Assembly: GCA_947481685.1 (NCBI GenBank)
Contig: CANKHA010000001.1
Coordinates: forward strand, 1 to 64,000
Direction: 5' to 3'
DNA length: 64,000 nucleotides
DNA from: Bradyrhizobiaceae bacterium
Lineage (GTDB): Bacteria; Pseudomonadota; Alphaproteobacteria; Rhizobiales; Xanthobacteraceae
A program made the position numbers and the translations under genes. Numbering within the stretch: the first letter of the stretch is position 1; every line of letters begins with the position of its first letter. Of the stretch, positions 1-64,000 are shown piece after piece. The notes beneath the pieces are model-generated. The model ran no database searches, was not told where the DNA came from, and saw nothing but the letters and a program-made list of their open reading frames with translations.

Positions 1-129
1 CGCCACAAAATCGAGAATATGTTTGGCAGGCTCAAGGACTGGCGGCGCATTCATACCCGTTACGACCGATGCGCCCACACCTTCATGTCAGCAATCTGCA
101 TCGCGGCCGTCGTCATCTTCTGGCTATAA
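1..129 (+). CDS. IS5-family DDE transposase, C-terminal end (partial)
   Basis: Frame 1 encodes about 42 residues ending in a TAA. The peptide contains the segment KIENMFGRLKDWRR, the region that carries the catalytic Glu of the DDE triad in IS5-family transposases, followed by the usual hydrophobic tail ending VIFWL. Everything upstream lies outside the window, so whether the element is intact or has the two-frame organisation common in this family cannot be told. Confidence 0.75.
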   Translation, partial: RHKIENMFGRLKDWRRIHTRYDRCAHTFMSAICIAAVVIFWL

Positions 130-145
130 ACAATGAGTCCTGAGC
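1..145 (+). mobile_element. Right end of an IS5-family insertion sequence (truncated by window edge)
   Basis: The sequence begins inside a transposase reading frame that stops at 127-129. It is followed by a short tail ending in GAGTCCTGAGCC (134-145), which looks like the terminal inverted repeat of an IS5/IS427-type element. The left end is outside the window, so the matching repeat cannot be checked. The tail runs straight into CTAG (146-149), a typical IS5-family target and here also the end of uup. Confidence 0.65.
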
Positions 146-1966
146 CTAGTTCGCGCCGGACATTTCCTCGCGCTGGATTTCCAGCGCCAGCCATTGCTCT
201 TCCGCGCGCGCCAGTTTCTTTTGCAACTCGCCGAGGTCGCGGGTGGTCTGCTCGAATGCTGCGCGGTCACGCGTGTAAAATGCCGGATCGTTGATTTTTG
301 CCTGTAACTTCTCGGCGTCAGTTTGCAGCGCCGCGATGGTTTTCGGCAGGGTTTCGAGCGCGTGCTTGTCCTTGAACGTCATTTTTCGTTTCGTCGCAGG
401 TGCGGCGACCGCCGGCGTGGTGGATTCCTTCGTCTCCTTCGGCGGCTCGCCGCCGCGCTTCTCGCGCGCGAGATCGGCGCCGCGTTGCGCCAGCATGTCG
501 CTATAGCCGCCGGCATATTCGGTCCAGCGCCCGTTGCCTTCCGGCACGATCACGCCGCCCACGAGGCGGTCCAGAAAATCGCGGTCATGGCTGATGAGCA
601 AGACCGTGCCCGGATAATCCGTCAACATCTCTTCCAGTACGTCGAGCGTCTCCATATCGAGATCGTTGGTCGGTTCGTCGAGCACCAGCATGTTGGACGG
701 CTTGGCAAGTGCCTGGGCCAGCATCAAGCGGCCGCGCTCGCCGCCGGAGAGCTTGCCCAGCGGTGTACGCGCCTGTTCGGGGCTGAACAGAAAGTCCCGC
801 ATGTAACCGATGACGTGCTTGGAAGCGCCGTTGACCGAGAGGGTATCGCTGCCGCCGCCGGTGAGTGCGTCTTTCACCGTGACATTCGGATCGAGACTGT
901 CGCGATGCTGGTTGAGCGTAGCAACGGCTAGCGTCGATCCGAGTTTCACCGAGCCCGTATCCGGCGCCAGTGTTCCTGTCAGCATGCTGATGAGCGTAGT
1001 CTTGCCGCTGCCGTTCGGCCCGACGATGCCGATGCGATCGCCGCGCTGAATGCGGATTGAGAAGTCATCGACGATCTTCCGGCCGTCGTAAGTCTTGCTG
1101 ATATTCTTGGCCTCGATCACCAGCGCGCCGGATGGCGCTGCTGAGCCGGCGGTCATGGTGACATTGCCTTCGGCGCCACGATAATCGCGGCGGCGTTCCT
1201 TCATCTCCTGCAACAAGCCGACGCGCCGCATGTTGCGCTTGCGGCGGCCGCTCACGCCGTATCGGATCCAGTGTTCTTCCGCGGCGATCTTGCGATCGGC
1301 CTTGTGCTGTTCCTTTTCCTCTTCCGCCAGCAGCATGTCGCGCCATTCCTCGAAGTGTTCGAAGCCGCGCTCGATCCGGCGCGTGGCGCCGCGCTCCAGC
1401 CACACGGTGCTGCGCGACAGCGTCGAAAGGAATCGCCGGTCATGGCTGATGATCACCAGCGCCGTGCGCCGGCCGAGCAAATCCTTTTCCAGCCATTCGA
1501 TGGTGGTGAGGTCGAGATGGTTGGTCGGCTCGTCGAGCAGCAGAATATCGGGCGAGGCTGCAAGCACGCGTGCGAGCGACGTGCGGCGCGCTTCGCCACC
1601 GGAGAGGTGGGTGGGGTCCTCGTGTCCGGTAAGGCCGAGTTCTTCCAGCAAGGAGCTGGCGGTATAGGAATCGTCGTCCGCCCGGAGCCCGGCCTCGACA
1701 TAGGCCAGGGTGGAGGTGAAACCCGAAAAATCCGGTTCCTGCGACAAATAGCGCACGACCGCGCTCGGTTGCACGAACACGGAACCCCGGTCCGGCTCCA
1801 CGAGACCGGCCGCGATTTTCAGCAGCGTCGATTTGCCTGAGCCGTTGCGGCCGACCAGCGACACCCGCTCGCCGGTCGAGACCGAGAGGTTTGCGCCCGT
1901 GAACAGGGGTGTGCCGCCGAAGGTCAGCGCGATGTCGGTCAGTTGCAAAAGGGGAGGAGGAGCCAT
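146..1966 (-). CDS. uup: ABC-F family ATPase Uup
   Basis: A 606-residue cytosolic duplicated ATPase with no membrane segments. The first nucleotide-binding domain has Walker A GRNGSGKS at residues 39-46, signature LSGGEARR near 120 and Walker B with LLLDEPTNHLD near 141. The second has GPNGSGKT, LSGGERGR and LVLDEPTNDLD. A charged coiled-coil C-terminal domain of about 90 residues follows residue 515, as in Uup rather than EttA. ABC-F proteins act on ribosomes or nucleic acid rather than in transport; Uup has been linked to branched-DNA tolerance and ribosome function. The ATG at 1966 lies just after a GGAGGAG Shine-Dalgarno. Its stop codon is embedded in the CTAG that borders the IS5 end. 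Confidence 0.9.
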   Translation of the reverse strand: MAPPPLLQLTDIALTFGGTPLFTGANLSVSTGERVSLVGRNGSGKSTLLKIAAGLVEPDRGSVFVQPSAVVRYLSQEPDFSGFTSTLAYVEAGLRADDDSYTASSLLEELGLTGHEDPTHLSGGEARRTSLARVLAASPDILLLDEPTNHLDLTTIEWLEKDLLGRRTALVIISHDRRFLSTLSRSTVWLERGATRRIERGFEHFEEWRDMLLAEEEKEQHKADRKIAAEEHWIRYGVSGRRKRNMRRVGLLQEMKERRRDYRGAEGNVTMTAGSAAPSGALVIEAKNISKTYDGRKIVDDFSIRIQRGDRIGIVGPNGSGKTTLISMLTGTLAPDTGSVKLGSTLAVATLNQHRDSLDPNVTVKDALTGGGSDTLSVNGASKHVIGYMRDFLFSPEQARTPLGKLSGGERGRLMLAQALAKPSNMLVLDEPTNDLDMETLDVLEEMLTDYPGTVLLISHDRDFLDRLVGGVIVPEGNGRWTEYAGGYSDMLAQRGADLAREKRGGEPPKETKESTTPAVAAPATKRKMTFKDKHALETLPKTIAALQTDAEKLQAKINDPAFYTRDRAAFEQTTRDLGELQKKLARAEEQWLALEIQREEMSGAN

Positions 1967-2115
1967 GGCGACCGGGTATAGCTGGAAACGCCCGCCGTCA
2001 AAGGTTTAACGCGCACAGCTGCCTTGCAGGCGCTTTCAAGTTGCGCCCGGCGGTTCCACGGCGGAAAATAGGGCCAACCCCGCCGAAACAGGTGGCGCGA
2101 TCAGGGAGGTAGAGA

Positions 2116-3168
2116 ATGCGGATGCGATGGGTGGCCTTAGGGCTGATGACGATGGCGCTCGGGGCGCCGCAAGCGCGGGCGGACGCGGTCGAGGATTTCT
2201 ACAAGGGTAAACAGATCACCCTGATCGTCAGCTACGGCCCCGGCGGCGGCTACGATGTCTATGCGCGCGTGCTGGCGCGCTACATGACCAAATACATCCC
2301 CGGCAATCCCGCGATCGTGATTCAGAACATGCCGGGCGCCGGCAGCCTGCGTGGCGCGAACTATATTTATAACGCGGCTCCGAAGGACGGCACCGCTTTC
2401 GGGATCTTCGCCCGCAACATTCCGCTGGTCGGCCTGCTGCAAAAAACCAATCAGAATGTGCAATTCGATCCGCTGAAATTCACCTGGATCGGCTCATCGG
2501 CAAGCTTCGCCGATGACGCCTATCTCCTGATGGTGCGCAAGGATGCGCCGGTGAAGTCGGTGGAAGACGCGCGCAAGCCCGGCGGCCCGCCGATCGTGCT
2601 TGGCACCACCGCGGAAGGTGTCTCCAGCGATACGATGGGCGTCGTGGAAAAGGATATGCTTGGCCTCAACATCAAACCGGTCGCGGGCTACACCGATGGC
2701 GCGGCGCTCAACCTTGCGTTCGAGCGCGGCGAGATCGAGGCGCGCAATGTCGGCCTGTCGTCGATCCGTTCGACCAAGCCGGACTGGGTTAAGCCCGGTG
2801 GGCTCGGCAACGTCATCATGGTGATCGGACGCGCCACGCGTCATCGCGATTATCCGAATGCACCGACTGCGCGCGAACTCGCGAAGAACGATCGCGATCG
2901 CAATCTGATTGAAATCCTGGAAGTGCCTTATTCGCTGTCGCGGCCCTTCGCTGCGCCTCCGGGCGTGCCGAAGGATCGCGCTGACGCTTTGGTGAAAGCC
3001 TTCATGGAGACCCACAAGGACCCGGGTTATCTGGAGGAAGCAAAGAAGGGTGACTTCGACGTCAGTCCGATCGACGGTGCTACCGTCCTCGGCCTGATCG
3101 AGAAAATCGCCAAGACACCCCCGGACCAGCTGAAGAGCATCGAAAAGCTGGTGGAAGGCGGGGGTTAA
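2116..3168 (+). CDS. Tripartite tricarboxylate transporter (TctC/Bug) substrate-binding protein 1
   Basis: A 350-residue periplasmic binding protein with an N-terminal signal peptide cleaved near ARA/DAV (about residue 22). It has the family hallmarks VSYGPGGGYDVYAR near residue 40 and the NMPGAGSLRGANY loop that contacts the ligand carboxylate. TctC/Bug proteins capture organic acids for a TctAB membrane complex. No tctA or tctB is present here, so it is an orphan receptor or works with a distant transporter. Start: ATG 2116 after GGGAGGTAGAG. It is closely similar over its whole length to the next gene, so the pair is a tandem duplication. The ligand cannot be deduced. Confidence 0.85.
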   Translation: MRMRWVALGLMTMALGAPQARADAVEDFYKGKQITLIVSYGPGGGYDVYARVLARYMTKYIPGNPAIVIQNMPGAGSLRGANYIYNAAPKDGTAFGIFARNIPLVGLLQKTNQNVQFDPLKFTWIGSSASFADDAYLLMVRKDAPVKSVEDARKPGGPPIVLGTTAEGVSSDTMGVVEKDMLGLNIKPVAGYTDGAALNLAFERGEIEARNVGLSSIRSTKPDWVKPGGLGNVIMVIGRATRHRDYPNAPTARELAKNDRDRNLIEILEVPYSLSRPFAAPPGVPKDRADALVKAFMETHKDPGYLEEAKKGDFDVSPIDGATVLGLIEKIAKTPPDQLKSIEKLVEGGG

Positions 3169-3483
3169 TCCTACCTCAAATGCTGGAGCCCGAAGTCTGC
3201 CCGGAATCGGTGCAAACTTCGGGCTCCAACTACGAAGCCAAACCGATCAATTGATCGTCAGTCCGCCATCTTTGGAAACACCATCATTCTCCAAACGTGG
3301 ATACCGGTAAGCCACAGAACCGGTTATGGTTTGCCCGCTTTGGGATGCGCCGTTTCGGCGCACCTTGGCGGCTGTTTGGCGTTGCGCGAGGCGCGACGGT
3401 AGTTGAAAATACGCCATCCCTGCGGGACAGGCCCGCTTTTGTAATTCAACCACCGATGAACCGGTGGAGTACGGAGGAACACG
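3169..3483. other. Intergenic region between the two TctC-like genes
   Basis: 315 bases without a credible gene. It holds a perfect 13-bp inverted repeat (3184-3228), a small CCACCG/CGGTGG hairpin near 3450-3466, and a strong Shine-Dalgarno (GGAGG) just before the ATG at 3484. No promoter hexamers stand out. Confidence 0.5.
3184..3228. repeat. Intergenic hairpin with GAAGTTTGCACC core
   Basis: Left arm TGGAGCCCGAAGT (3184-3196) and right arm ACTTCGGGCTCCA (3216-3228) are perfect reverse complements around a 19-nt loop. Read on the minus strand, the arm-loop junction CCGAAGTTTGCACC matches the palindrome at 13756-13830, so this looks like a solo member of the same family. It sits 15 bp after the stop of the first TctC-like gene and could act as a terminator or processing site, but no T-run follows. 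Confidence 0.7.
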
Positions 3484-4533
3484 ATGCTGATGCGATCAAT
3501 AAAGGCTGCCCTGGCTTTGACCGGCATGCTGACGGTGCAGGCGAAGGCCGATGCCGTGGAAGATTTCTACAAAGGCAAAACCATCACGATGATCGTGAGC
3601 TACGGTCCGGGCGGCGGCTATGACATCTATGGCCGTCTTCTGGCTCAGCACATGAGCAAGCATATTCCTGGGCATCCGACGATCATCATCAACAACATGC
3701 CGGGCGCCGGCAGTCTGAAGGGCGCCAACTACATCTATAACGTCGCGCCGAAGGACGGCACTGTGTTCGGCACTTTCGCCCGCAACACCGCACTGCTCGC
3801 CTTGATCGACAAGACCGATCAGAATGTTCAGTACGATCCGCTGAAATTCACCTGGCTTGGCTCTTCATCGAGCGGCGCGAATGACGCCTACGTGCTGATC
3901 GCCCGCAAGGATGCGAAGAACAAGAGCATCGAAGATCTTCGCCGCAAGGACGGCCCACCGCTGATCCTGGGTTCGACGGGCGAAGGCACATCGAGCGACG
4001 CGATGCCGATCGTGCTGCGTGACATGCTCGGCTTCAACATTAAGGGCATCGCCGGCTACACCGACAGCGGCGCGCTCTATCTCGCCATGGAGCGTGGCGA
4101 GATAGAGGGACGCACCACCGGCATTTCCAGCGTGAAGTCCAACAAGCCCGACTGGCTGAAGCCGGATGGCCCGATGCATGTGCTGGTCGTGATGGGTCGT
4201 GCGACCCGCTATCCGGAACTGCCGAACGTGCCGACGGCGCGCGAACTCGCCAAGACGGACAATGACCGCAAGCTGATCGAAGTCATCGAGCTGCCTTACA
4301 GCACCTCGCGGCCGTTCGCGGCGCCTCCGGGCGTTCCGAAGGATCGTGCCGACGCCTTGATGAAGGCCTTCATGGAAACCCATAAGGACCCCGAATATCT
4401 GGCGGCCGCCACCAAGCTGGGCGTCGATGTCAGCCCGATCGACGGCAACGAAGTCCGCAAGCTGATCGAAGGCATCTCCAAGGTGCCGCCGGACCTGATG
4501 AAACAGGTCGAGGCCGTGATCCGGGCCAACTAG
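3484..4533 (+). CDS. Tripartite tricarboxylate transporter (TctC/Bug) substrate-binding protein 2
   Basis: A 349-residue secreted binding protein, paralogous to the preceding gene. The mature N-terminus DAVEDFYKGK, the YGPGGGYD motif, NMPGAGSLKGANY and the C-terminal FAAPPGVPKDRADAL are shared. Its signal peptide is cleaved near QAKA/DAV. Start: ATG 3484, 7 nt after GGAGG. Residues around the predicted ligand loop differ between the copies (SSFADDAY against SSGANDAY), so they may bind different carboxylates. It is followed by a good intrinsic terminator and then a bicupin gene that could belong to the same catabolic theme; that link is inference from position. Confidence 0.85.
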   Translation: MLMRSIKAALALTGMLTVQAKADAVEDFYKGKTITMIVSYGPGGGYDIYGRLLAQHMSKHIPGHPTIIINNMPGAGSLKGANYIYNVAPKDGTVFGTFARNTALLALIDKTDQNVQYDPLKFTWLGSSSSGANDAYVLIARKDAKNKSIEDLRRKDGPPLILGSTGEGTSSDAMPIVLRDMLGFNIKGIAGYTDSGALYLAMERGEIEGRTTGISSVKSNKPDWLKPDGPMHVLVVMGRATRYPELPNVPTARELAKTDNDRKLIEVIELPYSTSRPFAAPPGVPKDRADALMKAFMETHKDPEYLAAATKLGVDVSPIDGNEVRKLIEGISKVPPDLMKQVEAVIRAN

Positions 4534-4552
4534 ACTTCTGATCTGACAAAGC

Positions 4553-4590
4553 TCCCCTTCGCCAGGATCGGCGGAGGGGATTTTCTTTTA
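4553..4590 (+). terminator. Rho-independent terminator after the TctC-like pair
   Basis: Stem TCCCCTTCGCC (4553-4563) pairs with GGCGGAGGGGA (4570-4580) around a 6-nt loop, allowing one G-U pair, and is followed by TTTTCTTTTA. A second, smaller hairpin GCCCC-TTC-GGGGC followed by TGCTTTT lies about 50 nt further on. Confidence 0.85.
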
Positions 4591-4718
4591 TGCGGCAAAG
4601 GATGCGGGATGGGATGCTGGATGGGCATGCCTCGCCCCTTCGGGGCTGCTTTTGCCGGTGTTGCCAACCGGGTGAAGGTTCAATAAGACCGCCGGTAAAC
4701 TCGCATCTGGAGGATCCC

Positions 4719-5942
4719 ATGCACGACAAAACAAACACCAGCCATTGGCACGAGCCGAAAGCAGGCGAAAACGCCGGCTTGGGAAAATTCGGCCGTCCCG
4801 CGATGCCCTATGACAAGTTCATGGAAGACGAGGGCATCCCGGTCTATCGCGGCATCGGCGTGAAGCGCTGCCAGGATGTGCCGATGAAGGACTGGAAACG
4901 TCTCGGTGGCCGCGGCTCCTACATCCAGCTCTACGGCACCGAAGGCCTGTGGGGCATGTATGTCTCCGAGATCCCCGCGCGCGGCGAGCTCAATGTCGAA
5001 AAGCACATGTACGAGAAGGTCGTGCTGATCCTGGAAGGTCGCGGCTCGACGGAAGTCTGGCAGGACGGCCAGGCCAAGCGTCACACCTTCGAATGGCAGA
5101 AGGGCTCGTTCTTCACCATCCCGCTCAATGCCTCGCACCGTTTCATCAACGCGGGCTCGACGCCGGCAATGATGGTGTGCGGCACCACCGCGCCGAACGT
5201 GATGAACGTGCTCGACAACATGGATTTCATTTTCAATTGTCCTTACGCCTTCACCGATCGCTTCTCCGGCGCGGAAGATTTCTTCAAGCCGAACGACGAC
5301 ATCGAGCCGGATCCGATCCGCGGTCTTGCCATGCGCAAGACCAATCTTATTCCCGACGTCATCAACGCGGAGCTGCCGCTCGATAACCGGCGTTCGCCCG
5401 GCTATCGCCGCATGGAGCCGCAGATGGCGAAGAACCGCTTCTACACCTGGGTTGGCGAACACGAGACCGGCCGTTATGCCAAGGCGCACAAGCACGCGTC
5501 CGCTGCGGTGCTGATCTGCCTGAAGGGCGGCGGCTACACCTATACCTGGCCGGAGATTTACGGCACCAACCCCTGGGCAGCCGGCCACGCCGACAAGGTC
5601 ATGCGTCAGGATTACGAGCAGGGCGGCATGGTTTCGGCAGCTCCCATGAGCGGCGACTGGTTTCATCAGCATTTCGGCACCAGCGGCGAAGCGCTGCGTG
5701 TCACCGCGTGGCACGGCCCGAACAACCAGCGCGCGCGCAAGGCCGGCATCCCCGGCGAGGCGCTGCTGGATTACGGCGCGATCGACCTGAAGAAGGGCGG
5801 CGCCGCGATCCCCTATAGCGACGAGGATCCTTACCTCCGCAAGGAATTCGAAGCCAAGCTCAAGGCCGACGGCGTCAAGAGCCGGATGGAAGACCGCTTC
5901 TACAAGGAAGGCGGCGGCGACGAGATCGGCGATGTGATGTAA
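4719..5942 (+). CDS. Bicupin (double-cupin) domain protein
   Basis: A 407-residue cytosolic protein with two cupin barrels. The first is centred near residues 95-165 (KHMYEKVVLILEGRG, then GSFFTIPLNASHRF). The second is near 265-340 (KAHKHASAAVLICLKGGG, then SGDWFHQHFGT), which offers His residues for a metal site. The layout resembles gentisate-type ring-cleavage dioxygenases and related bicupins, but metal-ligand spacing in the first barrel is incomplete and no substrate can be assigned. The ATG at 4719 follows TGGAGGATCCC; upstream in-frame codons lack a ribosome site and run through the preceding terminator region. Co-location with carboxylate-binding proteins hints at aromatic or organic-acid catabolism. 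Confidence 0.75.
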   Translation: MHDKTNTSHWHEPKAGENAGLGKFGRPAMPYDKFMEDEGIPVYRGIGVKRCQDVPMKDWKRLGGRGSYIQLYGTEGLWGMYVSEIPARGELNVEKHMYEKVVLILEGRGSTEVWQDGQAKRHTFEWQKGSFFTIPLNASHRFINAGSTPAMMVCGTTAPNVMNVLDNMDFIFNCPYAFTDRFSGAEDFFKPNDDIEPDPIRGLAMRKTNLIPDVINAELPLDNRRSPGYRRMEPQMAKNRFYTWVGEHETGRYAKAHKHASAAVLICLKGGGYTYTWPEIYGTNPWAAGHADKVMRQDYEQGGMVSAAPMSGDWFHQHFGTSGEALRVTAWHGPNNQRARKAGIPGEALLDYGAIDLKKGGAAIPYSDEDPYLRKEFEAKLKADGVKSRMEDRFYKEGGGDEIGDVM

Positions 5943-5967
5943 GCGCGTCGTCTCACAGTGATTTGAA

Positions 5968-6000
5968 ATGGCCGGGCCAAAAGCCCGGCCATTTTTATTT
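5968..6000 (+). terminator. Rho-independent terminator after the bicupin gene
   Basis: ATGGCCGGGC (5968-5977) pairs perfectly with GCCCGGCCAT (5983-5992) around a CAAAA loop and is followed by TTTTATTTT. It begins about 25 bp after the stop codon. Confidence 0.93.
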
Positions 6001-6148
6001 TGGCGGGTTGATTGACTCAGGCTGCCGCGACCCGTTGGCAGGTCATCCCAAGATACGCCAGGGCGTAGCCGGCGGATCACGCCAAAAGAACATTTGCAGA
6101 ACAAAACGACTCAAACTAAGGTAGCGGCAGACCCAGAAAGGGATCGTC

Positions 6149-6328
6149 ATGATCGACGCAAAGGCTGTGGAAACCGAATTGCAGCAGGCGCGGCTCGCCC
6201 GGATGGAAGCCGAAGCCGCCAATTCGGACGTCGAAGAGATGATCTGGGAAGTGCAGCACGTTCCTGCGAATGCCGGGTGCTTCGCCTACTTCTTCGCCGG
6301 CGTGGATCAGGATTCGCTCGCGGCCTAA
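6149..6328 (+). CDS. Small hypothetical protein (59 aa)
   Basis: ATG 6149 follows AGAAAGGGATC, an acceptable ribosome site. The 59-residue product is acidic, with a predicted helical N-terminal half (residues 5-32, rich in Ala/Glu) and a hydrophobic C-terminal part around [11 protein letters not shown] do not recognise the family and see no signal peptide. Its TAA (6326-6328) overlaps the convergent gshB stop by two bases, which suggests compact, selected gene ends rather than chance. Codon choice is GC-rich at third positions like its neighbours. Confidence 0.6.
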
Positions 6329-7266
6329 CGGCGCTTCTTCTCGATCACATCCCAGATCATCGCCGCGATATCTGGCCCGCCGAGAGTCTTGATCGCGCGG
6401 ATGCCGGTCGGCGACGTCACGTTGATCTCGGTGAGATTGCCGTCGATCACATCGATGCCGACGAAGATCAGCCCGCGCGCGCGCAATTCTGGACCGAGGC
6501 GCTTGCAGATCTCGCGCTCGCGGTCGGTCAGGTCGGTTGCCTTCGCTGCTCCCCCGCGCACCATGTTGGAACGCAGGTCGTCCGCAGCCGGCACGCGGTT
6601 TACCGCGCCGGCAAATTCGCCATCGACGAGAATGATGCGCTTGTCGCCGTGCTTCACCGCGGGCAGGAATTTCTGAATCATCCAGGCTTCGCGGAACGTG
6701 GTCGAGAACAGATCGTAGAGCGATCCGAAGTTCAGGTCGTCCCTGGTGAGCCTGAACACCGCAGCGCCGCCATTGCCGTAAAGCGGTTTCATCACGATGT
6801 CGCCATGGGCCGCGCGGAATGTCTTGATCTCCGCGAGGTCGCGGGAGATCAGCGTCGGGGGCATCAGGTCCGGAAAGTCGGTGACGAACATTTTCTCCGG
6901 CGCATTGCGTACCTGCGCCGGGTCATTGACCACCAGGGTCTTGGGATGAATGCGCTCCAGCAGATGCGTGGTGGTGATGTAGTTCATGTCGAACGGCGGA
7001 TCCTGCCGCAAGAGCACGACATCGACATCCGTCAGTGCAATACGCTTTGGCTCGCCCAGCGTGAAGTGATCGCCCGCCGTATCGCGCACCTGCAACGGCT
7101 GCACGGTGGCGAATATCTTCCCATCCAGCATCGCCAGCTTGTCGGGCGTGTAATAGGAAATGGTATGGCCGCGCTTCTGCGCTTCCAGCAGCAAGGCAAA
7201 AGTCGAATCGCCGCGAATGTTTATCCGCTCAATCGGGTCCATCTGTACGGCGATTTTCAAGCTCAC
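6325..7266 (-). CDS. gshB: Glutathione synthase
   Basis: A 313-residue ATP-grasp enzyme that joins gamma-glutamylcysteine and glycine in the cytosol, the last step of glutathione synthesis. It begins [20 protein letters not shown], the conserved GshB N-terminus, and contains DPPFDMNYI and the glycine-rich [10 protein letters not shown] of the ATP-grasp fold. Start: GTG 7266 overlaps the yraN TGA (GTGA), implying translational coupling; a TTG six bases further in, with GGAG 8 nt upstream, is an alternative. It is last in the minus-strand rsmI-yraN-gshB operon, an order common in rhizobial genomes. Confidence 0.93.
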
Positions 7267-7664
7267 GTCTCCACCTCGAACGCCCCGGTTATATGGCGTG
7301 GCATCCGGCCCGGCGCTACCAGCATGGCATCGAAGCGCATATCCTGCACGCTGTCGTCGGGATGTGCCGCCAGCCAGGCTTCCGCCGCCGCGCAAATGCG
7401 GCGCTTCTGATGCGGTGTCACGGACTCGGCGGCGTCATCGAGCGTGGCGCGCGCTTTCACTTCCACGAACACCAGCAGCCGGCGGCGTCGCGCCACGATA
7501 TCGATCTCGCCGACGGGACTGCGCCAGCGCCGCGCCAGGATGCGATAGCCCTTGGCAATCAGATAGGCCGCGGCCCGGCTTTCCGCCGACAGGCCGAGAC
7601 GGAAGGCGACCTGACGTTTGCCGTCATCGCCTGCGCGCAATTCCGACGGTTCACCGCGCGCCAT
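7263..7664 (-). CDS. yraN: YraN-family (UPF0102) endonuclease-like protein
   Basis: A 133-residue protein of the UPF0102 family with a PD-(D/E)XK-like core: [21 protein letters not shown] near residues 55-76 carries the Glu-Asp and Glu-Val-Lys residues expected of such nuclease folds. Family function is not settled. Start: ATG 7664 lies 6 nt after AGAGG; an in-frame ATG two codons earlier is possible. The 5' end overlaps the last 14 bases of rsmI, and the 3' end overlaps gshB by 4 bases. Confidence 0.85.
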
Positions 7665-8595
7665 CGTCATCCTCTTTGGCAAGCGACAGCGCGCGCTGAT
7701 AGACATCGCGGCGCGGCAGGCCGGTGGCAGTGGCAACTTCGCTCACGGCGTCCTTGACGGAAACACGAATGAGCGCCTGCCGCAGCAACGCTTCGAGTTC
7801 ACCGGCATCGGGCTTGGCTTCATCCGATGGCGGCGCGATCACCAGCACGATCTCGCCGCGCGTTTCCGCTTCGCTGGCATAGTGCCGCGCCAATTCCGTC
7901 AGCGTTGCCGGCCGCACTTCTTCGTGCAGCTTGGTCAGCTCGCGGCAGACCGCGGCTTCGCGGGGACCCAGACCCTCGGCAAGGTCGGCGAGCGAGGCGC
8001 CGAGCCGGGGTCCGCTCTCAAACAAAACAAGCGTTGCGGGAATGCGCGCCAGCTCCGCGATGCGGGTGCGGCGTGCGCCTTCCTTCGGCGGAAGGAATCC
8101 TTCGAAGAAGAAACGGTCGGTCGGAAGTCCGGCGACGGTGAGCGCGGCGAGCGTCGACGACGCACCCGGCAGCGTTGTGACGACATGACCGGCCTCACGC
8201 ACGGCAGCGACAAGTTTAAAGCCGGGATCGGACACCAGCGGCGTGCCGGCGTCCGACACCAGCACGATGGATTCGCCGGCGGCGAGCCTTGCCAGAATCT
8301 TCGGCCGCGCTTCGGCAGCGTTGTGATCGTGATACGGCGTCAGCGGCGTCTCGATGCCGTAGCGGTCGAGCAGCTTGCGGGTGACGCGCGTATCCTCGCA
8401 AGCGATCACATCGGCTCCGGCCAGAGCCTCGAGCGCGCGCAGTGTGATGTCGCCGAGATTGCCGATCGGGGTCGCCGCGATGTGCAGGCCGGAGGGCAGG
8501 ACCGGTGCTTCGACCGTCTGCCCCGCCAGGACATAATTTCGGGCCTGCTTCTGCGGAGAGGGTGCAGCCGGAGCGGTGGCGGGACGGGGCTTCAT
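7651..8595 (-). CDS. rsmI: 16S rRNA 2'-O-ribose C1402 methyltransferase RsmI
   Basis: A 314-residue SAM-dependent methyltransferase of the tetrapyrrole-methylase fold. Conserved segments are [19 protein letters not shown] (about residue 40), [26 protein letters not shown] and [11 protein letters not shown]. It modifies C1402 in the ribosomal decoding centre. A Pro/Ala-rich N-terminal stretch of about 35 residues precedes the fold. I chose ATG 8595 because the preceding in-frame codons extend into the divergent promoter region without family similarity. First gene of the rsmI-yraN-gshB operon, divergent from the LpoA-like lipoprotein. Confidence 0.92.
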
Positions 8596-8684
8596 GGCGC
8601 GCACTCTAACCCCGGCTTCGGCAGGCGTCATGCTGTTGCCGCATGGGCTTGAACTGATAGTTTGGTTAACCAATCCCCGCCACA

Positions 8685-9920
8685 ATGGTCCGAATGCGCT
8701 TTCCCTCGCCAATCCGCCGATTCTTGCAGTTTTTGGTGTCCAGGCCGCTGGTTTCCCGGCGGATTTGGCTCTGCGCCGTGCTCTTTGGCTTTGCCAGTCT
8801 GGGGGCTGCCTGCTCCGGCATGGGCGATATCAATCAGCTCCTGAACCAGCAGCCTGCCGGTCCGCCGGAGCAACCGAGCGTGGTCGGCACCGGCCAGATC
8901 AAGGTCGGGCTCATCCTGCCGCTGTCCGCGGGCGGCAATGCCGGCGTCGCGGCGCAGTCGATGAAGAATGCCGCCGAGATGGCGCTCGCCGAATTCAACA
9001 ATCCCGATATTCAGTTGCTGGCGAAGGATGACGGCGGCCGGTCGCTTGGCGCATCGTCCGCGACGCAGCAGGCAATATCCGAAGGCGCGGAAATTATTCT
9101 CGGTCCGCTGTTCGCCCAGTCGGTTTCCGCCACCGGCCAGATCGCGCGACAAAGTAATCGGCCGGTGATTGCATTCTCGACAGACACCAACGTCGCCTCG
9201 CGTGGCGTTTATCTTTTGAGTTTCCTGCCGCAGTCCGATGTCGATCGCATCGTTGCCCACGCGGCCAGTGCCGGCAAACGCTCCTTTATTGGCATGGTGC
9301 CTGACAATGCCTATGGCACCGTGGTGGAAGCAGCCTTCAACGAAGCCGTTGCACGTCGCGGTGGGCGCATCGTCGCGCTGCAACGCTATCCGCTCGACAA
9401 AGGACAACGCGCAACTGCGATTGCTTCCGTAGCGCAAGCGGCGGCATCGGCGGATGCGTTGTTCATTCCCGACGGACCGGATGCTTCCGAGCTGGTCGGT
9501 GCGCTAGCAGCGCAAGGCGTGAACGTGAAGCGCTTGCAACTCCTCGGCAGCGGCCTCTGGGACGATCCGAGCGTTGCAGCTTCGACGGCGCTTCAGGGTG
9601 GCTGGTATCCTGCGCCCGATCCGAAGGGCTACAGCAATTTCGTCGCGCGTTATCGCAAACGCTTCAACCAGGATCCGGTGCGCACGGCGACGCTGTCCTA
9701 CGACGCCGTCGCGCTGGTTGCCGCTCTGGTGAAAACGCGGGGCGCGGATAGATTCTCCGAAGCGACGCTGTCCGCAAGCTCAGGCTTTGCCGGCATCGAC
9801 GGCATCTTCCGCTTCCGTGCAGATGGCACCAATGAGCGCGGCCTTGCGGTCATGCGCGTCACGCCGTCCGGGGGTGCGCAGATTGCGCCGCCGCCGCGCG
9901 CCTTCAACTCTCCCAACTAA
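8685..9920 (+). CDS. LpoA-like penicillin-binding protein activator (periplasmic-binding fold lipoprotein)
   Basis: A 411-residue exported protein. After a long N-terminal region it has a hydrophobic signal ending GAACSG (Cys about 43), a lipobox-like site, then a type I periplasmic-binding fold: KVGLILPLSAGGNAGVAAQSMKNA, GAEIILGPLF, NRPVIAFSTD and GMVPDNAYG. This combination next to rsmI is the usual genomic setting of LpoA-type activators of peptidoglycan synthases, although the fold is also that of leucine-type ABC receptors. No permease genes are adjacent, which favours the LpoA assignment. Its stop is one base from the convergent hemW stop. Confidence 0.8.
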   Translation: MVRMRFPSPIRRFLQFLVSRPLVSRRIWLCAVLFGFASLGAACSGMGDINQLLNQQPAGPPEQPSVVGTGQIKVGLILPLSAGGNAGVAAQSMKNAAEMALAEFNNPDIQLLAKDDGGRSLGASSATQQAISEGAEIILGPLFAQSVSATGQIARQSNRPVIAFSTDTNVASRGVYLLSFLPQSDVDRIVAHAASAGKRSFIGMVPDNAYGTVVEAAFNEAVARRGGRIVALQRYPLDKGQRATAIASVAQAAASADALFIPDGPDASELVGALAAQGVNVKRLQLLGSGLWDDPSVAASTALQGGWYPAPDPKGYSNFVARYRKRFNQDPVRTATLSYDAVALVAALVKTRGADRFSEATLSASSGFAGIDGIFRFRADGTNERGLAVMRVTPSGGAQIAPPPRAFNSPN

Positions 9921-9921
9921 T

Positions 9922-11079
9922 TCAAGCAGCCAGGTCTGCGACCACGGCGTCCAGCACAGGAAAACCGATCTGCGTCACGCGCAGCCGCCCGTCGGGCATG
10001 GTTTCCAGCGCGCCTTCTTCATGCAGGATGCTGACGCGCTTCGGGTCGAGCGTCCGTCCGGTGAGGGTCTCGTAGCGTTTGGGATCGATGCCTTCGGTCA
10101 GGCGAAGCCCCATCAGCAGGAATTCGTCGGCCTGCTCCTCGCGTGTGAGCGAGTCATCCGTAATCAGTCCATGGCCGAGCGACTCGACGCGCATCAGCCA
10201 CGCCTCCGGACGCTTCTCGGTCGCCGTGGCTTGCCGCACGCCATCGATGTCGAGGCGGCCATGCGCGCCGGGTCCGATGCCGGCATATTCATGCGCACGC
10301 CAGTAAACCAGATTGTGCCGGCACTCCGAGCCCGGCCGCGCATGGTTTGAGACTTCGTAGGCGGGTAAGCCGGCCTGCGCGCAAATTTCCTGCGTGATGT
10401 CGTAGAGATCGCGCCCGAGATCTTCATCGGGAATGACCAGCTTGCGGCTCTTTTGCAGAGCGTAGAACGGTGTCTCCGGTTCGATCGTGAGCTGATAGAG
10501 CGACAGGTGCTCCGCAGCCTCGGAGATTGCGCGCTTGAGTTCTTCCGCCCAGGCCTGCGTCGTTTGTTTGGGCCGCGCATAAATCAGATCGAAGGAATAG
10601 CGGTCGAAGATCGAGCGCGCGACCGCAACGGCATCGAGCGCTTCCTGCGTCGAATGCAAACGGCCAAGCTCTTTCAGCGACGCATCGTTAAGGGCCTGCA
10701 CGCCGAGCGAAACGCGATTGACGCCGGCGGCGCGATAGCCGCGAAAGCGTGTCGCATCGACGCTGGTGGGATTGGCTTCAAGCGTGACTTCGACACCGCG
10801 CGCGACGGTCCAATGTTTGGCAATCGCATCGAGAATCGCCTGAACGGTGGATGGCTGCATCAGCGATGGCGTGCCGCCGCCGAAGAAAATGGTCGAGACC
10901 TCGCGTCCCGGCACGCGCTGCGCTGTTGCGGCGATCTCCGATTCGAACGCCTTGATGTAACGCGCCTCGTCAATGCCGCCGTGACGCACATGGCTGTTGA
11001 AGTCGCAATACGGGCACTTCGACAGACAAAACGGCCAGTGCACATAGACGCCGAAGGCGGGTTGCTGTGTTAACGACAT
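9922..11079 (-). CDS. hemW: Radical SAM heme chaperone HemW
   Basis: A 385-residue radical SAM protein with C18, C22 and C25 in CLSKCPYCDF, the CX3CX2C cluster ligand set, preceded by GVYVHWPF. Other landmarks are FGGGTPSL, EANPTS and GVQALND. These match HemW (formerly annotated as oxygen-independent coproporphyrinogen oxidase). HemW lacks the extra N-terminal and C-terminal features of true HemN and delivers heme to respiratory targets. Last gene of the minus-strand rph-rdgB-hemW group, 84 bp after rdgB. Confidence 0.92.
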   Translation of the reverse strand: MSLTQQPAFGVYVHWPFCLSKCPYCDFNSHVRHGGIDEARYIKAFESEIAATAQRVPGREVSTIFFGGGTPSLMQPSTVQAILDAIAKHWTVARGVEVTLEANPTSVDATRFRGYRAAGVNRVSLGVQALNDASLKELGRLHSTQEALDAVAVARSIFDRYSFDLIYARPKQTTQAWAEELKRAISEAAEHLSLYQLTIEPETPFYALQKSRKLVIPDEDLGRDLYDITQEICAQAGLPAYEVSNHARPGSECRHNLVYWRAHEYAGIGPGAHGRLDIDGVRQATATEKRPEAWLMRVESLGHGLITDDSLTREEQADEFLLMGLRLTEGIDPKRYETLTGRTLDPKRVSILHEEGALETMPDGRLRVTQIGFPVLDAVVADLAA

Positions 11080-11163
11080 GATAACCTTATAGGCCGCGCG
11101 AGCCTGTGTTTACAGGCCCATTTGAAAACTCATCTGTGACAAGTCGTTAAAATTTTAGCGATC

Positions 11164-11802
11164 TCAGCGCTTCAGGCAGGCATCCGCGAGTTTCACGAAA
11201 GCACGGGCGCGATGCGACAGGCCTTTGCCCTTCGGCGGCAAACCATGTTTCTCATCGGCATCCATTTCACCGAATGTGCGGTTGTGGCCCTCGGGAAGAA
11301 ACACAGGATCGTAACCGAAACCAGCAGTGCCGCGTGGGGGCCAGACCAGCGTACCATCGACGCGGCCTTCAAACTCTTCCAGATGACCGTCAGGCCATGC
11401 GACACACAGCGCCGAGATGAAATGGGCGCGGCGGTCGGTGGTATTCTTCTCTTGCAGCAGGTCTTCGATCTTCTGCATCGCGGCAGTGAAGTCCTTGCTC
11501 TCGCCCGCCCAGCGCGCGGAATAGATTCCCGGTGCGCCGTCGAGCGCTTCAACCACGATGCCGGAATCGTCGGCAAAAGCGGGCAGCTTTGCCGTTCGTG
11601 CTGCGGCTCCCGCCTTGATGCGGGCATTGGCGCGAAAAGTCGTGCCTGTTTCATCCGGCTCAATAAGGCCGAGTTCTCCCGCAGACACCGCTTCAATCCC
11701 GTAGGGCGCGAGCAGTTCGCGCATCTCGCGCAGCTTGCCTGCGTTATGCGTCGCGATGACGATCTTGCCTTCGATGCGACGATGCATCGGTGACGGGCTC
11801 AC
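11164..11802 (-). CDS. rdgB: RdgB/HAM1 family non-canonical purine NTP pyrophosphatase
   Basis: A 212-residue enzyme that hydrolyses dITP, XTP and related triphosphates to monophosphates, keeping deaminated purines out of DNA. It shows the family blocks [35 protein letters not shown] and [11 protein letters not shown]. Start: GTG 11802 overlaps the rph TGA as GTGA; an ATG five codons in is the alternative. Rph-rdgB pairing is common in alphaproteobacteria. Confidence 0.93.
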
Positions 11803-12515
11803 GTCACCGCCATCTTCTGCAGATCGACCAGCTTGCTAATGCCTTTGCGCGCCAGCGCCAGCAGGCCGAGGAATTGTTCTTCGGTGAACGGTACTTTTTC
11901 CGCGGTGCCCTGAATTTCCACGATGTTGCCCGTGCCGGTCATCACGAAGTTGGCGTCGGTATCGGCTTCGGAATCTTCCGCGTAATCCAGATCGAGCACC
12001 GGCGCGCCGTTGTGAATGCCGCAGGAAATGGCTGCGATATGATCCTTGATCACTTCGCCGCGCGTCAGCATTTCGCGTGCCTTCATCCAGGCGATGCAGT
12101 CATGCAGCGCGACCCAGGCGCCGGTAATGGAAGCGGTGCGGGTGCCGCCGTCGGCCTGGATCACGTCGCAATCGACCGTGATCTGGCGTTCGCCCAGCGC
12201 GGGAAGATCGATCACGGTACGCAGCGAACGCCCAATCAGGCGCTGGATCTCGACCGTGCGGCCACTCTGCTTGCCGGCGGAAGCTTCACGCCGGGTGCGG
12301 TCCGAAGTCGCGCGCGGCAGCATGCCGTATTCCGCAGTAACCCACCCGCGCTGCTGGCCTTTCAGCCATGGCGGCAGGCGATCCTCCAGCGTGGCGGTGA
12401 CCAGCACATGGGTGTCGCCGAATTTCACGAAACAGGAGCCCTCGGCGTATTTGACGACGCCGCGTTCGAGGGACACGGCGCGGAGCTCGTCGGGTTGTCG
12501 TCGGCTCGGCCGCAT
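11799..12515 (-). CDS. rph: Ribonuclease PH
   Basis: A 238-residue phosphorolytic 3'-exoribonuclease that trims tRNA 3' ends, exactly the usual length. Diagnostic segments are [12 protein letters not shown] at the N-terminus, [24 protein letters not shown] and [18 protein letters not shown]. The ATG at 12515 follows AAGGAGA at 7 nt; an upstream in-frame extension lacks a ribosome site. It is divergent from hrcA, with about 150 bp between the starts. Confidence 0.95.
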
Positions 12516-12666
12516 GTGAAATCTCCTTGAAGTCAGCCGGAAAATCACCGGCGGAACGCTTTTAGGTGGCGGGGCAGGCGGGGACAAGACCGTATTTGGC
12601 CGGGGCTTGCGAGCTTTAGTTTAATGCTTGCGCAGGTGTGTCCGGATGGACAACTTAGGAGCCATC

Positions 12667-13749
12667 ATGTCCCAGGATGTTCCCATCGGCTCGACGCAGG
12701 TGAGCCTTGCTCAACTCAATGAGCGTTCGCGGGAAATTTTCCGCCAGATCGTGGAAAATTATCTCGCGACCGGTGAACCCATGGGCTCGCGACATATCTC
12801 GCGCCTGATCCCGATGACGCTGTCGCCCGCCTCGGTGCGCAACGTGATGTCGGACCTTGAGCAGCTGGGGCTGGTCTACGCGCCGCACACCTCGGCGGGC
12901 CGCCGGCCGACGGAGCTGGGGCTTCGCTTTTTCGTCGATGCCCTGATGCAGATCGGCGATGTAACCGAACAGGAGCGCCGTGCGATCGAATCGCAGGTCG
13001 CTGCCGCCGGTTCTGCAAAATCCGTCGAGTCGGTGCTGACCGAGGCGTCGTCATTGCTGTCGGGTCTCACTCGATCCGCGGGTGTGGTGCTCGCCGCCAA
13101 GGTGAATACGCGGCTCAAACACATTGAATTTGTGCGGCTCGATCCGGAGCGCGCGCTTGCGGTGCTGGTGGCCGAAGACGGTCAGGTGGAAAACCGTATT
13201 CTTGCTATTCCGGCAGGCCTTCCGACAGCGTCGCTGACGGAGGCGAGCAATTTTCTCAATTCCCGGATTCGCGGCAAGACGCTGGCCGACACCAAGGCCG
13301 ATATCGACCGCGCGATGGAATCCGGCAAGGCGGAGCTCGATGAACTGACCCAGAAAGTCATCTCGGCCGGCCTTGCGAGCTGGTCCGGCGGCGAGAACGA
13401 TGCCCGGCAACTGATCGTGCGTGGCCACGCCAATCTGCTCGACGACCTCAAGGCGTTGGAAGACCTGGAGCGTGTGCGGCTGTTATTTGATGACCTCGAA
13501 ACCAAGCGCGGCGTGGCCGATATTCTGGGGCGGGCGGAGCAGGCGGATGGCATGCGCATCTTCATCGGCTCGGAAAACAACCTGTTTTCGCTGTCGGGCT
13601 CATCCACCATCATTTCGCCCTACCGCGACGCCGCTGGCCGTATTGTCGGGGTGATCGGGGTGATCGGACCGACCCGGCTGAACTACGCCCGGGTGATCCC
13701 GATGGTCGATTACACCGCCAAGGTGGTCGGTAAGTTGCTTGGAACATAG
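12667..13749 (+). CDS. hrcA: Heat-inducible transcription repressor HrcA
   Basis: A 360-residue repressor with an N-terminal winged helix ([24 protein letters not shown] is the recognisable start; [16 protein letters not shown] is the recognition segment) and a C-terminal GAF-like domain ending in [17 protein letters not shown]. HrcA binds CIRCE operators, usually before groESL; no CIRCE palindrome is visible in this window, so its target lies elsewhere. ATG 12667 has AGGAG just upstream. Its stop is 6 bp from a large composite palindrome that separates it from grpE. Confidence 0.94.
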
Positions 13750-13755
13750 TGGTAC

Positions 13756-13920
13756 CTAGTGTCCCGAATCCGAAGTTTGCACCCCTTTGCCGCGCATCCT
13801 CTGCGAACTTCGGATTCAAAGGGACACTAGAAAATCTATGGTTTGTGGCGTGGCTTTGGTTCAGGAGTTCCCTCCTGACCCGGCAGCAAAGGGAGGGGAA
13901 CCCCTGAACCGCCACGCCGC
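13756..13920. repeat. Composite two-hairpin intergenic element, copy 1
   Basis: Module A (13756-13830): CTAGTGTCCC pairs with GGGACACTAG and the inner GAATCCGAAGTT with AACTTCGGATTC; an unpaired AAA sits on the right arm. Module B (13845-13920): a GGCGTGGC...GGTTCAGGAGTTC arm pairs with its near-perfect complement on the right. About 14 A/T-rich bases separate the modules. The same two-module plan recurs at 31371-31538 with different bases. It fills most of the hrcA-grpE gap and begins 6 bp after the hrcA stop. Confidence 0.85.
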
Positions 13921-13983
13921 TTGATTTTTACCCTTTGAAGCCTGATATCCCGGTATCAGAGGCATGGATTGATTGAAGCAAGA

Positions 13984-14562
13984 ATGACGGACGAGAACGC
14001 ACAACCCCCGCAAGAAGAATTAGCCGTAGCGACCGAGCAGGCTCAACTGGATGAGCAGCTTGTCGTTGCCATGCAGGAATCCGTGGAGCTCAAGGACAAG
14101 GTCCTTCGCACGCTTGCCGAGATGGAGAATCTCCGCCGGCGCACCGAGCGCGAGGTGGGTGACGCGCGTACTTATGGCATCGCGAGCTTCGCCCGCGACG
14201 TGCTCAGCATTGCCGACAACATGCAGCGCGCGCTCGACGCGGCGCAGCAGGAATTGAGCGGCTCCACCGATCCGGGGGTGAAGACGTTGCTGGAAGGCGT
14301 CGAGTTGACCGAGCGCGAATTGCTCAAGGCGCTGGAAAAGAACGGCGTGAAGCGCTTCGATCCGCAGGGCCAGAAGTTCGATCCCAATCTGCATCAGGCC
14401 ATGTATGAAGTGCCGGATGCCTCCGTGCCTTCAGGTATGGTGATGCAGGTGATCCAGCCCGGCTACATGATCGGCGAGCGCATGCTGCGGCCCGCTCTGG
14501 TGGCGGTGTCGAAGGGCGGCGCGAAGGCGGTGCCCGGCGCGCAGCAGGATACGACCGCTTAG
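13984..14562 (+). CDS. grpE: Nucleotide exchange factor GrpE
   Basis: A 192-residue cofactor that releases ADP from DnaK. An acidic N-terminal tail is followed by a long coiled coil (residues about 20-80, with [20 protein letters not shown]) and the beta-wing domain ending in [18 protein letters not shown] chose ATG 13984; a TTG five codons upstream is possible but has no better ribosome site. It follows hrcA, separated by the composite palindrome, and is cut off from dnaK by a 4-kb minus-strand insertion. Confidence 0.94.
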
Positions 14563-14570
14563 AGTTTGCT

Positions 14571-16091
14571 CTAAGCCGCGCGCTCGTCTTTCACGGAGAT
14601 TGTTTTCGGCACCAGGCGTTCGCTGCGCAGGGCTTCCTGCGCGCCTGAAGCGCCGGCCTCGTGATACTCGGCGTCCTCATTCACATCCCAGATATCGAAC
14701 ACGCGCTTGCCCGCCAGGATGTTCTTCGCCGTCAGCATGGCGGTCATCATGGCATGGTCCTGGTTGTTGTATTTGTGCATGCCGTTGCGGCCGACCATGT
14801 GCAGCGTCGGATAATCGGTCTCGAGGTTGAGACGGATCATCTCGACGTTGTGGCGATAAGCATCGTCATAAACGGGGTAGGCCTTGGGCTGACGCACCAC
14901 GCAGGCATCGACCACGTCACTCGCGGCAATCAGTCCGATGTGCGCGACTTCCTTTTTCGCGAGCGCGATCAGGTCTGCATCCGGCGCATTCCAAAGGCCG
15001 TCGCCCTCGAAGCAGAAATATTCGAGGCCAAGGCAGCTCATGCCTTCCGGCACCATCTCGGGCGACCATGAACGGAAATTCTGCACGCGGCCAACCTGCA
15101 CGGCAGGATCGTGGATGTAGATCCAGTTGTCGGGAAAGAGATTGGGCTTCTGCACCATCAGCGCGACCGTGAGGAAGTCGCGATAGCGCAATGCGCGGGC
15201 ATGCAGCACCGCCATCGGCGTCGGTGCAATTTTCTCCACCAGCTCACGCACCGGCGCGGAGCTGACGATGTGGTTCGCCGTGAAGGTTTCTGTGTTGCCG
15301 TCGACGGTTGAAACCTCGATCGTCCAGATGCCGTTGGCCTTGTCGAACGACAGGCGCTGCAATTCGCGGCCCATCAAAATCTTGCCACCACGTTCCGTGA
15401 TCTTGCGCGCGGCGGTTTCCCACATCATGCCGGGCCCGCGGCGCGGATACTGAAAACTTTCGATCAGCGTTTTCACCACCGGACCGCCCTTGCGGCCGAA
15501 GCCCTTCGGCAACAGCGCGCGCTTGAGCGCATTGAACACGGCGACGCCGAGATCGAGACCCTTGATGCGCTGCGCAGCCCAGTCGGCGGAGATGGCATCG
15601 CACGACATGCCCCACACCTTCTCGGTGTAGGTCTTGAAGAAGATCGAGAACAGTTTTTCGCCGAACTGGTTGCGCACCCATTGATGGAAGGTGCGCGCTT
15701 CGCTGATCGGAAACACCTTGGCCCAGGCGAAGGACAGCATGCAGGCGGCGCTCTTGAAGATGCCGAGATTGCGCAACGCTTCAAACGCGTTCAGCGGATA
15801 GGAATAAAATTTTCCGCCGTAATAGATGCGCGACAGGCGCGGGCGCTCGATGAAATCGTCCGGCAGAATTTCCTGCCAGAGATCGACGACTTCCTTCGAC
15901 TTGGAAAAGAAACGATGGCCACCGATGTCGAACAGGAAATCCTTGTAGCGGACTGTGCGGCTGATGCCGCCGACATAGACCGGGTCTTTCTCGATCACGA
16001 GGACCGACGACATATCTTTCGTCAGGCAATAAGCCGTGGTCAGCCCGGCGGGGCCGGCACCGATGACAAAAACTTCTGCATCGACACTCAT
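14571..16091 (-). CDS. FAD-dependent oxidoreductase / UDP-galactopyranose mutase-like flavoenzyme
   Basis: A 506-residue protein with an N-terminal dinucleotide fold (VFVIGAGPAGLTTAYCL), then GGISRTVRYKDFLFDIGGHRFF, which resembles the GGH region of UDP-galactopyranose mutases and protoporphyrinogen-oxidase-like enzymes, and a C-terminal HMVGRNGMHKYNNQDHAM FAD-binding segment. It is cytosolic, with no signal peptide. The ATG at 16091 overlaps the gtrA stop (ATGA). Partnership with GtrA and a GT-C type protein suggests a role in surface glycan or lipid-linked sugar modification; the substrate is unknown. Confidence 0.75.
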   Translation of the reverse strand: MSVDAEVFVIGAGPAGLTTAYCLTKDMSSVLVIEKDPVYVGGISRTVRYKDFLFDIGGHRFFSKSKEVVDLWQEILPDDFIERPRLSRIYYGGKFYSYPLNAFEALRNLGIFKSAACMLSFAWAKVFPISEARTFHQWVRNQFGEKLFSIFFKTYTEKVWGMSCDAISADWAAQRIKGLDLGVAVFNALKRALLPKGFGRKGGPVVKTLIESFQYPRRGPGMMWETAARKITERGGKILMGRELQRLSFDKANGIWTIEVSTVDGNTETFTANHIVSSAPVRELVEKIAPTPMAVLHARALRYRDFLTVALMVQKPNLFPDNWIYIHDPAVQVGRVQNFRSWSPEMVPEGMSCLGLEYFCFEGDGLWNAPDADLIALAKKEVAHIGLIAASDVVDACVVRQPKAYPVYDDAYRHNVEMIRLNLETDYPTLHMVGRNGMHKYNNQDHAMMTAMLTAKNILAGKRVFDIWDVNEDAEYHEAGASGAQEALRSERLVPKTISVKDERAA

Positions 16092-16561
16092 GCGGCTTGC
16101 TCTGACTTCGGTTTGAACGCGAACAGGCGATGGCCGCAATAAGCGATCAGCGCGCCAAAGGCGGCGCCGATGAGCAATGCGGCCTGCGGCAGCGAAGACA
16201 ACACCGTCAGCACCAGCGTGGCGAAGATTGCATAGCTTGTGCTCTGGGCGGCGAGGGTAACGGCTGCATAGCGCATCGCCTCTTCGCCCTGACGGCGATG
16301 GCTGCGGTCGAAGGTGATCGCGCGGTTGAGCCGCCATGTCACCAAAGTTGCGGCCGCAACTGAAACTACACGTGCCTCAAGCGGATGCAGCCCCTGTGCA
16401 ACGAGTGCCGTGAACACGGAGAGGTCGGTGACCAGGCCCAGTCCGCCGACGCCGAGGAAGCGCATTGGCCGCGGCACCCGGGCTGCAAGAGCGAGCAGTT
16501 TGTCGGGTGGATGGATGCCGGAAGATGGGAATTCGCGGATCGCGGCTTTGCTGAGGATCAT
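16088..16561 (-). CDS. GtrA-family polyprenyl-linked sugar flippase-like membrane protein
   Basis: A 157-residue integral membrane protein with four predicted helices: FLGVGGLGLVTDLSVFTAL, ARVVSVAAATLVTW, SYAIFATLVLTVL and ALLIGAAFGALIAYCGH. The motifs MRFLGVGG, TWRLNRAITF and the C-terminal HRLFAFK are typical of GtrA proteins, which are thought to move polyprenyl-phosphate sugars across the inner membrane. It is translationally coupled to the flavoenzyme gene through an ATGA overlap. Confidence 0.85.
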   Translation of the reverse strand: MILSKAAIREFPSSGIHPPDKLLALAARVPRPMRFLGVGGLGLVTDLSVFTALVAQGLHPLEARVVSVAAATLVTWRLNRAITFDRSHRRQGEEAMRYAAVTLAAQSTSYAIFATLVLTVLSSLPQAALLIGAAFGALIAYCGHRLFAFKPKSEQAA

Positions 16562-16642
16562 TGGCTGATCCTTCGCAGAATTTCGTTAATGTGCGCCTTA
16601 ACGACCTGGACTATTCACCGCGCCTTGTAGGTTAATATGCGC

Positions 16643-18259
16643 TTAACGACGGGGTGACTCAGTTGGTGCTGCTGTCATCGGTCGACCGCAATTCAGGGAA
16701 GCCAGGATCTGTCGCAACTGGCGATAGGCGCGGAAAGCTTGTGGCGACGTGATGGCGGTCTTGTCGACACGCAAGCCGAACAGGTCGGCGTCACGACGGT
16801 CGAAGATCGCGACGTCATAGTCGCGACAAAGCCTGCCTACCTTGTCCTCGTCGAGATGGCCGAGAGCCATGACCTTGGGCGAATTCCGCAGGAACGGATC
16901 GTTGCGTGTCAGATCGATGCCATACCAGACATCGACTGGATCGATCAGCACGACCTGCGCGCTCGAATGCGCAATGGCTTCCGTTGCCGACAAATAGGGC
17001 GAGATGAAAGTGCGCGTCTGATAAGCGTACCAAGGGAAAATGACGAACAGCGATACGCACAGGCTTGTAAGCAGTGCGGCTGTCTGCCTTCGCGTCGGCC
17101 CTGTGCGTTCGGTCAAATAGATCCAGCCCTGCGCCGCGAGTAGAGAAGCGCTGCCGAGCAGGCCGTGCAGATAGCGATAACCCCAGCCGTGGCCCTGAAA
17201 CGGCACCAGGATCAACAAAACGCCGACGGTGAGGGCGAAACCCAATGCCAGGTCGCGCACCATCGTATTTTGCCGGCGGAAGGCAATGAAGCCGATCAGT
17301 GCCAGCGGAATGAGCAGCGGCGATTGCCAGGCCACGAAACGCAGGACAAGGAGTCCGACATTCGGAATCGTCGTCAGCAGGTTGTGCTCGACCATGTCGT
17401 CGATGTGACGAAGAAGATTCGCCATTCCGGCACCGGCGGATTGCATACTGGGCGCGCCGGTGCTCTTCAGAAGCAGGGTCCAGTAAAGTATCCAGAACAG
17501 ACAAATTGCAGCGTAAGCGGCGGCATAAAACGCTGCGAGCTTCCAGCGCCGCGAGCGTAATACGGTGAGGAGGAATGGCGCGGCAAACAGCGGATGGAAA
17601 GCAACCTGATGCAATCCGCAAGCTGCAAAGGCGACGCCGGCGGCGAGCGCGTGACTGGTCCTGGTGTCGCGCAGGAATAGCCAGAGCCATACGAGATTGA
17701 GCGCAAGATGCGCCGCCATGGCGTAAGGCGTCATCGCTGTCATGAGGAATTGCGACGAGCAGGCAAGCAGCAGAGTGCTGATAAGTGCCGCATCGGGACG
17801 TTCCGGCCATAGCCGCCGTGCGACGCCGTAGAGAGCGAGGAGCGCGACGGCGGACAGCACCGGCCCGGCAAGAGCCGAATCGCCCAACAGCATAAAGAGC
17901 GCCCGGATTCCGGCGTTCACCGGCAAGTAGGAAGACGCCCAGAAGTCGCCCCCCGGCACCTGCAGCATGAGCATCGGCTGCAGTGCCCCGACGTAGTCAC
18001 GCCATTCGGCGGCGACCGGGGCGATCAGGCGTCCGTTTGCGATGATCGTCGCATCGAACTCCGCCATGAACTCGTCGAATGACAGGGCAAAATGCCGGTA
18101 GACGAGATAGGTGCCTGCATAGCTTAGGCAGGCGGCCAAGATCGCGATCGCCCAGACAGGCCGCCAGCCCGCAAACCGCTCAAGCGATCCGGGATAAAGG
18201 GGCCGGGTCTCCGCCTTCAGCAATCGCTCGGCGGTGAGCAGGAGAAGGCTCAAAAGCAA
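16643..18259 (-). CDS. Multi-pass GT-C-fold-like membrane glycosyltransferase (possibly interrupted at its 5' end)
   Basis: About 538 residues with around ten hydrophobic segments and a luminal C-terminal domain. The early FALSFDEFMAEFD carries acidic residues after the first long helix, as in GT-C glycosyltransferases of the ArnT/PMT type that use polyprenyl-phosphate sugars. No strict family signature is seen. No ATG is available for the first 64 codons: the only initiators are TTG 18259 or TTG 18253, without a ribosome site. The same frame is open upstream to an ATG at 18439, broken only by one TAA at 18275-18277. The gene may therefore be a recent pseudogene; see 18275-18439. Confidence 0.6.
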   Translation of the reverse strand: MLLSLLLLTAERLLKAETRPLYPGSLERFAGWRPVWAIAILAACLSYAGTYLVYRHFALSFDEFMAEFDATIIANGRLIAPVAAEWRDYVGALQPMLMLQVPGGDFWASSYLPVNAGIRALFMLLGDSALAGPVLSAVALLALYGVARRLWPERPDAALISTLLLACSSQFLMTAMTPYAMAAHLALNLVWLWLFLRDTRTSHALAAGVAFAACGLHQVAFHPLFAAPFLLTVLRSRRWKLAAFYAAAYAAICLFWILYWTLLLKSTGAPSMQSAGAGMANLLRHIDDMVEHNLLTTIPNVGLLVLRFVAWQSPLLIPLALIGFIAFRRQNTMVRDLALGFALTVGVLLILVPFQGHGWGYRYLHGLLGSASLLAAQGWIYLTERTGPTRRQTAALLTSLCVSLFVIFPWYAYQTRTFISPYLSATEAIAHSSAQVVLIDPVDVWYGIDLTRNDPFLRNSPKVMALGHLDEDKVGRLCRDYDVAIFDRRDADLFGLRVDKTAITSPQAFRAYRQLRQILASLNCGRPMTAAPTESPRR

Positions 18260-18274
18260 AAGGACGGGGGCGTC

Positions 18275-18439
18275 TTAGAATACCAGCTGGAATTTAGGAA
18301 GTTCGGCGGTGCCCCCACCCGATACTGCGGCGATCAGACCTCCGGCCAGCGCTCCGCCAAAGCAGAGCCAGCCCACCCGGCGGATCATTGCTGCGAAAAG
18401 GTCGTTTGGCGCGACGAGCAGGCGCTCGGAGGACAACAT
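18275..18439 (-). CDS. 54-codon frame upstream of and in frame with the GT-C gene
   Basis: Starts at ATG 18439, 5 nt after a weak GAAGG, and encodes 54 residues with one hydrophobic segment (VGWLCFGGALAGGLIAAVSGGG) before TAA 18275-18277. The next codon begins an open frame that runs without interruption into the GT-C protein. Either this is a separate small membrane protein or it is the original N-terminus of the GT-C gene cut off by a nonsense change (for example Tyr TAC/TAT to TAA). I favour the second reading because the downstream part lacks a good start. Confidence 0.45.
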   Translation of the reverse strand: MLSSERLLVAPNDLFAAMIRRVGWLCFGGALAGGLIAAVSGGGTAELPKFQLVF

Positions 18440-18601
18440 GCGGGCCTTCGGCTGCGGGAAGGGATTAAGGAATTTAACGGGAGAATCTTGCAGAAACGTT
18501 CCGGCTAGGGGGCCGGAATGTCTATCTGACCGAATGCCCGTCTGCAGGGCGAAAGCCTGCTGCAGAGGCCTGCCGTTATTGGAGAATCTTGAACCTTCCG
18601 C
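18440..18601. other. Upstream dnaK intergenic region
   Basis: The stretch from 18440 to the dnaK ATG has no gene. This part holds two hairpins: CGTTCCGGC...GCCGGAATG around 18497-18520 and CTGCAGGG...CCTGCTGCAG around 18542-18564. The RpoH-type promoter follows at 18602, and the dnaK leader (18640-18768) shows no clear thermosensor. Confidence 0.4.
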
Positions 18602-18629
18602 CTTGCGGCGAAATTGGGCCCTCCTATAT
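18602..18629 (+). promoter_or_regulatory. RpoH (sigma-32) type promoter of dnaK
   Basis: CTTG at 18602-18605, 17 bases, then CCTATAT at 18623-18629. This fits the alphaproteobacterial heat-shock promoter form CTTG-N16-18-CYTATNT. The dnaK start codon is about 140 bp downstream, so a leader of roughly 130 nt is predicted. Confidence 0.7.
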
Positions 18630-18768
18630 GAACCAGGAAGCCGCGGGTCCGCGGCGTAAGCAACTGTTGGGGGTCGGCAAAGAGGCTGCGCGGTCGCTCC
18701 GCGAATAGCCTCTGTCCAGGTGCCGCAAGGGCCGGGCCGATCTGCCGAAACAAGAGAGGAAGAAGATT

Positions 18769-20697
<1,929 letters not shown>

Positions 20698-20766
20698 CTT
20701 AGCAGGGGGTCGAAGTGGATAAGCCCATTTCGAGTTTGGGGTCCGCTTATTCCTCTCATAAATCTG

Positions 20767-20812
20767 GATGGCCGGGCAAAAGGGCGTTTACGCTCTTCTA
20801 TGCCCGGCCATC
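20767..20812. repeat. dnaK-dnaJ intergenic palindrome (attenuator-like)
   Basis: GATGGCCGGGCA (20767-20778) pairs perfectly with TGCCCGGCCATC (20801-20812). Inside, AGGGCG pairs with CGCTCT to give a stacked hairpin. There is no long T-run, so partial termination or mRNA stabilisation of dnaK relative to dnaJ is more likely than full termination. Confidence 0.75.
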
Positions 20813-20836
20813 TCGTTGATTAGAGCATCGGTGTCT

Positions 20837-21985
20837 ATGTCCAAGCGCTGCTATTACGAAGTGCTCGGTGTGGTGCGCGGCGCAAGCGACGCCGACCTGA
20901 AGGCTGCGTTCCGCAAGATGGCGATGCAGCACCATCCCGACCGCAATCCCGGCGACAAGGATTGCGAGCACCGCTTCAAGGAATGCAACGAAGCCTATGA
21001 AGTGCTGCGCGATGCGGACAAGCGCGCGGCCTATGACCGTTTCGGCCACGCCGCTTTCGAGCAAGGCAACGGCGGTGGTGGGTTCGGTTTCGGCAACGAT
21101 TTTGCTTCCAGCTTCTCCGATATTTTCGAAGATCTGTTCGGGATGGGCGGTGGCCGCCGCGGCGGCCGTTCGTCCGGGCGCGAGCGTGGCGCGGATCTCC
21201 GCTACAACATGGAGATCACGCTGGAGGAAGCCTACGGAGGCAAGACGGCGCAGATCCGCATCCCGACATCGGTGACGTGCGAAACCTGCTCCGGCAGCGG
21301 CGCCAAGGCCGGCGCACAACCGAAGGCGTGCACGACCTGTAACGGACAGGGCAAGATCCGGCACGCGCAAGGCTTCTTCACACTCGAGCGCACCTGCCCG
21401 ACCTGTCACGGCCGCGGCCAGGTGATCGACAATCCCTGCGCCTCTTGCACCGGCTCCGGCCGTGTGACGCGCGAGCGGATGTTGTCGGTCAATATTCCGG
21501 CCGGCGTGGAAGATGGCACGCGCATCCGTTTGGCTGGCGAAGGCGAAGCCGGCGTGCGTGGCGGTCCGCCGGGCGACCTCTACATCTTCCTGTCGCTTGC
21601 AGCGCATGACTTCTTCCAGCGCGAGAGCGCGGACCTGCACTGTCGTGTTCCTGTTTCTATGGTTACCGCCGCTCTCGGTGGTGAATTCGAAGTGCCGACC
21701 ATTGAAGGCGGCAAGACGCGGGTGAAGGTGCCTGACGGCACGCAGTCGGGACGCCGCTTCCGTCTGACCGGCAAGGGGATGCCGGTGCTGCGAAGCAAGC
21801 AGACAGGCGACATGTATGTGCAGATCGTGGTGGAGACGCCGCAAAGCCTGACCAAGCGTCAAAAGGAACTTTTGCGTGAGTTCGACAAGCTGTCCTCGGA
21901 AGATACCCAGCCGGAATCCGCGGGGTTTTTCAGTAGGGTGAAGGACTTCATCGACGGGTTTAGCGGCCGCGCAGACGACGCATAA
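20837..21985 (+). CDS. dnaJ: Chaperone DnaJ (Hsp40)
   Basis: A 382-residue type I DnaJ. It has a J-domain with the HHPDRNPG loop near residues 31-38, a Gly/Phe-rich linker ([17 protein letters not shown]), four intact CXXCXGXG zinc motifs ([32 protein letters not shown]) and a C-terminal substrate domain. It stimulates DnaK ATPase. ATG 20837 gives the normal [12 protein letters not shown] start; the open frame upstream overlaps the intergenic palindrome and is not coding. Confidence 0.97.
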
Positions 21986-22058
21986 GCTTGACCACCGGAG
22001 CCCGGCGCTATACCGATATGGCTGGGGTTTCACATAGTTTTCATAGTCAGTGTACCGC

Positions 22059-22658
22059 ATGCCTCTGCACGCTGCCGCACGCCTCGAAAAGAAGCTTCAA
22101 AGCCTCGACGAGGTTCGGTTCATCCGATCATGGTTGGAAAAGCCGCTGTCGACCGGTGCCGTTGCGCCGTCCAGCAAGCTGTTGGCGCGCACCATGGCGG
22201 CTTACGTCGATCCGAAAGTTGCCGGTCCTGTAATCGAACTCGGGCCAGGCACCGGTCCGGTAACCGAAGCTTTGGTGACACAGGGCGTCGATCCTTCCCG
22301 GCTCGTGCTTGTTGAATTCAATCCGACCTTCTGCCGCCTGCTGCGCACGCGCTATCCCGCAGCCACGGTAGTGCAGGGCGACGCATATAATCTGCAGCGC
22401 CTGCTTGGCACGCTGCTGCGTGAGCCGGCTGCAGCGATCGTGTCCGGCTTGCCGCTCTTCACCAAGCCGCTGAAGACCCGCCTGCATCTGATCCGCGATG
22501 CATTCTCGCTGATGGCGCCGCAGGCTCCCTTCGTGCAGTTCACTTATGCGATGGTGCCGCCGATTCCGAAACGTCTGAGCGGCGTCACCGCTGAAGCATC
22601 AGAACGTATCTGGATGAACCTGCCGCCCGCGCGTGTCTGGGTCTATCGTCAGAACTGA
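22059..22658 (+). CDS. pmtA: Phospholipid N-methyltransferase-like SAM methyltransferase (PmtA family)
   Basis: A 199-residue soluble class I methyltransferase with motif I VIELGPGTGPVTEAL near residue 57 and SGLPLFTKP further on, as in the rhizobial PmtA group that methylates phosphatidylethanolamine toward phosphatidylcholine. A pmtA gene directly downstream of dnaJ is the arrangement known from Bradyrhizobium, which supports the assignment. The start is ATG 22059 or GTG 22050; neither has a strong ribosome site. Substrate specificity is inferred from family and context. Confidence 0.75.
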   Translation: MPLHAAARLEKKLQSLDEVRFIRSWLEKPLSTGAVAPSSKLLARTMAAYVDPKVAGPVIELGPGTGPVTEALVTQGVDPSRLVLVEFNPTFCRLLRTRYPAATVVQGDAYNLQRLLGTLLREPAAAIVSGLPLFTKPLKTRLHLIRDAFSLMAPQAPFVQFTYAMVPPIPKRLSGVTAEASERIWMNLPPARVWVYRQN

Positions 22659-22679
22659 CCTCGCACAGAGGCAGCCAAT

Positions 22680-22737
22680 CCGATCACGGGTTTACCCGAA
22701 GATCGGCACTTCAAAGTGGCGCACCCACCGAGCCGGT
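22680..22737. repeat. Intergenic palindrome with CGGGTTTACCCG core
   Basis: CCGATC-ACGGGTTTACCCG-AAGATCGG followed by GCACTT-CAA-AGTG forms two hairpins. The same order of elements, with small changes, occurs at 52307-52364. It lies between the pmtA stop and the FMN reductase start. Confidence 0.7.
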
Positions 22738-22775
22738 TAGTTTTGTAATATGGGTGGCTAACAGGGCCTACCCCG

Positions 22776-23357
22776 ATGCCTCAACCTAAAATTCTTGTCA
22801 TTCCCGGCTCGATCCGCAACCGTTCGCATAACGCGCGGCTCGCGGCGCTTGCGATGAAAGAGCTGACGCTGGCCGATGCCGATGTCAGCCAGATTTCGCT
22901 CTACGATTATCCCTTGCCGCTCTACGACCCCGACCACGACATGGTTTCGGGTCCGCCGCACAACGCGATCAAGCTCAAGCAGATGATGGCGGCGCATCAC
23001 GGCGTCTTCATCACCAGCCCGGAATATAACGCGTCGATTTCGCCGCTGATGAAGAACACCATCGACTGGGTGTCGCGGGTGCGCGAGCGCGGCGAACCTG
23101 CTTATGCCGCGTTCCGCGGAAGGCCTTTCGCATTGGGCGCGGCATCCACCGATCTGCTCGGCGGCGCGCGCGGGCTGATGGCGTTGCGCCAAACCCTGGA
23201 ACTTGGTTGTGGCGCGCTGGTTCTGCCTGAACAGGTCAGCGTGCCGGATGCGGAAAACGCGTTCGACGATCTGGACAATCTGAAGGATGCGCGGCAAGCA
23301 ACGGCGCTGAAAACTTTGGCCCGGCGCCTGGTGGAAGCCGCGCAGCAATTTTCCTGA
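22776..23357 (+). CDS. NAD(P)H-dependent FMN reductase family oxidoreductase
   Basis: A 193-residue flavodoxin-like protein: [18 protein letters not shown] at the N-terminus binds the FMN phosphate, and [18 protein letters not shown] is the classic family signature. Members reduce quinones, chromate or azo compounds, or supply reduced FMN. The physiological substrate cannot be assigned. It sits 13 bp upstream of pyrF and may be cotranscribed with it. Confidence 0.85.
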
Positions 23358-23370
23358 AAGAGACGATGCG

Positions 23371-24075
23371 ATGAAACTTGCACCGCGCGACCGGCTGATC
23401 CTTGCCCTGGACGTTTCCTCTGTCGAGGCCGCGCGTAAAACAGTGGAGCAGCTGGGCGACTCCGTGGGCATCTTCAAGATCGGCTATCAGCTGGCTTACG
23501 CGGGCGGCTTGCCCTTCGCCGAAGAGCTGGTGCGTGGAGGCAAGAAAGTTTTCCTCGATCTCAAGCTGCACGACATCGGCAACACGGTCGCCAAGGGCGT
23601 CGAGAGCGTCGCGCGGATCGGGGCGAGCTTCCTCACGGTCCATGCGTTCCCGCAGACGATGAAAGCGGCCCACGAGGCTGCGGCCGGGTCCGGCCTGAAG
23701 ATCCTCGCGGTCACCGTGCTCACGTCTTATGACGACGCCGATCTCGCCGCGGCCGGTTATGAGCTGGGCGTGAGCGAACTTGTCACCGCACGGGCGGAAC
23801 AGGCGCGCGACATCGGCGTGGATGGTCTCGTCTGCTCGGGCGAAGAAGCAAGCAACCTGCGGCCGCTCGTCGGCGCTGGCATGCTGCTGGTGACTCCCGG
23901 CATCCGGCCGGCGGGTGCGGCCTCCGGCGACCAGAAGCGCATCATGACCCCGACCGCGGCCATCGCCGCCGGCGCAGATTATCTGGTGGTCGGCCGTCCG
24001 ATCCTGGAGGCCCCGGACCCCAAAGCCGCAGCCGACAGCATCGTCGCGGAAATCGCACGGGCGCGGCCGGAATAG
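23371..24075 (+). CDS. pyrF: Orotidine 5'-phosphate decarboxylase
   Basis: A 234-residue TIM-barrel enzyme that makes UMP from OMP in pyrimidine synthesis. The catalytic segment [13 protein letters not shown] is near residue 62, with LILALDVSS at the start and VTPGIRP and YLVVGRPI near the end for phosphate binding. ATG 23371 follows AAGAGACGATGCG. Confidence 0.96.
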
Positions 24076-24156
24076 CGTCCAACCGGCGCGGTGCGTCGTC
24101 CGATATCTTCCCTTCGGCAGGCTCCCCCGCTATACCCGCCCCGGGAGATTTCTTTC

Positions 24157-24972
24157 ATGGCTGACATGCGGTTGATCGTGGCCGGCGCCGGTGGGCGCAT
24201 GGGCCGCACGCTGATCAAGGCGATTGCCGAGACCGAGGGTACGACGCTGGTCGGCGCCGTCGAAGGCCCGCGCTCGCCGTTCATCGGCCAGGATTCCGGC
24301 GTGCTCGCGGGGCTCGGCGAAAACGGCATCCTGATTGCCTCCGATGTGAAGGCGCGCTCCAGCAAGGCCGACGGGATCATCGATTTCACCACGCCGCAGG
24401 CAACGGTGGCGCTGGCCGCGCTCGCCGCGCAAGCCGGGATCATCCATGTCATCGGCACGACCGGGCTTGGCTCCGAGGAGGAAGCCAAGCTCAAGGATGC
24501 GGCGAAGTCCGCCGTGATCGTGAAATCCGGCAACATGAGCCTCGGCGTCAATCTGCTCGCGGCGCTGGCAAAGCGTGTCGCGAAGTCGCTGGGCGAGGAC
24601 TTCGATATCGAAATCCTCGAAATGCATCACAACAAGAAAGTCGATGCGCCGTCAGGCACCGCGTTGTTGCTGGGCCGCGCGGCGGCGGAAGGCCGCCAGG
24701 TTGCGCTCGACATGCGCTCGGTGCGTGCCCGCGATGGCGTCACCGGCGCACGCAAGGTCGGCGATATCGGCTTCGCTACGTTGCGCGGCGGCACCGTTGT
24801 TGGCGAGCACAGCGTGATCTTCGCCGGTCCCGGTGAGCGGCTGGAGCTGTCGCACCGCGCCGAGGATCGCATGATCTTCGCCCGCGGCGCATTACGCGCG
24901 GCGCTATGGGCGCACGGCAAGAAGCCCGGCCTGTATTCGATGGTCGATGTGCTCGACATCGGCGACATCTGA
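24157..24972 (+). CDS. dapB: 4-hydroxy-tetrahydrodipicolinate reductase
   Basis: A 271-residue NAD(P)H-dependent reductase of the lysine/diaminopimelate pathway. It begins with [20 protein letters not shown] (nucleotide-binding loop), contains [16 protein letters not shown], the catalytic His/Lys region, and ends IEVLDIGDI-like. ATG 24157 follows GGGAG at about 10 nt. One base separates it from a small membrane-protein gene that probably shares its mRNA. Confidence 0.96.
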
Positions 24973-24973
24973 G

Positions 24974-25234
24974 ATGGCATCGCGCCGCAAACGAGAACAG
25001 CAAGCGGCGGCCGCGGCCGCCCCGCCGCCCGTGCGCAAGCCTTCATTCTTTCGGTGCGCGCTAGTGATCGGCCTTGGCGTTGTCGCCATGCTCGCGTCCT
25101 TCATCGTGGTGCCGGTTCTGGCAAGTCAGATCGGCTTGCACGAGCAACATGTCGGCTACGCGATGGCGACGGTGGCTGCGCTGGTGGTTGTCGTCACCAT
25201 TCGTGTATTCAAATCGATGATGAGGGCCGCCTAG
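24974..25234 (+). CDS. Small two-helix membrane protein, unknown function
   Basis: 86 residues: a basic N-terminus (ASRRKREQQ) with an alanine run, then two hydrophobic segments (ALVIGLGVVAMLASFIVV and GYAMATVAALVVVVTIRV) joined by a short loop. The ATG starts one base after the dapB stop, so translation is probably coupled. I do not recognise the family. GC-rich codon use matches the neighbours. Confidence 0.7.
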   Translation: MASRRKREQQAAAAAAPPPVRKPSFFRCALVIGLGVVAMLASFIVVPVLASQIGLHEQHVGYAMATVAALVVVVTIRVFKSMMRAA

Positions 25235-25274
25235 ACCTGGCAGGGTGGTCCACCTGCGACCGGTCTTGCTGACG

Positions 25275-26819
25275 TCAGCTGGCCGGTACGGTCGCCGTCT
25301 TTTTTTGCAGCAGCGAAACGCCGTTCATCTGCGCCGGCTGCGACAGCCCCATAAGCGCGAGCATGGTCGGGGCGAGATCCGACAGACGTCCTTCCGCCAG
25401 CGATACATCTCCGCCGCCGAACAGCAGCAAAGGCACCGAGTTTGTGGTGTGGGCCGTATGCGGGCCGCCCGTCACCGGATCGCGCATCATCTCGCAGTTG
25501 CCGTGATCGGCGGTGACCAGGAGCGCGCCGCCCGCTTTCCCGATGGCTTCAACGATGCGGCCGAGGCCGGTATCGACCGTTTCCACAGCCTTGATCGCGG
25601 CGTTCAGGTCGCCGGTGTGGCCAACCATGTCCGGATTGGCATAGTTCAACACGATCAGATCGTATTTTCCCGAGCCGATCGCTTCCACGGCCTTGTCGGT
25701 TAATTCCCGCGCCGACATTTCCGGCTGCAGGTCATAGGTCGCAACCTTGGGAGAGGGGACCATGATCCGGTCCTCACCCGTGTATGGCTGCTCGCGCCCG
25801 CCGTTGAGGAAGTAGGTGACGTGCGGATATTTTTCGGTTTCCGCCATGCGCAACTGTGTGCGGCCGACATCCGCAACGACCTCGCCCAAACCCTTCTCCA
25901 GCGTTTCCGACGGAAAGATCGTCAGCAGAAACGGATTGAGCGCGCTGCTGTATTCGGTCATCCCGGCCGCCGCAGCGAAACGCACGCTGCGCTTGCGCGG
26001 GAAGCCGTCGAACGCGGGATCGAGCAAGGGCGCCAGAATCTCACGGACCCGGTCGGCGCGGAAATTGAAACACAGCACGCCGTCGCCATCGCGCATTCCC
26101 TGATAGGAGCCGACCACGGCGGGCAAGATGAACTCATCGGTCACCTTGTTGGCGTAGGCGTTGTCGATGACAGAGATCGCGTCTTTAAACCGGGGAGCGT
26201 CCGCATCGACCATTGCGGCATAGGCCTTGGTGACACGCTCCCAGCGCTTGTCACGATCCATGGCGTAATAGCGGCCTGTCACCGTCCCGATCGAAACAGC
26301 GGACGGCAAAGCCTTGATGAACTCCGCGACAAAGCTCTTGCCCGATTCTGGCGGCGTATCGCGGCCGTCGGTAAAGACATGCACGACGGTCGGCACGCCG
26401 GCTCCGGCCAGTATCTTCGCGAGTCCGACCGCATGGTCCTGATGCGAATGCACGCCGCCGTTAGACACCAGGCCCATGAGGTGACACGTGCCGCCGCTCT
26501 CCTTGAGACGGGCGATGAACGTCACCAGCGCAGGCGCTCGCGCAATCTCGCCGCTTGCCACGGCATTGTTGATGCGTGGCAGCTCCTGCATCACCACGCG
26601 CCCGGCGCCGATATTCAGATGGCCCACCTCGGAATTGCCCATTTGCCCCGGCGGCAAACCGACATCGAGGCCTGACGTATGCAAACGGGAATGCGGACCC
26701 GTGGCCCAGAGCCGGTCGAAGGTCGGTGTGCGCGCCTGACGCACCGCGTTGTCGGCCGGGTCGTCCCGCAAGCCCCAGCCATCCAAAATCGCCAGCATCA
26801 CCGGACGACGTTGCTGCAT
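25275..26819 (-). CDS. gpmI: 2,3-bisphosphoglycerate-independent phosphoglycerate mutase
   Basis: A 514-residue Mn-dependent enzyme of the alkaline-phosphatase superfamily that interconverts 3- and 2-phosphoglycerate. It has AILDGWG at the N-terminus, catalytic Ser63 in MGNSEVGHLNIGAGR and the C-terminal metal block VTADHGNCE. ATG 26819 follows GAGGA at 8 nt; a TTG two codons earlier is possible. Monocistronic as far as can be seen, convergent with dapB and the small membrane gene. Confidence 0.95.
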   Translation of the reverse strand: MQQRRPVMLAILDGWGLRDDPADNAVRQARTPTFDRLWATGPHSRLHTSGLDVGLPPGQMGNSEVGHLNIGAGRVVMQELPRINNAVASGEIARAPALVTFIARLKESGGTCHLMGLVSNGGVHSHQDHAVGLAKILAGAGVPTVVHVFTDGRDTPPESGKSFVAEFIKALPSAVSIGTVTGRYYAMDRDKRWERVTKAYAAMVDADAPRFKDAISVIDNAYANKVTDEFILPAVVGSYQGMRDGDGVLCFNFRADRVREILAPLLDPAFDGFPRKRSVRFAAAAGMTEYSSALNPFLLTIFPSETLEKGLGEVVADVGRTQLRMAETEKYPHVTYFLNGGREQPYTGEDRIMVPSPKVATYDLQPEMSARELTDKAVEAIGSGKYDLIVLNYANPDMVGHTGDLNAAIKAVETVDTGLGRIVEAIGKAGGALLVTADHGNCEMMRDPVTGGPHTAHTTNSVPLLLFGGGDVSLAEGRLSDLAPTMLALMGLSQPAQMNGVSLLQKKTATVPAS

Positions 26820-27043
26820 GTTCAATTCCTCGTCACTGACCGTACCGGGGGCCGACGCAAGAGCACCTCGTCTTCGGGCGCTGCCCTATCGTGAATTTGT
26901 TGTGCGCGATTGCAGGAATGCCGTCAATAAGGGGAAAAACGGGCTAAAAGATGCGAGGTCGATGGCGTTGGAAATCGTCTGACGGGCCACACTCTCACCG
27001 CAGTTCCGTTAGATACGGCAGCCCTCGAAAAAGAGGTAGGTCC

Positions 27044-27916
27044 ATGATTTCTCGCCGAACGCTTCTTACCGCCTCGCTGCTCGCAGGCTCGGCTTTGCTG
27101 CCCCTGCGCGCCTTTGCGCAAGCTTCGGATGAGGAAATAAAGCGCCAGCTTGCCGCTTTGGAACAGAAGCATGGCGGCCGTCTCGGCGTTGCGATTCTCG
27201 ATACCGCGATCATGAAGCAGATTGCCTGGCGCGGCGATGAACGCTTTCCCCTTTGCAGTACCTTCAAGGCACTTGCCGCGGCCTTCACCCTGGCGCGGGT
27301 CGATCGCGGCGATGACACCCTCAACAACCGGATCGTCTATCCAAAGGAATACCTGGTCACATATTCCCCGATCACCGAGAAATATGCCGGCGAAGCCGGG
27401 ATGACCATGTCGGAAATCTGCGACGCCGCAATTACGCTCAGCGACAACACTGCGGGTAATCTGCTGCTCGACAGCTTCGGCGGTCCGGCCGGACTGACCG
27501 CATATCTGCGCACGCTCGGCGATACGGTCACGCGGCTCGACCGCCGTGAGACCGAACTGAATGAAGGCATCCCGGGGGATTCGCGCGACACCACGTCGCC
27601 GATAGCTATGGCGGAAACGCTGCGCAAGCTGCTGGTCGGAGACTCCTTGTCTGCCAAGTCCCGGGAGCAATTGATGGCCTGGATGATCGCCACCAAGACC
27701 GGCGACAAAAGGCTGCGGGCGGGCCTGCCGAAAGACTGGCGCGTCGGGGACAAGACCGGTACCGGCGGCCACAACGCCACCAATGACGTCGCCATTATCT
27801 GGCCGACCGGACGCGCGCCGCTGATCGTCACAGCCTATTACGTCGAGTCCCGCGGATCGGACGATGAGCGCGCTGCCGTGATTGCCGAAGTGGGACGCAT
27901 CGCAGCGACGTTGTGA
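27044..27916 (+). CDS. bla: Class A beta-lactamase
   Basis: A 290-residue exported serine hydrolase. Active-site motifs are complete: S72-T-F-K75 (Ambler S70xxK), S133-D-N135, E169 with LN in RRETELN (the E166 water activator) and K237-T-G239. The signal peptide SRRTLLTASLLAGSALL has a twin-arginine pattern, suggesting Tat export of a folded enzyme. Cys71 precedes the active Ser, but there is no Cys partner after KTG, so the carbapenemase-type disulfide is absent. It has its own ribosome site (AGAGGTAGG) and no ampR-like regulator next to it. Probably an intrinsic chromosomal enzyme; spectrum unknown. Confidence 0.92.
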   Translation: MISRRTLLTASLLAGSALLPLRAFAQASDEEIKRQLAALEQKHGGRLGVAILDTAIMKQIAWRGDERFPLCSTFKALAAAFTLARVDRGDDTLNNRIVYPKEYLVTYSPITEKYAGEAGMTMSEICDAAITLSDNTAGNLLLDSFGGPAGLTAYLRTLGDTVTRLDRRETELNEGIPGDSRDTTSPIAMAETLRKLLVGDSLSAKSREQLMAWMIATKTGDKRLRAGLPKDWRVGDKTGTGGHNATNDVAIIWPTGRAPLIVTAYYVESRGSDDERAAVIAEVGRIAATL

Positions 27917-27919
27917 ACG

Positions 27920-28816
27920 CTACGCTTCGATCTTTCCCGCTTCCCAGCCGAGCATCGCGCGCTTGCGCGTCAGGCCCCAGTGATAGCCGGTGAGATTTCC
28001 GCTTTTCCCGATCACGCGATGGCACGGCACAACGAAGCTCACCGGATTTTTCCCTACGGCGGCGCCGACGGCGCGCGCGGCTTTCGGCGCGCTGATCTTG
28101 TTGGCGATGTCGGAATAGGTCACCGCGCCGCCCATCGGAATGCGCAGCAGGGTTTCCCACACCCGGACTTCAAAGTCGGTGCCGATCAGCACCACGCGCA
28201 GCGGCTGGTCCGGCTGCCAGAGTTTCGAATCGAAGATGCGGCGTGCCAGTGGCGCGGTCGCTGCGGTGTCCTCAACATAGGTTGCCTTCCGCCAGCGGCT
28301 CTGCATATCGATCAGCGCCGACTTTTCGCCACCGGCGTCGGCAAAGGCCAAACCGGCCAGGCCACGGGGCGTCGCCATCACCAGAGCATTGCCGAACGGC
28401 GAAGGGTGAAAACCATACGAAATGGTGAGACCTTCGCCGCCGGCCTTCCATTCTCCCGGGGACATCGCCTCGTGCGTGACGAACAGGTCATGCAGCCGCC
28501 CGGGGCCGGATAGCCCAACCTCGTAGGAGGCGTCGAGCACGCTCGCCGAATTGCGCAGAAGTTGACGCGCGCTGTCGAGCGTGAGCGCGGCAACGAAATC
28601 CTTCGGCGTCAGCCCGGCCCAGCGCCGGAACAGATGATGCAGCTCGGTGGGCGTGACGCCGACAGCGGCCGCGATTTCGTCCACGTCCGGCTGGCCGCGC
28701 CAATACTCGGAAATGAAGGCCACCGCGCGCCGCACGAGATCATAGTCGGGGGTCGCGTTCGACAGGAGACCCGATGGGGGAACGGCCTGGATGTGTGATG
28801 TTTTCATCATGCCCAT
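27920..28816 (-). CDS. Ada-like fusion: AraC-type HTH with O6-alkylguanine-DNA methyltransferase
   Basis: A 298-residue protein in two parts. Residues about 25-120 form an AraC-like helix-turn-helix pair (DEIAAAVGVTPTELHHLFRRWAGLTPKDF). Residues 130-295 are an O6-methylguanine methyltransferase with the suicide Cys in VVPCHRVI and the preceding GGAVTYSDIA. The N-terminal zinc phosphotriester domain of classical Ada is missing, so sensing of methylphosphotriesters is unlikely. Its stop lies 3 bp from the beta-lactamase stop. ATG 28816 is used; ATG 28807 is an alternative. Confidence 0.88.
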   Translation of the reverse strand: MGMMKTSHIQAVPPSGLLSNATPDYDLVRRAVAFISEYWRGQPDVDEIAAAVGVTPTELHHLFRRWAGLTPKDFVAALTLDSARQLLRNSASVLDASYEVGLSGPGRLHDLFVTHEAMSPGEWKAGGEGLTISYGFHPSPFGNALVMATPRGLAGLAFADAGGEKSALIDMQSRWRKATYVEDTAATAPLARRIFDSKLWQPDQPLRVVLIGTDFEVRVWETLLRIPMGGAVTYSDIANKISAPKAARAVGAAVGKNPVSFVVPCHRVIGKSGNLTGYHWGLTRKRAMLGWEAGKIEA

Positions 28817-28866
28817 AAACTAGGGCGTTGAACGTCTGCAAACCACCCGATTCCTGCATCTGTACT

Positions 28867-28911
28867 CTGTCATCCGGGATCGGCTCGCAAGCTCGCCGTC
28901 CGGGATGACAC
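28867..28911. repeat. Intergenic TGTCATCC palindrome
   Basis: TGTCATCCGGG (from 28868) and CCGGGATGACA (to 28910) form an imperfect inverted repeat around a GC-rich loop. Such GTCATCCCGGA palindromes are abundant between genes in rhizobial genomes. It lies between the divergent starts of the Ada-like gene and nth. Confidence 0.65.
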
Positions 28912-28971
28912 CTGCTAATTTCGTGTCGGGCCGCGCCTGGCTTCAAACAGGGCCTGGCTCACAGGAGGAAG

Positions 28972-29736
28972 ATGGCCAAAAAAACGACCACGCAACGGAT
29001 CAAGGCGGCGAAAAAGAGCAAGGCTGCCGTACCGAAAAGTCCGCGTAAACGCGCCGCCGCTGACAAGCAGGCCACGCATGGCGATGTTCCGCAATGGACG
29101 GAAGCGGAAGTCGAGGAAGCCTTCCGCCGGTTCCAGAGCGTCGATCCCGCGCCGAAGGGCGAGCTGAAGCACGTCAACTCCTTTACGTTGCTGGTGGCTG
29201 TGGTGCTGTCCGCGCAGGCGACCGACGCAGGCGTGAACAAGGCAACGCCCGCGCTGTTCGCGGCTGCCGATACCCCGGAAAAAATGGCCGCGCTTGGCGA
29301 AGTGAAGGTGCGCAACCTTATCAAGACCATCGGGCTCTATCGCACCAAGGCGAAGAACGTGATCGGCCTTTCGAAAATGCTGCTCGCTGAGCACGGCGGA
29401 GAGGTGCCGCGCACGCGCGAGGAACTGGAGGCGCTACCCGGCGTCGGCCGCAAGACCGCCAATGTGGTTTTGAATATCGCCTTCGGCGAGCCGACCATCG
29501 CGGTCGATACGCATCTCTTTCGCGTCGGCAATCGCACCGGCCTGGCGACCGGCAAGGATCCGTTCGAGGTCGAGCAGAAGCTGGTTCAGGAGATTCCCGA
29601 AAAATACAAGCTGCATGCGCATCACTGGCTGATCCTGCACGGCCGCTATACCTGCATCGCGCGCCGTCCGCTGTGCGAGAAATGCATCATCGCGGATCTG
29701 TGCAAATGGCCGGGAAAGATCACGCTGTCAGCGTAG
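28972..29736 (+). CDS. nth: Endonuclease III (DNA glycosylase/AP lyase)
   Basis: A 254-residue base-excision repair enzyme. The helix-hairpin-helix ELEALPGVGRKTANVV carries the catalytic Lys, the catalytic Asp is in IAVDTHLFRVGNR, and the iron-sulfur loop is intact as C-X6-C-X2-C-X5-C (CIARRPLCEKCIIADLC). A Lys/Arg-rich tail of about 40 residues precedes the core. AGGAGG lies just before ATG 28972. The 3' end overlaps the convergent EI24 gene by 9 bases. Confidence 0.95.
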   Translation: MAKKTTTQRIKAAKKSKAAVPKSPRKRAAADKQATHGDVPQWTEAEVEEAFRRFQSVDPAPKGELKHVNSFTLLVAVVLSAQATDAGVNKATPALFAAADTPEKMAALGEVKVRNLIKTIGLYRTKAKNVIGLSKMLLAEHGGEVPRTREELEALPGVGRKTANVVLNIAFGEPTIAVDTHLFRVGNRTGLATGKDPFEVEQKLVQEIPEKYKLHAHHWLILHGRYTCIARRPLCEKCIIADLCKWPGKITLSA

Positions 29737-30468
29737 TCGCGTTACTTTTGGATCGATCAGTTCGATACGGCGTCCCGCGATCTTCTTGTGGACGTGCACC
29801 ATCAGCGCCATCGCGAACAGCGGCGTGGCGAAGTTGAGGATCGGGATCGACACCAACACGGCGATGAACAATCCTGCAAAGAAAACCTGACCGCGATGCG
29901 CGCGCCGCAGCGCCTTTGCTTCCGCGGGCGAACGAAAGCGCATCGCCGCGAGTTCGAAATATTCTCGGCTCAGCAAATAGGCGTTGGCCAGGAACAGGAT
30001 AACAAGGCCGATGCCGAAGAAAATGAATGGCAGCGCGAGCAGGTAGACGAGGATCGTCAGGAGCGCTGTCTTCACGCCCTGAACCAACGCGGAGAAAAAG
30101 GGCAGCGCTACACCCGGCATCTCGGCCGGATAGTGGGTGCTTTCGACATGATCGGCGATCTCATCGACGAAGAAGCTGCCGACGAAAGCCGTGACCGCCG
30201 GCATGAGGAAGATCGCGCCGCTGACAACACCGAGAGCGGCGATGATGGCCAAAATTGTTGCGAACCAGCTCCAGGCGGTGTGCGGCACCGCGCTGACATG
30301 GCTTTCGCCCCAGGTCACGCCTGTATCGGCTAGCCATGCGGCGCCGTGATACATGCCGATGCCGAGCAGCACGACCATGACCAGCGCCAGCCCAACGGAT
30401 TTGAGCAGCAGCTGCCGGAACGGCGGCGTGAACATCTGGGCCAGTGTCTTGAAGACTGCGTCGATCAT
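29728..30468 (-). CDS. EI24/CysZ-like membrane protein
   Basis: A 246-residue inner-membrane protein with about five helices, including LLKSVGLALVMVVLLGIG, WSWFATILAIIAALG and ALLTILVYLLALPFIFFGIG. The central ANAYLLSREYFELAAMR and the C-terminal LNFATPLFAMALMVH match the EI24 domain family. CysZ members import sulfate in enterobacteria; no sulfur genes are adjacent here, so that role is not supported by context. Confidence 0.75.
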   Translation of the reverse strand: MIDAVFKTLAQMFTPPFRQLLLKSVGLALVMVVLLGIGMYHGAAWLADTGVTWGESHVSAVPHTAWSWFATILAIIAALGVVSGAIFLMPAVTAFVGSFFVDEIADHVESTHYPAEMPGVALPFFSALVQGVKTALLTILVYLLALPFIFFGIGLVILFLANAYLLSREYFELAAMRFRSPAEAKALRRAHRGQVFFAGLFIAVLVSIPILNFATPLFAMALMVHVHKKIAGRRIELIDPKVTRLR

Positions 30469-30535
30469 CCCCTCACTCCTCTCAGCCCAGCGAAGGTAAG
30501 AACGCGGGCGGGGTGGATCAAGGTTCCCGATTAAA

Positions 30536-31351
30536 TCAGGCGACAGGCGATAATGTTTCGGTGTGCTCGGGCACCAGCGACGCTTCCGACGCCACAGCCG
30601 GCAGGGAAGCCAGGTCGGACCACTGCATCGCCCGGTAGTCGAAGCCGGTCACCATGCTCGGCTTCACCACCTCGAAATACGGCGAGATGTCGAAATCGCG
30701 CGGGGCGTAGAGCGACGAGTGCCGGATTTCCAGAATTTCCTGGCGGGCGCTTTCGCTTTCGACGTGTTTCACCTTAGGCAGGATTGGATAGCGCACCCGC
30801 TCGAAGGCCTGGGCGATCAGCGCCGAACAAATAATGCGGGTCGGATGGCCCGAGCCGAGCGCCATCATGCGGCGACGCCAGCGCTGCGGCACCGGCAGGG
30901 GAAACAGATAGCGCAACAGGTCGAAGATATTCTTCAGGTCGTAGTCGAAGCCGATGCGCTCGGCGGCGTAAGTACAGACCCGTGCGCGGTCTTCGTCGGT
31001 CAGACCGGTCGGCCGGCAGATGCGGGTGTGGAAGCGAAAATATTTCGACAGCGGCGCCCCGACCACGCCGTGACCGATATTGGCCTCCACCAGCACCAGC
31101 GGTTCGCCCTCGTCGGTAGTACGGTCGCCGATCGGGCCGACATAAAGTGCGGCATGCGACCAGGTCGATTGGGTGAGATATTTGATGACGCCGGCGATGT
31201 GGTTATTGCCTTCCACCAGCAAAACGTCGCCGGGCTTGAGGCAAGCGCGCAGCGCGTCCGGATCGCTCGGCGTGTAAGGTTCGTAACCTTGCGCCGGCTT
31301 GTCCAGGTAGCGGGCCATGACTTGCCCGATGCCACCGAGTACCCAGGTCAT
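30536..31351 (-). CDS. YiiX-like permuted NlpC/P60-type cysteine hydrolase
   Basis: A 271-residue protein with the permuted papain-like arrangement: GDVLLVEGNNHIAGVIKYL near residue 41, His66 in TWSHAALYVG, and a downstream Cys in RIICSALIAQAF. Members are putative amidases or lipid/peptide hydrolases of unknown substrate. There is no signal peptide. It is separated from the EI24 gene by 67 bp on the same strand and may be cotranscribed with it. Confidence 0.75.
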   Translation of the reverse strand: MTWVLGGIGQVMARYLDKPAQGYEPYTPSDPDALRACLKPGDVLLVEGNNHIAGVIKYLTQSTWSHAALYVGPIGDRTTDEGEPLVLVEANIGHGVVGAPLSKYFRFHTRICRPTGLTDEDRARVCTYAAERIGFDYDLKNIFDLLRYLFPLPVPQRWRRRMMALGSGHPTRIICSALIAQAFERVRYPILPKVKHVESESARQEILEIRHSSLYAPRDFDISPYFEVVKPSMVTGFDYRAMQWSDLASLPAVASEASLVPEHTETLSPVA

Positions 31352-31708
31352 TGGTGCGTCCCGTCCCCGACTAGTGCCGCCGATTTGAAGTTCCTACACA
31401 GCCTGCGGCAAACTCGAGTTAGGAACTTCAAATCGAAAAGCGGCACTAGAACTATAAATTGGCCCGTGTGGTTTGGTTCAGAAGTTCGCTTAACGGGACT
31501 CGCAGCGGGAATTAAGCGAACTTCTGAACGACCACACGTTGCGCGCGGTCATAGCCACGCATCTTTGTTGCGTGCGAATTTACCTCTCATACGTTGCAAT
31601 TCGGTTCATGCTGCGTACAGGTTACGTAACGTTCTATTAGCCATCAGAATTGCGGCTGCGCGCCACTTGCGGCAAAGTGCGGCTCTTCCCGACAAAATTT
31701 TGGATACC
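31352..31708. other. Intergenic region before the flavin amine oxidase
   Basis: 357 bases dominated by the composite two-hairpin element (31371-31538), followed by about 170 bases with lower GC content (TTTACCTCTCATACGTTGCAA region) where the amine-oxidase promoter presumably lies. No credible gene is seen; an in-frame upstream extension of the amine oxidase crosses both hairpins and is rejected. Confidence 0.5.
31371..31538. repeat. Composite two-hairpin intergenic element, copy 2
   Basis: Module A (31371-31449): CTAGTGCCG pairs with CGGCACTAG and CGATTTGAAGTTCCT with AGGAACTTCAAATCG; AAAAG is unpaired on the right arm, at the same place as AAA in copy 1. Module B (31465-31538): CGTGTGG...GGTTCAGAAGTTCGC pairs with its complement ending CCACACG. 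The spacer is again about 15 A/T-rich bases. Compared with copy 1, many bases differ on both arms so that pairing is kept. Confidence 0.85.
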
Positions 31709-33091
31709 ATGACGGCCATCAATCGCAGGACCTTCCTCGCCTCGGCTGCGGCGCTCGCGGCTTCGCCTGCATGGGGCCAGGTGATGGGTTCGGGCGAGGT
31801 CGATGTTGCGATCATCGGTGCGGGTGCGGCCGGCATCGCCGCCGCGCGCCGCGTCGCAGCGGCGGGCAAGCGCTACGCACTGATCGAGGCCGGCCCGCGC
31901 GTCGGTGGCCGCTGCGTTACCGATACAAAAAGCTTCAGCGCGCCGTTCGATACCGGCGCGCACTGGATCCGTCAGTTCGACATCAATCCGGTGGTGAAGG
32001 CTGCGGCGAAAGCCAATCTCGATGTTTATCCCGAGCCGTCCGGTCAACGCATCCGCGTCGGCGCGCGCCATGCACGCGAAAGCGAGCTCGAGACATTTCT
32101 TGCAGCGCAGGTTCGCGCCACCCGTGCGATCTCGGAAGCCGCACGCGGCAAGGCCGATGTTGCTGCGGCGCGTGCGCTGCCGAAAGATCTGGCCGAATGG
32201 TATGACACCATAGAATTTGCACTCGGACCTTTGGCCATCGGAAAGGACCTTGCGGATGTGTCGGCGATGGACTTCGCCAGGCTTGAGAGCGACACCGATG
32301 CCTTCTGCCGCCAGGGTTATGGCACGCTGCTGGCCAAAGCCGCCGAGGGGCTTTCCGTGCAGTTATCGACTCCGGCGAACACCATTCGCTGGGAACGCTC
32401 GCTGGAAGTCGAGACGCCAAAAGGCAGCATCGGCGCCCGCGCGATCATCGTCACCGTGTCCACCAATGTTCTGACCTCGGGCAGGATCAAGTTCTCGCCC
32501 GACCTGCCGCGCCGCCAACTCGACGCCGCGAGCAAACTCAAGCTCGGCACCTATGAGCGGGTTGCTCTCGATATGCCCGGCAATCCGCTTGGGCTTGCCC
32601 CCGACGATTTTGTGCTGGAGCAATCGAAAGACCCGAACACCGCAGCGTTGCTCGCGAATGTCGGGCGCTCGTCCCTGTGCTTTGTCGATATCGCAGGCCG
32701 TTTCGGCCAAAGCCTCGCGGCCCAAGGCGAGCAGGCGATGAAGGCTTTCGCTATCGACTGGTTGGTCAAACTTTACGGCGGCGATGTGCGGAAAGCCGTG
32801 CGCAGCACGCAGGCGACGCAGTGGTTCAAGGATCAATGGATACTTGGCGGCATGTCGAGCGCCGCGCCGGGTGCGCAGCTGTTGCGCCGCGTGCTGATGG
32901 AGCCATTGCGCGATCGAGTTTATTTCGCGGGCGAAGCGGTGCACGAAACGGCTTGGGGCACGGTCAACGGCGCCTGGGAGTCCGGCGAACGCGCGGCGGA
33001 AGCGGCGCTGCGCAAGATGGGCGCACTGAAAGACAAGGAAAAAGAAACGCCGAAGCGGGAAGAACGCAGTCCGCGCAAGCGGCGGCGGTGA
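31709..33091 (+). CDS. Flavin-containing amine oxidase family protein, Tat-exported
   Basis: A 460-residue FAD enzyme. The N-terminus NRRTFLASAAALAASPAWG is a twin-arginine signal, so the folded flavoprotein is probably periplasmic. Next comes VAIIGAGAAGIAAARRV (dinucleotide loop), EAGPRVGGRC and a C-terminal VYFAGEAVHETAWGTVNGAWESG that contacts the flavin. The layout matches monoamine oxidase-like enzymes; the amine substrate is unknown. The C-terminal tail is strongly basic (PRKRRR). Its stop is directly adjacent to the convergent pheT stop. Confidence 0.85.
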   Translation: MTAINRRTFLASAAALAASPAWGQVMGSGEVDVAIIGAGAAGIAAARRVAAAGKRYALIEAGPRVGGRCVTDTKSFSAPFDTGAHWIRQFDINPVVKAAAKANLDVYPEPSGQRIRVGARHARESELETFLAAQVRATRAISEAARGKADVAAARALPKDLAEWYDTIEFALGPLAIGKDLADVSAMDFARLESDTDAFCRQGYGTLLAKAAEGLSVQLSTPANTIRWERSLEVETPKGSIGARAIIVTVSTNVLTSGRIKFSPDLPRRQLDAASKLKLGTYERVALDMPGNPLGLAPDDFVLEQSKDPNTAALLANVGRSSLCFVDIAGRFGQSLAAQGEQAMKAFAIDWLVKLYGGDVRKAVRSTQATQWFKDQWILGGMSSAAPGAQLLRRVLMEPLRDRVYFAGEAVHETAWGTVNGAWESGERAAEAALRKMGALKDKEKETPKREERSPRKRRR

Positions 33092-35509
33092 TCACCCGCG
33101 CAACGTGCCGCCGGTTTTCTTGGTGACTTCGGCGACGATCTTGCCGGCCAGAGCTTCGATCTCGTCATCGGTCATGGTTTTTTCGCGCGGCTGGATCGTC
33201 ACAGCGATGGCGATCGACTTCTTGTCCTGCGCGACGCCCTTGCCCTCATAAACGTCGAAGACATTGACGGTGGTAATCAGCTTGCGGTCCGCGCCCTGTG
33301 CGGCACGCACCATGTCACCGGCTTTCACTGTGCGATCGACGATGAACGCGAAATCCCGCTCCAGCGGCTGGAACGGCGACAGATCGAGCGCGGGCTTGGC
33401 GCGCGTGGCTTTCGCCTTCGGCTCGGGCACGCGTTCGAGGATCACTTCGAACGCCACCATCGGTCCGTCGGCATCGAGCGCTTCCAGCGCCTGCGGATGC
33501 AGTTCGCCGAAATACCCGAGCACCGTCTGCGGGCCCATCTGCAAGGTGCCGCTGCGGCCGGGGTGGAACCATGCCGGTCCACCGGCAACGACCTGCACCG
33601 ACTGCACGGGCACGCCCGCCGCGGCCAGCACCGCCAGCGCATCGGCCTTGGCGTCGAAAGCATCGACGGGCGTAGCCGGCGTGGACCAATGCCGTCCGAT
33701 CCCACTTGCCTTGGCCAGCGCGCGGCGCACGCCGGTCGCCGCGGTGAATTGCTGGTCGGGCTGATCGCCTTTGAAAATCTGGCCGACTTCGAACAGCGCC
33801 ACATCGTTATAGCCCCGGTCGGCGTTGCGCTGTGCGGCGGCTGCGAGGCCGGGTATCAGGCTCGGGCGCATGTCGGAAAGGTCGGCTGCGATCGGATTGG
33901 CCAGCGTCAGTTCCGGCTGTCCGCCGCCAAACAGTTCGGCCTGCGGCTTCGAAACGAACGACCAGGTAACGGCTTCCACCAGTCCGCGTGCGGCGAGGGC
34001 GCGCTTGGACTTGCGGGTGCGCACCTGCAGCGGCGTCAGCACCGGCTTGCGCGGCGCGTCGCCGCGTCCGAACGGCGTCAACGGAATGCGATCGACGCCA
34101 ATGATACGGACAATCTCTTCCACGATGTCGGCTGCGCCATACACGTCCGGCCGCCACGACGGCACGGCGACTTTCACCTTGCTGTCCTGACCGGCGACGA
34201 AGAAACCAAGACGGGTCAGCACGCGCTTTGCTTCGGTGAGGGGCAGGTCGATGCCGGCAAGACGCTTCAGCTCGGTCAGCGGGAAATCGATCACGCGCTC
34301 GGGAATGTCCGGCGTGCCGGTGCCGGTGACTTCCGACGGCGTGCCGCCGCAGAGATCGATTACCATTTGCGTCGCCAGCTCGAGGCCCGGCAGCAGGAAG
34401 GCGGGATCGACGCCGCGCTCGAAACGATAGCGGGCGTCGGAATGGATGCCGAGCTTGCGGCCGGTCTGCGCGATGTTGAGCGGATCCCACAGCGCGGATT
34501 CGATCAGCACATCGGTGGTGGTTTCCGAAACACCGGACGCCTCGCCGCCCATGATACCGGCAAGCGATTCAACGCCGGAGTCATCGGCGATGACGCACAT
34601 GCTGTCGTCGAGGGCGTAGGTCTTGCCGTCGAGCGCCAGCAGTTGCTCGCCCTTGTGCGCACGGCGCACAACCAGATTGCCCTTCACCTTGGCGGCGTCG
34701 AACACATGCAGCGGACGTGCGCGGTCGAAGGTCAGGTAGTTGGTGATATCGACCAGCGCATTGATCGGGCGTAGCCCGATGGCGCGGAGCCGTGTCTGCA
34801 GCCATTCCGGCGACGGACCATTCTTCACGCCCTTCACCAGCCGGAGCGCGAAGCCCGGGCACAGCGAGGGGGTCGATCCGAAATCGAGCTTCACCGACAC
34901 CGGTGCAGGGAATTCACCCTTTACCGTCTTGGGCGTGCGCTCCTTGAAGGCGCCGATGTCGGCAGCGGCGAGATCGCGCGCCACGCCATGGACGCCGGTG
35001 CAATCGGCACGGTTCGGCGTGAGATTGATTTCGATCATCGGATCGTTCAGCCCCAGCACATCGCTGAACGGCTGGCCGACAGTTGCATCGGCGGGAAGAT
35101 CGATGATGCCTTCGTGATCGTCGTTGAGCCCGAGTTCGCGACCGGAGACCAGCATGCCGCGGCTCTCGACGCCGCGAATGGAGCCCACTTTCAACTCGGT
35201 CCCGCTGGCAGGGATAATCGTGCCGGGCGCGGCGAAGACAGCCTTCATGCCGGCGCGCGCATTCGGCGCGCCGCACACGACCTGCACCGGCACACCACTG
35301 CCGGTATCGACCATGCAGACGCGCAGCTTGTCGGCGTTGGGATGTTTTTCGGCGGAGACAACCGAGACGACGGTGAACGACGTAAGCGCCTTGGCCTTGT
35401 CCTCGACGCGTTCGACCTCGAGCCCGATCATCGTGAGCTTGTCGACGATGGTGTCGAGCGGCGCATCGGTGTCGAGATGCTCCTTCAGCCAGTTGAGCGT
35501 GAACTTCAT
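33092..35509 (-). CDS. pheT: Phenylalanyl-tRNA synthetase beta subunit
   Basis: An 805-residue subunit of the alpha2-beta2 enzyme. It begins [14 protein letters not shown], has the EMAP-like tRNA-binding domain ([16 protein letters not shown]), B5 and B3/B4 domains, and the C-terminal ferredoxin-like anticodon-binding domain ([11 protein letters not shown]). ATG 35509 overlaps the stop of the upstream membrane-protein gene by ATGA, so it is translationally coupled. An open frame extending upstream is only the shadow of that gene. Confidence 0.96.
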
Positions 35510-36021
35510 GCCGGATGTCCCGGTTTGTAGAAGAACAACAGAGGAAGCAGCAGGAACACAATGATTGTGAAAACGATTGCGGCGCGGATGCAAAGTGCAT
35601 AAAGCTCGCGCCGAATGATCAGCTCGCTTTCCGCCATCACCAGCAGGCGGCCCGAGTCGTCGTCGAATTCGCTGCTGTTGAAAATCGAGAGACACCGCAG
35701 CGATCCGACCGCGATCAACAGATAGACGGCGATCTCCGCAACCACGATGCCGATTTCGAAATCGCTCTGCGCTACCAGCGGTGCGACAAGGCCGAGACCG
35801 GCGATCATCAGCGAGACGTGCGTCAGCAAACCGGTTGCCTTGGCATCGATCTGCGCAAAGGCCTCAACGATTTCCAGCGGTATTTCCTTGTTATGCTTGC
35901 GCATCCGGTCGAGGTAGCTGGTGACCTGCTCGAACTTCCAACCGGTGGTGGCGATGCGGAAGAACAGCCGGTCGAGCGCGGAGCGGCCGCGCATGCGCTC
36001 CTGCTTTCCAAGATCGGTCAT
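35506..36021 (-). CDS. Membrane protein of unknown function encoded between pheS and pheT
   Basis: 171 residues: a charged cytosolic N-terminal half ([30 protein letters not shown]) followed by three hydrophobic segments ([54 protein letters not shown]). Its ATG shares one base with the pheS stop (TGATG), and its TGA shares bases with the pheT ATG (ATGA), so all three are coupled. I do not recognise the family. Placement inside pheST suggests co-expression with aminoacylation, but no functional link is evident. Confidence 0.8.
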
Positions 36022-37100
36022 CAGCTCAGGCCTCCCGCCAAAGTCGGGAAGTCGAGCGGCCTGAATCCGTAATGCGAGAGCCAGCGCACGTCGGCCTCGA
36101 AGAATTGCCGCAGGTCCGCCATGCCGTATTTCAGCATGGCGATGCGGTCGATCCCCATGCCCCAGGCGAAGCCCTGGTACTCGTTGGGATCGATGCCGAC
36201 ATTGCGCAGCACATTGGGATGCACCATGCCGCAGCCCAAAATCTCGAGCCAGTCATTGCCTTCACCGAACCGGATCTCACCCTTCTCGCGGCGGCACTGG
36301 ATATCGACTTCCAGCGACGGCTCGGTGAAGGGGAAGAAGGACGGGCGGAAACGCATCTTGACCTGATCGACCTCGAAGAAGGCTTTGCAGAACTCCTCGA
36401 GGATCCATTTCAGGTGGCCCATATGGGCGCTCTTGTCGATCACCAGGCCTTCGACCTGATGGAACATCGGCGTGTGGGTTTGATCGCTGTCACTGCGATA
36501 AGTGCGGCCCGGAATGATCACGCGGATCGGCGGCTTTTTCGCCTCCATGGTGCGAATCTGCACTGGCGACGTATGCGTGCGCAGCAACAGCCGCGAGCCG
36601 TCGGGCTTCGGATTGAAATAGAAGGTGTCGTGCATTTCCCGCGCCGGATGGCCTTCCGGGAAATTCAGCTTGGTGAAATTGTTTTCGTCGGTCTCGATAT
36701 CGGGACCTTCCGCCACCGCGAAGCCCATGTCGGCGAAGATCGCCGTGAGTTCGTCGATCACCTGGCTGATCGGGTGCACGCGGCCGGCTTCGTTCGGGCC
36801 TTCGCGCGTCGGCAGTGTGACATCGACGGTTTCGGTGGCGAGCCGCGCGTCGAGCGCGACGCCTTTCAATGCATCCTTGCGCGCGATGAGCGCGGCAGTG
36901 ACGCGATCCTTCAGCTGGTTGATCGCAGCGCCTGTGGTGCGCCGCTCATCCGGCGTCATGCCGCCGAGGGTCTTCAGCAATCCGGAAACCGAACCGCTCT
37001 TGCCCATGGTGGCGATGCGCACCGCTTCCAAAGCGGATTCATCGCCGGCGGCGGCGACGCCGCCGAGGATTTCCTGCTCCAGTTGTGTCAGGTCGGACAT
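36021..37100 (-). CDS. pheS: Phenylalanyl-tRNA synthetase alpha subunit
   Basis: A 359-residue class II synthetase subunit. The N-terminal coiled coil (residues 1-90) is followed by the catalytic core with motif 2 [19 protein letters not shown] and motif 3 [17 protein letters not shown]. It makes Phe-tRNA(Phe) with PheT. ATG 37100 begins the operon pheS-membrane protein-pheT; rplT lies about 120 bp upstream on the same strand. Confidence 0.97.
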
Positions 37101-37218
37101 GACAGCTTCATGCGTTGGACATCATCCGCGACGGCGGATGATCCAGTGGAGCCGGAACGATGCCCCGCACCGCAGTCTAGCTTGCGCAGACTGTACTGCG
37201 GGGCATGACAAATCGAGA

Positions 37219-37587
37219 TCAGGCTGCCTGAGCCGGCAGTGCAGCCTTTGCCTTTTCGACGATGGCCGCGAAGGCTGCCGGTTCGCTGATCGCGAGATCC
37301 GAAAGCACCTTGCGGTCGACCATGACATTGGCTTTGGCGAGTCCGTCGATAAACCGGCTGTAGGACAGGCCGAAGGGACGCACCGCGGCGTTCAGACGCT
37401 GGATCCACAGCGCGCGGAACGTGCGCTTGCGGCGCTTGCGATCGCGGTAGGCGTATTGAGCGGCCTTCTCCACCGCCTGCTTGGCAATGCGGATGGTGTT
37501 CTTGCGGCGGCCGTAAAAACCTTTGGCGGCCTTGAAAACTTTCTTGTGCTTGGCGTGTGAAGTGACGCCGCGTTTGACGCGTGCCAT
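37219..37587 (-). CDS. rplT: 50S ribosomal protein L20
   Basis: A 122-residue, strongly basic ribosomal protein: [20 protein letters not shown] at the N-terminus, GFYGRRKNT and [12 protein letters not shown] are typical. L20 binds 23S rRNA early in 50S assembly and in many bacteria represses its own operon. It follows rpmI by 72 bp on the minus strand. Confidence 0.97.
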
Positions 37588-37659
37588 GACTGGACTCCAT
37601 CGATCTCAAAAAAACAGGGTTCGGTTCAGCGGCTGCCGATGCAACCGCCCGCGGGACGA

Positions 37660-37860
37660 TCAGCCGTTGGGGAGAAAGAACTTTTTGATTCTCTCGCCAT
37701 CGGTCTTGAACATAACCGCGGTTCCACGGAGCTGACGGATCGCCTTGGTGGTCCGCTTGATCATGCCGTGGCGCTTGCCTTCGTGGGCAAACATCACCTT
37801 GCCGGTTCCCGTGATCTTGAAGCGCTTTTTAGCGCCCGACTTGGTCTTCAACTTGGGCAT
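37660..37860 (-). CDS. rpmI: 50S ribosomal protein L35
   Basis: A 66-residue basic protein: [20 protein letters not shown], then [16 protein letters not shown] and a C-terminal KFFLPNG. ATG 37860 follows AAAGGAGAG. Upstream in-frame codons are discarded because the family always begins at MPK. The minus-strand leader between 37861 and about 37990 can fold a GTCGCC...GGCGAC hairpin with an inner CGGC/GCCG stem, a possible L20-type control region. Confidence 0.96.
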
Positions 37861-38108
37861 TTGGCTCTCCTTTGCCGTCTGGTTCGAAGGCCATAGGCTT
37901 CCGACCACCGGACTGGGTGCTCACCATTGAGCGTGCTCTGATTGAGCGTTCACGTCGCCACGGCAGCCCTTTAGCCGGGCGACGAGAGGCGGCGATTATG
38001 GCAGAGGATGCCCGCAAAGACAAGGTTTCAGGGCCGCGCTATCGCCATCGCGGGGAACGGTCCTGCGCCGGCAGCGTTGGAGCCAGCGAGGGACAACAGG
38101 GGCGAAAA

Positions 38109-38498
38109 ATGCGGTCAAATAGCCGATTAGGCGGTCTTTTCTTCACTTTGAGCATAGCCTTTGCAGGCGCGGGCTTGGGCCCGGTCCAGGCCAAAACCCC
38201 TTATGACGGGCCCTGGGCCGTAACCATCATGACCCAAAGCGGAACTTGCGACCCCGCCTACCGCTACGCCGTATCGGTCAGCAACGGAAATATCATCGCG
38301 GACGCTCGGGAAAGCAGTGGCGTGGTCGCCATTTCCGGCAAAGTCGATGGCTCCGGCCAGGTCAAGGTGAACCTCAGCCGGGGTGAGCAGCAAGCAAATG
38401 CCACCGGCAAGCTGTCCGCCAACGGCGGCGCCGGCACCTGGAGCGGAAAATCCTCGTCGTCTGCCTGTTCCGGAAGCTGGGAAGCCAAGCGCAACTAG
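38109..38498 (+). CDS. Secreted conserved hypothetical protein
   Basis: 129 residues with a signal peptide (LGGLFFTLSIAFAGAGLGPVQAK, cleavage near residue 28), then a small Gly/Ser-rich beta-type domain (GPWAVTIMTQSGTCDPAYRYAVSV...GTWSGKSSSSACSGSWEAKR) with two Cys that could form a disulfide. The function is unknown. Start ATG 38109; the longer open frame upstream overlaps the rpmI leader and lacks a ribosome site. It lies on the strand opposite to its translation-gene neighbours and separates infC from rpmI-rplT. Confidence 0.7.
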   Translation: MRSNSRLGGLFFTLSIAFAGAGLGPVQAKTPYDGPWAVTIMTQSGTCDPAYRYAVSVSNGNIIADARESSGVVAISGKVDGSGQVKVNLSRGEQQANATGKLSANGGAGTWSGKSSSSACSGSWEAKRN

Positions 38499-38525
38499 GC
38501 GCTTGGCGGGATCAACTCGCTAGTT

Positions 38526-38573
38526 GCGCATGATCTGATCCGAAAACCGGTCCCACTTTTCGGGATCATGCGC
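38526..38573. repeat. GCATGATC...GATCATGC rhizobial palindrome abutting infC
   Basis: GCGCATGATC (from 38526) is mirrored by GATCATGCGC (to 38573), with an inner CCGAAAACCGG / CACTTTTCGG segment. It ends exactly at the infC stop codon and also follows the stop of the convergent secreted-protein gene by about 28 bp, so it may serve as a bidirectional terminator. A relative with similar arms is at 61878-61929. Confidence 0.75.
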
Positions 38574-39112
38574 TAGCGCGGCGCCAGGATCATGACCATC
38601 TGACGGCCTTCAAACTTGGCGTCCTGCTCGACCTTGGCGATCTTGGTGACATCGTCACGGATCCGGTTCAGCAGCTTGGCGCCGAGTTCCTGATGGGCCA
38701 TTTCGCGGCCCCGGAAGCGGCAGGTGATCTTCACCTTGTCGCCTTCCTCGAAGAACCGCTCCATGGCGCGCATTTTCACGTCATAGTCGTGATCGTCGAT
38801 CATAGGACGGACCTTGATCTCCTTGATCTCCACGACCTTCTGTTTCTTGCGGGCCTCGGCGGCTTTTTTCTGCGCCTGGTATTTGTATTTGCCGTAGTCG
38901 AGGAGTTTGGCGACCGGCGGCACCGAATTGGGCGCGATCTCGACCAGGTCAAGCCCGGCCTCCTGGGCCAGAGCAATGGCTTTCTGGATATCGGTGGGAC
39001 CGTGGTTGTGGCCAGTTTGGTCGATTAACTGGACCTCTTTGACCCGGATATCTTCGTTGATGCGCGGGCCATCTTTGGTGACCGGCATTGGACTTCTCAT
39101 CGGGCGACGAAT
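38573..39112 (-). CDS. infC: Translation initiation factor IF-3
   Basis: A 179-residue factor that prevents 50S joining and checks start codons. The N-terminal domain has [20 protein letters not shown], the basic linker is [15 protein letters not shown], and the C-terminal domain has EIKEIKVRP and [13 protein letters not shown] place the start at an ATT (39110-39112), not at ATG 39100: ATT-CGT-CGC-CCG gives the MRRP opening usual in alphaproteobacterial IF-3, and AGGAGC lies 6 nt upstream, whereas ATG 39100 has no Shine-Dalgarno. AUU starts on infC are known to allow autoregulation by IF-3. Confidence 0.95.
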
Positions 39113-39118
39113 GACACA

Positions 39119-39124
39119 GCTCCT
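39119..39124 (-). promoter_or_regulatory. Ribosome binding site of infC supporting an AUU start
   Basis: AGGAGC on the minus strand, 6 nt before ATT 39112. The spacing is optimal for ATT and too far (18 nt) for the first ATG. Confidence 0.75.
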
Positions 39125-39279
39125 ATGTTGTTACGATGGGCGAAATGTCGTGACAATGGCGGCGTAAGTCAACGCCAATACGTATCAAATACCACTTGTT
39201 GATCGCGCGTGCTCCTCGGGTAACACCCAACGGGGGAGCGGGCCAAAGGGAATCGGATCAGATCCCGGCTTTATCGATT

Positions 39280-39351
39280 GTCGCGCAATCTTGCGGCGAA
39301 CCGGTTCCCATCCCGGATCAAGTCCGGGACAGGCTTTCGCCGGATTGCGCT
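39280..39351. repeat. 72-bp palindromic repeat, copy 1
   Basis: Identical to 49939-50010 except for one base. Nested complements: GCGCAATC / GATTGCGC, GGCGAA / TTCGCC and CCCGGA / TCCGGG. It ends directly at the stop codon of the glycosyltransferase gene and lies upstream of infC. Shared GAACCGGTTCCCA ties it to the palindrome at 61878-61929. Confidence 0.85.
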
Positions 39352-40584
39352 CTAGCGATCGCGGGCGAGCAGGGCGGTATAGACCGCGCGGGTCGCTGCG
39401 CCGACACTTTCCGGCGAAAACATAAATTGTGCGAACTGGCGGGCGCGCGCTGCCAGCGCCTGATAGGCGGTGTCGTTGAGACGCATAGCCGTGCCGATTG
39501 CCCCCGCCAGTTCCACGGCATGACCGGGCCGCACCAGCCAGCCGGTGCGGAGTTCATCCGGCATGCGCGGCGGTGCGAGCAAATTCTCCGGCAGGATGCC
39601 GAGCTGCGTGGTGATCACCGGCCGCGCCATGGCCTGCGCTTCCGCGACCGCGCGTCCCAACACCGGGGATTCCTGCGCGGGCAGCACCACGATATGCGAT
39701 GCCGCCAAGGCGGCAGGCGCATCGCGAAACAGCGACGTGATACGAAATATCGGTTCCAGCCCGAGTTTCTTGATGCGCGCCACCAGCGAGCGCGTATAGG
39801 CGCGGTCGCTCTGGTCGTCGCCCGCCAGCACATAGATGCAGCCGCGCAAACCGCGGTCGGCCAGGATCGCAGCGGCTTCCACCAGGATGTGCTGACCATT
39901 CGCCGGCGTGATCCGCCGCGGCACCAGGATCACCCGCTCGTGGCCGTTGATGCGGATGGCGGTGCGGAAGGCGGCAAGCCTGCGCAAATCGATGGCGGCG
40001 GGGTCGAATGCCCGCATATCGACGCTGCGCGGCACCACGGCGATGCGCTGGGCCGGGATGTGGAACCGTTCGATGGCGCGGCTGGCCGAATAGGAAGAGC
40101 TGGCAATAATGCGGTCGCCCCGCGTCAGCGCGCGGGGAAAGAAAGTCCTCACGTAGCCGGCGGGCATCGGCGCATCGGGCAGGCTCGTCACCAGCCACAC
40201 CGGCAGATGCGCGGTGGCGGAGAGCGCGCTCCAGGCGGCGCCTGCGCCATGCGCATGGATGACATCGATGCGCTCGTCCGACACCATGCGCTCAAGCTTG
40301 CTTGCATTGCTGCGAAGCGTGAACGGATTCATGGTGTCGTTGCGGAAGGGGATCCACTCGCCGCCGGCGGTTTGCAGTCTTCCGGCCAAAGGGCCGGGCT
40401 CGCCCGCAACCAGCGCGCGGGCGCCGGTCTGGAGCAAACCGATGGCGGTTTCCACCGCGATGCGTGCCACAGGCTCGTCGCGCAGCGTCTGAACGATCTG
40501 TAGGATCGTTGCATTGGCGAGCGTGCGCGGAAGTGGCCGGTGTCCGACGGGATGAGCGGAAAGGATTGGCGGCCGTTTAGCCAT
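39352..40584 (-). CDS. GT4-family glycosyltransferase
   Basis: A 410-residue GT-B fold enzyme without membrane segments. The donor-binding C-terminal half contains VPRSVDMRAFDP, VILVPRRITPANGQHILVEAAAIL and the EX7E-like ESPVLGRAVAEAQAM followed by ARPVITT. The N-terminal half has DVIHAHGAGAAW. Likely transfers a sugar to a surface lipid or polysaccharide; donor and acceptor are unknown. It stands alone on the minus strand, with its ATG (40584) 134 bp from the divergent hydrolase start. Confidence 0.85.
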   Translation of the reverse strand: MAKRPPILSAHPVGHRPLPRTLANATILQIVQTLRDEPVARIAVETAIGLLQTGARALVAGEPGPLAGRLQTAGGEWIPFRNDTMNPFTLRSNASKLERMVSDERIDVIHAHGAGAAWSALSATAHLPVWLVTSLPDAPMPAGYVRTFFPRALTRGDRIIASSSYSASRAIERFHIPAQRIAVVPRSVDMRAFDPAAIDLRRLAAFRTAIRINGHERVILVPRRITPANGQHILVEAAAILADRGLRGCIYVLAGDDQSDRAYTRSLVARIKKLGLEPIFRITSLFRDAPAALAASHIVVLPAQESPVLGRAVAEAQAMARPVITTQLGILPENLLAPPRMPDELRTGWLVRPGHAVELAGAIGTAMRLNDTAYQALAARARQFAQFMFSPESVGAATRAVYTALLARDR

Positions 40585-40717
40585 GGCAGGGCCGCGTCCT
40601 TCCCGGATGTGCGGCAACCGACCCACTTGCGTTCAATGCAGGCTTGAGGCGAAACACGGCGATGCAGCGGCTCCAGTCCACCTTCAAATCGGCGGCACGA
40701 ATCGCAAAGGCGAGCGA

Positions 40718-41503
40718 ATGAACGATTCTTGCCTGAAAACCATCGAGATAGGAACCGGCGCGGCGGCCCGCGTCATTGCTGTCCGCCAGCGTGATGGCGC
40801 AGGACCGGGGCTTGTCTGGCTCGGCGGCTTCAAATCCGACATGCGCGGTTCCAAGGCCGAGGCGCTCGACCAATGGGCCGGGGCGCAGGGACGCGCCTGC
40901 ACCCGCTTCGACTATTCCGGCCACGGCGAATCCGGGGGCGCCTTTGTCGATGGCACCATCGGCCGCTGGCTGGAAGAAAGCCTCGCGGTTTTCACCACCT
41001 GTTGCGAGGGACCGCAGATCCTCGTCGGCTCGTCGATGGGCGGCTGGATGGCGCTGCTTCTGGTGCGCGAGCTGCGCAAGCGCGAAAAGGCGGGCCAGAA
41101 ATTCGCAGCTTCGGTCGCCGGCATGGTGCTGATCGCGCCGGCCGTGGATTTCACCGAGGAACTGATGTGGAAGCGCATGACGCCTGCGATGAAGCGCGAC
41201 GTCGAGCAGAATGGATTCTGGCTGCGCCCTTCCGCCTATTCGCCCGAGCCTTATCCGATCACGCGCCGCCTGATTGTCGAAGGACGCGACCATCTGTTGC
41301 TGGGCAACCTGATCGAAACCGGTTGTCCGGTGCGCATCCTGCAAGGGGTCGAGGATGAAGACGTGCCGTGGACGCACGCGACCGAGCTGGTGGCGCGCTT
41401 CGCGCGTGATGACGTGGTGCTGACGCTGGTGAAAGACGGCGATCATCGCCTGTCGCGTCCGGAAGACATCGAACGGCTATTGGCTGCGGTGGCGGAATTC
41501 TAG
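40718..41503 (+). CDS. Alpha/beta hydrolase, ABHD10-like
   Basis: A 261-residue serine hydrolase: nucleophile Ser in GSSMGGW, His in DGDHRLS near the C-terminus and an acidic residue in EDEDVPW. The blocks [14 protein letters not shown] and [21 protein letters not shown] resemble the mitochondrial ABHD10 group (acyl-glucuronide and depalmitoylating esterase). The substrate in bacteria is unknown. The TAG stop shares CTAG (41500-41503) with the convergent queG stop. Confidence 0.82.
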
Positions 41504-42606
41504 GTCGCTGCGAGCGCAGCAGCCCATTCTTCTTTCACGCTGGCATCGCTCTCATTTTGGCGATGCGGGAGCTGCGCAAGTTTGTCTTTCGACAGGCGTC
41601 CGAGCGCCCACACCGCCGCGCCACGCACCAAAGGCGAAGCGTCATCGAGCAGACGTTCGGCCTCGGGCACAAGTGAAGCGTCTTCGCTGTTGCCGATCGC
41701 GATCAACACATTGCGGATGAAACGCTCGCGCCCGATGCGCTTGACCGGCGATTTGGAAAACAGCGCGCGAAAATTGGCGTCATCGAGTTTTGCGAGATCG
41801 GCGAGTGTTGGCGCGCGCAACGCCTCACGCGCGGATAATTTTGCCTCGCGCCCCTGCTCGGCAAACTTGTTCCAGGGACAGACCGCGAGGCAATCGTCGC
41901 AGCCATAGATGCGGTTGCCCATCAGCGGGCGAAGATCCCGCGGGATCGGGCCTTTGTGCTCGATGGTCAGGTATGAGATGCAGCGCGTCGCATCGAGGCG
42001 ATAAGGCGCGGGAAATGCTGCGGTCGGGCAGATGTCGAGACAGGACTGGCAGGTGCCGCAGTCCCCGGCCGTGCGATGATCGACCGGCAATTCCAGCGTG
42101 GTGAAGATCGCGCCCAGAAACAGCCAGGAGCCGTAGTCGCGCGAGATCAGGTTGGTGTGCTTGCCCTGCCACCCAAGCCCTGCGCTGGCGGCGAGCGGCT
42201 TCTCCATCACGGCTGCGGTATCGACGAAGACCTTCACATCGCCGCCGGCATTGGCAATGAGCCAGCGCGCAATGGTCTTCAGCTTCTTTTTGATCAGCTC
42301 GTGATAATCCTCGCCGCGCGCATAAACCGAGATGCCGCCGCGGTCGCGTTGCGTGAGAATGGCAAGGGGATCTTCATCGGGCCCGTAATTCATTCCGAGC
42401 ATGATGACGGAACGCGCTTGCGGCCAGAGCACCTGCGGATTGCCGCGCCGCTCTGCGGTCGTCTCCATCCAGTCCATGTCGCCGTGCAGGCCTTCGGCGA
42501 TGAAGCGTGCGAGTCTTTCCTGCGCCTGCGGGATGGAATCGGGACGCGTGACGCCAATAGCGTCGAAGCCCTGCGCGCGCGCTTCGCGTTCAAGCGCTGC
42601 TTTCAA
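41500..42606 (-). CDS. queG: Epoxyqueuosine reductase
   Basis: About 368 residues; cobalamin- and iron-sulfur-dependent enzyme of the last queuosine step, acting on tRNA. Two ferredoxin-type clusters are visible: [15 protein letters not shown] and [11 protein letters not shown]. Active-site context is [21 protein letters not shown], and a HEAT-like C-terminal domain follows. No ATG is available at the expected N-terminus; TTG 42606 ([19 protein letters not shown]) is the best candidate, 12 bp after the GST stop, though without a clear ribosome site. Translation may depend on coupling to the upstream gene. Confidence 0.92.
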
Positions 42607-42617
42607 TTGGTCGTTGG

Positions 42618-43310
42618 TTAGAAGTCGAGATCCGCGTAGGTCTTCGACGCGGGGATGCCCGGCATCTTTTCGGCCAGAATCGCGCGGAACGAGGGGCGGG
42701 ACTTCACCCTCGCGTACCAGGTCTTCGCGGCCTCGTCTTCGTTCCACGGCACATCGCCCAGGTAATCGACGGCGGATAAATGCGCCGCCGCAGCCATATC
42801 GGCAAAGCTCAACTGGTTGCCGGCGAGCCAGTCACGCTCGCGCACCAGCCAGCCGATATAGGCCAGATGATAGCGGATATTGGTCCGCGCCGCGCGGATG
42901 GCGTCGGTATCCGGCGAGCCGCCGCCCTGCTCGGCCGGGATATAGCGTTTGTAGCAGCGCTCCATCACCAACGGGCCGCTGACCTCGTCGAAGAATTTGT
43001 CGTTGAACCAGGAGGCCAGCCGCCGCACCTCGATGCGCCGCTCCGACTCCCGTGGCAGCAGCCGGCGGTCGCCCAGGCTGTCACCCATGGTCTCGTCGAT
43101 GTATTCGGCAATGGTGGCCGCGCCAGGCACGGGCGGGCGTCCTTCATCCACCAGCACCGGCGTGGCGCCGGCCGGGTTCAGTGTCAGAAAAGCTTCGCGC
43201 CTTTCCCATACCTTCTCCTCGACGCAGCGCGCCTCGGCGCCGTATTCGTCGAGCAGGAGCCGCACGAAGCGGGAATGGGGGCAAAAGGCGTGTTGGAAAA
43301 GCGTGAGCAT
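42618..43310 (-). CDS. Glutathione S-transferase family protein
   Basis: A 230-residue cytosolic protein. The N-terminal thioredoxin-like domain has [17 protein letters not shown] (Cys and Ser near the glutathione site) and the cis-Pro block [10 protein letters not shown]. The helical C-terminal domain has [23 protein letters not shown], the N-capping motif of GSTs. The substrate is unknown. Upstream of queG on the same strand with a 12-bp gap, so probably one transcript. Confidence 0.87.
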
Positions 43311-43492
43311 GCGTTGGTGATGAAATCATAATCGGGGACAGGCGGGAAAAGCGAGGTAGGACAGAGGGGAGGGCGACGCAACCCCAAAAACGGCTTTAGG
43401 TATTCATCAACCTGTGCAATTGGCCCCTTTTCCATTGCTCCGGCGCAGTGCATGGGCGACAAGCGATTCATCCCACACGAGAGATTCTCCGC

Positions 43493-44299
43493 ATGCTTTT
43501 CGACCTTATCAAGGCGGCCATCATCGGCATCGTTGAGGGGCTGACCGAATTCCTGCCCGTCTCTTCCACCGGCCACATTCTGCTGGTCGAGCACTTCCTG
43601 GGCTTCAGCGACGGCACGTTCGGAAAATCTTTCGCGGTCCTCATCCAGCTCGGCGCCATCCTGGCGCTGCTGTCGATCTACTTCATCCGGCTATGGCAAC
43701 TGGCGACCGGTTTCTTCACCGACCCGAAGGCGCGGCGCTTCGTGTTCGGCGTGCTGCTGGCTTTCCTCCCGGCGGCGGTCGTCGGCGCGCTGGCGCATGA
43801 TTTCATCAAGGGCGTGCTGTTCAACGTCTGGATCGTTTGCGTGATGCTGGTGCTAGGCGGCTTCGTGCTGCTGTGGGTCGACCGGATGAATCTCAAGCCG
43901 CGCTTTCACGATGCCACGCAATTCACGCTGCCGATGTATTTCGGCATCGGCCTCGTGCAGGTGGTGTCGATGATACCGGGCGTCTCGCGCGCGGGCGCCA
44001 CCATCATCGGCGCCATGATGTTCGGTGCAGATCGCCGCTCCGCTGCGGAATTTTCGTTCTGGCTCGCAATGCCGACGATGGTCGGCGCCTTCGCGCTTGA
44101 GGCTTTCAAGAGCCGCGCGGATCTGGCCGCAGGCAATGTGCTGATCATCGCCGTGGGATTCATCACGTCGTTCATCTGCGGCTGGATCGTGGTGAAGACG
44201 TTTCTTGGCTATGTGCAGAACCACAGCTTCGCGGTCTTCGCCTGGTGGCGGATTATCGTCGGCGCCGCGGGATTGGCCGCGCTGTCGCTTGGGCTATGA
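43493..44299 (+). CDS. uppP: Undecaprenyl-diphosphatase (BacA/UppP)
   Basis: A 268-residue inner-membrane enzyme with about eight helices that recycles the lipid carrier for peptidoglycan and O-antigen synthesis. Motifs are [14 protein letters not shown] near residue 17 and [13 protein letters not shown] further on, with catalytic Glu, Ser and Arg. ATG 43493 is chosen because homologues begin there. The last 6 bases overlap the convergent reductase gene. Confidence 0.95.
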
Positions 44300-45265
44300 G
44301 GCGAAGCCGTTGCTGTACTGGCCGGCCTTGCGATAGCGCCACAGATACGACGGCAGCACGGCTTCCATCAGCGTCGGCTTGATGCCGAGTCCTTCAAGCG
44401 TGCGGTGTTCGCGCATCGCTTCGTCCGACACCACGCTGTCGCTCTTCAGCAGTTCGACCTGATCGGTGGTCAGCAGCGGATTCGGTAGCAGGCCGAGGAT
44501 GCCGGCCATTGTCTTGGAAACCGGGAAGGGAATCGGCAGCAGAAGGCGCTTGCGCCCGATCGCGGGCAACATCGCCTGCATCAGTTCCTTGAAGCTCCGC
44601 ACTTCCGGTCCACCGAGCTCATAGGTCGTGCCGGGCTTTGCCTTGCCTTCGACCGCTTCCGCGATCGCAGTTGCCACATCGCCGACGAACACCGGCTGGA
44701 AACGGGTTGTGCCGCCGCCGATAAGCGGAAGCACTGGCGACAGCCGGGCAATGGTGGCGAAGCGGTTGAAGAAAGTATCCTCCGGTCCGAACAGGACCGA
44801 CGGCCGCATGATCACCGCATCCGGCGTGGCGGCACGCACCAGCTTTTCGCCTTCGGCTTTGGCGCGCGCATAGCGCGACGTGGAATCCGGATTGGCGCCA
44901 ATCGCCGAGACATGCACCAGCGGAAGGTTATGCGCCAACGCGGCCAGCGCGACACGTTCCGCGCCATAAGCCTGCACCGCGTCGAAGCGCTGGCGCCCGC
45001 TCTCATGCATGATGCCACAAAGGTTGATCACGGCATCGGCATCGCGCAGCGCGGCCTGCACCGAATCCGGGTAACGCAGGTTTGCCTGAACGGCGTGGAT
45101 CTGCCCGACGCGGCCCAGCGGCTGCAGATGCCCGGCAAGATCAGGCCGGCGGATGGCAACGCGGATGCGCCAGTCCCGCTTCGCCAGGGCGCGGACGACA
45201 TGGCGGCCGAGGAAACCCGAACCGCCGAATACGGTCACGAGCTTGTTGAGGTCGGATTGGTACAT
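44294..45265 (-). CDS. NDUFA9-like complex I-associated NAD(P)-binding protein
   Basis: A 323-residue extended short-chain dehydrogenase-like protein: [18 protein letters not shown] (nucleotide loop), [31 protein letters not shown] and [16 protein letters not shown]. This pattern is that of the NDUFA9 accessory subunit of alphaproteobacterial complex I. The Tyr of the usual YxxxK catalytic pair is present (SRYARAK), but catalysis is not established in this family. Start ATG 45265; the upstream codons lack a ribosome site. Confidence 0.85.
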
Positions 45266-45389
45266 GCGGTTTCTGCCGGTTGGCGGGCGATCTGCACTGC
45301 GGAATACAGCATCCACGGGAGGCTGTTAAGGTGCTGCTGCAATGACGATTTGACAAGCCGGAAGCCGCTGCATACCAAGTGCCGTTAGT

Positions 45390-45474
<85 letters not shown>

Positions 45475-45560
45475 ACATACTCCGAAGGTGCTGATACCGC
45501 TGAACTCCTCATGCCATAAGGATTTTTGACTGCCCGCATTGGTACACACGGGTGGTCCAC

Positions 45561-46310
45561 ATGATCCTACGCATGGCACGTCCTTGGAAACATCCCGACA
45601 GCGGCTATTACTACCTTCGCGAACGCTTGCCGCGCGATCTCCCGCTTGAAGCTCGCGGTTTGAGGGTTGCGTTTCCGGCAGCTGCTGGCGGCAGTAGCTT
45701 CAAAATCAGCCCGAAGGCGCAGCACGTGAAGGCATCGCTGCGGACACGCGATCCGCGCGAAGCAAAGGAACGCCACGCGGCGGCCTCGGCCCACCTGAAC
45801 GCGGTCTGGGCGGCGGTACGGCGCGGTCCCAAGCGCCTTTCCAAGATGCAGCTGGTTGCCCTCTCGGGTGAGATTTACCGCGCCTTCGGATCAGCAGAAG
45901 CCGACCCCGGCCCGGCTTCTCAGTGGCGCAACGTTCAAGAAATGGACGCCCACGCCACGCAGGGAAGTGCGCTTTACATCGGCACCCCTGCCGAACGCCG
46001 CCGCATGTCCATGGATGCGCGTTTTGGTCGCTTCGCCGACGGGCTCTTGGTTTCTAAGGGGATAATCACGGACGCCGCTAGTCGCACGGCGCTGATCGAG
46101 GAAATCGCGAAAGCCACAACGCAAGTCGCGAAGAAGTTGGAGCGCAACGCGAACAGTGACTTCAGGCCGGACCTGGAGGCTTCCCGCTTTCCTGCTTGGC
46201 GACAGGAGGACATCCAGCTCCCGCAGGGGGCAGTAACGGTGACCGGCCTGTTGGCGGGCTGGGAGCGCGAGAGCCGCGCCACGGAAGCTGTGGCGCTTTG
46301 GGATCGGTGA
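45561..46310 (+). pseudogene. Tyrosine-recombinase (integrase) remnant lacking its catalytic domain
   Basis: The N-terminal about 240 residues of a tRNA-targeting integrase: the DUF6538-type start ARPWKHPDSGYYYLRERLPRDL, then KASLRTRDPREAKERHAAASAHL, typical of arm-binding domains, and VTVTGLLAGWERESRA, the start of the SAM-like core-binding domain. The sequence then switches at about 46280 and stops at 46310. The catalytic Arg-His-Arg-Tyr domain is entirely missing. Normal integrases of this group are roughly twice as long. Start ATG 45561 or 45573. Confidence 0.8.
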
Positions 46311-46512
46311 TATCGACAATGTCGATACTGCCCGCAGCATTGCTGATGAACAGGCGCTTGCTGGCCGGATCGTAATCGACGATCTCGGCAGCGCCTTCGC
46401 CGGCGGCTTCCGATTTGATGCTGCCGATATGGCTGAGCGTAACTTCGGCAAAGGCCGGTGCGGCGGCGAGCAGCGAAAGTGCGCTCACGCCAGCGAGCAA
46501 TGACTTCAGCAT
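46280..46512 (-). pseudogene. Truncated choice-of-anchor I family secreted protein
   Basis: Begins at ATG 46512 with a clear signal peptide (LLAGVSALSLLAAAPAFA), then GEGAAEIVDYDPASKRLFISNAAG and SIDIVDITDPKAP, the first blade of the large secreted choice-of-anchor I/phytase-like beta-propeller proteins. After about 75 residues the match ends where the oppositely oriented integrase remnant begins; the open frame runs on to 46162 only as a shadow of that gene. The rest of the gene, usually several hundred residues, is gone. Confidence 0.7.
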
Positions 46513-46698
46513 CCTGGATCCCCTGATTTTTCGATCTTCTGGCACCCATGCTGCAGAAGGAGAGGAACCGTATGAAGCTTGTGTTTCAGTTACATGACAA
46601 GCTGCGGCCGGCTTAGTGGCTCGACAACGACTTTGCTGTAATGATACATACGGCTCACCCGAGAGTGGTTAGACCATTGATTTTGCTGGATAATATGA

Positions 46699-47313
46699 AT
46701 GACAATACGCCTGCACCGCGGCGATCTGCCTCATCTGAACAACTACAAGGGCTCGGTCGCGATCGATACCGAGACCATGGGGCTTGACCACAGCCGTGAC
46801 CGGCTCTGCGTGGTGCAGCTCTCTCCTGGCGATGGCTCTGCCGACGTGGTCCAGATCGCCGCCGGCCAGAAGGACGCGCCAAACCTGAAGAAGTTGTTGG
46901 CCGATCCCTCGATCCTGAAGATCTTCCATTTCGCCCGTTTCGACCTCGGCAGCCTCTACAAGGCCTTCGGCGTGATGCCCACGCCGGTATATTGCACCAA
47001 GATCGCGTCGCGGCTGGTGCGCACCTATACCGACAAGCATGGCCTGAAGGACCTGGTGCGCGAACTCACCGGAGCCGACCTCTCCAAGCAGCAGCAGTCA
47101 TCCGACTGGGGCGGCGACAAATTGTCCGATGCGCAGATCGCCTATGCCGCGTCCGACGTGCTGTACCTGCACGAGTTGAAGGCTAAGCTCGACATTATGC
47201 TGGCGCGGGAAGGCCGTATGGAGCTCGCGGCGGCCTGTTTTGGCTTCCTGCCGGACCGGGTCAGGCTCGATCTCGCGGGCTGGTCAGAGCAAGACATCTT
47301 CGCGCATACCTGA
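46699..47313 (+). CDS. rnd: Ribonuclease D-type 3'-5' exonuclease (short form)
   Basis: A 204-residue DEDDy exonuclease: exo I VAIDTETMGLD, exo II HFARFDLGSL and exo III YAASDVLYLHEL with the catalytic Tyr. It lacks the HRDC domains that follow in E. coli RNase D, as is usual for this alphaproteobacterial short form. Likely trims structured RNA 3' ends. ATG 46699 has only a weak ribosome site. It precedes the lptC-lptA-lptB-rpoN cluster. Confidence 0.85.
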   Translation: MTIRLHRGDLPHLNNYKGSVAIDTETMGLDHSRDRLCVVQLSPGDGSADVVQIAAGQKDAPNLKKLLADPSILKIFHFARFDLGSLYKAFGVMPTPVYCTKIASRLVRTYTDKHGLKDLVRELTGADLSKQQQSSDWGGDKLSDAQIAYAASDVLYLHELKAKLDIMLAREGRMELAAACFGFLPDRVRLDLAGWSEQDIFAHT

Positions 47314-47435
47314 GCCGGTTCCGCTATCGTCCCGAACAGGCCATATTCCGCCATTAGATGTTGCGTCAGATGTTGCGTCCCCGAACGCAAGACGCGTTCC
47401 AAACACACCGGGAGACCCCCATTGGTTGACGACGC

Positions 47436-48146
47436 ATGAGCGCCGCCTACGGGAATGAGCCAAGGGAGGCCCGCGCCTTCAAGGCCAGTCAGCGCGGCGA
47501 TCACGCCAAGCGCTTCCGCAATGCTGCCCGCCACAGCCGCCGGGTGAAGCTGCTGCGCGTCGGGCTGCCAGTGGCAACGGTTGTCTTCTGTCTGTTGCTG
47601 GCGTTGATCGCTTTTTTCAATCCGCTGCGTCTGCTCACCAGTCTTCCGATCAGCGTCGATGGCGTTGTGGTTTCCGGCACCAAGATCAACATGGAAAATC
47701 CCAAGCTCTCCGGCTTTACGCGTGACAAGCGCCGTTATGACGTCAATGCAGGCGCGGCCGCGCAGGATCTGACGCGCCCCGGTATCATCGAGCTGCATAG
47801 CGTGAACGCGACCATGGAGATGCAGGACAAGAACACCATGCATCTGGTCGCTGACGATGGCTTGTACGACACCAAGAAGGAAGAACTGACGCTGGAGAAA
47901 AATATCGTCGTCAAGTTGACAAACGGTCAAGAAGCCTATCTCGAGGAGGCGACCATCGACACCAAGAAAGGCAACGTGGTCTCCGAGCGGCCGGTCCGCA
48001 TGAAGACGGAGAACGGGACCATCAAGAGCAACCGCTTCGAGATGCAAAATTCCGGCGAGGTGGTGCTTTTTAAAGATGGTGTCGTGGTCAACCTGCTGAA
48101 GATGGACACCGTCCCTGCTCAGGCAAACGCGGCGCCGAAGCCATGA
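47436..48146 (+). CDS. lptC: LPS export protein LptC
   Basis: A 236-residue bitopic inner-membrane protein: cytosolic N-terminus, one helix (LLRVGLPVATVVFCLLLALIAFF, about residues 39-61) and a periplasmic beta-jellyroll with repeated strand patterns (LVADDGLYDTKKEELTLE, then EEATIDTKKGNVVSERPVR). It takes LPS from LptBFG and passes it to LptA. Its stop overlaps the lptA start as ATGA. Confidence 0.9.
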   Translation: MSAAYGNEPREARAFKASQRGDHAKRFRNAARHSRRVKLLRVGLPVATVVFCLLLALIAFFNPLRLLTSLPISVDGVVVSGTKINMENPKLSGFTRDKRRYDVNAGAAAQDLTRPGIIELHSVNATMEMQDKNTMHLVADDGLYDTKKEELTLEKNIVVKLTNGQEAYLEEATIDTKKGNVVSERPVRMKTENGTIKSNRFEMQNSGEVVLFKDGVVVNLLKMDTVPAQANAAPKP

Positions 48147-48874
48147 TCGCTTTCTTTCGCAGCAATTTCGTCGCTCCTCTCGCGGCAGCGATATTCTTGG
48201 CAGGTGCGGCACAGGCGCAGACACCGGCCCCCCCGCAAAGTGTGGCGCCGCCTGCCGCCACTGCGCCCGCACAACCCAAAAAACCACGCCCCGCGCCGGC
48301 GGCCCAGCGTCCTGCAAAGACAGCAGCGGCTGTCGATACCCCCTCGGGTCCGGCGAATGCGCTGCAGGGCTTTTCGAAGAACAAGGATGAGCCGGTTCAG
48401 ATCGAAGCGACTTCGCTGGAAGTGCGCGACAAGGACAAGGTCGCGACCTTCACCGGCAACGTTCATGTGATTCAGGGCGATACCGACATGCGCTCCAAGA
48501 TTCTTGTGGTTTTCTACGAGGGCGGCGATACCGCGACGAAAGGCGGCATCAAGGCTGCACAGCCGGGCCCCGGCGGCGCCTCGCAGATCAAGAAGCTTGA
48601 AGCGAAGGGCAACGTCATCGTTACGCAGAAGGATCAAACCGCCACCGGAGATACCGGTGAGTTTGATATGAAGACCAACACCATCGTCCTCAAAGGAAAT
48701 GTGGTGATCAGCCAGGGTCCGAATGTTCTGCGCGGCGAGCGACTGGTCGTTGATCGCGCCACCGGCGTCTCGAACATGGAGAGCGGCCCGGGGGGCGGCG
48801 GTGTGGTGCGTGGCATCTTCCAGAATGGACCTAAAGACGGTTCCGCTACGCCAAAATTGCCGGGGGCGAACTAA
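48143..48874 (+). CDS. lptA: LPS transport periplasmic protein LptA
   Basis: A 243-residue secreted protein. The signal peptide ends near AQAQ (residue 26) and a Pro/Ala-rich linker of about 50 residues follows. The OstA/LptA jellyroll begins at EPVQIEATSLEVRDKDKVATFTGNVHVIQGD and continues through LEAKGNVIVTQKDQTATGD and KGNVVISQGPNVLRGERL. It forms the periplasmic LPS bridge. Translationally coupled to lptC. Confidence 0.92.
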   Translation: MIAFFRSNFVAPLAAAIFLAGAAQAQTPAPPQSVAPPAATAPAQPKKPRPAPAAQRPAKTAAAVDTPSGPANALQGFSKNKDEPVQIEATSLEVRDKDKVATFTGNVHVIQGDTDMRSKILVVFYEGGDTATKGGIKAAQPGPGGASQIKKLEAKGNVIVTQKDQTATGDTGEFDMKTNTIVLKGNVVISQGPNVLRGERLVVDRATGVSNMESGPGGGGVVRGIFQNGPKDGSATPKLPGAN

Positions 48875-48963
48875 ACCGCGCGATCTGTTTGGATTGAAAG
48901 TGCGTGGGGGAGTGCTATCACCGCGCAACACCGATTCTTTGCTGCGCAAAATTCTGAGGTTAG

Positions 48964-49926
48964 GTGCGCAAGATTCTCTCGTTCTTCAAAGGCAAGGCCC
49001 GCAAGCCGCAGGGCCGTCCTCCCGTTGATCGCTGGGGGATGAAGGATGCTTTTTCCGCGCAGCCGGAGACAATGCCCGCTCCTCCACCAAAGCCCGCTCC
49101 CAAGGCGGAACGCACGCTGCCTACACGCCCGCGACCTGCCCAGGCCGCCGCTCCGGTCGCGGCCCCCAGGGCGCAAGAAGCGCCACCGGCCATGGCTCCG
49201 CATCAGGGCTATCTCGCAGCCCATGGGCTGGAAAAGAGTTTCGGTGGCCGCAAGGTGGTCAAAGGCCCGAGCCTTTACGTCAGACGGGGCGAGGCAGTTG
49301 GCCTGCTCGGCCCGAACGGCGCCGGCAAGACCACGGTCTTTTATATGATCACGGGGCTGATCAAACCTGATCGTGGCCGTATCGAGCTCGATGGCCACGA
49401 CGTGACCGCCTTCCCCATGTATCAGCGGTCCCGACTCGGCATCGGCTATTTGCCGCAGGAAGCATCGATCTTCCGCGGACTGAACGTGGAGGAGAATATC
49501 CGGGCCGTGCTGGAGGTGGTCGAACCGAACCGCCGCCAGCGCGAGGCGCAACTTGAAGCGCTGCTCGATGAATTCAACATCACCCGGTTGCGCAAGACCC
49601 CCTCGATCGCGCTCTCCGGCGGCGAGCGCCGCCGTTGCGAGATCGCGCGCGCTTTGGCCTCGCGGCCGAGCTACATGCTGCTCGACGAGCCGTTCGCTGG
49701 CATCGACCCGATTGCGGTGGGCGACATCCAGACCCTGGTGCGCCATCTGACCAACCGCGGCATCGGGGTGCTGATCACCGACCACAATGTCCGCGAAACC
49801 CTGGGCCTGACCGACCGGGCCTATATTATCTATTCCGGCCAGGTCCTGATGGAGGGCCGCGCCGACGACATCGTGAACAACCCCGATGTGCGCAGGCTCT
49901 ACCTGGGCGAGAATTTCGCGCTCTAG
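48964..49926 (+). CDS. lptB: LPS export ABC transporter ATPase LptB with long N-terminal extension
   Basis: 320 residues from GTG 48964. The C-terminal 240 residues are a standard LptB: Walker A GPNGAGKTT, IGYLPQEASIFRGLNVEENI, signature LSGGERRR and Walker B MLLDEPFAGIDPIAV, ending RRLYLGENF. Ahead of it are about 80 low-complexity residues rich in Pro, Ala and Lys (for example PAPPPKPAPKAER). An ATG at codon 26 is the alternative start, but most of the extension would remain. It energises LPS extraction with LptFG. Confidence 0.93.
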   Translation: MRKILSFFKGKARKPQGRPPVDRWGMKDAFSAQPETMPAPPPKPAPKAERTLPTRPRPAQAAAPVAAPRAQEAPPAMAPHQGYLAAHGLEKSFGGRKVVKGPSLYVRRGEAVGLLGPNGAGKTTVFYMITGLIKPDRGRIELDGHDVTAFPMYQRSRLGIGYLPQEASIFRGLNVEENIRAVLEVVEPNRRQREAQLEALLDEFNITRLRKTPSIALSGGERRRCEIARALASRPSYMLLDEPFAGIDPIAVGDIQTLVRHLTNRGIGVLITDHNVRETLGLTDRAYIIYSGQVLMEGRADDIVNNPDVRRLYLGENFAL

Positions 49927-49938
49927 ATTCGTTCGTTT

Positions 49939-50010
49939 GTCGCGCAATCTTGCGGCGAACCGGTTCCCATCTCGGATCAAGTCCGGGACAGGCTTTCGCC
50001 GGATTGCGCT
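49939..50010. repeat. 72-bp palindromic repeat, copy 2
   Basis: Same sequence as 39280-39351 with one base changed (CATCTCGG for CATCCCGG). It starts 12 bp after the lptB stop and could terminate or process the transcript between lptB and rpoN. Confidence 0.85.
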
Positions 50011-50121
50011 AAAAGCCTGCGCCTCCTTCGGAGCGGGGCGCTGGCAAAAATAGTTCCCCGCACTGCCTCCGAACTGGTATAAAATCCATTAAGCAAGAAT
50101 TGGACCAGTTTGAACCTTCCT

Positions 50122-51654
50122 ATGGCGCTCACCCAACGACTCCAGATTCGTCAAAGCCAGGCTCTGGTGATGACGCCGCAGCTGATGCAAGCCATCAAGC
50201 TGCTGCAGCTTTCGAATCTCGACCTCACGGCCTATGTCGAAGGCGAGCTCGAGCGCAATCCGTTGCTGGAGCGCGACAGTGACAGTCCGGGCGAGGCCGA
50301 ATCGTCGCAGCCGGAAGCCTCCGCCCCCGAAGGCGATGCCCAGGCCGGCGACTGGATGGGCGAGGATCTCCAGACCAGCCGCAACGACATGGAATCGCAG
50401 CTCGGCACCGGGCTCGACAATGTGTTCCCCGACGATTCCGGCCAGGTCATCCAGCGCGCGGGTGCCGACACGCCTCCTGCGCCAACGCCCACCGACTGGT
50501 CCGGCACGGGTTCCGGCGGCAGCGAGAACGGCGATTACAATCTTGAGGCCTTCGTTTCAGCCGAGACGACGCTCGCGGATCATCTCGCCGAACAGCTCTC
50601 GATGACCATCACCGATCCGGTGAAGCGGATGATCGGGCAATATTTGATCGATCTGGTGGACGAAGCCGGCTATCTCACCGGCGATCTCGAAACCGTGTCG
50701 GAGAAACTCGGCGCGCCGATGGCCGAAGTCGAAGCGGTGTTGAAGACCGTGCAGGGTTTCGATCCCGCCGGCGTCTGCGCACGCAATCTCATGGAATGCC
50801 TTGCAATCCAGTTGAAAGAACGCGACCGCTTCGATCCGGCGATGCAGGCATTGGTGGAGAACCTGCCGATGCTGGCCAACCGTCAGCTCGCGGCGCTGAA
50901 GAAAATCTGCGGCATCGGCGATGAAGATCTCACCGATATGATCGCCGAGATTCGTGCGCTCAATCCCAAACCTGGCCTGGCCTTCGGCTCAGCGCTGGTG
51001 CAGGCAGTCATTCCGGATGTGTTTGTTCGGCCCGGACCCGACGGCGGCTGGCTGGTTGAGCTGAATTCCGAAACGCTGCCGAAGGTGCTGGTCAACCAGG
51101 CCTACTACGCCAGGATTTCGAAAAACACGCGGGCCGATGGTGAGAAGAATTATCTGGCGGAATGTTTGCAGACCGCAACCTGGCTGGTGCGTGCGCTCGA
51201 TCAGCGCGCGCGCACCATCCTGAAGGTTTCAATCGAAATCGTTCGCCAGCAGGACGGCTTCTTCGCCCACGGTGTGCAGCATTTGCGTCCGCTGAATTTG
51301 AAGACGGTGGCGGATGCGATCTCGATGCATGAGTCGACGGTGTCGCGCGTCACCGCCAACAAATACATGGCGACCAACCGCGGTATATTCGAATTGAAAT
51401 ATTTCTTTACGTCGTCGATCTCGTCCTCGGACGGCGGCGAAGCCCACTCGGCGGAAGCCGTGCGTCACCGCATCAAGCAGTTGATCGACGCGGAGGCCGC
51501 AGGCGACATTCTGTCCGATGACACCATTGTGGATAAACTGCGGGAAGCCGGGATCGATATCGCGCGCCGTACCGTTGCCAAATACCGGGAAGCCATGCGG
51601 ATTCCATCTTCAGTGCAGCGGCGGCGGGCTAAACAGTCCGCGCCAGTTTTATGA
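50122..51654 (+). CDS. rpoN: RNA polymerase sigma-54 factor
   Basis: A 510-residue alternative sigma factor. Region I is Gln/Leu-rich (RLQIRQSQALVMTPQLMQAIKLLQ). An acidic, Pro/Gly-rich region II spans about residues 55-135. The core-binding domain follows, with the HTH around TVADAISMHESTVSRVTANKY and the RpoN box ARRTVAKYRE near residue 485. It directs nitrogen and related regulons with AAA+ activators. ATG 50122 is preferred to TTG 50110. In related genomes an hpf gene usually follows; here ptsN follows directly. Confidence 0.96.
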   Translation: MALTQRLQIRQSQALVMTPQLMQAIKLLQLSNLDLTAYVEGELERNPLLERDSDSPGEAESSQPEASAPEGDAQAGDWMGEDLQTSRNDMESQLGTGLDNVFPDDSGQVIQRAGADTPPAPTPTDWSGTGSGGSENGDYNLEAFVSAETTLADHLAEQLSMTITDPVKRMIGQYLIDLVDEAGYLTGDLETVSEKLGAPMAEVEAVLKTVQGFDPAGVCARNLMECLAIQLKERDRFDPAMQALVENLPMLANRQLAALKKICGIGDEDLTDMIAEIRALNPKPGLAFGSALVQAVIPDVFVRPGPDGGWLVELNSETLPKVLVNQAYYARISKNTRADGEKNYLAECLQTATWLVRALDQRARTILKVSIEIVRQQDGFFAHGVQHLRPLNLKTVADAISMHESTVSRVTANKYMATNRGIFELKYFFTSSISSSDGGEAHSAEAVRHRIKQLIDAEAAGDILSDDTIVDKLREAGIDIARRTVAKYREAMRIPSSVQRRRAKQSAPVL

Positions 51655-51786
51655 TGGAATCGACATGCCGATTGCCGGTTTAGGGGATAATCTCGGGCCA
51701 TTGACGCTTGGGGAGTCGATCCTTATGGTCCGCCGCCTTCACCGCCCCCCTCAATCTTTTTGCTGCGCAGTCACCGGAACGGCCCC

Positions 51787-52248
51787 ATGTCGCTGACCGA
51801 TCTCATCACGCCGACCGCAGTGGTGCCGGCACTTAAAGTCGCCAGCAAGAAGCAGGCGATCCAGGAGCTCGCGGCGGAAGCTGCGAAGCTCACCGGCTAC
51901 AGCGAACAGACCATCGCGGAAATTCTGCTGCAGCGGGAAAAGCTCGGCTCGACCGGCGTCGGAAACGGCATCGCTATTCCACACGGCAAGCTGCCGAAGC
52001 TTGGAAAAATTTTCGGCATGTTTGCACGACTGGAAAAGCCGATTGATTTTGAAGCCCTGGACGGCCAGCCGGTGGATTTGATCTTTTTGTTGCTGGCGCC
52101 GGAAACGGCGGGCGCGGACCATCTGAAAGCGCTGGCGCGGATTGCACGCCTGCTGCGCGATCCTGACGTGGCGCAGAAGCTGCGTGAGTCGCAGAATGCC
52201 GACGCGCTGTATGCGGTACTGGCAGTGCCATCGGCAAGCGCCGCCTGA
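51787..52248 (+). CDS. ptsN: PTS IIA-Ntr regulatory protein
   Basis: A 153-residue EIIA of the nitrogen phosphotransferase system, with the phospho-acceptor His66 in GVGNGIAIPHGKL. It receives phosphate from NPr and regulates potassium transport, sensor kinases and sigma-54 related functions. ATG 51787 lies 132 bp after rpoN; nothing resembling hpf lies between them. Confidence 0.95.
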   Translation: MSLTDLITPTAVVPALKVASKKQAIQELAAEAAKLTGYSEQTIAEILLQREKLGSTGVGNGIAIPHGKLPKLGKIFGMFARLEKPIDFEALDGQPVDLIFLLLAPETAGADHLKALARIARLLRDPDVAQKLRESQNADALYAVLAVPSASAA

Positions 52249-52261
52249 ACACTCACCTCAA

Positions 52262-52430
52262 TCCGTCCTCATCCTGAGTGCGCCGTCTCGAAGGACGGGA
52301 GCCTGCCCGATCCCGGGTTTACCCGGAGATCGGCACTCATAAGTGCGCGACTCGGCTGTAGCCGAGGCGCGATGTTCGAGACGCGTTGCTTCGCAACGCT
52401 CCTCTCCATGAGGAGAGGGAATTCGATCGG
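52262..52430. repeat. Cluster of rhizobial-type intergenic hairpins
   Basis: Several small palindromes in a row: CGATCCCGGGTTTACCCGGAGATCG (52309-52333), CTCGGCTGTAGCCGAG, GCGTTGCTTCGCAACGC and CCTCTCCATGAGGAGAGG. They are introduced by CCTCATCCTGAG...GTCTCGAAGGACGGG, a common mosaic repeat of Bradyrhizobium-like genomes. The first part matches 22680-22737. No coding potential. Confidence 0.7.
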
Positions 52431-52437
52431 CCTAAAC

Positions 52438-52470
52438 TAAAAAAGGCGGAGGACTTTCATCCTCCGCCTT
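52438..52470 (-). terminator. Terminator of the hsp20-DUF1150 transcript
   Basis: AAGGCGGAGG (52443-52452) and CCTCCGCCTT (52461-52470) form a perfect 10-bp stem. Read on the minus strand it is followed by a run of T (A-run at 52439-52444), 27 nt after the DUF1150 stop. Confidence 0.9.
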
Positions 52471-52496
52471 ACTTATTCAGCATCGGCGCGTGCGCG

Positions 52497-52763
52497 TTAG
52501 TGCACGCTCACAGCTTCAAGCTCCTGGCTCCAGGCATTCGCCACAGCCGCCTCGCGGCTGTCGGTCAGCATGATCGGCGTGCCGTCGGCGGCATGCAGCG
52601 AGAACAGCTTCGTGCCGGGAGCAAGCTCCGGCGCCTGCGGAAACATCTTGGCGACATCCTCGGAGCGGACCGCTTTGATGTAAGCGATGCGGCCGCCGCC
52701 GATCAGCGCAAGCGCTTCCGGGGAAACGGATGGGGTGTTGGTCACTTCGGGTCTGTTTTCCAT
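52497..52763 (-). CDS. DUF1150 family protein
   Basis: An 88-residue soluble protein with SPEALALIGGGRIAYIKAVRSEDV and the C-terminal DSREAAVANAWSQELEAVSVH, matching the alphaproteobacterial DUF1150 family, which is regularly encoded next to a small heat-shock protein. The function is unknown. It lies 53 bp downstream of hsp20 on the same strand and ends before a strong terminator, so heat-shock co-expression is likely. Confidence 0.82.
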   Translation of the reverse strand: MENRPEVTNTPSVSPEALALIGGGRIAYIKAVRSEDVAKMFPQAPELAPGTKLFSLHAADGTPIMLTDSREAAVANAWSQELEAVSVH

Positions 52764-52816
52764 GGCCCTCGATTCCTTTCTACGTGTTACTCGGTCGAGT
52801 CCGACCTGGTTTCACT

Positions 52817-53248
52817 TCAGTCATGGTTGGTGATTGAAACCGTTTTCACCAACCGTTCGGGCTCCGGCCGCGCGAGGTCGATTTCCAGCAGACCGTTCTT
52901 CAGATCCGCTCCCAGCACTTCCATCCCCTCCGCAAGCACAAAGGTGCGCTGAAACTGGCGCGCCGCGATGCCGCGGTGAAGGTATTGCCGGCTCTTGTCG
53001 TCCTGTTGCCGCCCGCGGATGAGGAGCTGATTTTCCTCGACCGTCACATCGAGCTGGTCGCGGGTGAAGCCCGCCACCGCCAGCGTGATGCGAAGACGTT
53101 CAGGCCGCTCGGCGTCGCGTGCGAGGCGCTCGATGTTGTAGGGAGGATAGCCCTCCGCGCCCTTGGCCACGCGGTCGAGCACGCGCTCGATCTCGTCGAA
53201 GCCCAGCAGGAACGGACTCGAAAGTGAAGGAACCCTGGACATGGACAT
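52817..53248 (-). CDS. Small heat-shock protein (Hsp20/alpha-crystallin family)
   Basis: A 143-residue holdase chaperone. The alpha-crystallin domain spans about residues 38-133 and includes RLRITLAVAGFTRDQLDVTVEENQLLIRG and the GLLEIDLARPEPE strand region. The N-terminal arm has the MSRVPSLSSPFLLGFDEIERVLDR-type start seen in rhizobial HspH proteins. An RpoH-type promoter lies about 85 bp upstream. Confidence 0.92.
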   Translation of the reverse strand: MSMSRVPSLSSPFLLGFDEIERVLDRVAKGAEGYPPYNIERLARDAERPERLRITLAVAGFTRDQLDVTVEENQLLIRGRQQDDKSRQYLHRGIAARQFQRTFVLAEGMEVLGADLKNGLLEIDLARPEPERLVKTVSITNHD

Positions 53249-53333
53249 CTCGCAAAGCCCTCGTAAGCGACTTTGACAGCGGGCCCTTACGGCGTCCTTA
53301 ACTCCGGCGGCTCATCCGCCGGCGTCTTCCATA

Positions 53334-53362
53334 ATATGGGCAGCCCAAGGCGAGGCTTCAAG
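53334..53362 (-). promoter_or_regulatory. RpoH-type promoter of hsp20
   Basis: On the minus strand CTTG (53362-53359), 18 bases, CCCATAT (53340-53334). This fits the sigma-32 consensus. The predicted leader of about 80 nt contains a GCCGGCGG...CCGCCGG hairpin. A ROSE-type thermometer pairing the Shine-Dalgarno is not evident. Confidence 0.72.
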
Positions 53363-53418
53363 AAGCGAAAAGCGGCTTAAAAGCTGAGAAACCGTGGTGG
53401 CTGGGAACGAAGGGGAAG

Positions 53419-53494
<76 letters not shown>

Positions 53495-53510
53495 AATGGT
53501 AACCGGCTGC

Positions 53511-53906
53511 TTAAGTCTCGTCTTCCTTTTCGACATCGCCGATGATGTCGGTAACGTCGTCTTCGCCTTCTTCCTGCTCCTCGATGAAGGCATCGGCATC
53601 CATCGCGGGATCGATTTCGATATCGTCGGAGTCAGCCTCCGCTCCGGGCGTTTTCGAACCGGAATTCTCGGCGTCGGCATCTTCCAGCGATACAAATTCT
53701 GCGTCAGCGGTCTCTGGCGCAACCACCTCGGGTTCTGCGACGGCTGCGGCGCGGGCTGCTTCTGACGGACGCGAACGCGAAGACACCGGCGCAATCACAA
53801 ATACAGTTTCGCATTTCGGGCACACGATCGGCGTCTTGCTGAGATCGTAGAATTTTGCGCCGCAGCTGCCGCAGAGGCGCTTGGTGCCGAGATCGGTTTT
53901 AGCCAA
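53511..53906 (-). CDS. TIGR02300 / FYDLN-acid family protein
   Basis: 131 residues in two parts: a zinc-ribbon-like N-terminus GTKRLCGSCGAKFYDLSKTP...CPKC, containing the FYDLN-type motif and four Cys, and a long highly acidic tail with many Asp/Glu to the C-terminus. The family is confined to alphaproteobacteria and its function is unknown. It usually precedes aroA, as here (divergent). Confidence 0.9.
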   Translation of the reverse strand: MAKTDLGTKRLCGSCGAKFYDLSKTPIVCPKCETVFVIAPVSSRSRPSEAARAAAVAEPEVVAPETADAEFVSLEDADAENSGSKTPGAEADSDDIEIDPAMDADAFIEEQEEGEDDVTDIIGDVEKEDET

Positions 53907-54027
53907 GGTCCGTAGTCCTTAAACGGTCTGGAAAATCGGTGCTTCACTTGGCGAGTTGCAGAGCCCCTGTCAATAGCGGTTAGGCGGCTTTGTGTGGGGG
54001 TTTCCCGGGCGGGCCGGATGACGGGCC

Positions 54028-55413
54028 ATGAGGCCACATGCTAGGAGGGCGCTCCTCTCACTGGATCGCATCGACTTGAACGCCGCCACGCCTTCCCCGC
54101 TCACCGCTCATCCTGGCCACCCGTTGTCCGGGCGCGTCCGCGTCCCGGGCGACAAGTCGATTTCCCACCGCGCGCTAATTTTCGGCGCACTCACCGTCGG
54201 CGAGACCCGCATTAGCGGGTTGCTGGAAGGCGAGGATGTGCTCAATACCGGCAAGGTCATGCGGATGATGGGCGCCACCGTCGAGCGGACCGGCGAGGGT
54301 GCCTGGACCGTGCATGGCGTCGGCGTCGCCGGTTTTGCGCAGCCGGCCGGCGTGCTCGATCTCGGCAATTCCGGCACCGGTTGCCGGCTTGTGCTTGGCG
54401 CCGTCGCGGGCTCGCCGGTAACGGCGACTTTCGATGGCGATGCCAGCCTGCGCAAGCGGCCGATGCGGCGCGTGCTTGAGCCACTCGCGCGCATGGGCGC
54501 CAAAATCATTTCCGCGGCGGAAAACGGCGGGCTGCCGGTGACGCTGCAAGGCGCGCGCGACCCGATGCCGATCGTCTATGAATCGCCGGTCCCATCGGCG
54601 CAGCTGAAGTCCGCGGTGCTGCTCGCAGGATTGTCGGCGCCGGGTGAAACTGTCGTGATCGAAGAGGAAGCCACGCGCGACCACACCGAGCGCATGCTGA
54701 AGCATTTCGGCGCACAGGTGAAAGTCGAGAAGCACGGCACGCACGGCCGTCGCATCACGCTCACCGGCCAGCCGGAGCTTGAGCCCGCGCCCGTGGTGGT
54801 GCCGGCCGATCCATCGTCGGCGGCTTTCCCTTTGGTTGCCGCGCTGGTGGTGCCGGGCTCGGATGTGATCGTGGAAGCCGTCATGACCAATCCGCTGCGC
54901 GCCGGGTTGCTCACGACCCTGCGCGAGATGGGCGCGAGCATTGAAGTGCTGGCGACGCGCGATGAAGGTGGCGAGGAAGTCACGGATCTCCGCGTGCGTG
55001 CTGGCGCGCTTAAGGGTGTCGAGGTCCCGCCGGAGCGCGCTCCGACGATGATCGACGAATATCCGATCCTCGCAGTCGCGGCTTCCTTTGCCGTAGGCAC
55101 AACGCGCATGCGCGGACTGAAAGAGCTGCGGGTGAAAGAATCCGACCGGCTTGCAGCGACCGCTGAGATGCTGCGCGTCAATGGCGTCGATGTCGAAATC
55201 GATGGCGACGATCTGGTCGTGAACGGCAAGGGCCGCGTCGCGGGGGGCGGTATGGTCGCCACCCATATGGATCATCGCATGGCGATGTCCGCGCTGATCA
55301 TGGGGCTTGCAAGCGACCAGCCGGTAGCGGCCGACGATACCGGCTTTATCGCCACCAGCTTTCCGAGCTTCATCCCGATGATGCGCGAACTCGGTGCGGA
55401 GTTCTCCGCCTAG
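54028..55413 (+). CDS. aroA: 3-phosphoshikimate 1-carboxyvinyltransferase (EPSP synthase, class II-like)
   Basis: A 461-residue shikimate-pathway enzyme making EPSP from shikimate-3-phosphate and PEP. Motifs: [32 protein letters not shown] and [16 protein letters not shown], SAQxK and RxHxE fit class II enzymes like CP4, but the NxTR motif reads NPLR. The glyphosate-loop segment is GNSGTGCR (residues 113-120), with Gly116 where CP4 has Ala100, so tolerance is not predicted. ATG 54028 is the only ATG near the N-terminus; its ribosome site is poor. The stop shares CTAG with the convergent ahpD stop. Confidence 0.93.
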
Positions 55414-55961
55414 GCTGCCACTTCGGCCACTGGTGCAATGGCGTCGCCGGCCTCAAGCGCGACAGCAACCGACTGGATGACCGCGGCAAAGCGCACCGCG
55501 GTCTGGATCGCATCTTCGGTTACACCGGCTTCCAGCAAAACCTTTTCGTGCGCGTTGATGAATTTGCCGCAGCCGTTGATGGCGGATACGGCGAGGGACC
55601 ACAATTCGAAATCGGCTTTGTCGACGCCGGGATTGCCGATGACATTCATGCGCAGCCGCGCTGGCTTTGTTTCATAGGCGCGGTTATCGGCGAGATGAAG
55701 AAAGCGATAGTAGATGTTGTTCATCGCCATCACGGTGGCGGCGGCGCGGGCGGCGTCCTGGGCTTGCGGCGTCAGATTGGTGCGGGCGAGCTCGTCGAAG
55801 GCAACCATCACCTCGCGATTGCGGGTCGCGATCGCACTCGCCAGGAATAGGCCGTAGCGCTGCTGCGCCGGCAGGGACTCGTCCGACAACATCGACGACA
55901 GGTTCAGCTTCGCATCCTTGGCGAAAGCGGGCAGGCGGGCTTTGACGGTTTCGATCGACAC
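55410..55961 (-). CDS. ahpD: AhpD-family alkylhydroperoxidase with incomplete CXXC
   Basis: A 183-residue carboxymuconolactone-decarboxylase-fold protein. AhpD normally reduces AhpC through a Glu...CXXC...His relay. Here the region reads [14 protein letters not shown]: Glu119, Cys131 and His138 are kept, but the second Cys (134) is Phe (TTC, 55560-55562; a single base from TGC). The rest of the protein is intact and typical of rhizobial AhpD. It lies downstream of ahpC with a GC-rich hairpin between them. Confidence 0.87.
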
Positions 55962-55997
55962 GCCGGTCTCCTCTTCAAATTCTAGTTTCGACGCTTT

Positions 55998-56020
55998 GGG
56001 CGCCGCGCGAGGCGGCGCCC
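55998..56020. repeat. Hairpin between ahpC and ahpD
   Basis: GGGCGCCGC (55998-56006) and GCGGCGCCC (56012-56020) form a perfect 9-bp stem in the 87-bp gap. No T-run follows on the minus strand, so it is more likely an mRNA-stabilising or attenuating element than a full terminator. Confidence 0.7.
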
Positions 56021-56048
56021 ATGGTCGGGTGTCAGCTAACCGAAATGT

Positions 56049-56600
56049 TTAGGCGGCCTTGAGCGTGTCGCCGCCGACTTCGCGGTTGCACGGGCAAAGC
56101 TCGTCGGTCTGCAATGCATCGAGAACGCGAAGCGTGTCCTTCGGATTGCGGCCGACGTTCAGGTTGGTCGCATAGACATGCTGCACGACGTTGTGGGGAT
56201 CGACGACGTAGGTGTAGCGATAGGCAACGCCTTCCGGCGAACGGATGCCGAGCTTGTCGACCAAGCCCTTGCTGTCAGCGAACTGCCAGATCGCAAGCTT
56301 GGCGAGATCCTTGTGGTCGCGGCGCCAGGCGAGCTTCACATGTTCGTTGTCGGTCGAGCCGCCGAGCACGACCGCGTCGCGGTCGGCGAAGTCGCCGGCA
56401 AGGCGCGCGAACTCGGCAATTTCGGTCGGGCAAACGAAAGTGAAGTCTTTCGGATAGAAGAAAACGATCTTCCATTTCCCTGGAAAGCTCTTCTCCGTGA
56501 GTTCCTCAAAGGCGGATACCCCGTTCTCCTGGTGGGCATGAAAGCCGGGCTTCACGCCGGTCATCGAAAACGCAGGAAACTGCTCGCCAATACCAATCAT
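56049..56600 (-). CDS. ahpC: Alkyl hydroperoxide reductase AhpC (2-Cys peroxiredoxin)
   Basis: A 183-residue peroxiredoxin. The peroxidatic Cys57 is in DFTFVCPTE and resolving cysteines lie in ELCPCN (169 and 171). It reduces organic and hydrogen peroxide, normally recycled by AhpD in this genomic arrangement. ATG 56600 follows GAGGAATTTGGA; the longer upstream frame has no family match. It is divergent from cmk; the 190-bp gap is A/T-rich and could hold an OxyR-controlled promoter, but no convincing OxyR site was identified. Confidence 0.93.
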   Translation of the reverse strand: MIGIGEQFPAFSMTGVKPGFHAHQENGVSAFEELTEKSFPGKWKIVFFYPKDFTFVCPTEIAEFARLAGDFADRDAVVLGGSTDNEHVKLAWRRDHKDLAKLAIWQFADSKGLVDKLGIRSPEGVAYRYTYVVDPHNVVQHVYATNLNVGRNPKDTLRVLDALQTDELCPCNREVGGDTLKAA

Positions 56601-56790
56601 TCCAAATTCCTCTGCTGCGAAAGGTTGCATAAGCCGCCGCACCGCGGCGCACTCCGTATATGGTGCAGCGCAGCAATAAGCCCAAATCAATCTTTCTGAA
56701 GATACGATTAGATTTGCTTATGACAACAAAGACGCAGAGCTTCGGCTTGTCGGGCCATTGGCGTTGCTCTAGGCAAGCGGAAAAGCGGAG

Positions 56791-57417
56791 ATGTTCTTGA
56801 TCATCGCCATCGATGGGCCTGCAGCTTCCGGCAAAGGCACGCTCGCAAAAAAACTTGCGGCGCAATTCGGGCTGCGCCATCTCGACACCGGTCTGCTCTA
56901 TCGCGCGGTGGCGAAGACGTTGATGGATGCAGGCCAGCCGCTCAGCGATGTCGCAAAGGCCACGGCGGCTGCCCGTTCGCTCGATCCCTCGCGCTTCGAT
57001 GACGCGCTGAAAAGCCGCGCGGTCGGCGAAGCGGCGTCCATCCTGTCCGCCATTCCCGAAGTGCGCACGGTGCTTGTCACCTTCCAGCGCCAGTTCGCCG
57101 CGACGCCGCCGGGCGCCGTGATAGATGGCCGCGATATCGGCACCGTGATCTGTCCCGATGCGCCGGTAAAGATTTTTGTCACCGCATCTCCACAGGTGCG
57201 CGCCCAGCGTCGTGCGAAGGAATTCGCGGCGCAAGGCCAGGCGGTGGACGAGGCGGCGGTTCTGGCCGACATTCTCGCGCGCGACGAACGCGACACGACG
57301 CGCAAGGTGGCGCCGATGAAGCAGGCGGCCGATGCGCATCTGCTCGATACCACGCACATGGACATCGACGCGGCTTTTCGGGCTGCAGTTGAACTGGTCG
57401 AGCGTTCGCGACGCTGA
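56791..57417 (+). CDS. cmk: Cytidylate kinase
   Basis: A 208-residue nucleoside monophosphate kinase that phosphorylates CMP and dCMP. The P-loop [19 protein letters not shown] spans residues 5-23, followed by [12 protein letters not shown] and [19 protein letters not shown] 56791. Its stop touches the convergent glycosyltransferase stop. The aroA-cmk-rpsA order is conserved in many bacteria; here aroA and cmk are separated by ahpD-ahpC. Confidence 0.95.
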
Positions 57418-58929
57418 TTACTTGGTGCAGGGGCCGAGCGGCGCGATCGGTTGCTGACGGCCTGCCAGCGTGAACACCGCATATTTGCGTGTTGAGTTCG
57501 GACCGGGCTGGATGGTCAGGCGGGGCTGCGCGGTCACATGTGCATAGAAGCGCTGCAGCCTCGGAACCGACGGGCATGCGCTGATCAACAGCACCGGCTC
57601 TTTCGCGGTGTTGTCCAGGGCTTGCGTGATGTCGAACTGGCTGCGTGCTTCGGTGCTGCGCGGCCACGACACCACCGTGAGGGGTTCGTTGCGCAGATAG
57701 TACGTCAGCGCGGCGAGTTCGGAGCGGCCTTCCGCGGCAACCGTCGGCGCATTCGCTTCGCGCGCCAGCCGCGCCGTGTTATCGGCGAGTGCGCGCCAGC
57801 CCAAAGTTCGTTCGTAGATGTCGCGGTTGCGGCCGAGCGCCGCGATGCTGATGCGGTCTGCATAGGCGTCTGCCACCAGCAGAACGGCTTGCACCAATAC
57901 GCCGACGGAGAGCGCCGCGACGATCCATACCCGATGGCCCATGCGCAGCCACCATGCAACGACCAGAATCGTCATCGACAGCGCGCCCGGCGCCGCCCAA
58001 TTCGCATTGGCGCCGCGAAAGAATGATAGCGCCAGCACAAGCAGGAGGGGGGGCAGCGCGAAGGCCAGCATCAGCTTGTCCTGACGGCTCACTTTGCCGC
58101 GCAAGGCCTGCACAACGACCATCAGGAAAGCCGCAAAAATCAGGGGGCCGGCCACCGCGAATTGCGAGCCGATGAATTCAGCGGCTTCCAGGGGGCGAAA
58201 ACGAAAGCCGTTGCCGGAGATGTTTTCGCCAGTGTGTTTCAGCGTGGCGAACTGATGCGCGAAGTTCCAGTAAATATTCGGCGACAGGATCAGAAGCGCG
58301 AGCGCAAAGGCGATCCAGGTTTGCGGGCGGAGGAGCACAGCGCGTGCGTCACGGTCCACCCATGCCGCACCGGCGATGCCCAAAGCGAAATAGAGCATGG
58401 CGTATTTCGCCAGCAGCCCGAAGCCGAGTGAAACTCCCAGTAGCGTGGCCCAGCGCCAGTCCGGCCGTGCCAGCAGCTTCAGATAGGCAAACAATGCCAG
58501 CGCCCAGAAAAACAGGAGCGGCACATCGGTCGAAATGATGCGGGTTGAGAACGACACACCGGTGAGCAGCGCCACCAGCAAGGCCGACCAGAAGGCGGCC
58601 TGTTTGCCATAAAGCTCATTGGCGATCGCATATACGACCAGGCTGGTGCCGCAATAAAACAGCGGCGAGGCAAGGCGCACACAGGCTTCGCTGCTGCCGC
58701 AGACCTGATCCGAGGCTGCGATGATCCATGCGAGCAGCGGTGGTTTGGAGAAATATCCGAAGGCGAGTTCGCGCGACCAAACCCAGTACTGCGCTTCGTC
58801 GAAGAACAGATCGACCACCGAGAGGTGCAGGCCGATGATGCGCAGCACTGTGAGCGCGAGCAGAATGGCCAGCAACAGCGGTAGACCGGGCGCAGTCCAG
58901 CTTGTGGAAGAACCAGCAGGAGATGTCAT
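57418..58929 (-). CDS. GT39/ArnT-like membrane glycosyltransferase
   Basis: 503 residues with about ten transmembrane helices. The first periplasmic loop has FFDEAQYWVWSRELAFGYFSKPPLLAWII, the acidic DE motif characteristic of PMT_2/ArnT-type enzymes that use polyprenyl-phosphate sugars. The C-terminal periplasmic domain (about 400-503) is hydrophilic. It probably glycosylates a lipid or envelope polymer. ATG 58929 overlaps the PAP2 stop (ATGA), so the two act from one coupled mRNA; a lipid A modification role is plausible but unproved. Confidence 0.85.
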   Translation of the reverse strand: MTSPAGSSTSWTAPGLPLLLAILLALTVLRIIGLHLSVVDLFFDEAQYWVWSRELAFGYFSKPPLLAWIIAASDQVCGSSEACVRLASPLFYCGTSLVVYAIANELYGKQAAFWSALLVALLTGVSFSTRIISTDVPLLFFWALALFAYLKLLARPDWRWATLLGVSLGFGLLAKYAMLYFALGIAGAAWVDRDARAVLLRPQTWIAFALALLILSPNIYWNFAHQFATLKHTGENISGNGFRFRPLEAAEFIGSQFAVAGPLIFAAFLMVVVQALRGKVSRQDKLMLAFALPPLLLVLALSFFRGANANWAAPGALSMTILVVAWWLRMGHRVWIVAALSVGVLVQAVLLVADAYADRISIAALGRNRDIYERTLGWRALADNTARLAREANAPTVAAEGRSELAALTYYLRNEPLTVVSWPRSTEARSQFDITQALDNTAKEPVLLISACPSVPRLQRFYAHVTAQPRLTIQPGPNSTRKYAVFTLAGRQQPIAPLGPCTK

Positions 58930-59603
58930 TCGGTCACCGGCGCCTTCCGCCGCCAACGGAAGACCAGGTAATGCGTGGCGGAGATCATGATCAACATCAT
59001 CAGCACGGCGAGCAGCACATCGGAGAAAAAATGTCCGCCGGCCGCCATGCGCGAGACCGAGATCACCACTGTGAAGATTGCGGCACCGGCGAAAGCCACG
59101 ATGCTCCATGGGGCCGGGGCAAGCATGGCAGGCGCGAACATCCAGGCGGCAGCGGAGGCCTCTCCGGACACGAACGAGCAGTTGCGGTCGCAGGCGCCAC
59201 CCGGGTTCCACCAATTCACATAAGCTTTGTCGCCGCCAAACTCAGTGACGTGCACCGGCCGGGGCCGGTGCCAGTGTTCCTTGAGGATCCCGTTGACGAG
59301 CAGGCCGGGGCCGAGGGCGAGGGTGCTGACCAGAAAGAGCACCACCCGGCCGGGAATGATCCGGTTCGGCCGGCGCAGCAGGCGGGTCGCAATCGCAGCG
59401 ATCACGGCGCTGGCGCAGGCCACCAGCGAGATCAGCCCGTTGTCACGGATTTTGCCGACGTAAGGGTTCAGCGCCGCCAGGAACTTGTGCTGGGCAGGGT
59501 CATAAAACAGCCCTGCCAACTGCAGATCGAGCGGCATGCCCGCAGCCATGGCCAGCGTCGCGAGGGCTGCAATACCGGCCAAAGTTCCAATGATCACCCG
59601 CAA
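58926..59603 (-). CDS. PAP2-family membrane phosphatase
   Basis: A 225-residue membrane protein with about five helices. The acid-phosphatase signatures are KEHWHRPRP (KX6RP), FVSGEASA (second motif, with Glu in place of the usual His of PSGH) and SRMAAGGHFFSD (SRX5HX3D with the nucleophilic His). Such enzymes dephosphorylate lipid A, undecaprenyl diphosphate or phosphatidate. Coupled to a GT39-type glycosyltransferase, so a joint lipid or lipid A modification is the likeliest role. Confidence 0.85.
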   Translation of the reverse strand: MRVIIGTLAGIAALATLAMAAGMPLDLQLAGLFYDPAQHKFLAALNPYVGKIRDNGLISLVACASAVIAAIATRLLRRPNRIIPGRVVLFLVSTLALGPGLLVNGILKEHWHRPRPVHVTEFGGDKAYVNWWNPGGACDRNCSFVSGEASAAAWMFAPAMLAPAPWSIVAFAGAAIFTVVISVSRMAAGGHFFSDVLLAVLMMLIMISATHYLVFRWRRKAPVTE

Positions 59604-59910
59604 CGAACGGCTCCCTGCCGGAAAAGCGGGTGCATATAAGGCCCAAGCGCGCGATCGGCAAAATGAGGTGCGGGCGTTGCGCCCTTGTTGCGTCCCTTGG
59701 GCCGGGTCTCGTGCCGAGAACCTGGGCCGCGCCGGCCGCGGGTTTCCCTTGCCGGGAGCCCCTCATTTGGCTATATCCCCGGCCATCCGGACCGCCATCG
59801 ACGTGATCAGGCTGCCCGAGCCGGGGTGAAGGCCACACAGGCCTTTGTTTCGGAGCATCTTGCTCCCTCCTGCTCCGCTGCCGCTTGGCTGCCCGGATAA
59901 AACTCGTCCC
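59604..59910. other. Intergenic region upstream of the rpsA leader structure
   Basis: No gene is seen. It presumably holds the divergent promoters for PAP2-GT39 and rpsA. A small AAGGCC-ACACA-GGCCTT hairpin followed by TGTTT (59829-59850) and a GGAGCA/TGCTCC hairpin (59852-59866) look like an attenuator pair in the rpsA leader. Confidence 0.4.
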
Positions 59911-59990
59911 GACCGTTCGGTTAATCGGGCCGGCCCGCCGGAAATTCCGGCGGCAGTCGAGGGTCTACGGGGCCCTCGGCCCGAACGGTC
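59911..59990 (+). ncRNA. Predicted three-way-junction leader RNA upstream of rpsA
   Basis: GACCGTTCGG (59911-59920) is perfectly complementary to CCGAACGGTC (59981-59990) and closes an 80-nt unit. Inside are two hairpins: CCGCCGG / CCGGCGG with an AAATT loop (59935-59953) and CGAGGG / CCCTCG (59958-59978). The unit ends 40 nt before the rpsA Shine-Dalgarno. Ribosomal protein S1 is autoregulated through a structured leader in E. coli; this may be the alphaproteobacterial counterpart. I do not recognise it as a named RNA family. Confidence 0.55.
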
Positions 59991-60039
59991 AAGGGGACGG
60001 CATGCAACACAAGCCGCCGGTCGCCCGTCAGGAGAATAC

Positions 60040-61755
60040 ATGGTCGCCACACAAACTGCCGCGCCTTCGCGCGAAGACTTTGCTGCAATGCTCGATGAAT
60101 CCTTCGCGAGCGGAAACCTGCAGGAAGGTGCCGTCATCAAGGGTACCGTTGTCGGTATCGAAAAAGATCTCGCCGTCATCGACGTCGGGCTGAAGACCGA
60201 AGGCCGGGTAGCGTTGCGAGAATTCGCCGCTCCAGGCCGGCCAAACGAAATCAAGATTGGCGACATCGTCGAAGTCTATCTTGAGCGCGTCGAGAATGCG
60301 CTCGGTGAGGCGGTGCTCTCCCGCGACAAGGCCCGTCGTGAAGAAAGCTGGGGCAAGCTCGAGACCGCATTCAAGAACAACGAAAAGGTCTCAGGCGTCA
60401 TCTTCAATCAGGTCAAGGGTGGTTTCACCGTCGATCTCGACGGCGCCGTCGCCTTCCTGCCGCGCTCGCAGGTCGATATCCGTCCGATCCGCGACGTCGG
60501 CCCGCTGATGAATCAGCAGCAGCCGTTCCAGATCCTGAAAATGGATCGCCGCCGCGGCAACATTGTCGTGTCCCGCCGCACCGTGCTGGAAGAAACCCGC
60601 GCCGAGCAGCGTCAGGAACTGGTGCAAAACCTCGAAGAGGGTCAGGTCATTGACGGCGTCGTCAAGAACATCACCGATTACGGTGCGTTCGTTGATCTCG
60701 GCGGCATCGACGGCCTGTTGCACGTCACCGACATCGCGTGGCGCCGCGTCAATCACCCGACCGAAGTGCTCAACATCGGTCAGCAGGTGAAGGTCAAGAT
60801 CATCAAGATCAACCACGAGACGCACCGCATTTCGCTGGGAATGAAACAACTGCTGGACGATCCGTGGCAGGGCATCGAAGCCAAGTATCCGGTCGAAATG
60901 CGCATGAAGGGCCGCGTCACCAACATCACCGACTACGGCGCGTTTGTGGAACTGGAGCCGGGCATCGAAGGCCTGATCCACGTTTCGGAAATGTCCTGGA
61001 CCAAGAAAAACGTTCACCCGGGCAAGATCGTCTCGACCTCACAGGAAGTCGAAGTCCAGGTGCTCGAGGTGGATCCGGTCAAGCGTCGCATTTCGCTCGG
61101 CCTCAAGCAGACCATGCGCAATCCATGGGAAGTTTTCGTCGAGAAGTATCCGGCGGGAACGATCGTGGAAGGCGAGGTCAAGAACAAGACCGAGTTCGGC
61201 CTCTTCCTAGGCCTCGACGGCGACGTCGATGGCATGGTGCATCTGTCGGATCTGGACTGGAAGCGTCCGGGCGAGCAGGTGATCGAAGAGTACAAGAAGG
61301 GCGACAAGGTCCAGGCGCAGGTGCTCGACGTCGATGTCGAGAAGGAGCGTATTTCCCTTGGCATCAAGCAGCTCTCAGAGGGCGGCGATCCGATGGAAGC
61401 TCCGAGCGCGTCGGACCTGAAGAAGGGTTCGGTGGTTACCTGCGAAGTCACCGAGGTCAAGGATTCCGGCCTCGAAGTGAGCATCGTCGGCACCGACCTC
61501 AATGCCTTCGTCAAGCGCATTGAACTGTCGCGAGACCGTGCCGAGCAACGCTCGGAACGTTTCACCGTCGGTCAGAAGTTCGACGGCCGCGTGACCCAGT
61601 TCGACCGCAAGACCGGCAAGGTCGCGGTGTCGATCAAGGCGCTCGAAGTGGCGGAAGAGAAGGAAGCCATCGCTCAGTACGGCTCCTCGGACTCCGGCGC
61701 ATCGCTCGGCGATATTCTCGGTGCTGCGCTCAAACAGCGTGCCGAGAAGGAATAA
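60040..61755 (+). CDS. rpsA: 30S ribosomal protein S1
   Basis: A 571-residue protein with six S1 (OB-fold) domains; GVVKNITDYGAFVDLGGIDGLLHVTDIAW and GRVTNITDYGAFVELEPGIEGLIHVSEMSW mark domains 3 and 4. It binds mRNA at the 30S platform and is essential for initiation on structured messages. ATG 60040 follows AGGAG. The in-frame upstream extension covers the leader structure and is rejected. A strong terminator follows the stop. Confidence 0.97.
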   Translation: MVATQTAAPSREDFAAMLDESFASGNLQEGAVIKGTVVGIEKDLAVIDVGLKTEGRVALREFAAPGRPNEIKIGDIVEVYLERVENALGEAVLSRDKARREESWGKLETAFKNNEKVSGVIFNQVKGGFTVDLDGAVAFLPRSQVDIRPIRDVGPLMNQQQPFQILKMDRRRGNIVVSRRTVLEETRAEQRQELVQNLEEGQVIDGVVKNITDYGAFVDLGGIDGLLHVTDIAWRRVNHPTEVLNIGQQVKVKIIKINHETHRISLGMKQLLDDPWQGIEAKYPVEMRMKGRVTNITDYGAFVELEPGIEGLIHVSEMSWTKKNVHPGKIVSTSQEVEVQVLEVDPVKRRISLGLKQTMRNPWEVFVEKYPAGTIVEGEVKNKTEFGLFLGLDGDVDGMVHLSDLDWKRPGEQVIEEYKKGDKVQAQVLDVDVEKERISLGIKQLSEGGDPMEAPSASDLKKGSVVTCEVTEVKDSGLEVSIVGTDLNAFVKRIELSRDRAEQRSERFTVGQKFDGRVTQFDRKTGKVAVSIKALEVAEEKEAIAQYGSSDSGASLGDILGAALKQRAEKE

Positions 61756-61762
61756 CTCGATC

Positions 61763-61797
61763 AGTGGCGCCGCTTCGGCGGCGCCACTTTCTTTCTT
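61763..61797 (+). terminator. Rho-independent terminator of rpsA
   Basis: AGTGGCGCCGC (61763-61773), a TTCG tetraloop and GCGGCGCCACT (61778-61788) form a perfect 11-bp stem, followed by TTCTTTCTT. It starts 7 bp after the rpsA stop. Confidence 0.95.
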
Positions 61798-61877
61798 CCT
61801 TACAAATAATTGAAAATTTGCTGGCCTGTGCGCCATTGACCGCGACGCGCACCGAGGTACTGTCCTGCCCGAATCTC

Positions 61878-61929
61878 TGCGCATGATCCGGCGAAGTGGG
61901 AACCGGTTCGCCGACCAGATTATGCGCAA
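61878..61929. repeat. GCGCATGATC rhizobial palindrome upstream of sppA
   Basis: TGCGCATGATC is mirrored by GATTATGCGCA with one mismatch. Inside, CGGCGAA pairs with TTCGCCG around GTGGGAACCGG. Related by its arms to 38526-38573 and by its GGGAACCGGTT centre to the 72-bp repeats. Confidence 0.75.
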
Positions 61930-61959
61930 AGCTAACAAGTAGCGGAGCAACGTCCCCCC

Positions 61960-62940
61960 ATGTCGCTCGACGCCGACTACATCGTTGACCGCCGCCGGAT
62001 GCGGCGCAAACTGACCTACTGGCGCATCTTCGCTGTCGTGCTTTTGGCGCTCGCTGTCGTGGGTGCGGCATGGGCGATCCGTTCGCCGACCGGGTTTGCC
62101 TCCGGCCCCGGTCCTTACATCGCGCGGATCACCATCGATGGCCTGATCCGCAGCGACCGCGATCGGGTGGAAGCGCTTGAGCGGCTCGGACGCTCTTCCA
62201 CTGCCCGTGCGGTTATCGTCCATATCAACAGCCCGGGCGGTACCACCGGCGGCTCCGAGGAATTGTTCGACGCGCTCAAGGCGCTGAAGGACAAGAAGCC
62301 GATGGTCGTGGTGATCGATGGATTGGCCGCTTCCGGCGGCTACATCGCCGCCATGTCATCGGATTACATCATCGCGCAAAGCTCGTCGCTGGTCGGCTCG
62401 ATCGGCGTGTTGTTCCAATATCCTGACTTCTCGACGTTGCTGAAAACCGTCGGAGTTAAGGTCGAAGAGGTCAAATCGACGCCCCTGAAAGCCGCGCCGA
62501 GCGTATTCGAGCCAACCACCCCGGAAGCCCGCGCGGCGATTGAAGCCATCGTGATGGATTCCTATGACTGGTTCAAAGGTCTGGTCCGCGACAATCGCAA
62601 GCTAGAAGGCGAGGGTCTGGCGCGTGTCGTTGACGGCCGTGTCTTCACCGGCCGCCAGGCCATCGGTTTGAAGCTGATCGACGAGATTGGCGACGAAAAA
62701 CAGGCGATCGCCTGGCTGGCCAAGGAAAAGAACGTCGATCCCAAGCTCCGGGTGCGCAAGTATGACCTGGAACCCCGCTTCAGCGACCTGCCGTTTCTCC
62801 ATGTGGCAACGGCTACCGTGCTCGATGCGGTGGGCCTGAGTGCCTGGGCCAAGCGGATTGAGACCTTGGGTGCAGTGCGGGCGATCGACAGACTCAATCT
62901 TGACGGTCTCTTGGCGCTTTGGCGCCCTTCAATCAATTGA
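61960..62940 (+). CDS. sppA: Signal peptide peptidase SppA
   Basis: A 326-residue membrane-anchored serine protease (S49) with one N-terminal helix (IFAVVLLALAVVGAAWAI). The catalytic Ser125 is in GLAASGGYIAAM and the general-base Lys177 in VKSTPLKAA; the 52-residue Ser-Lys spacing matches the short Gram-positive-type SppA. It degrades cleaved signal peptides in the membrane. ATG 61960. ihfB follows 86 bp downstream. Confidence 0.93.
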   Translation: MSLDADYIVDRRRMRRKLTYWRIFAVVLLALAVVGAAWAIRSPTGFASGPGPYIARITIDGLIRSDRDRVEALERLGRSSTARAVIVHINSPGGTTGGSEELFDALKALKDKKPMVVVIDGLAASGGYIAAMSSDYIIAQSSSLVGSIGVLFQYPDFSTLLKTVGVKVEEVKSTPLKAAPSVFEPTTPEARAAIEAIVMDSYDWFKGLVRDNRKLEGEGLARVVDGRVFTGRQAIGLKLIDEIGDEKQAIAWLAKEKNVDPKLRVRKYDLEPRFSDLPFLHVATATVLDAVGLSAWAKRIETLGAVRAIDRLNLDGLLALWRPSIN

Positions 62941-63026
62941 GTGGCACGAACATGCGTAGCTGCTATCATTATGGCAGCTATCTGTTGGGATAGTGTCATC
63001 CTTGAAGCTGGTGGGCGATATTTCAG

Positions 63027-63317
63027 ATGATCAAATCGGAACTCGTGCAACGGATCGCGTCGCAAAATCCGCACCTCTATCAGCGCGACGTGGAAAACAT
63101 CGTCAACGCTATCCTCGGTGAAATCATCGGCGCCATGGCAAAGGGAGACCGCGTTGAGTTGCGCGGCTTCGGCGCCTTCTCGGTGAAAAACCGCCCCGCA
63201 CGCACGGGCCGCAACCCGCGCACCGGCGCGCATGTGTCGGTCGAGAAGAAGAGCGTTCCGTTCTTCAAAACCGGCAAGGAAATGCGCGAGCGGCTCAACC
63301 GGGACGACGCTGGCTAA
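63027..63317 (+). CDS. ihfB: Integration host factor beta subunit
   Basis: A 96-residue HU/IHF-fold DNA-bending protein: [17 protein letters not shown], then [28 protein letters not shown] with the beta-arm Pro that intercalates DNA, and [15 protein letters not shown]. It acts with IhfA in sigma-54 promoter architecture and recombination. The presence of rpoN in the same window fits that partnership. Confidence 0.95.
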
Positions 63318-63383
63318 ACGCGTTCTCGCTCCTTATCTCAGTCACGGCTGGTCCGCAGCGGATCGCCCCTAGGAGCTTTTCCG

Positions 63384-63758
63384 ATGATCCGCAAGGTAGT
63401 CACGGCCATCGTTCTTGTGCCGCTTGCCGCCATCATCATCGCCTTCGCGGTTGCCAACCGGCAAACGGTCACGGTGTCCTTCGACCCGTTTGACGCCGTC
63501 CAGCCGGCCTATGCGGCGACGCTGCCGCTGTTCGTGCTGATCTTCATCCTGGTTATTCTTGGCGTGGCGATGGGCGGGTTCGCCACATGGCTGAGGCAGG
63601 CCCGCTGGGCCTGGGCCGCGCGGCGGGCGGAAAAAGAAAATCACGAACTGCGGCTGGAACTCGACAAGGTCCGGCACGACGTCGCAACCACCCAGCTCCC
63701 CCGCCTGTCGGCGCCTTATGTCGGCGCGCCTTCCCAGCTGCGCTCGCCCGCCGAATAG
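63384..63758 (+). CDS. LapA-domain (DUF1049) membrane protein
   Basis: A 124-residue inner-membrane protein with two helices (VTAIVLVPLAAIIIAFAVANR and LPLFVLIFILVILGVAMGGFATWL), followed by a cytosolic coiled coil (RRAEKENHELRLELDKVRHDV). The AVANRQTVTVSFDP segment is typical of LapA/YciS proteins, which in E. coli take part in LPS assembly control. AGGAG precedes ATG 63384. Confidence 0.85.
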   Translation: MIRKVVTAIVLVPLAAIIIAFAVANRQTVTVSFDPFDAVQPAYAATLPLFVLIFILVILGVAMGGFATWLRQARWAWAARRAEKENHELRLELDKVRHDVATTQLPRLSAPYVGAPSQLRSPAE

Positions 63759-63843
63759 GCCGGTTTCGCGCAGGCCCTGCGGGACAAGACAAAACGCCCC
63801 AACCGGGTTAGAACCCCGATCTGTCAGGACGAATGTGGAAAAT

Positions 63844-64000
63844 ATGCCTTTGCTGGTGAAAATATGCGGCCTGAAGACCCCGGAAGCGCTCGATGTGGCG
63901 CTGGATGCGGGCGCGGATCAGGTCGGCTTCGTGTTCTTTGGGCCGTCGCCGCGGAACCTCGGTCACGGGGCCGCGCGGGCGTTCGGTGAGCGGGTCAAGG
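63844..64000 (+). CDS. trpF: Phosphoribosylanthranilate isomerase (partial, runs off window)
   Basis: The first 52 residues of a TIM-barrel tryptophan-pathway enzyme: LLVKICGLKTPEALDVALDAGADQVGFVFFGPSPRNL contains the catalytic Cys in KICG and the FVFFGPSPR signature. ATG 63844. The rest lies beyond the window, where trpB and trpA would be expected. Confidence 0.92.
   Translation, partial: MPLLVKICGLKTPEALDVALDAGADQVGFVFFGPSPRNLGHGAARAFGERVK

Follow-up and report, generated by a model that had tools for sequence, protein, structure and literature searches.

Integron attC sites are folded hairpins with RYYYAAC/GTTRRRY boxes that lie beside an integrase, IS5-like and IS630-like insertion sequences follow the target rules YTAR and TA, respectively, and the RIMEs, which hold two palindromes, lie on pSymB of S. 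meliloti. The passages of PMC3116915 and PMC8266576 that deal with REPINs and the substrates of TnpA_REP describe inverted doublets with an irregular stem and a foot tetranucleotide that are processed as a folded single strand, and PMC3733652 distinguishes the GTAG and CGTC superfamilies of REPs, with no word beginning with CTAG in its main text. The double hairpin analyzed here, which in most copies is bounded by CTAG, is in our assessment probably a non-autonomous mobile DNA element with two different end hairpins in inverted orientation that a putative enzyme reads as folded DNA, with insertion at CTAG. The part of the open-licence literature that was searched yielded no description of a CTAG-bounded double hairpin of Alphaproteobacteria; an earlier one may exist elsewhere.

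Two copies of the element are present in the window, that is, the whole stretch of 64,000 nucleotides that was analyzed, from one contig of a Bradyrhizobiaceae bacterium (Table 1). Copy 1, with a total length of about 165 bases, lies in the hrcA-grpE gap, where an earlier note on this DNA had described a first hairpin with an outer stem, an inner stem, and an unpaired AAA on the right arm. That description was confirmed: the outer stem is CTAGTGTCCC/GGGACACTAG, the inner stem, of about 16 bp, is GAATCCGAAGTT../..AACTTCGGATTC, the unpaired AAA (13818-13820) is on the spacer side, and the loop contains GCCGC. The second hairpin, noted as a stem after a spacer of about 14 A/T-rich bases, is longer than had been noted, with an outer stem GTGGCGTGGC/GCCACGCCGC, an unpaired TTT in the left arm (13855-13857), and an inner stem that begins at GGTTCAGGAGTTCC; it mirrors hairpin A, such that the bulge is again on the spacer side.

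Table 1 Features of the two element copies and the genes flanking copy 1 (positions in the window).
Feature	Positions	Strand	Description
hrcA	12628..13749	+	PF01628, E 5.9e-59; upstream neighbor of copy 1, outside the element
Copy 1 hairpin A	13756..13830	+	C-type half, CTAG-TGTCC arms; 10-bp outer stem
Copy 1 spacer	13831..13844	.	AT-rich, 14 bases, between hairpins A and B
Copy 1 hairpin B	13845..13920	-	G-type half, TGG arm family; corners no longer CTAG
grpE	13969..14562	+	PF01025, E 3.9e-51 (13984-14559); downstream neighbor of copy 1, outside the element
Copy 2 hairpin A	31371..31449	+	CTAG-TGCCG arm family; AAAA bulge on right arm
Copy 2 spacer	31450..31462	.	Between the hairpins of copy 2
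Copy 2 hairpin B	31463..31539	-	TGTGG arm family; TTT bulge in left arm; corners differ from CTAG

The folding of the four window hairpins yields z scores of -7.3, -4.8, -9.6, and -6.7 against 200 dinucleotide shuffles each, with no shuffle folding as well as the respective hairpin (0/200 in each case). A covariance model, R1, was built from 20 aligned hairpins of the same genome that were gathered by DNA-similarity searches with the two copies and then chosen and oriented by fold. This model matches the window hairpins with E values from 1.3e-17 to 6.4e-12, three of the four being among the model sequences; the values are 2.4e-13 for hairpin B of copy 1, the one outside the model, and 1.3e-17 and 6.4e-12 for hairpins A and B of copy 2. 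Elsewhere in the window, there is no match below E 0.05; a weak one at 3182-3229 (E 0.079) is probably due to chance.

In the same genome as a whole, R1 produces 62 matches, mostly on both strands of the same place, and these represent 31 distinct hairpins, namely, 14 pairs and 3 lone hairpins; contigs C18 and C82 overlap by 149 bases (end of C18, start of C82), and the lone hairpin in this overlap was counted once. One lone hairpin (L006:1501-1575; G000:C7:103694-103768) has left and right arms from different families, as though a composite had lost its middle part. A number of R1 matches are located within 200 bases of contig ends in genomes G008, G023, and G286, and also on C18/C82 of the own genome (G000); repeats of the element seem to break assemblies.

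Searching related genomes with a covariance model, as the earlier note had suggested, extended the family far beyond these copies. By the named neighbors that a search with HrcA gave, the window belongs near the Xanthobacteraceae (Hyphomicrobiales). A first sample of 21 genomes contains 10 with R1 matches; these ten belong to the family of the own genome, of which 13 genomes were sampled. In one genus, 6 of 8 genomes have matches, and five of these contain from 78 to at least 150, both strands counted. At the level of the order, 42 of 297 genomes, the own genome included, are positive, representing 23 of 118 genera, and a class-wide sample of 337 genomes includes 19 positives, that is, the own genome and 18 genomes outside the order. 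Nine Roseibium and Labrenzia plasmids carry a copy at one common site. Lone hairpins without an adjoining second half were found on Sphingomonadales plasmids (L300:1999-2076, E 6e-10, and L301:2000-2075, E 1e-9), with one such hairpin each on the Sphingopyxis and Sphingobium plasmids at the places examined. One query against phages and two other queries against plasmids gave no match.

The copies from which the general anatomy was derived come from fetched loci, many of these in few genera, and do not constitute a random sample. The hairpins are about 76 bases long. In those of the window, the outer stem measures about 10 bp and the inner stem about 16 bp, 3–4 unpaired A lie on the arm that adjoins the spacer, and the loop comprises about 21 bases; hairpin B follows the plan of hairpin A inverted. 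Among the 73 distinct composites, the spacer is 13 bases long in 52 and 11–14 bases long in 72. The bulges of 201 distinct hairpins are 88% A, and GCNGC occurs in 162 of the 201 loops, compared to 22.7 expected from shuffled loops, in 123 cases at offset 7–8. A finder that admitted CTAG-like corners only gives CTAG for 121 of the outer and 126 of the inner corners, out of 155 in each case; with the corners unconstrained, CTAG/CTAG is again the most frequent combination (94 of 218 hairpins), and many of the others are the same pair out of register. Corner changes are compensated within the hairpin in 19 cases, compared to 22 hairpins with a single one-sided change; thus, corners that travel with the element fit better than plain target duplication.

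The arm families that follow the corner come in preferred combinations, namely, TGTCC with TGTGG in 32 of the 73 composites, TGCCC with TGCCG in 13, TGGTC with TGGAG in 7, and TCACC with TGTGG in 6, plus rarer ones. The dinucleotide at positions 8-9 is never identical between the two halves (0/73), and 68 composites have C at position 9 in one half and G in the other, with 5 breaking this rule. Core variants such as GAAGTTC, GACGTTC, and GACATT tend to match between halves, with exceptions such as GAAATAC paired with GAAGTTC. Copy 1 obeys the rule of one C half and one G half. The copy at 31371 has the same plan, as had been noted, but its hairpin A is of the TGCCG rather than the TGTCC type and both its halves are G-type, in violation of the rule; with halves from two element families, it looks like a hybrid. 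In copies 1 and 2 alike, hairpin B has lost the CTAG corners, and because one hairpin of each therefore lacks CTAG-like corners, both are outside the set of 73 composites.

The arms of the hairpins change in sequence and remain paired. In the 20-hairpin alignment, 98.0% of 511 pair cells are standard, compared to 27–42% when the partner is slid by 1–3 columns as a control, and both sides have changed in 17 of 26 pairs. The 31 distinct hairpins and their paired arms run counter to the two findings that the earlier note had named as refuting it, a lack of further copies and arms that vary without complementarity. Its proposal of selection on, or copying through, the folded form is well supported by the compensated arms. 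Pairing within a hairpin amounts to 98%, a figure that is partly by construction given that the hairpin finder rewards pairing, whereas the outer arms of the two halves would pair with each other at 69% of positions on average and 82% at best. Among 5225 cells, the non-standard pairs comprise 39 G-T, 41 A-C, and 31 others. Because G-T is no commoner than A-C, whereas RNA under selection would tolerate G-U, the constraint on pairing points to the level of DNA, not RNA.

How the pairing is maintained can be gleaned from comparisons at different distances. Near-identical hairpins (at most 4% different; 54 pairs) are distinguished by 24 one-sided changes and 1 compensated change, whereas among distant hairpins (at least 20% different; 197 pairs), there are 613 compensated versus 132 one-sided changes. 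At low divergence, loops and bulges change about seven times faster than stems. Both contrasts are inflated to some degree by the reward for pairing in the finder. In an alignment of seven of the nine Roseibium/Labrenzia plasmid copies, there are three loop changes and four stem changes; the latter are all one-sided, and the same two plasmids have three of them in common. The chromosomal orthologues, in five comparisons that cover four sites, add one stem change, also one-sided. Given these exclusively one-sided changes, pairing seems to be selected during movement, and the simplest account of the data is that mismatches would arise freely in place, whereas the moving lineage would be filtered for folding. 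Quasi-palindrome correction, an established process, could keep the arms alike in place during replication, without a folding-dependent enzyme, and would yield compensated pairs, corners included. However, the orthologous sites, plasmid and chromosomal combined, show 5 one-sided and 0 compensated stem changes, and the A-rich bulge persists in most copies although correction would tend to erase it, so we consider this explanation highly improbable.

The chromosomal orthologues differ by 1, 0, 0, 2 plus an indel, and 0 of about 166 bases in the five comparisons, whereas the 120 flanking bases beside them differ by 11, 16, 16, 12, and 13, that is, these sites (L314/L320, L316/L321/L329, L324/L328, L325/L330) are more conserved than their flanks, loops included. 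Paralogues (18 copies from 19 loci, L315 having given no hairpin) differ by 1–11% within genome G151 and by 3–23% within G176. Selection at the level of the host could explain the excess conservation of the element over its flanks, and so could one circulating copy that inserted late and in parallel; recent activity is likely in view of L313 in G151, which has the same sequence as L320, located at another site in G176. A structured RNA or DNA with a host function, such as a terminator or an mRNA stabilizer, that is kept by selection at each site would show such near-identity, but it would not be expected to accumulate the one-sided stem changes seen on plasmids or the loops that diverge freely between copies, and there is neither a preference for G-T nor, by a rough ORF heuristic, an orientation bias: the flanking genes at 101 places are co-directional in 53, divergent in 20, convergent in 16, and undetermined in 12 cases, which looks random. 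Furthermore, R1 (E up to 0.1) detects no element in the hrcA-grpE gap at any of the 80 hrcA loci of relatives; loci without the element at the orthologous site are what the earlier note had proposed to look for. Rfam models do not match the window elements at the gathering cut-offs or four of the loci at E up to 1. The suggestion of a structured RNA at the end of the hrcA mRNA is thus not supported, and maintenance by a host function appears to us the least probable of the explanations considered.

Comparison of alleles shows that the element moves and that a single CTAG becomes one on either side of it upon insertion. The Roseibium group is the genus to which G151 belongs, and the copies of G151 are similar to the one on the Roseibium plasmids. 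At six sites of this group, the flanks, once joined, can be aligned throughout with a relative; 13 of the 20 alignments tried span the joint and 7 do not. A single CTAG is present in the empty allele of one relative at L313 and of two relatives each at L318 and L322, and the occupied allele reads CTAG-element-CTAG, with one extra C in the case of L322. The letters at the joint in the relatives are CTGG-like at L312, CTGA/TTGA-like at L317, and GTAG-like at L327 instead of CTAG, and at L149, where four Afipia loci lack the element, the joint is GGGC and the exact target is not readable; these joints may reflect divergence or laxity. Empty sites across species of the genus of G008 (about 75–85% identity) are too diverged to read. 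Nested insertions tell the same story: in L201, L202, and L071, omission of the inner element together with one CTAG restores a host copy of 166–168 bases that aligns over its full length with another copy at 97–99%. Tandem copies that share one CTAG were observed in L173/L213, L187, and L250. The many copies and the empty and nested sites lend good support to the REP/MITE-like mobile unit that had been suggested as the alternative to an RNA.

With CTAG on either side, the insertions are compatible with target duplication (of 4 bp or 2 bp), with recombination within a CTAG core, or with insertion by a single-strand enzyme 3' of CTAG. One alternative is a MITE that duplicates CTAG or TA as its target and depends on a DDE insertion sequence (IS5-like or IS630-like), in which case the hairpins would be terminal repeats that were duplicated and are bound in double-stranded form. 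Under this scenario, it would be natural that the outer ends have CTAGTG and much of the core heptamer in common and that the core variants agree between halves. However, the families differ greatly in their terminal bases and yet remain almost perfectly paired, which sequence-specific binding would not require, and among the examined modules without a partner, a larger relative that has such ends around a transposase was not found; nor do the fetched loci that were examined contain an insertion sequence with these ends. We therefore regard a DDE-type MITE as rather unlikely.

Two other repeats were encountered in the course of these comparisons. A 262-base repeat (L313:1654-1915; G151:C1) has the inverted ends GTCGTG(G/A)ACTCAT, one of them marked by CTAG and the other by CTAA, and at least its first ~131 bases are found at 21 places of G151, its own included, among the matches listed; it resembles an IS5-type MITE, and its CTAG would have been the target of the two-hairpin element. 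The other repeat, of about 200 bases (L196:633-832 in G008), lies between CTAGAGCGTTTTGCGATAA and its inverse ending in CTAG, is represented by four more G008 copies at 92–94% among the matches listed, and is unlike the two-hairpin element in sequence.

Another candidate identity is a REPIN proper, that is, a REP doublet of a long-hairpin type moved by a RAYT (TnpA_REP, a Y1 HUH transposase). The element matches REPINs, as they appear in the pertinent passages of PMC3116915 and PMC8266576, in that it is a bulged doublet of inverted hairpins with a conserved tetranucleotide and compensated changes that lies scattered between genes, and Y1_Tnp (PF01797) genes are present in the copy-rich genomes G003 and G008 as well as in G012. 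These genes, however, were not found in the own genome, in G010, or in 12 of the 14 copy-rich genomes of the order sample (15–16 R1 matches each, with 16 candidates scored per genome). In the first sample, Y1_Tnp is present in 3 of 10 R1-positive versus 3 of 11 R1-negative genomes, and in the order, in 10 of 42 versus 35 of 255 (Fisher p 0.10; the two sets of counts were taken as the same 297 genomes by their handles). None of 20 Y1 loci (L077-L086, L302-L311) has an R1 match within about 1.5 kb of the Y1 gene. Hence RAYT/Y1 as the mover is supported neither by presence nor by linkage nor by the Fisher test, and given also CTAG in place of GTAG/CGTC, hairpins of about 76 rather than 20–40 bases, and the poor cross-pairing of the two hairpins, membership among the REPINs is improbable.

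Candidates for the mover were sought in the vicinity of the elements as well. No gene lies between the hairpins, as in an autonomous copy, among the examined modules without a partner, and among 1469 ORFs beside elements, no neighbor gene recurs in more than 4 genomes. The best families, in 4 genomes each, presumably are SDR, tripartite-receptor, ABC, and GntR-type proteins by resemblance, and none of the 22 families listed appears transposase-like by eye, so that a recurrent neighbor gene was rejected as the mover.

For a mobile element whose two end hairpins are read as folded DNA, the following scenario can be proposed. A putative enzyme encoded elsewhere in the cell would recognize each hairpin as folded single-stranded DNA through its bulge, loop, and corner, cut at CTAG, and reinsert the element at another CTAG; from the pairing and the bulge alone, we infer a single-stranded DNA intermediate. 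Only copies that fold would be moved, such that mismatches that arose in place would be purged or compensated along the moving lineage, and the difference between the halves would let each hairpin fold separately and keep the two ends distinct. More tentatively, and with less confidence than in the element itself, we propose a mobile system across the Alphaproteobacteria with its own putative non-Y1 enzyme that reads two hairpin shapes and recombines at CTAG, the arm families having radiated under selection for the fold. If so, many Alphaproteobacteria would harbor an unnamed mobile family that shapes intergenic DNA and breaks assemblies, a structure-reading DNA recombinase of a new kind would be its mover, and the arm families would naturally record the variation that such an enzyme accepts. 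The contrast of in-place decay with compensation in the lineages that move would then make "selection for mobility" measurable from sequence data alone.

Among the known systems, the mitochondrial double-hairpin elements are, going by their description in parts of PMC2800124, likewise potentially mobile two-hairpin repeats but are organellar. The RIME elements of Sinorhizobium and Rhizobium, in the sections of PMC2573895 that concern them, are likewise intergenic mosaic repeats of Hyphomicrobiales; R1 has 0 matches on S. meliloti pSymB (one record, with no RIME sequence as a positive control). MITEs of the IS5/IS630 type are similarly short and non-autonomous, with CTAG, or the TA within it, on both sides, but the ends of the present element are defined by the fold and not by one fixed terminal sequence. 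With the REPIN/RAYT system, as far as the passages cited above describe it, the element shares the inverted hairpin doublet with a spacer, the intergenic location, non-autonomy, the irregular stem, the foot tetranucleotide, and the compensated changes, and as in REPINs, it is the inverted doublet of palindromic units that moves (73 composites, with empty sites for whole composites). A REPIN in these descriptions, however, is one long hairpin of like halves, whereas the present element consists of two separate hairpins of about 76 bases and of different sequence, with CTAG at most corners, an A-rich bulge, a GCNGC loop, and no association with a Y1 gene. Because it departs from REPINs in its tetranucleotide, in having no associated Y1 partner, and in its unlike halves, three points that we take as defining for REPINs, we do not count it as one; by analogy, it would be a new variant of hairpin-doublet mobile elements that is REPIN-like in its working, REPINs being the elements to which it is most alike in this respect.
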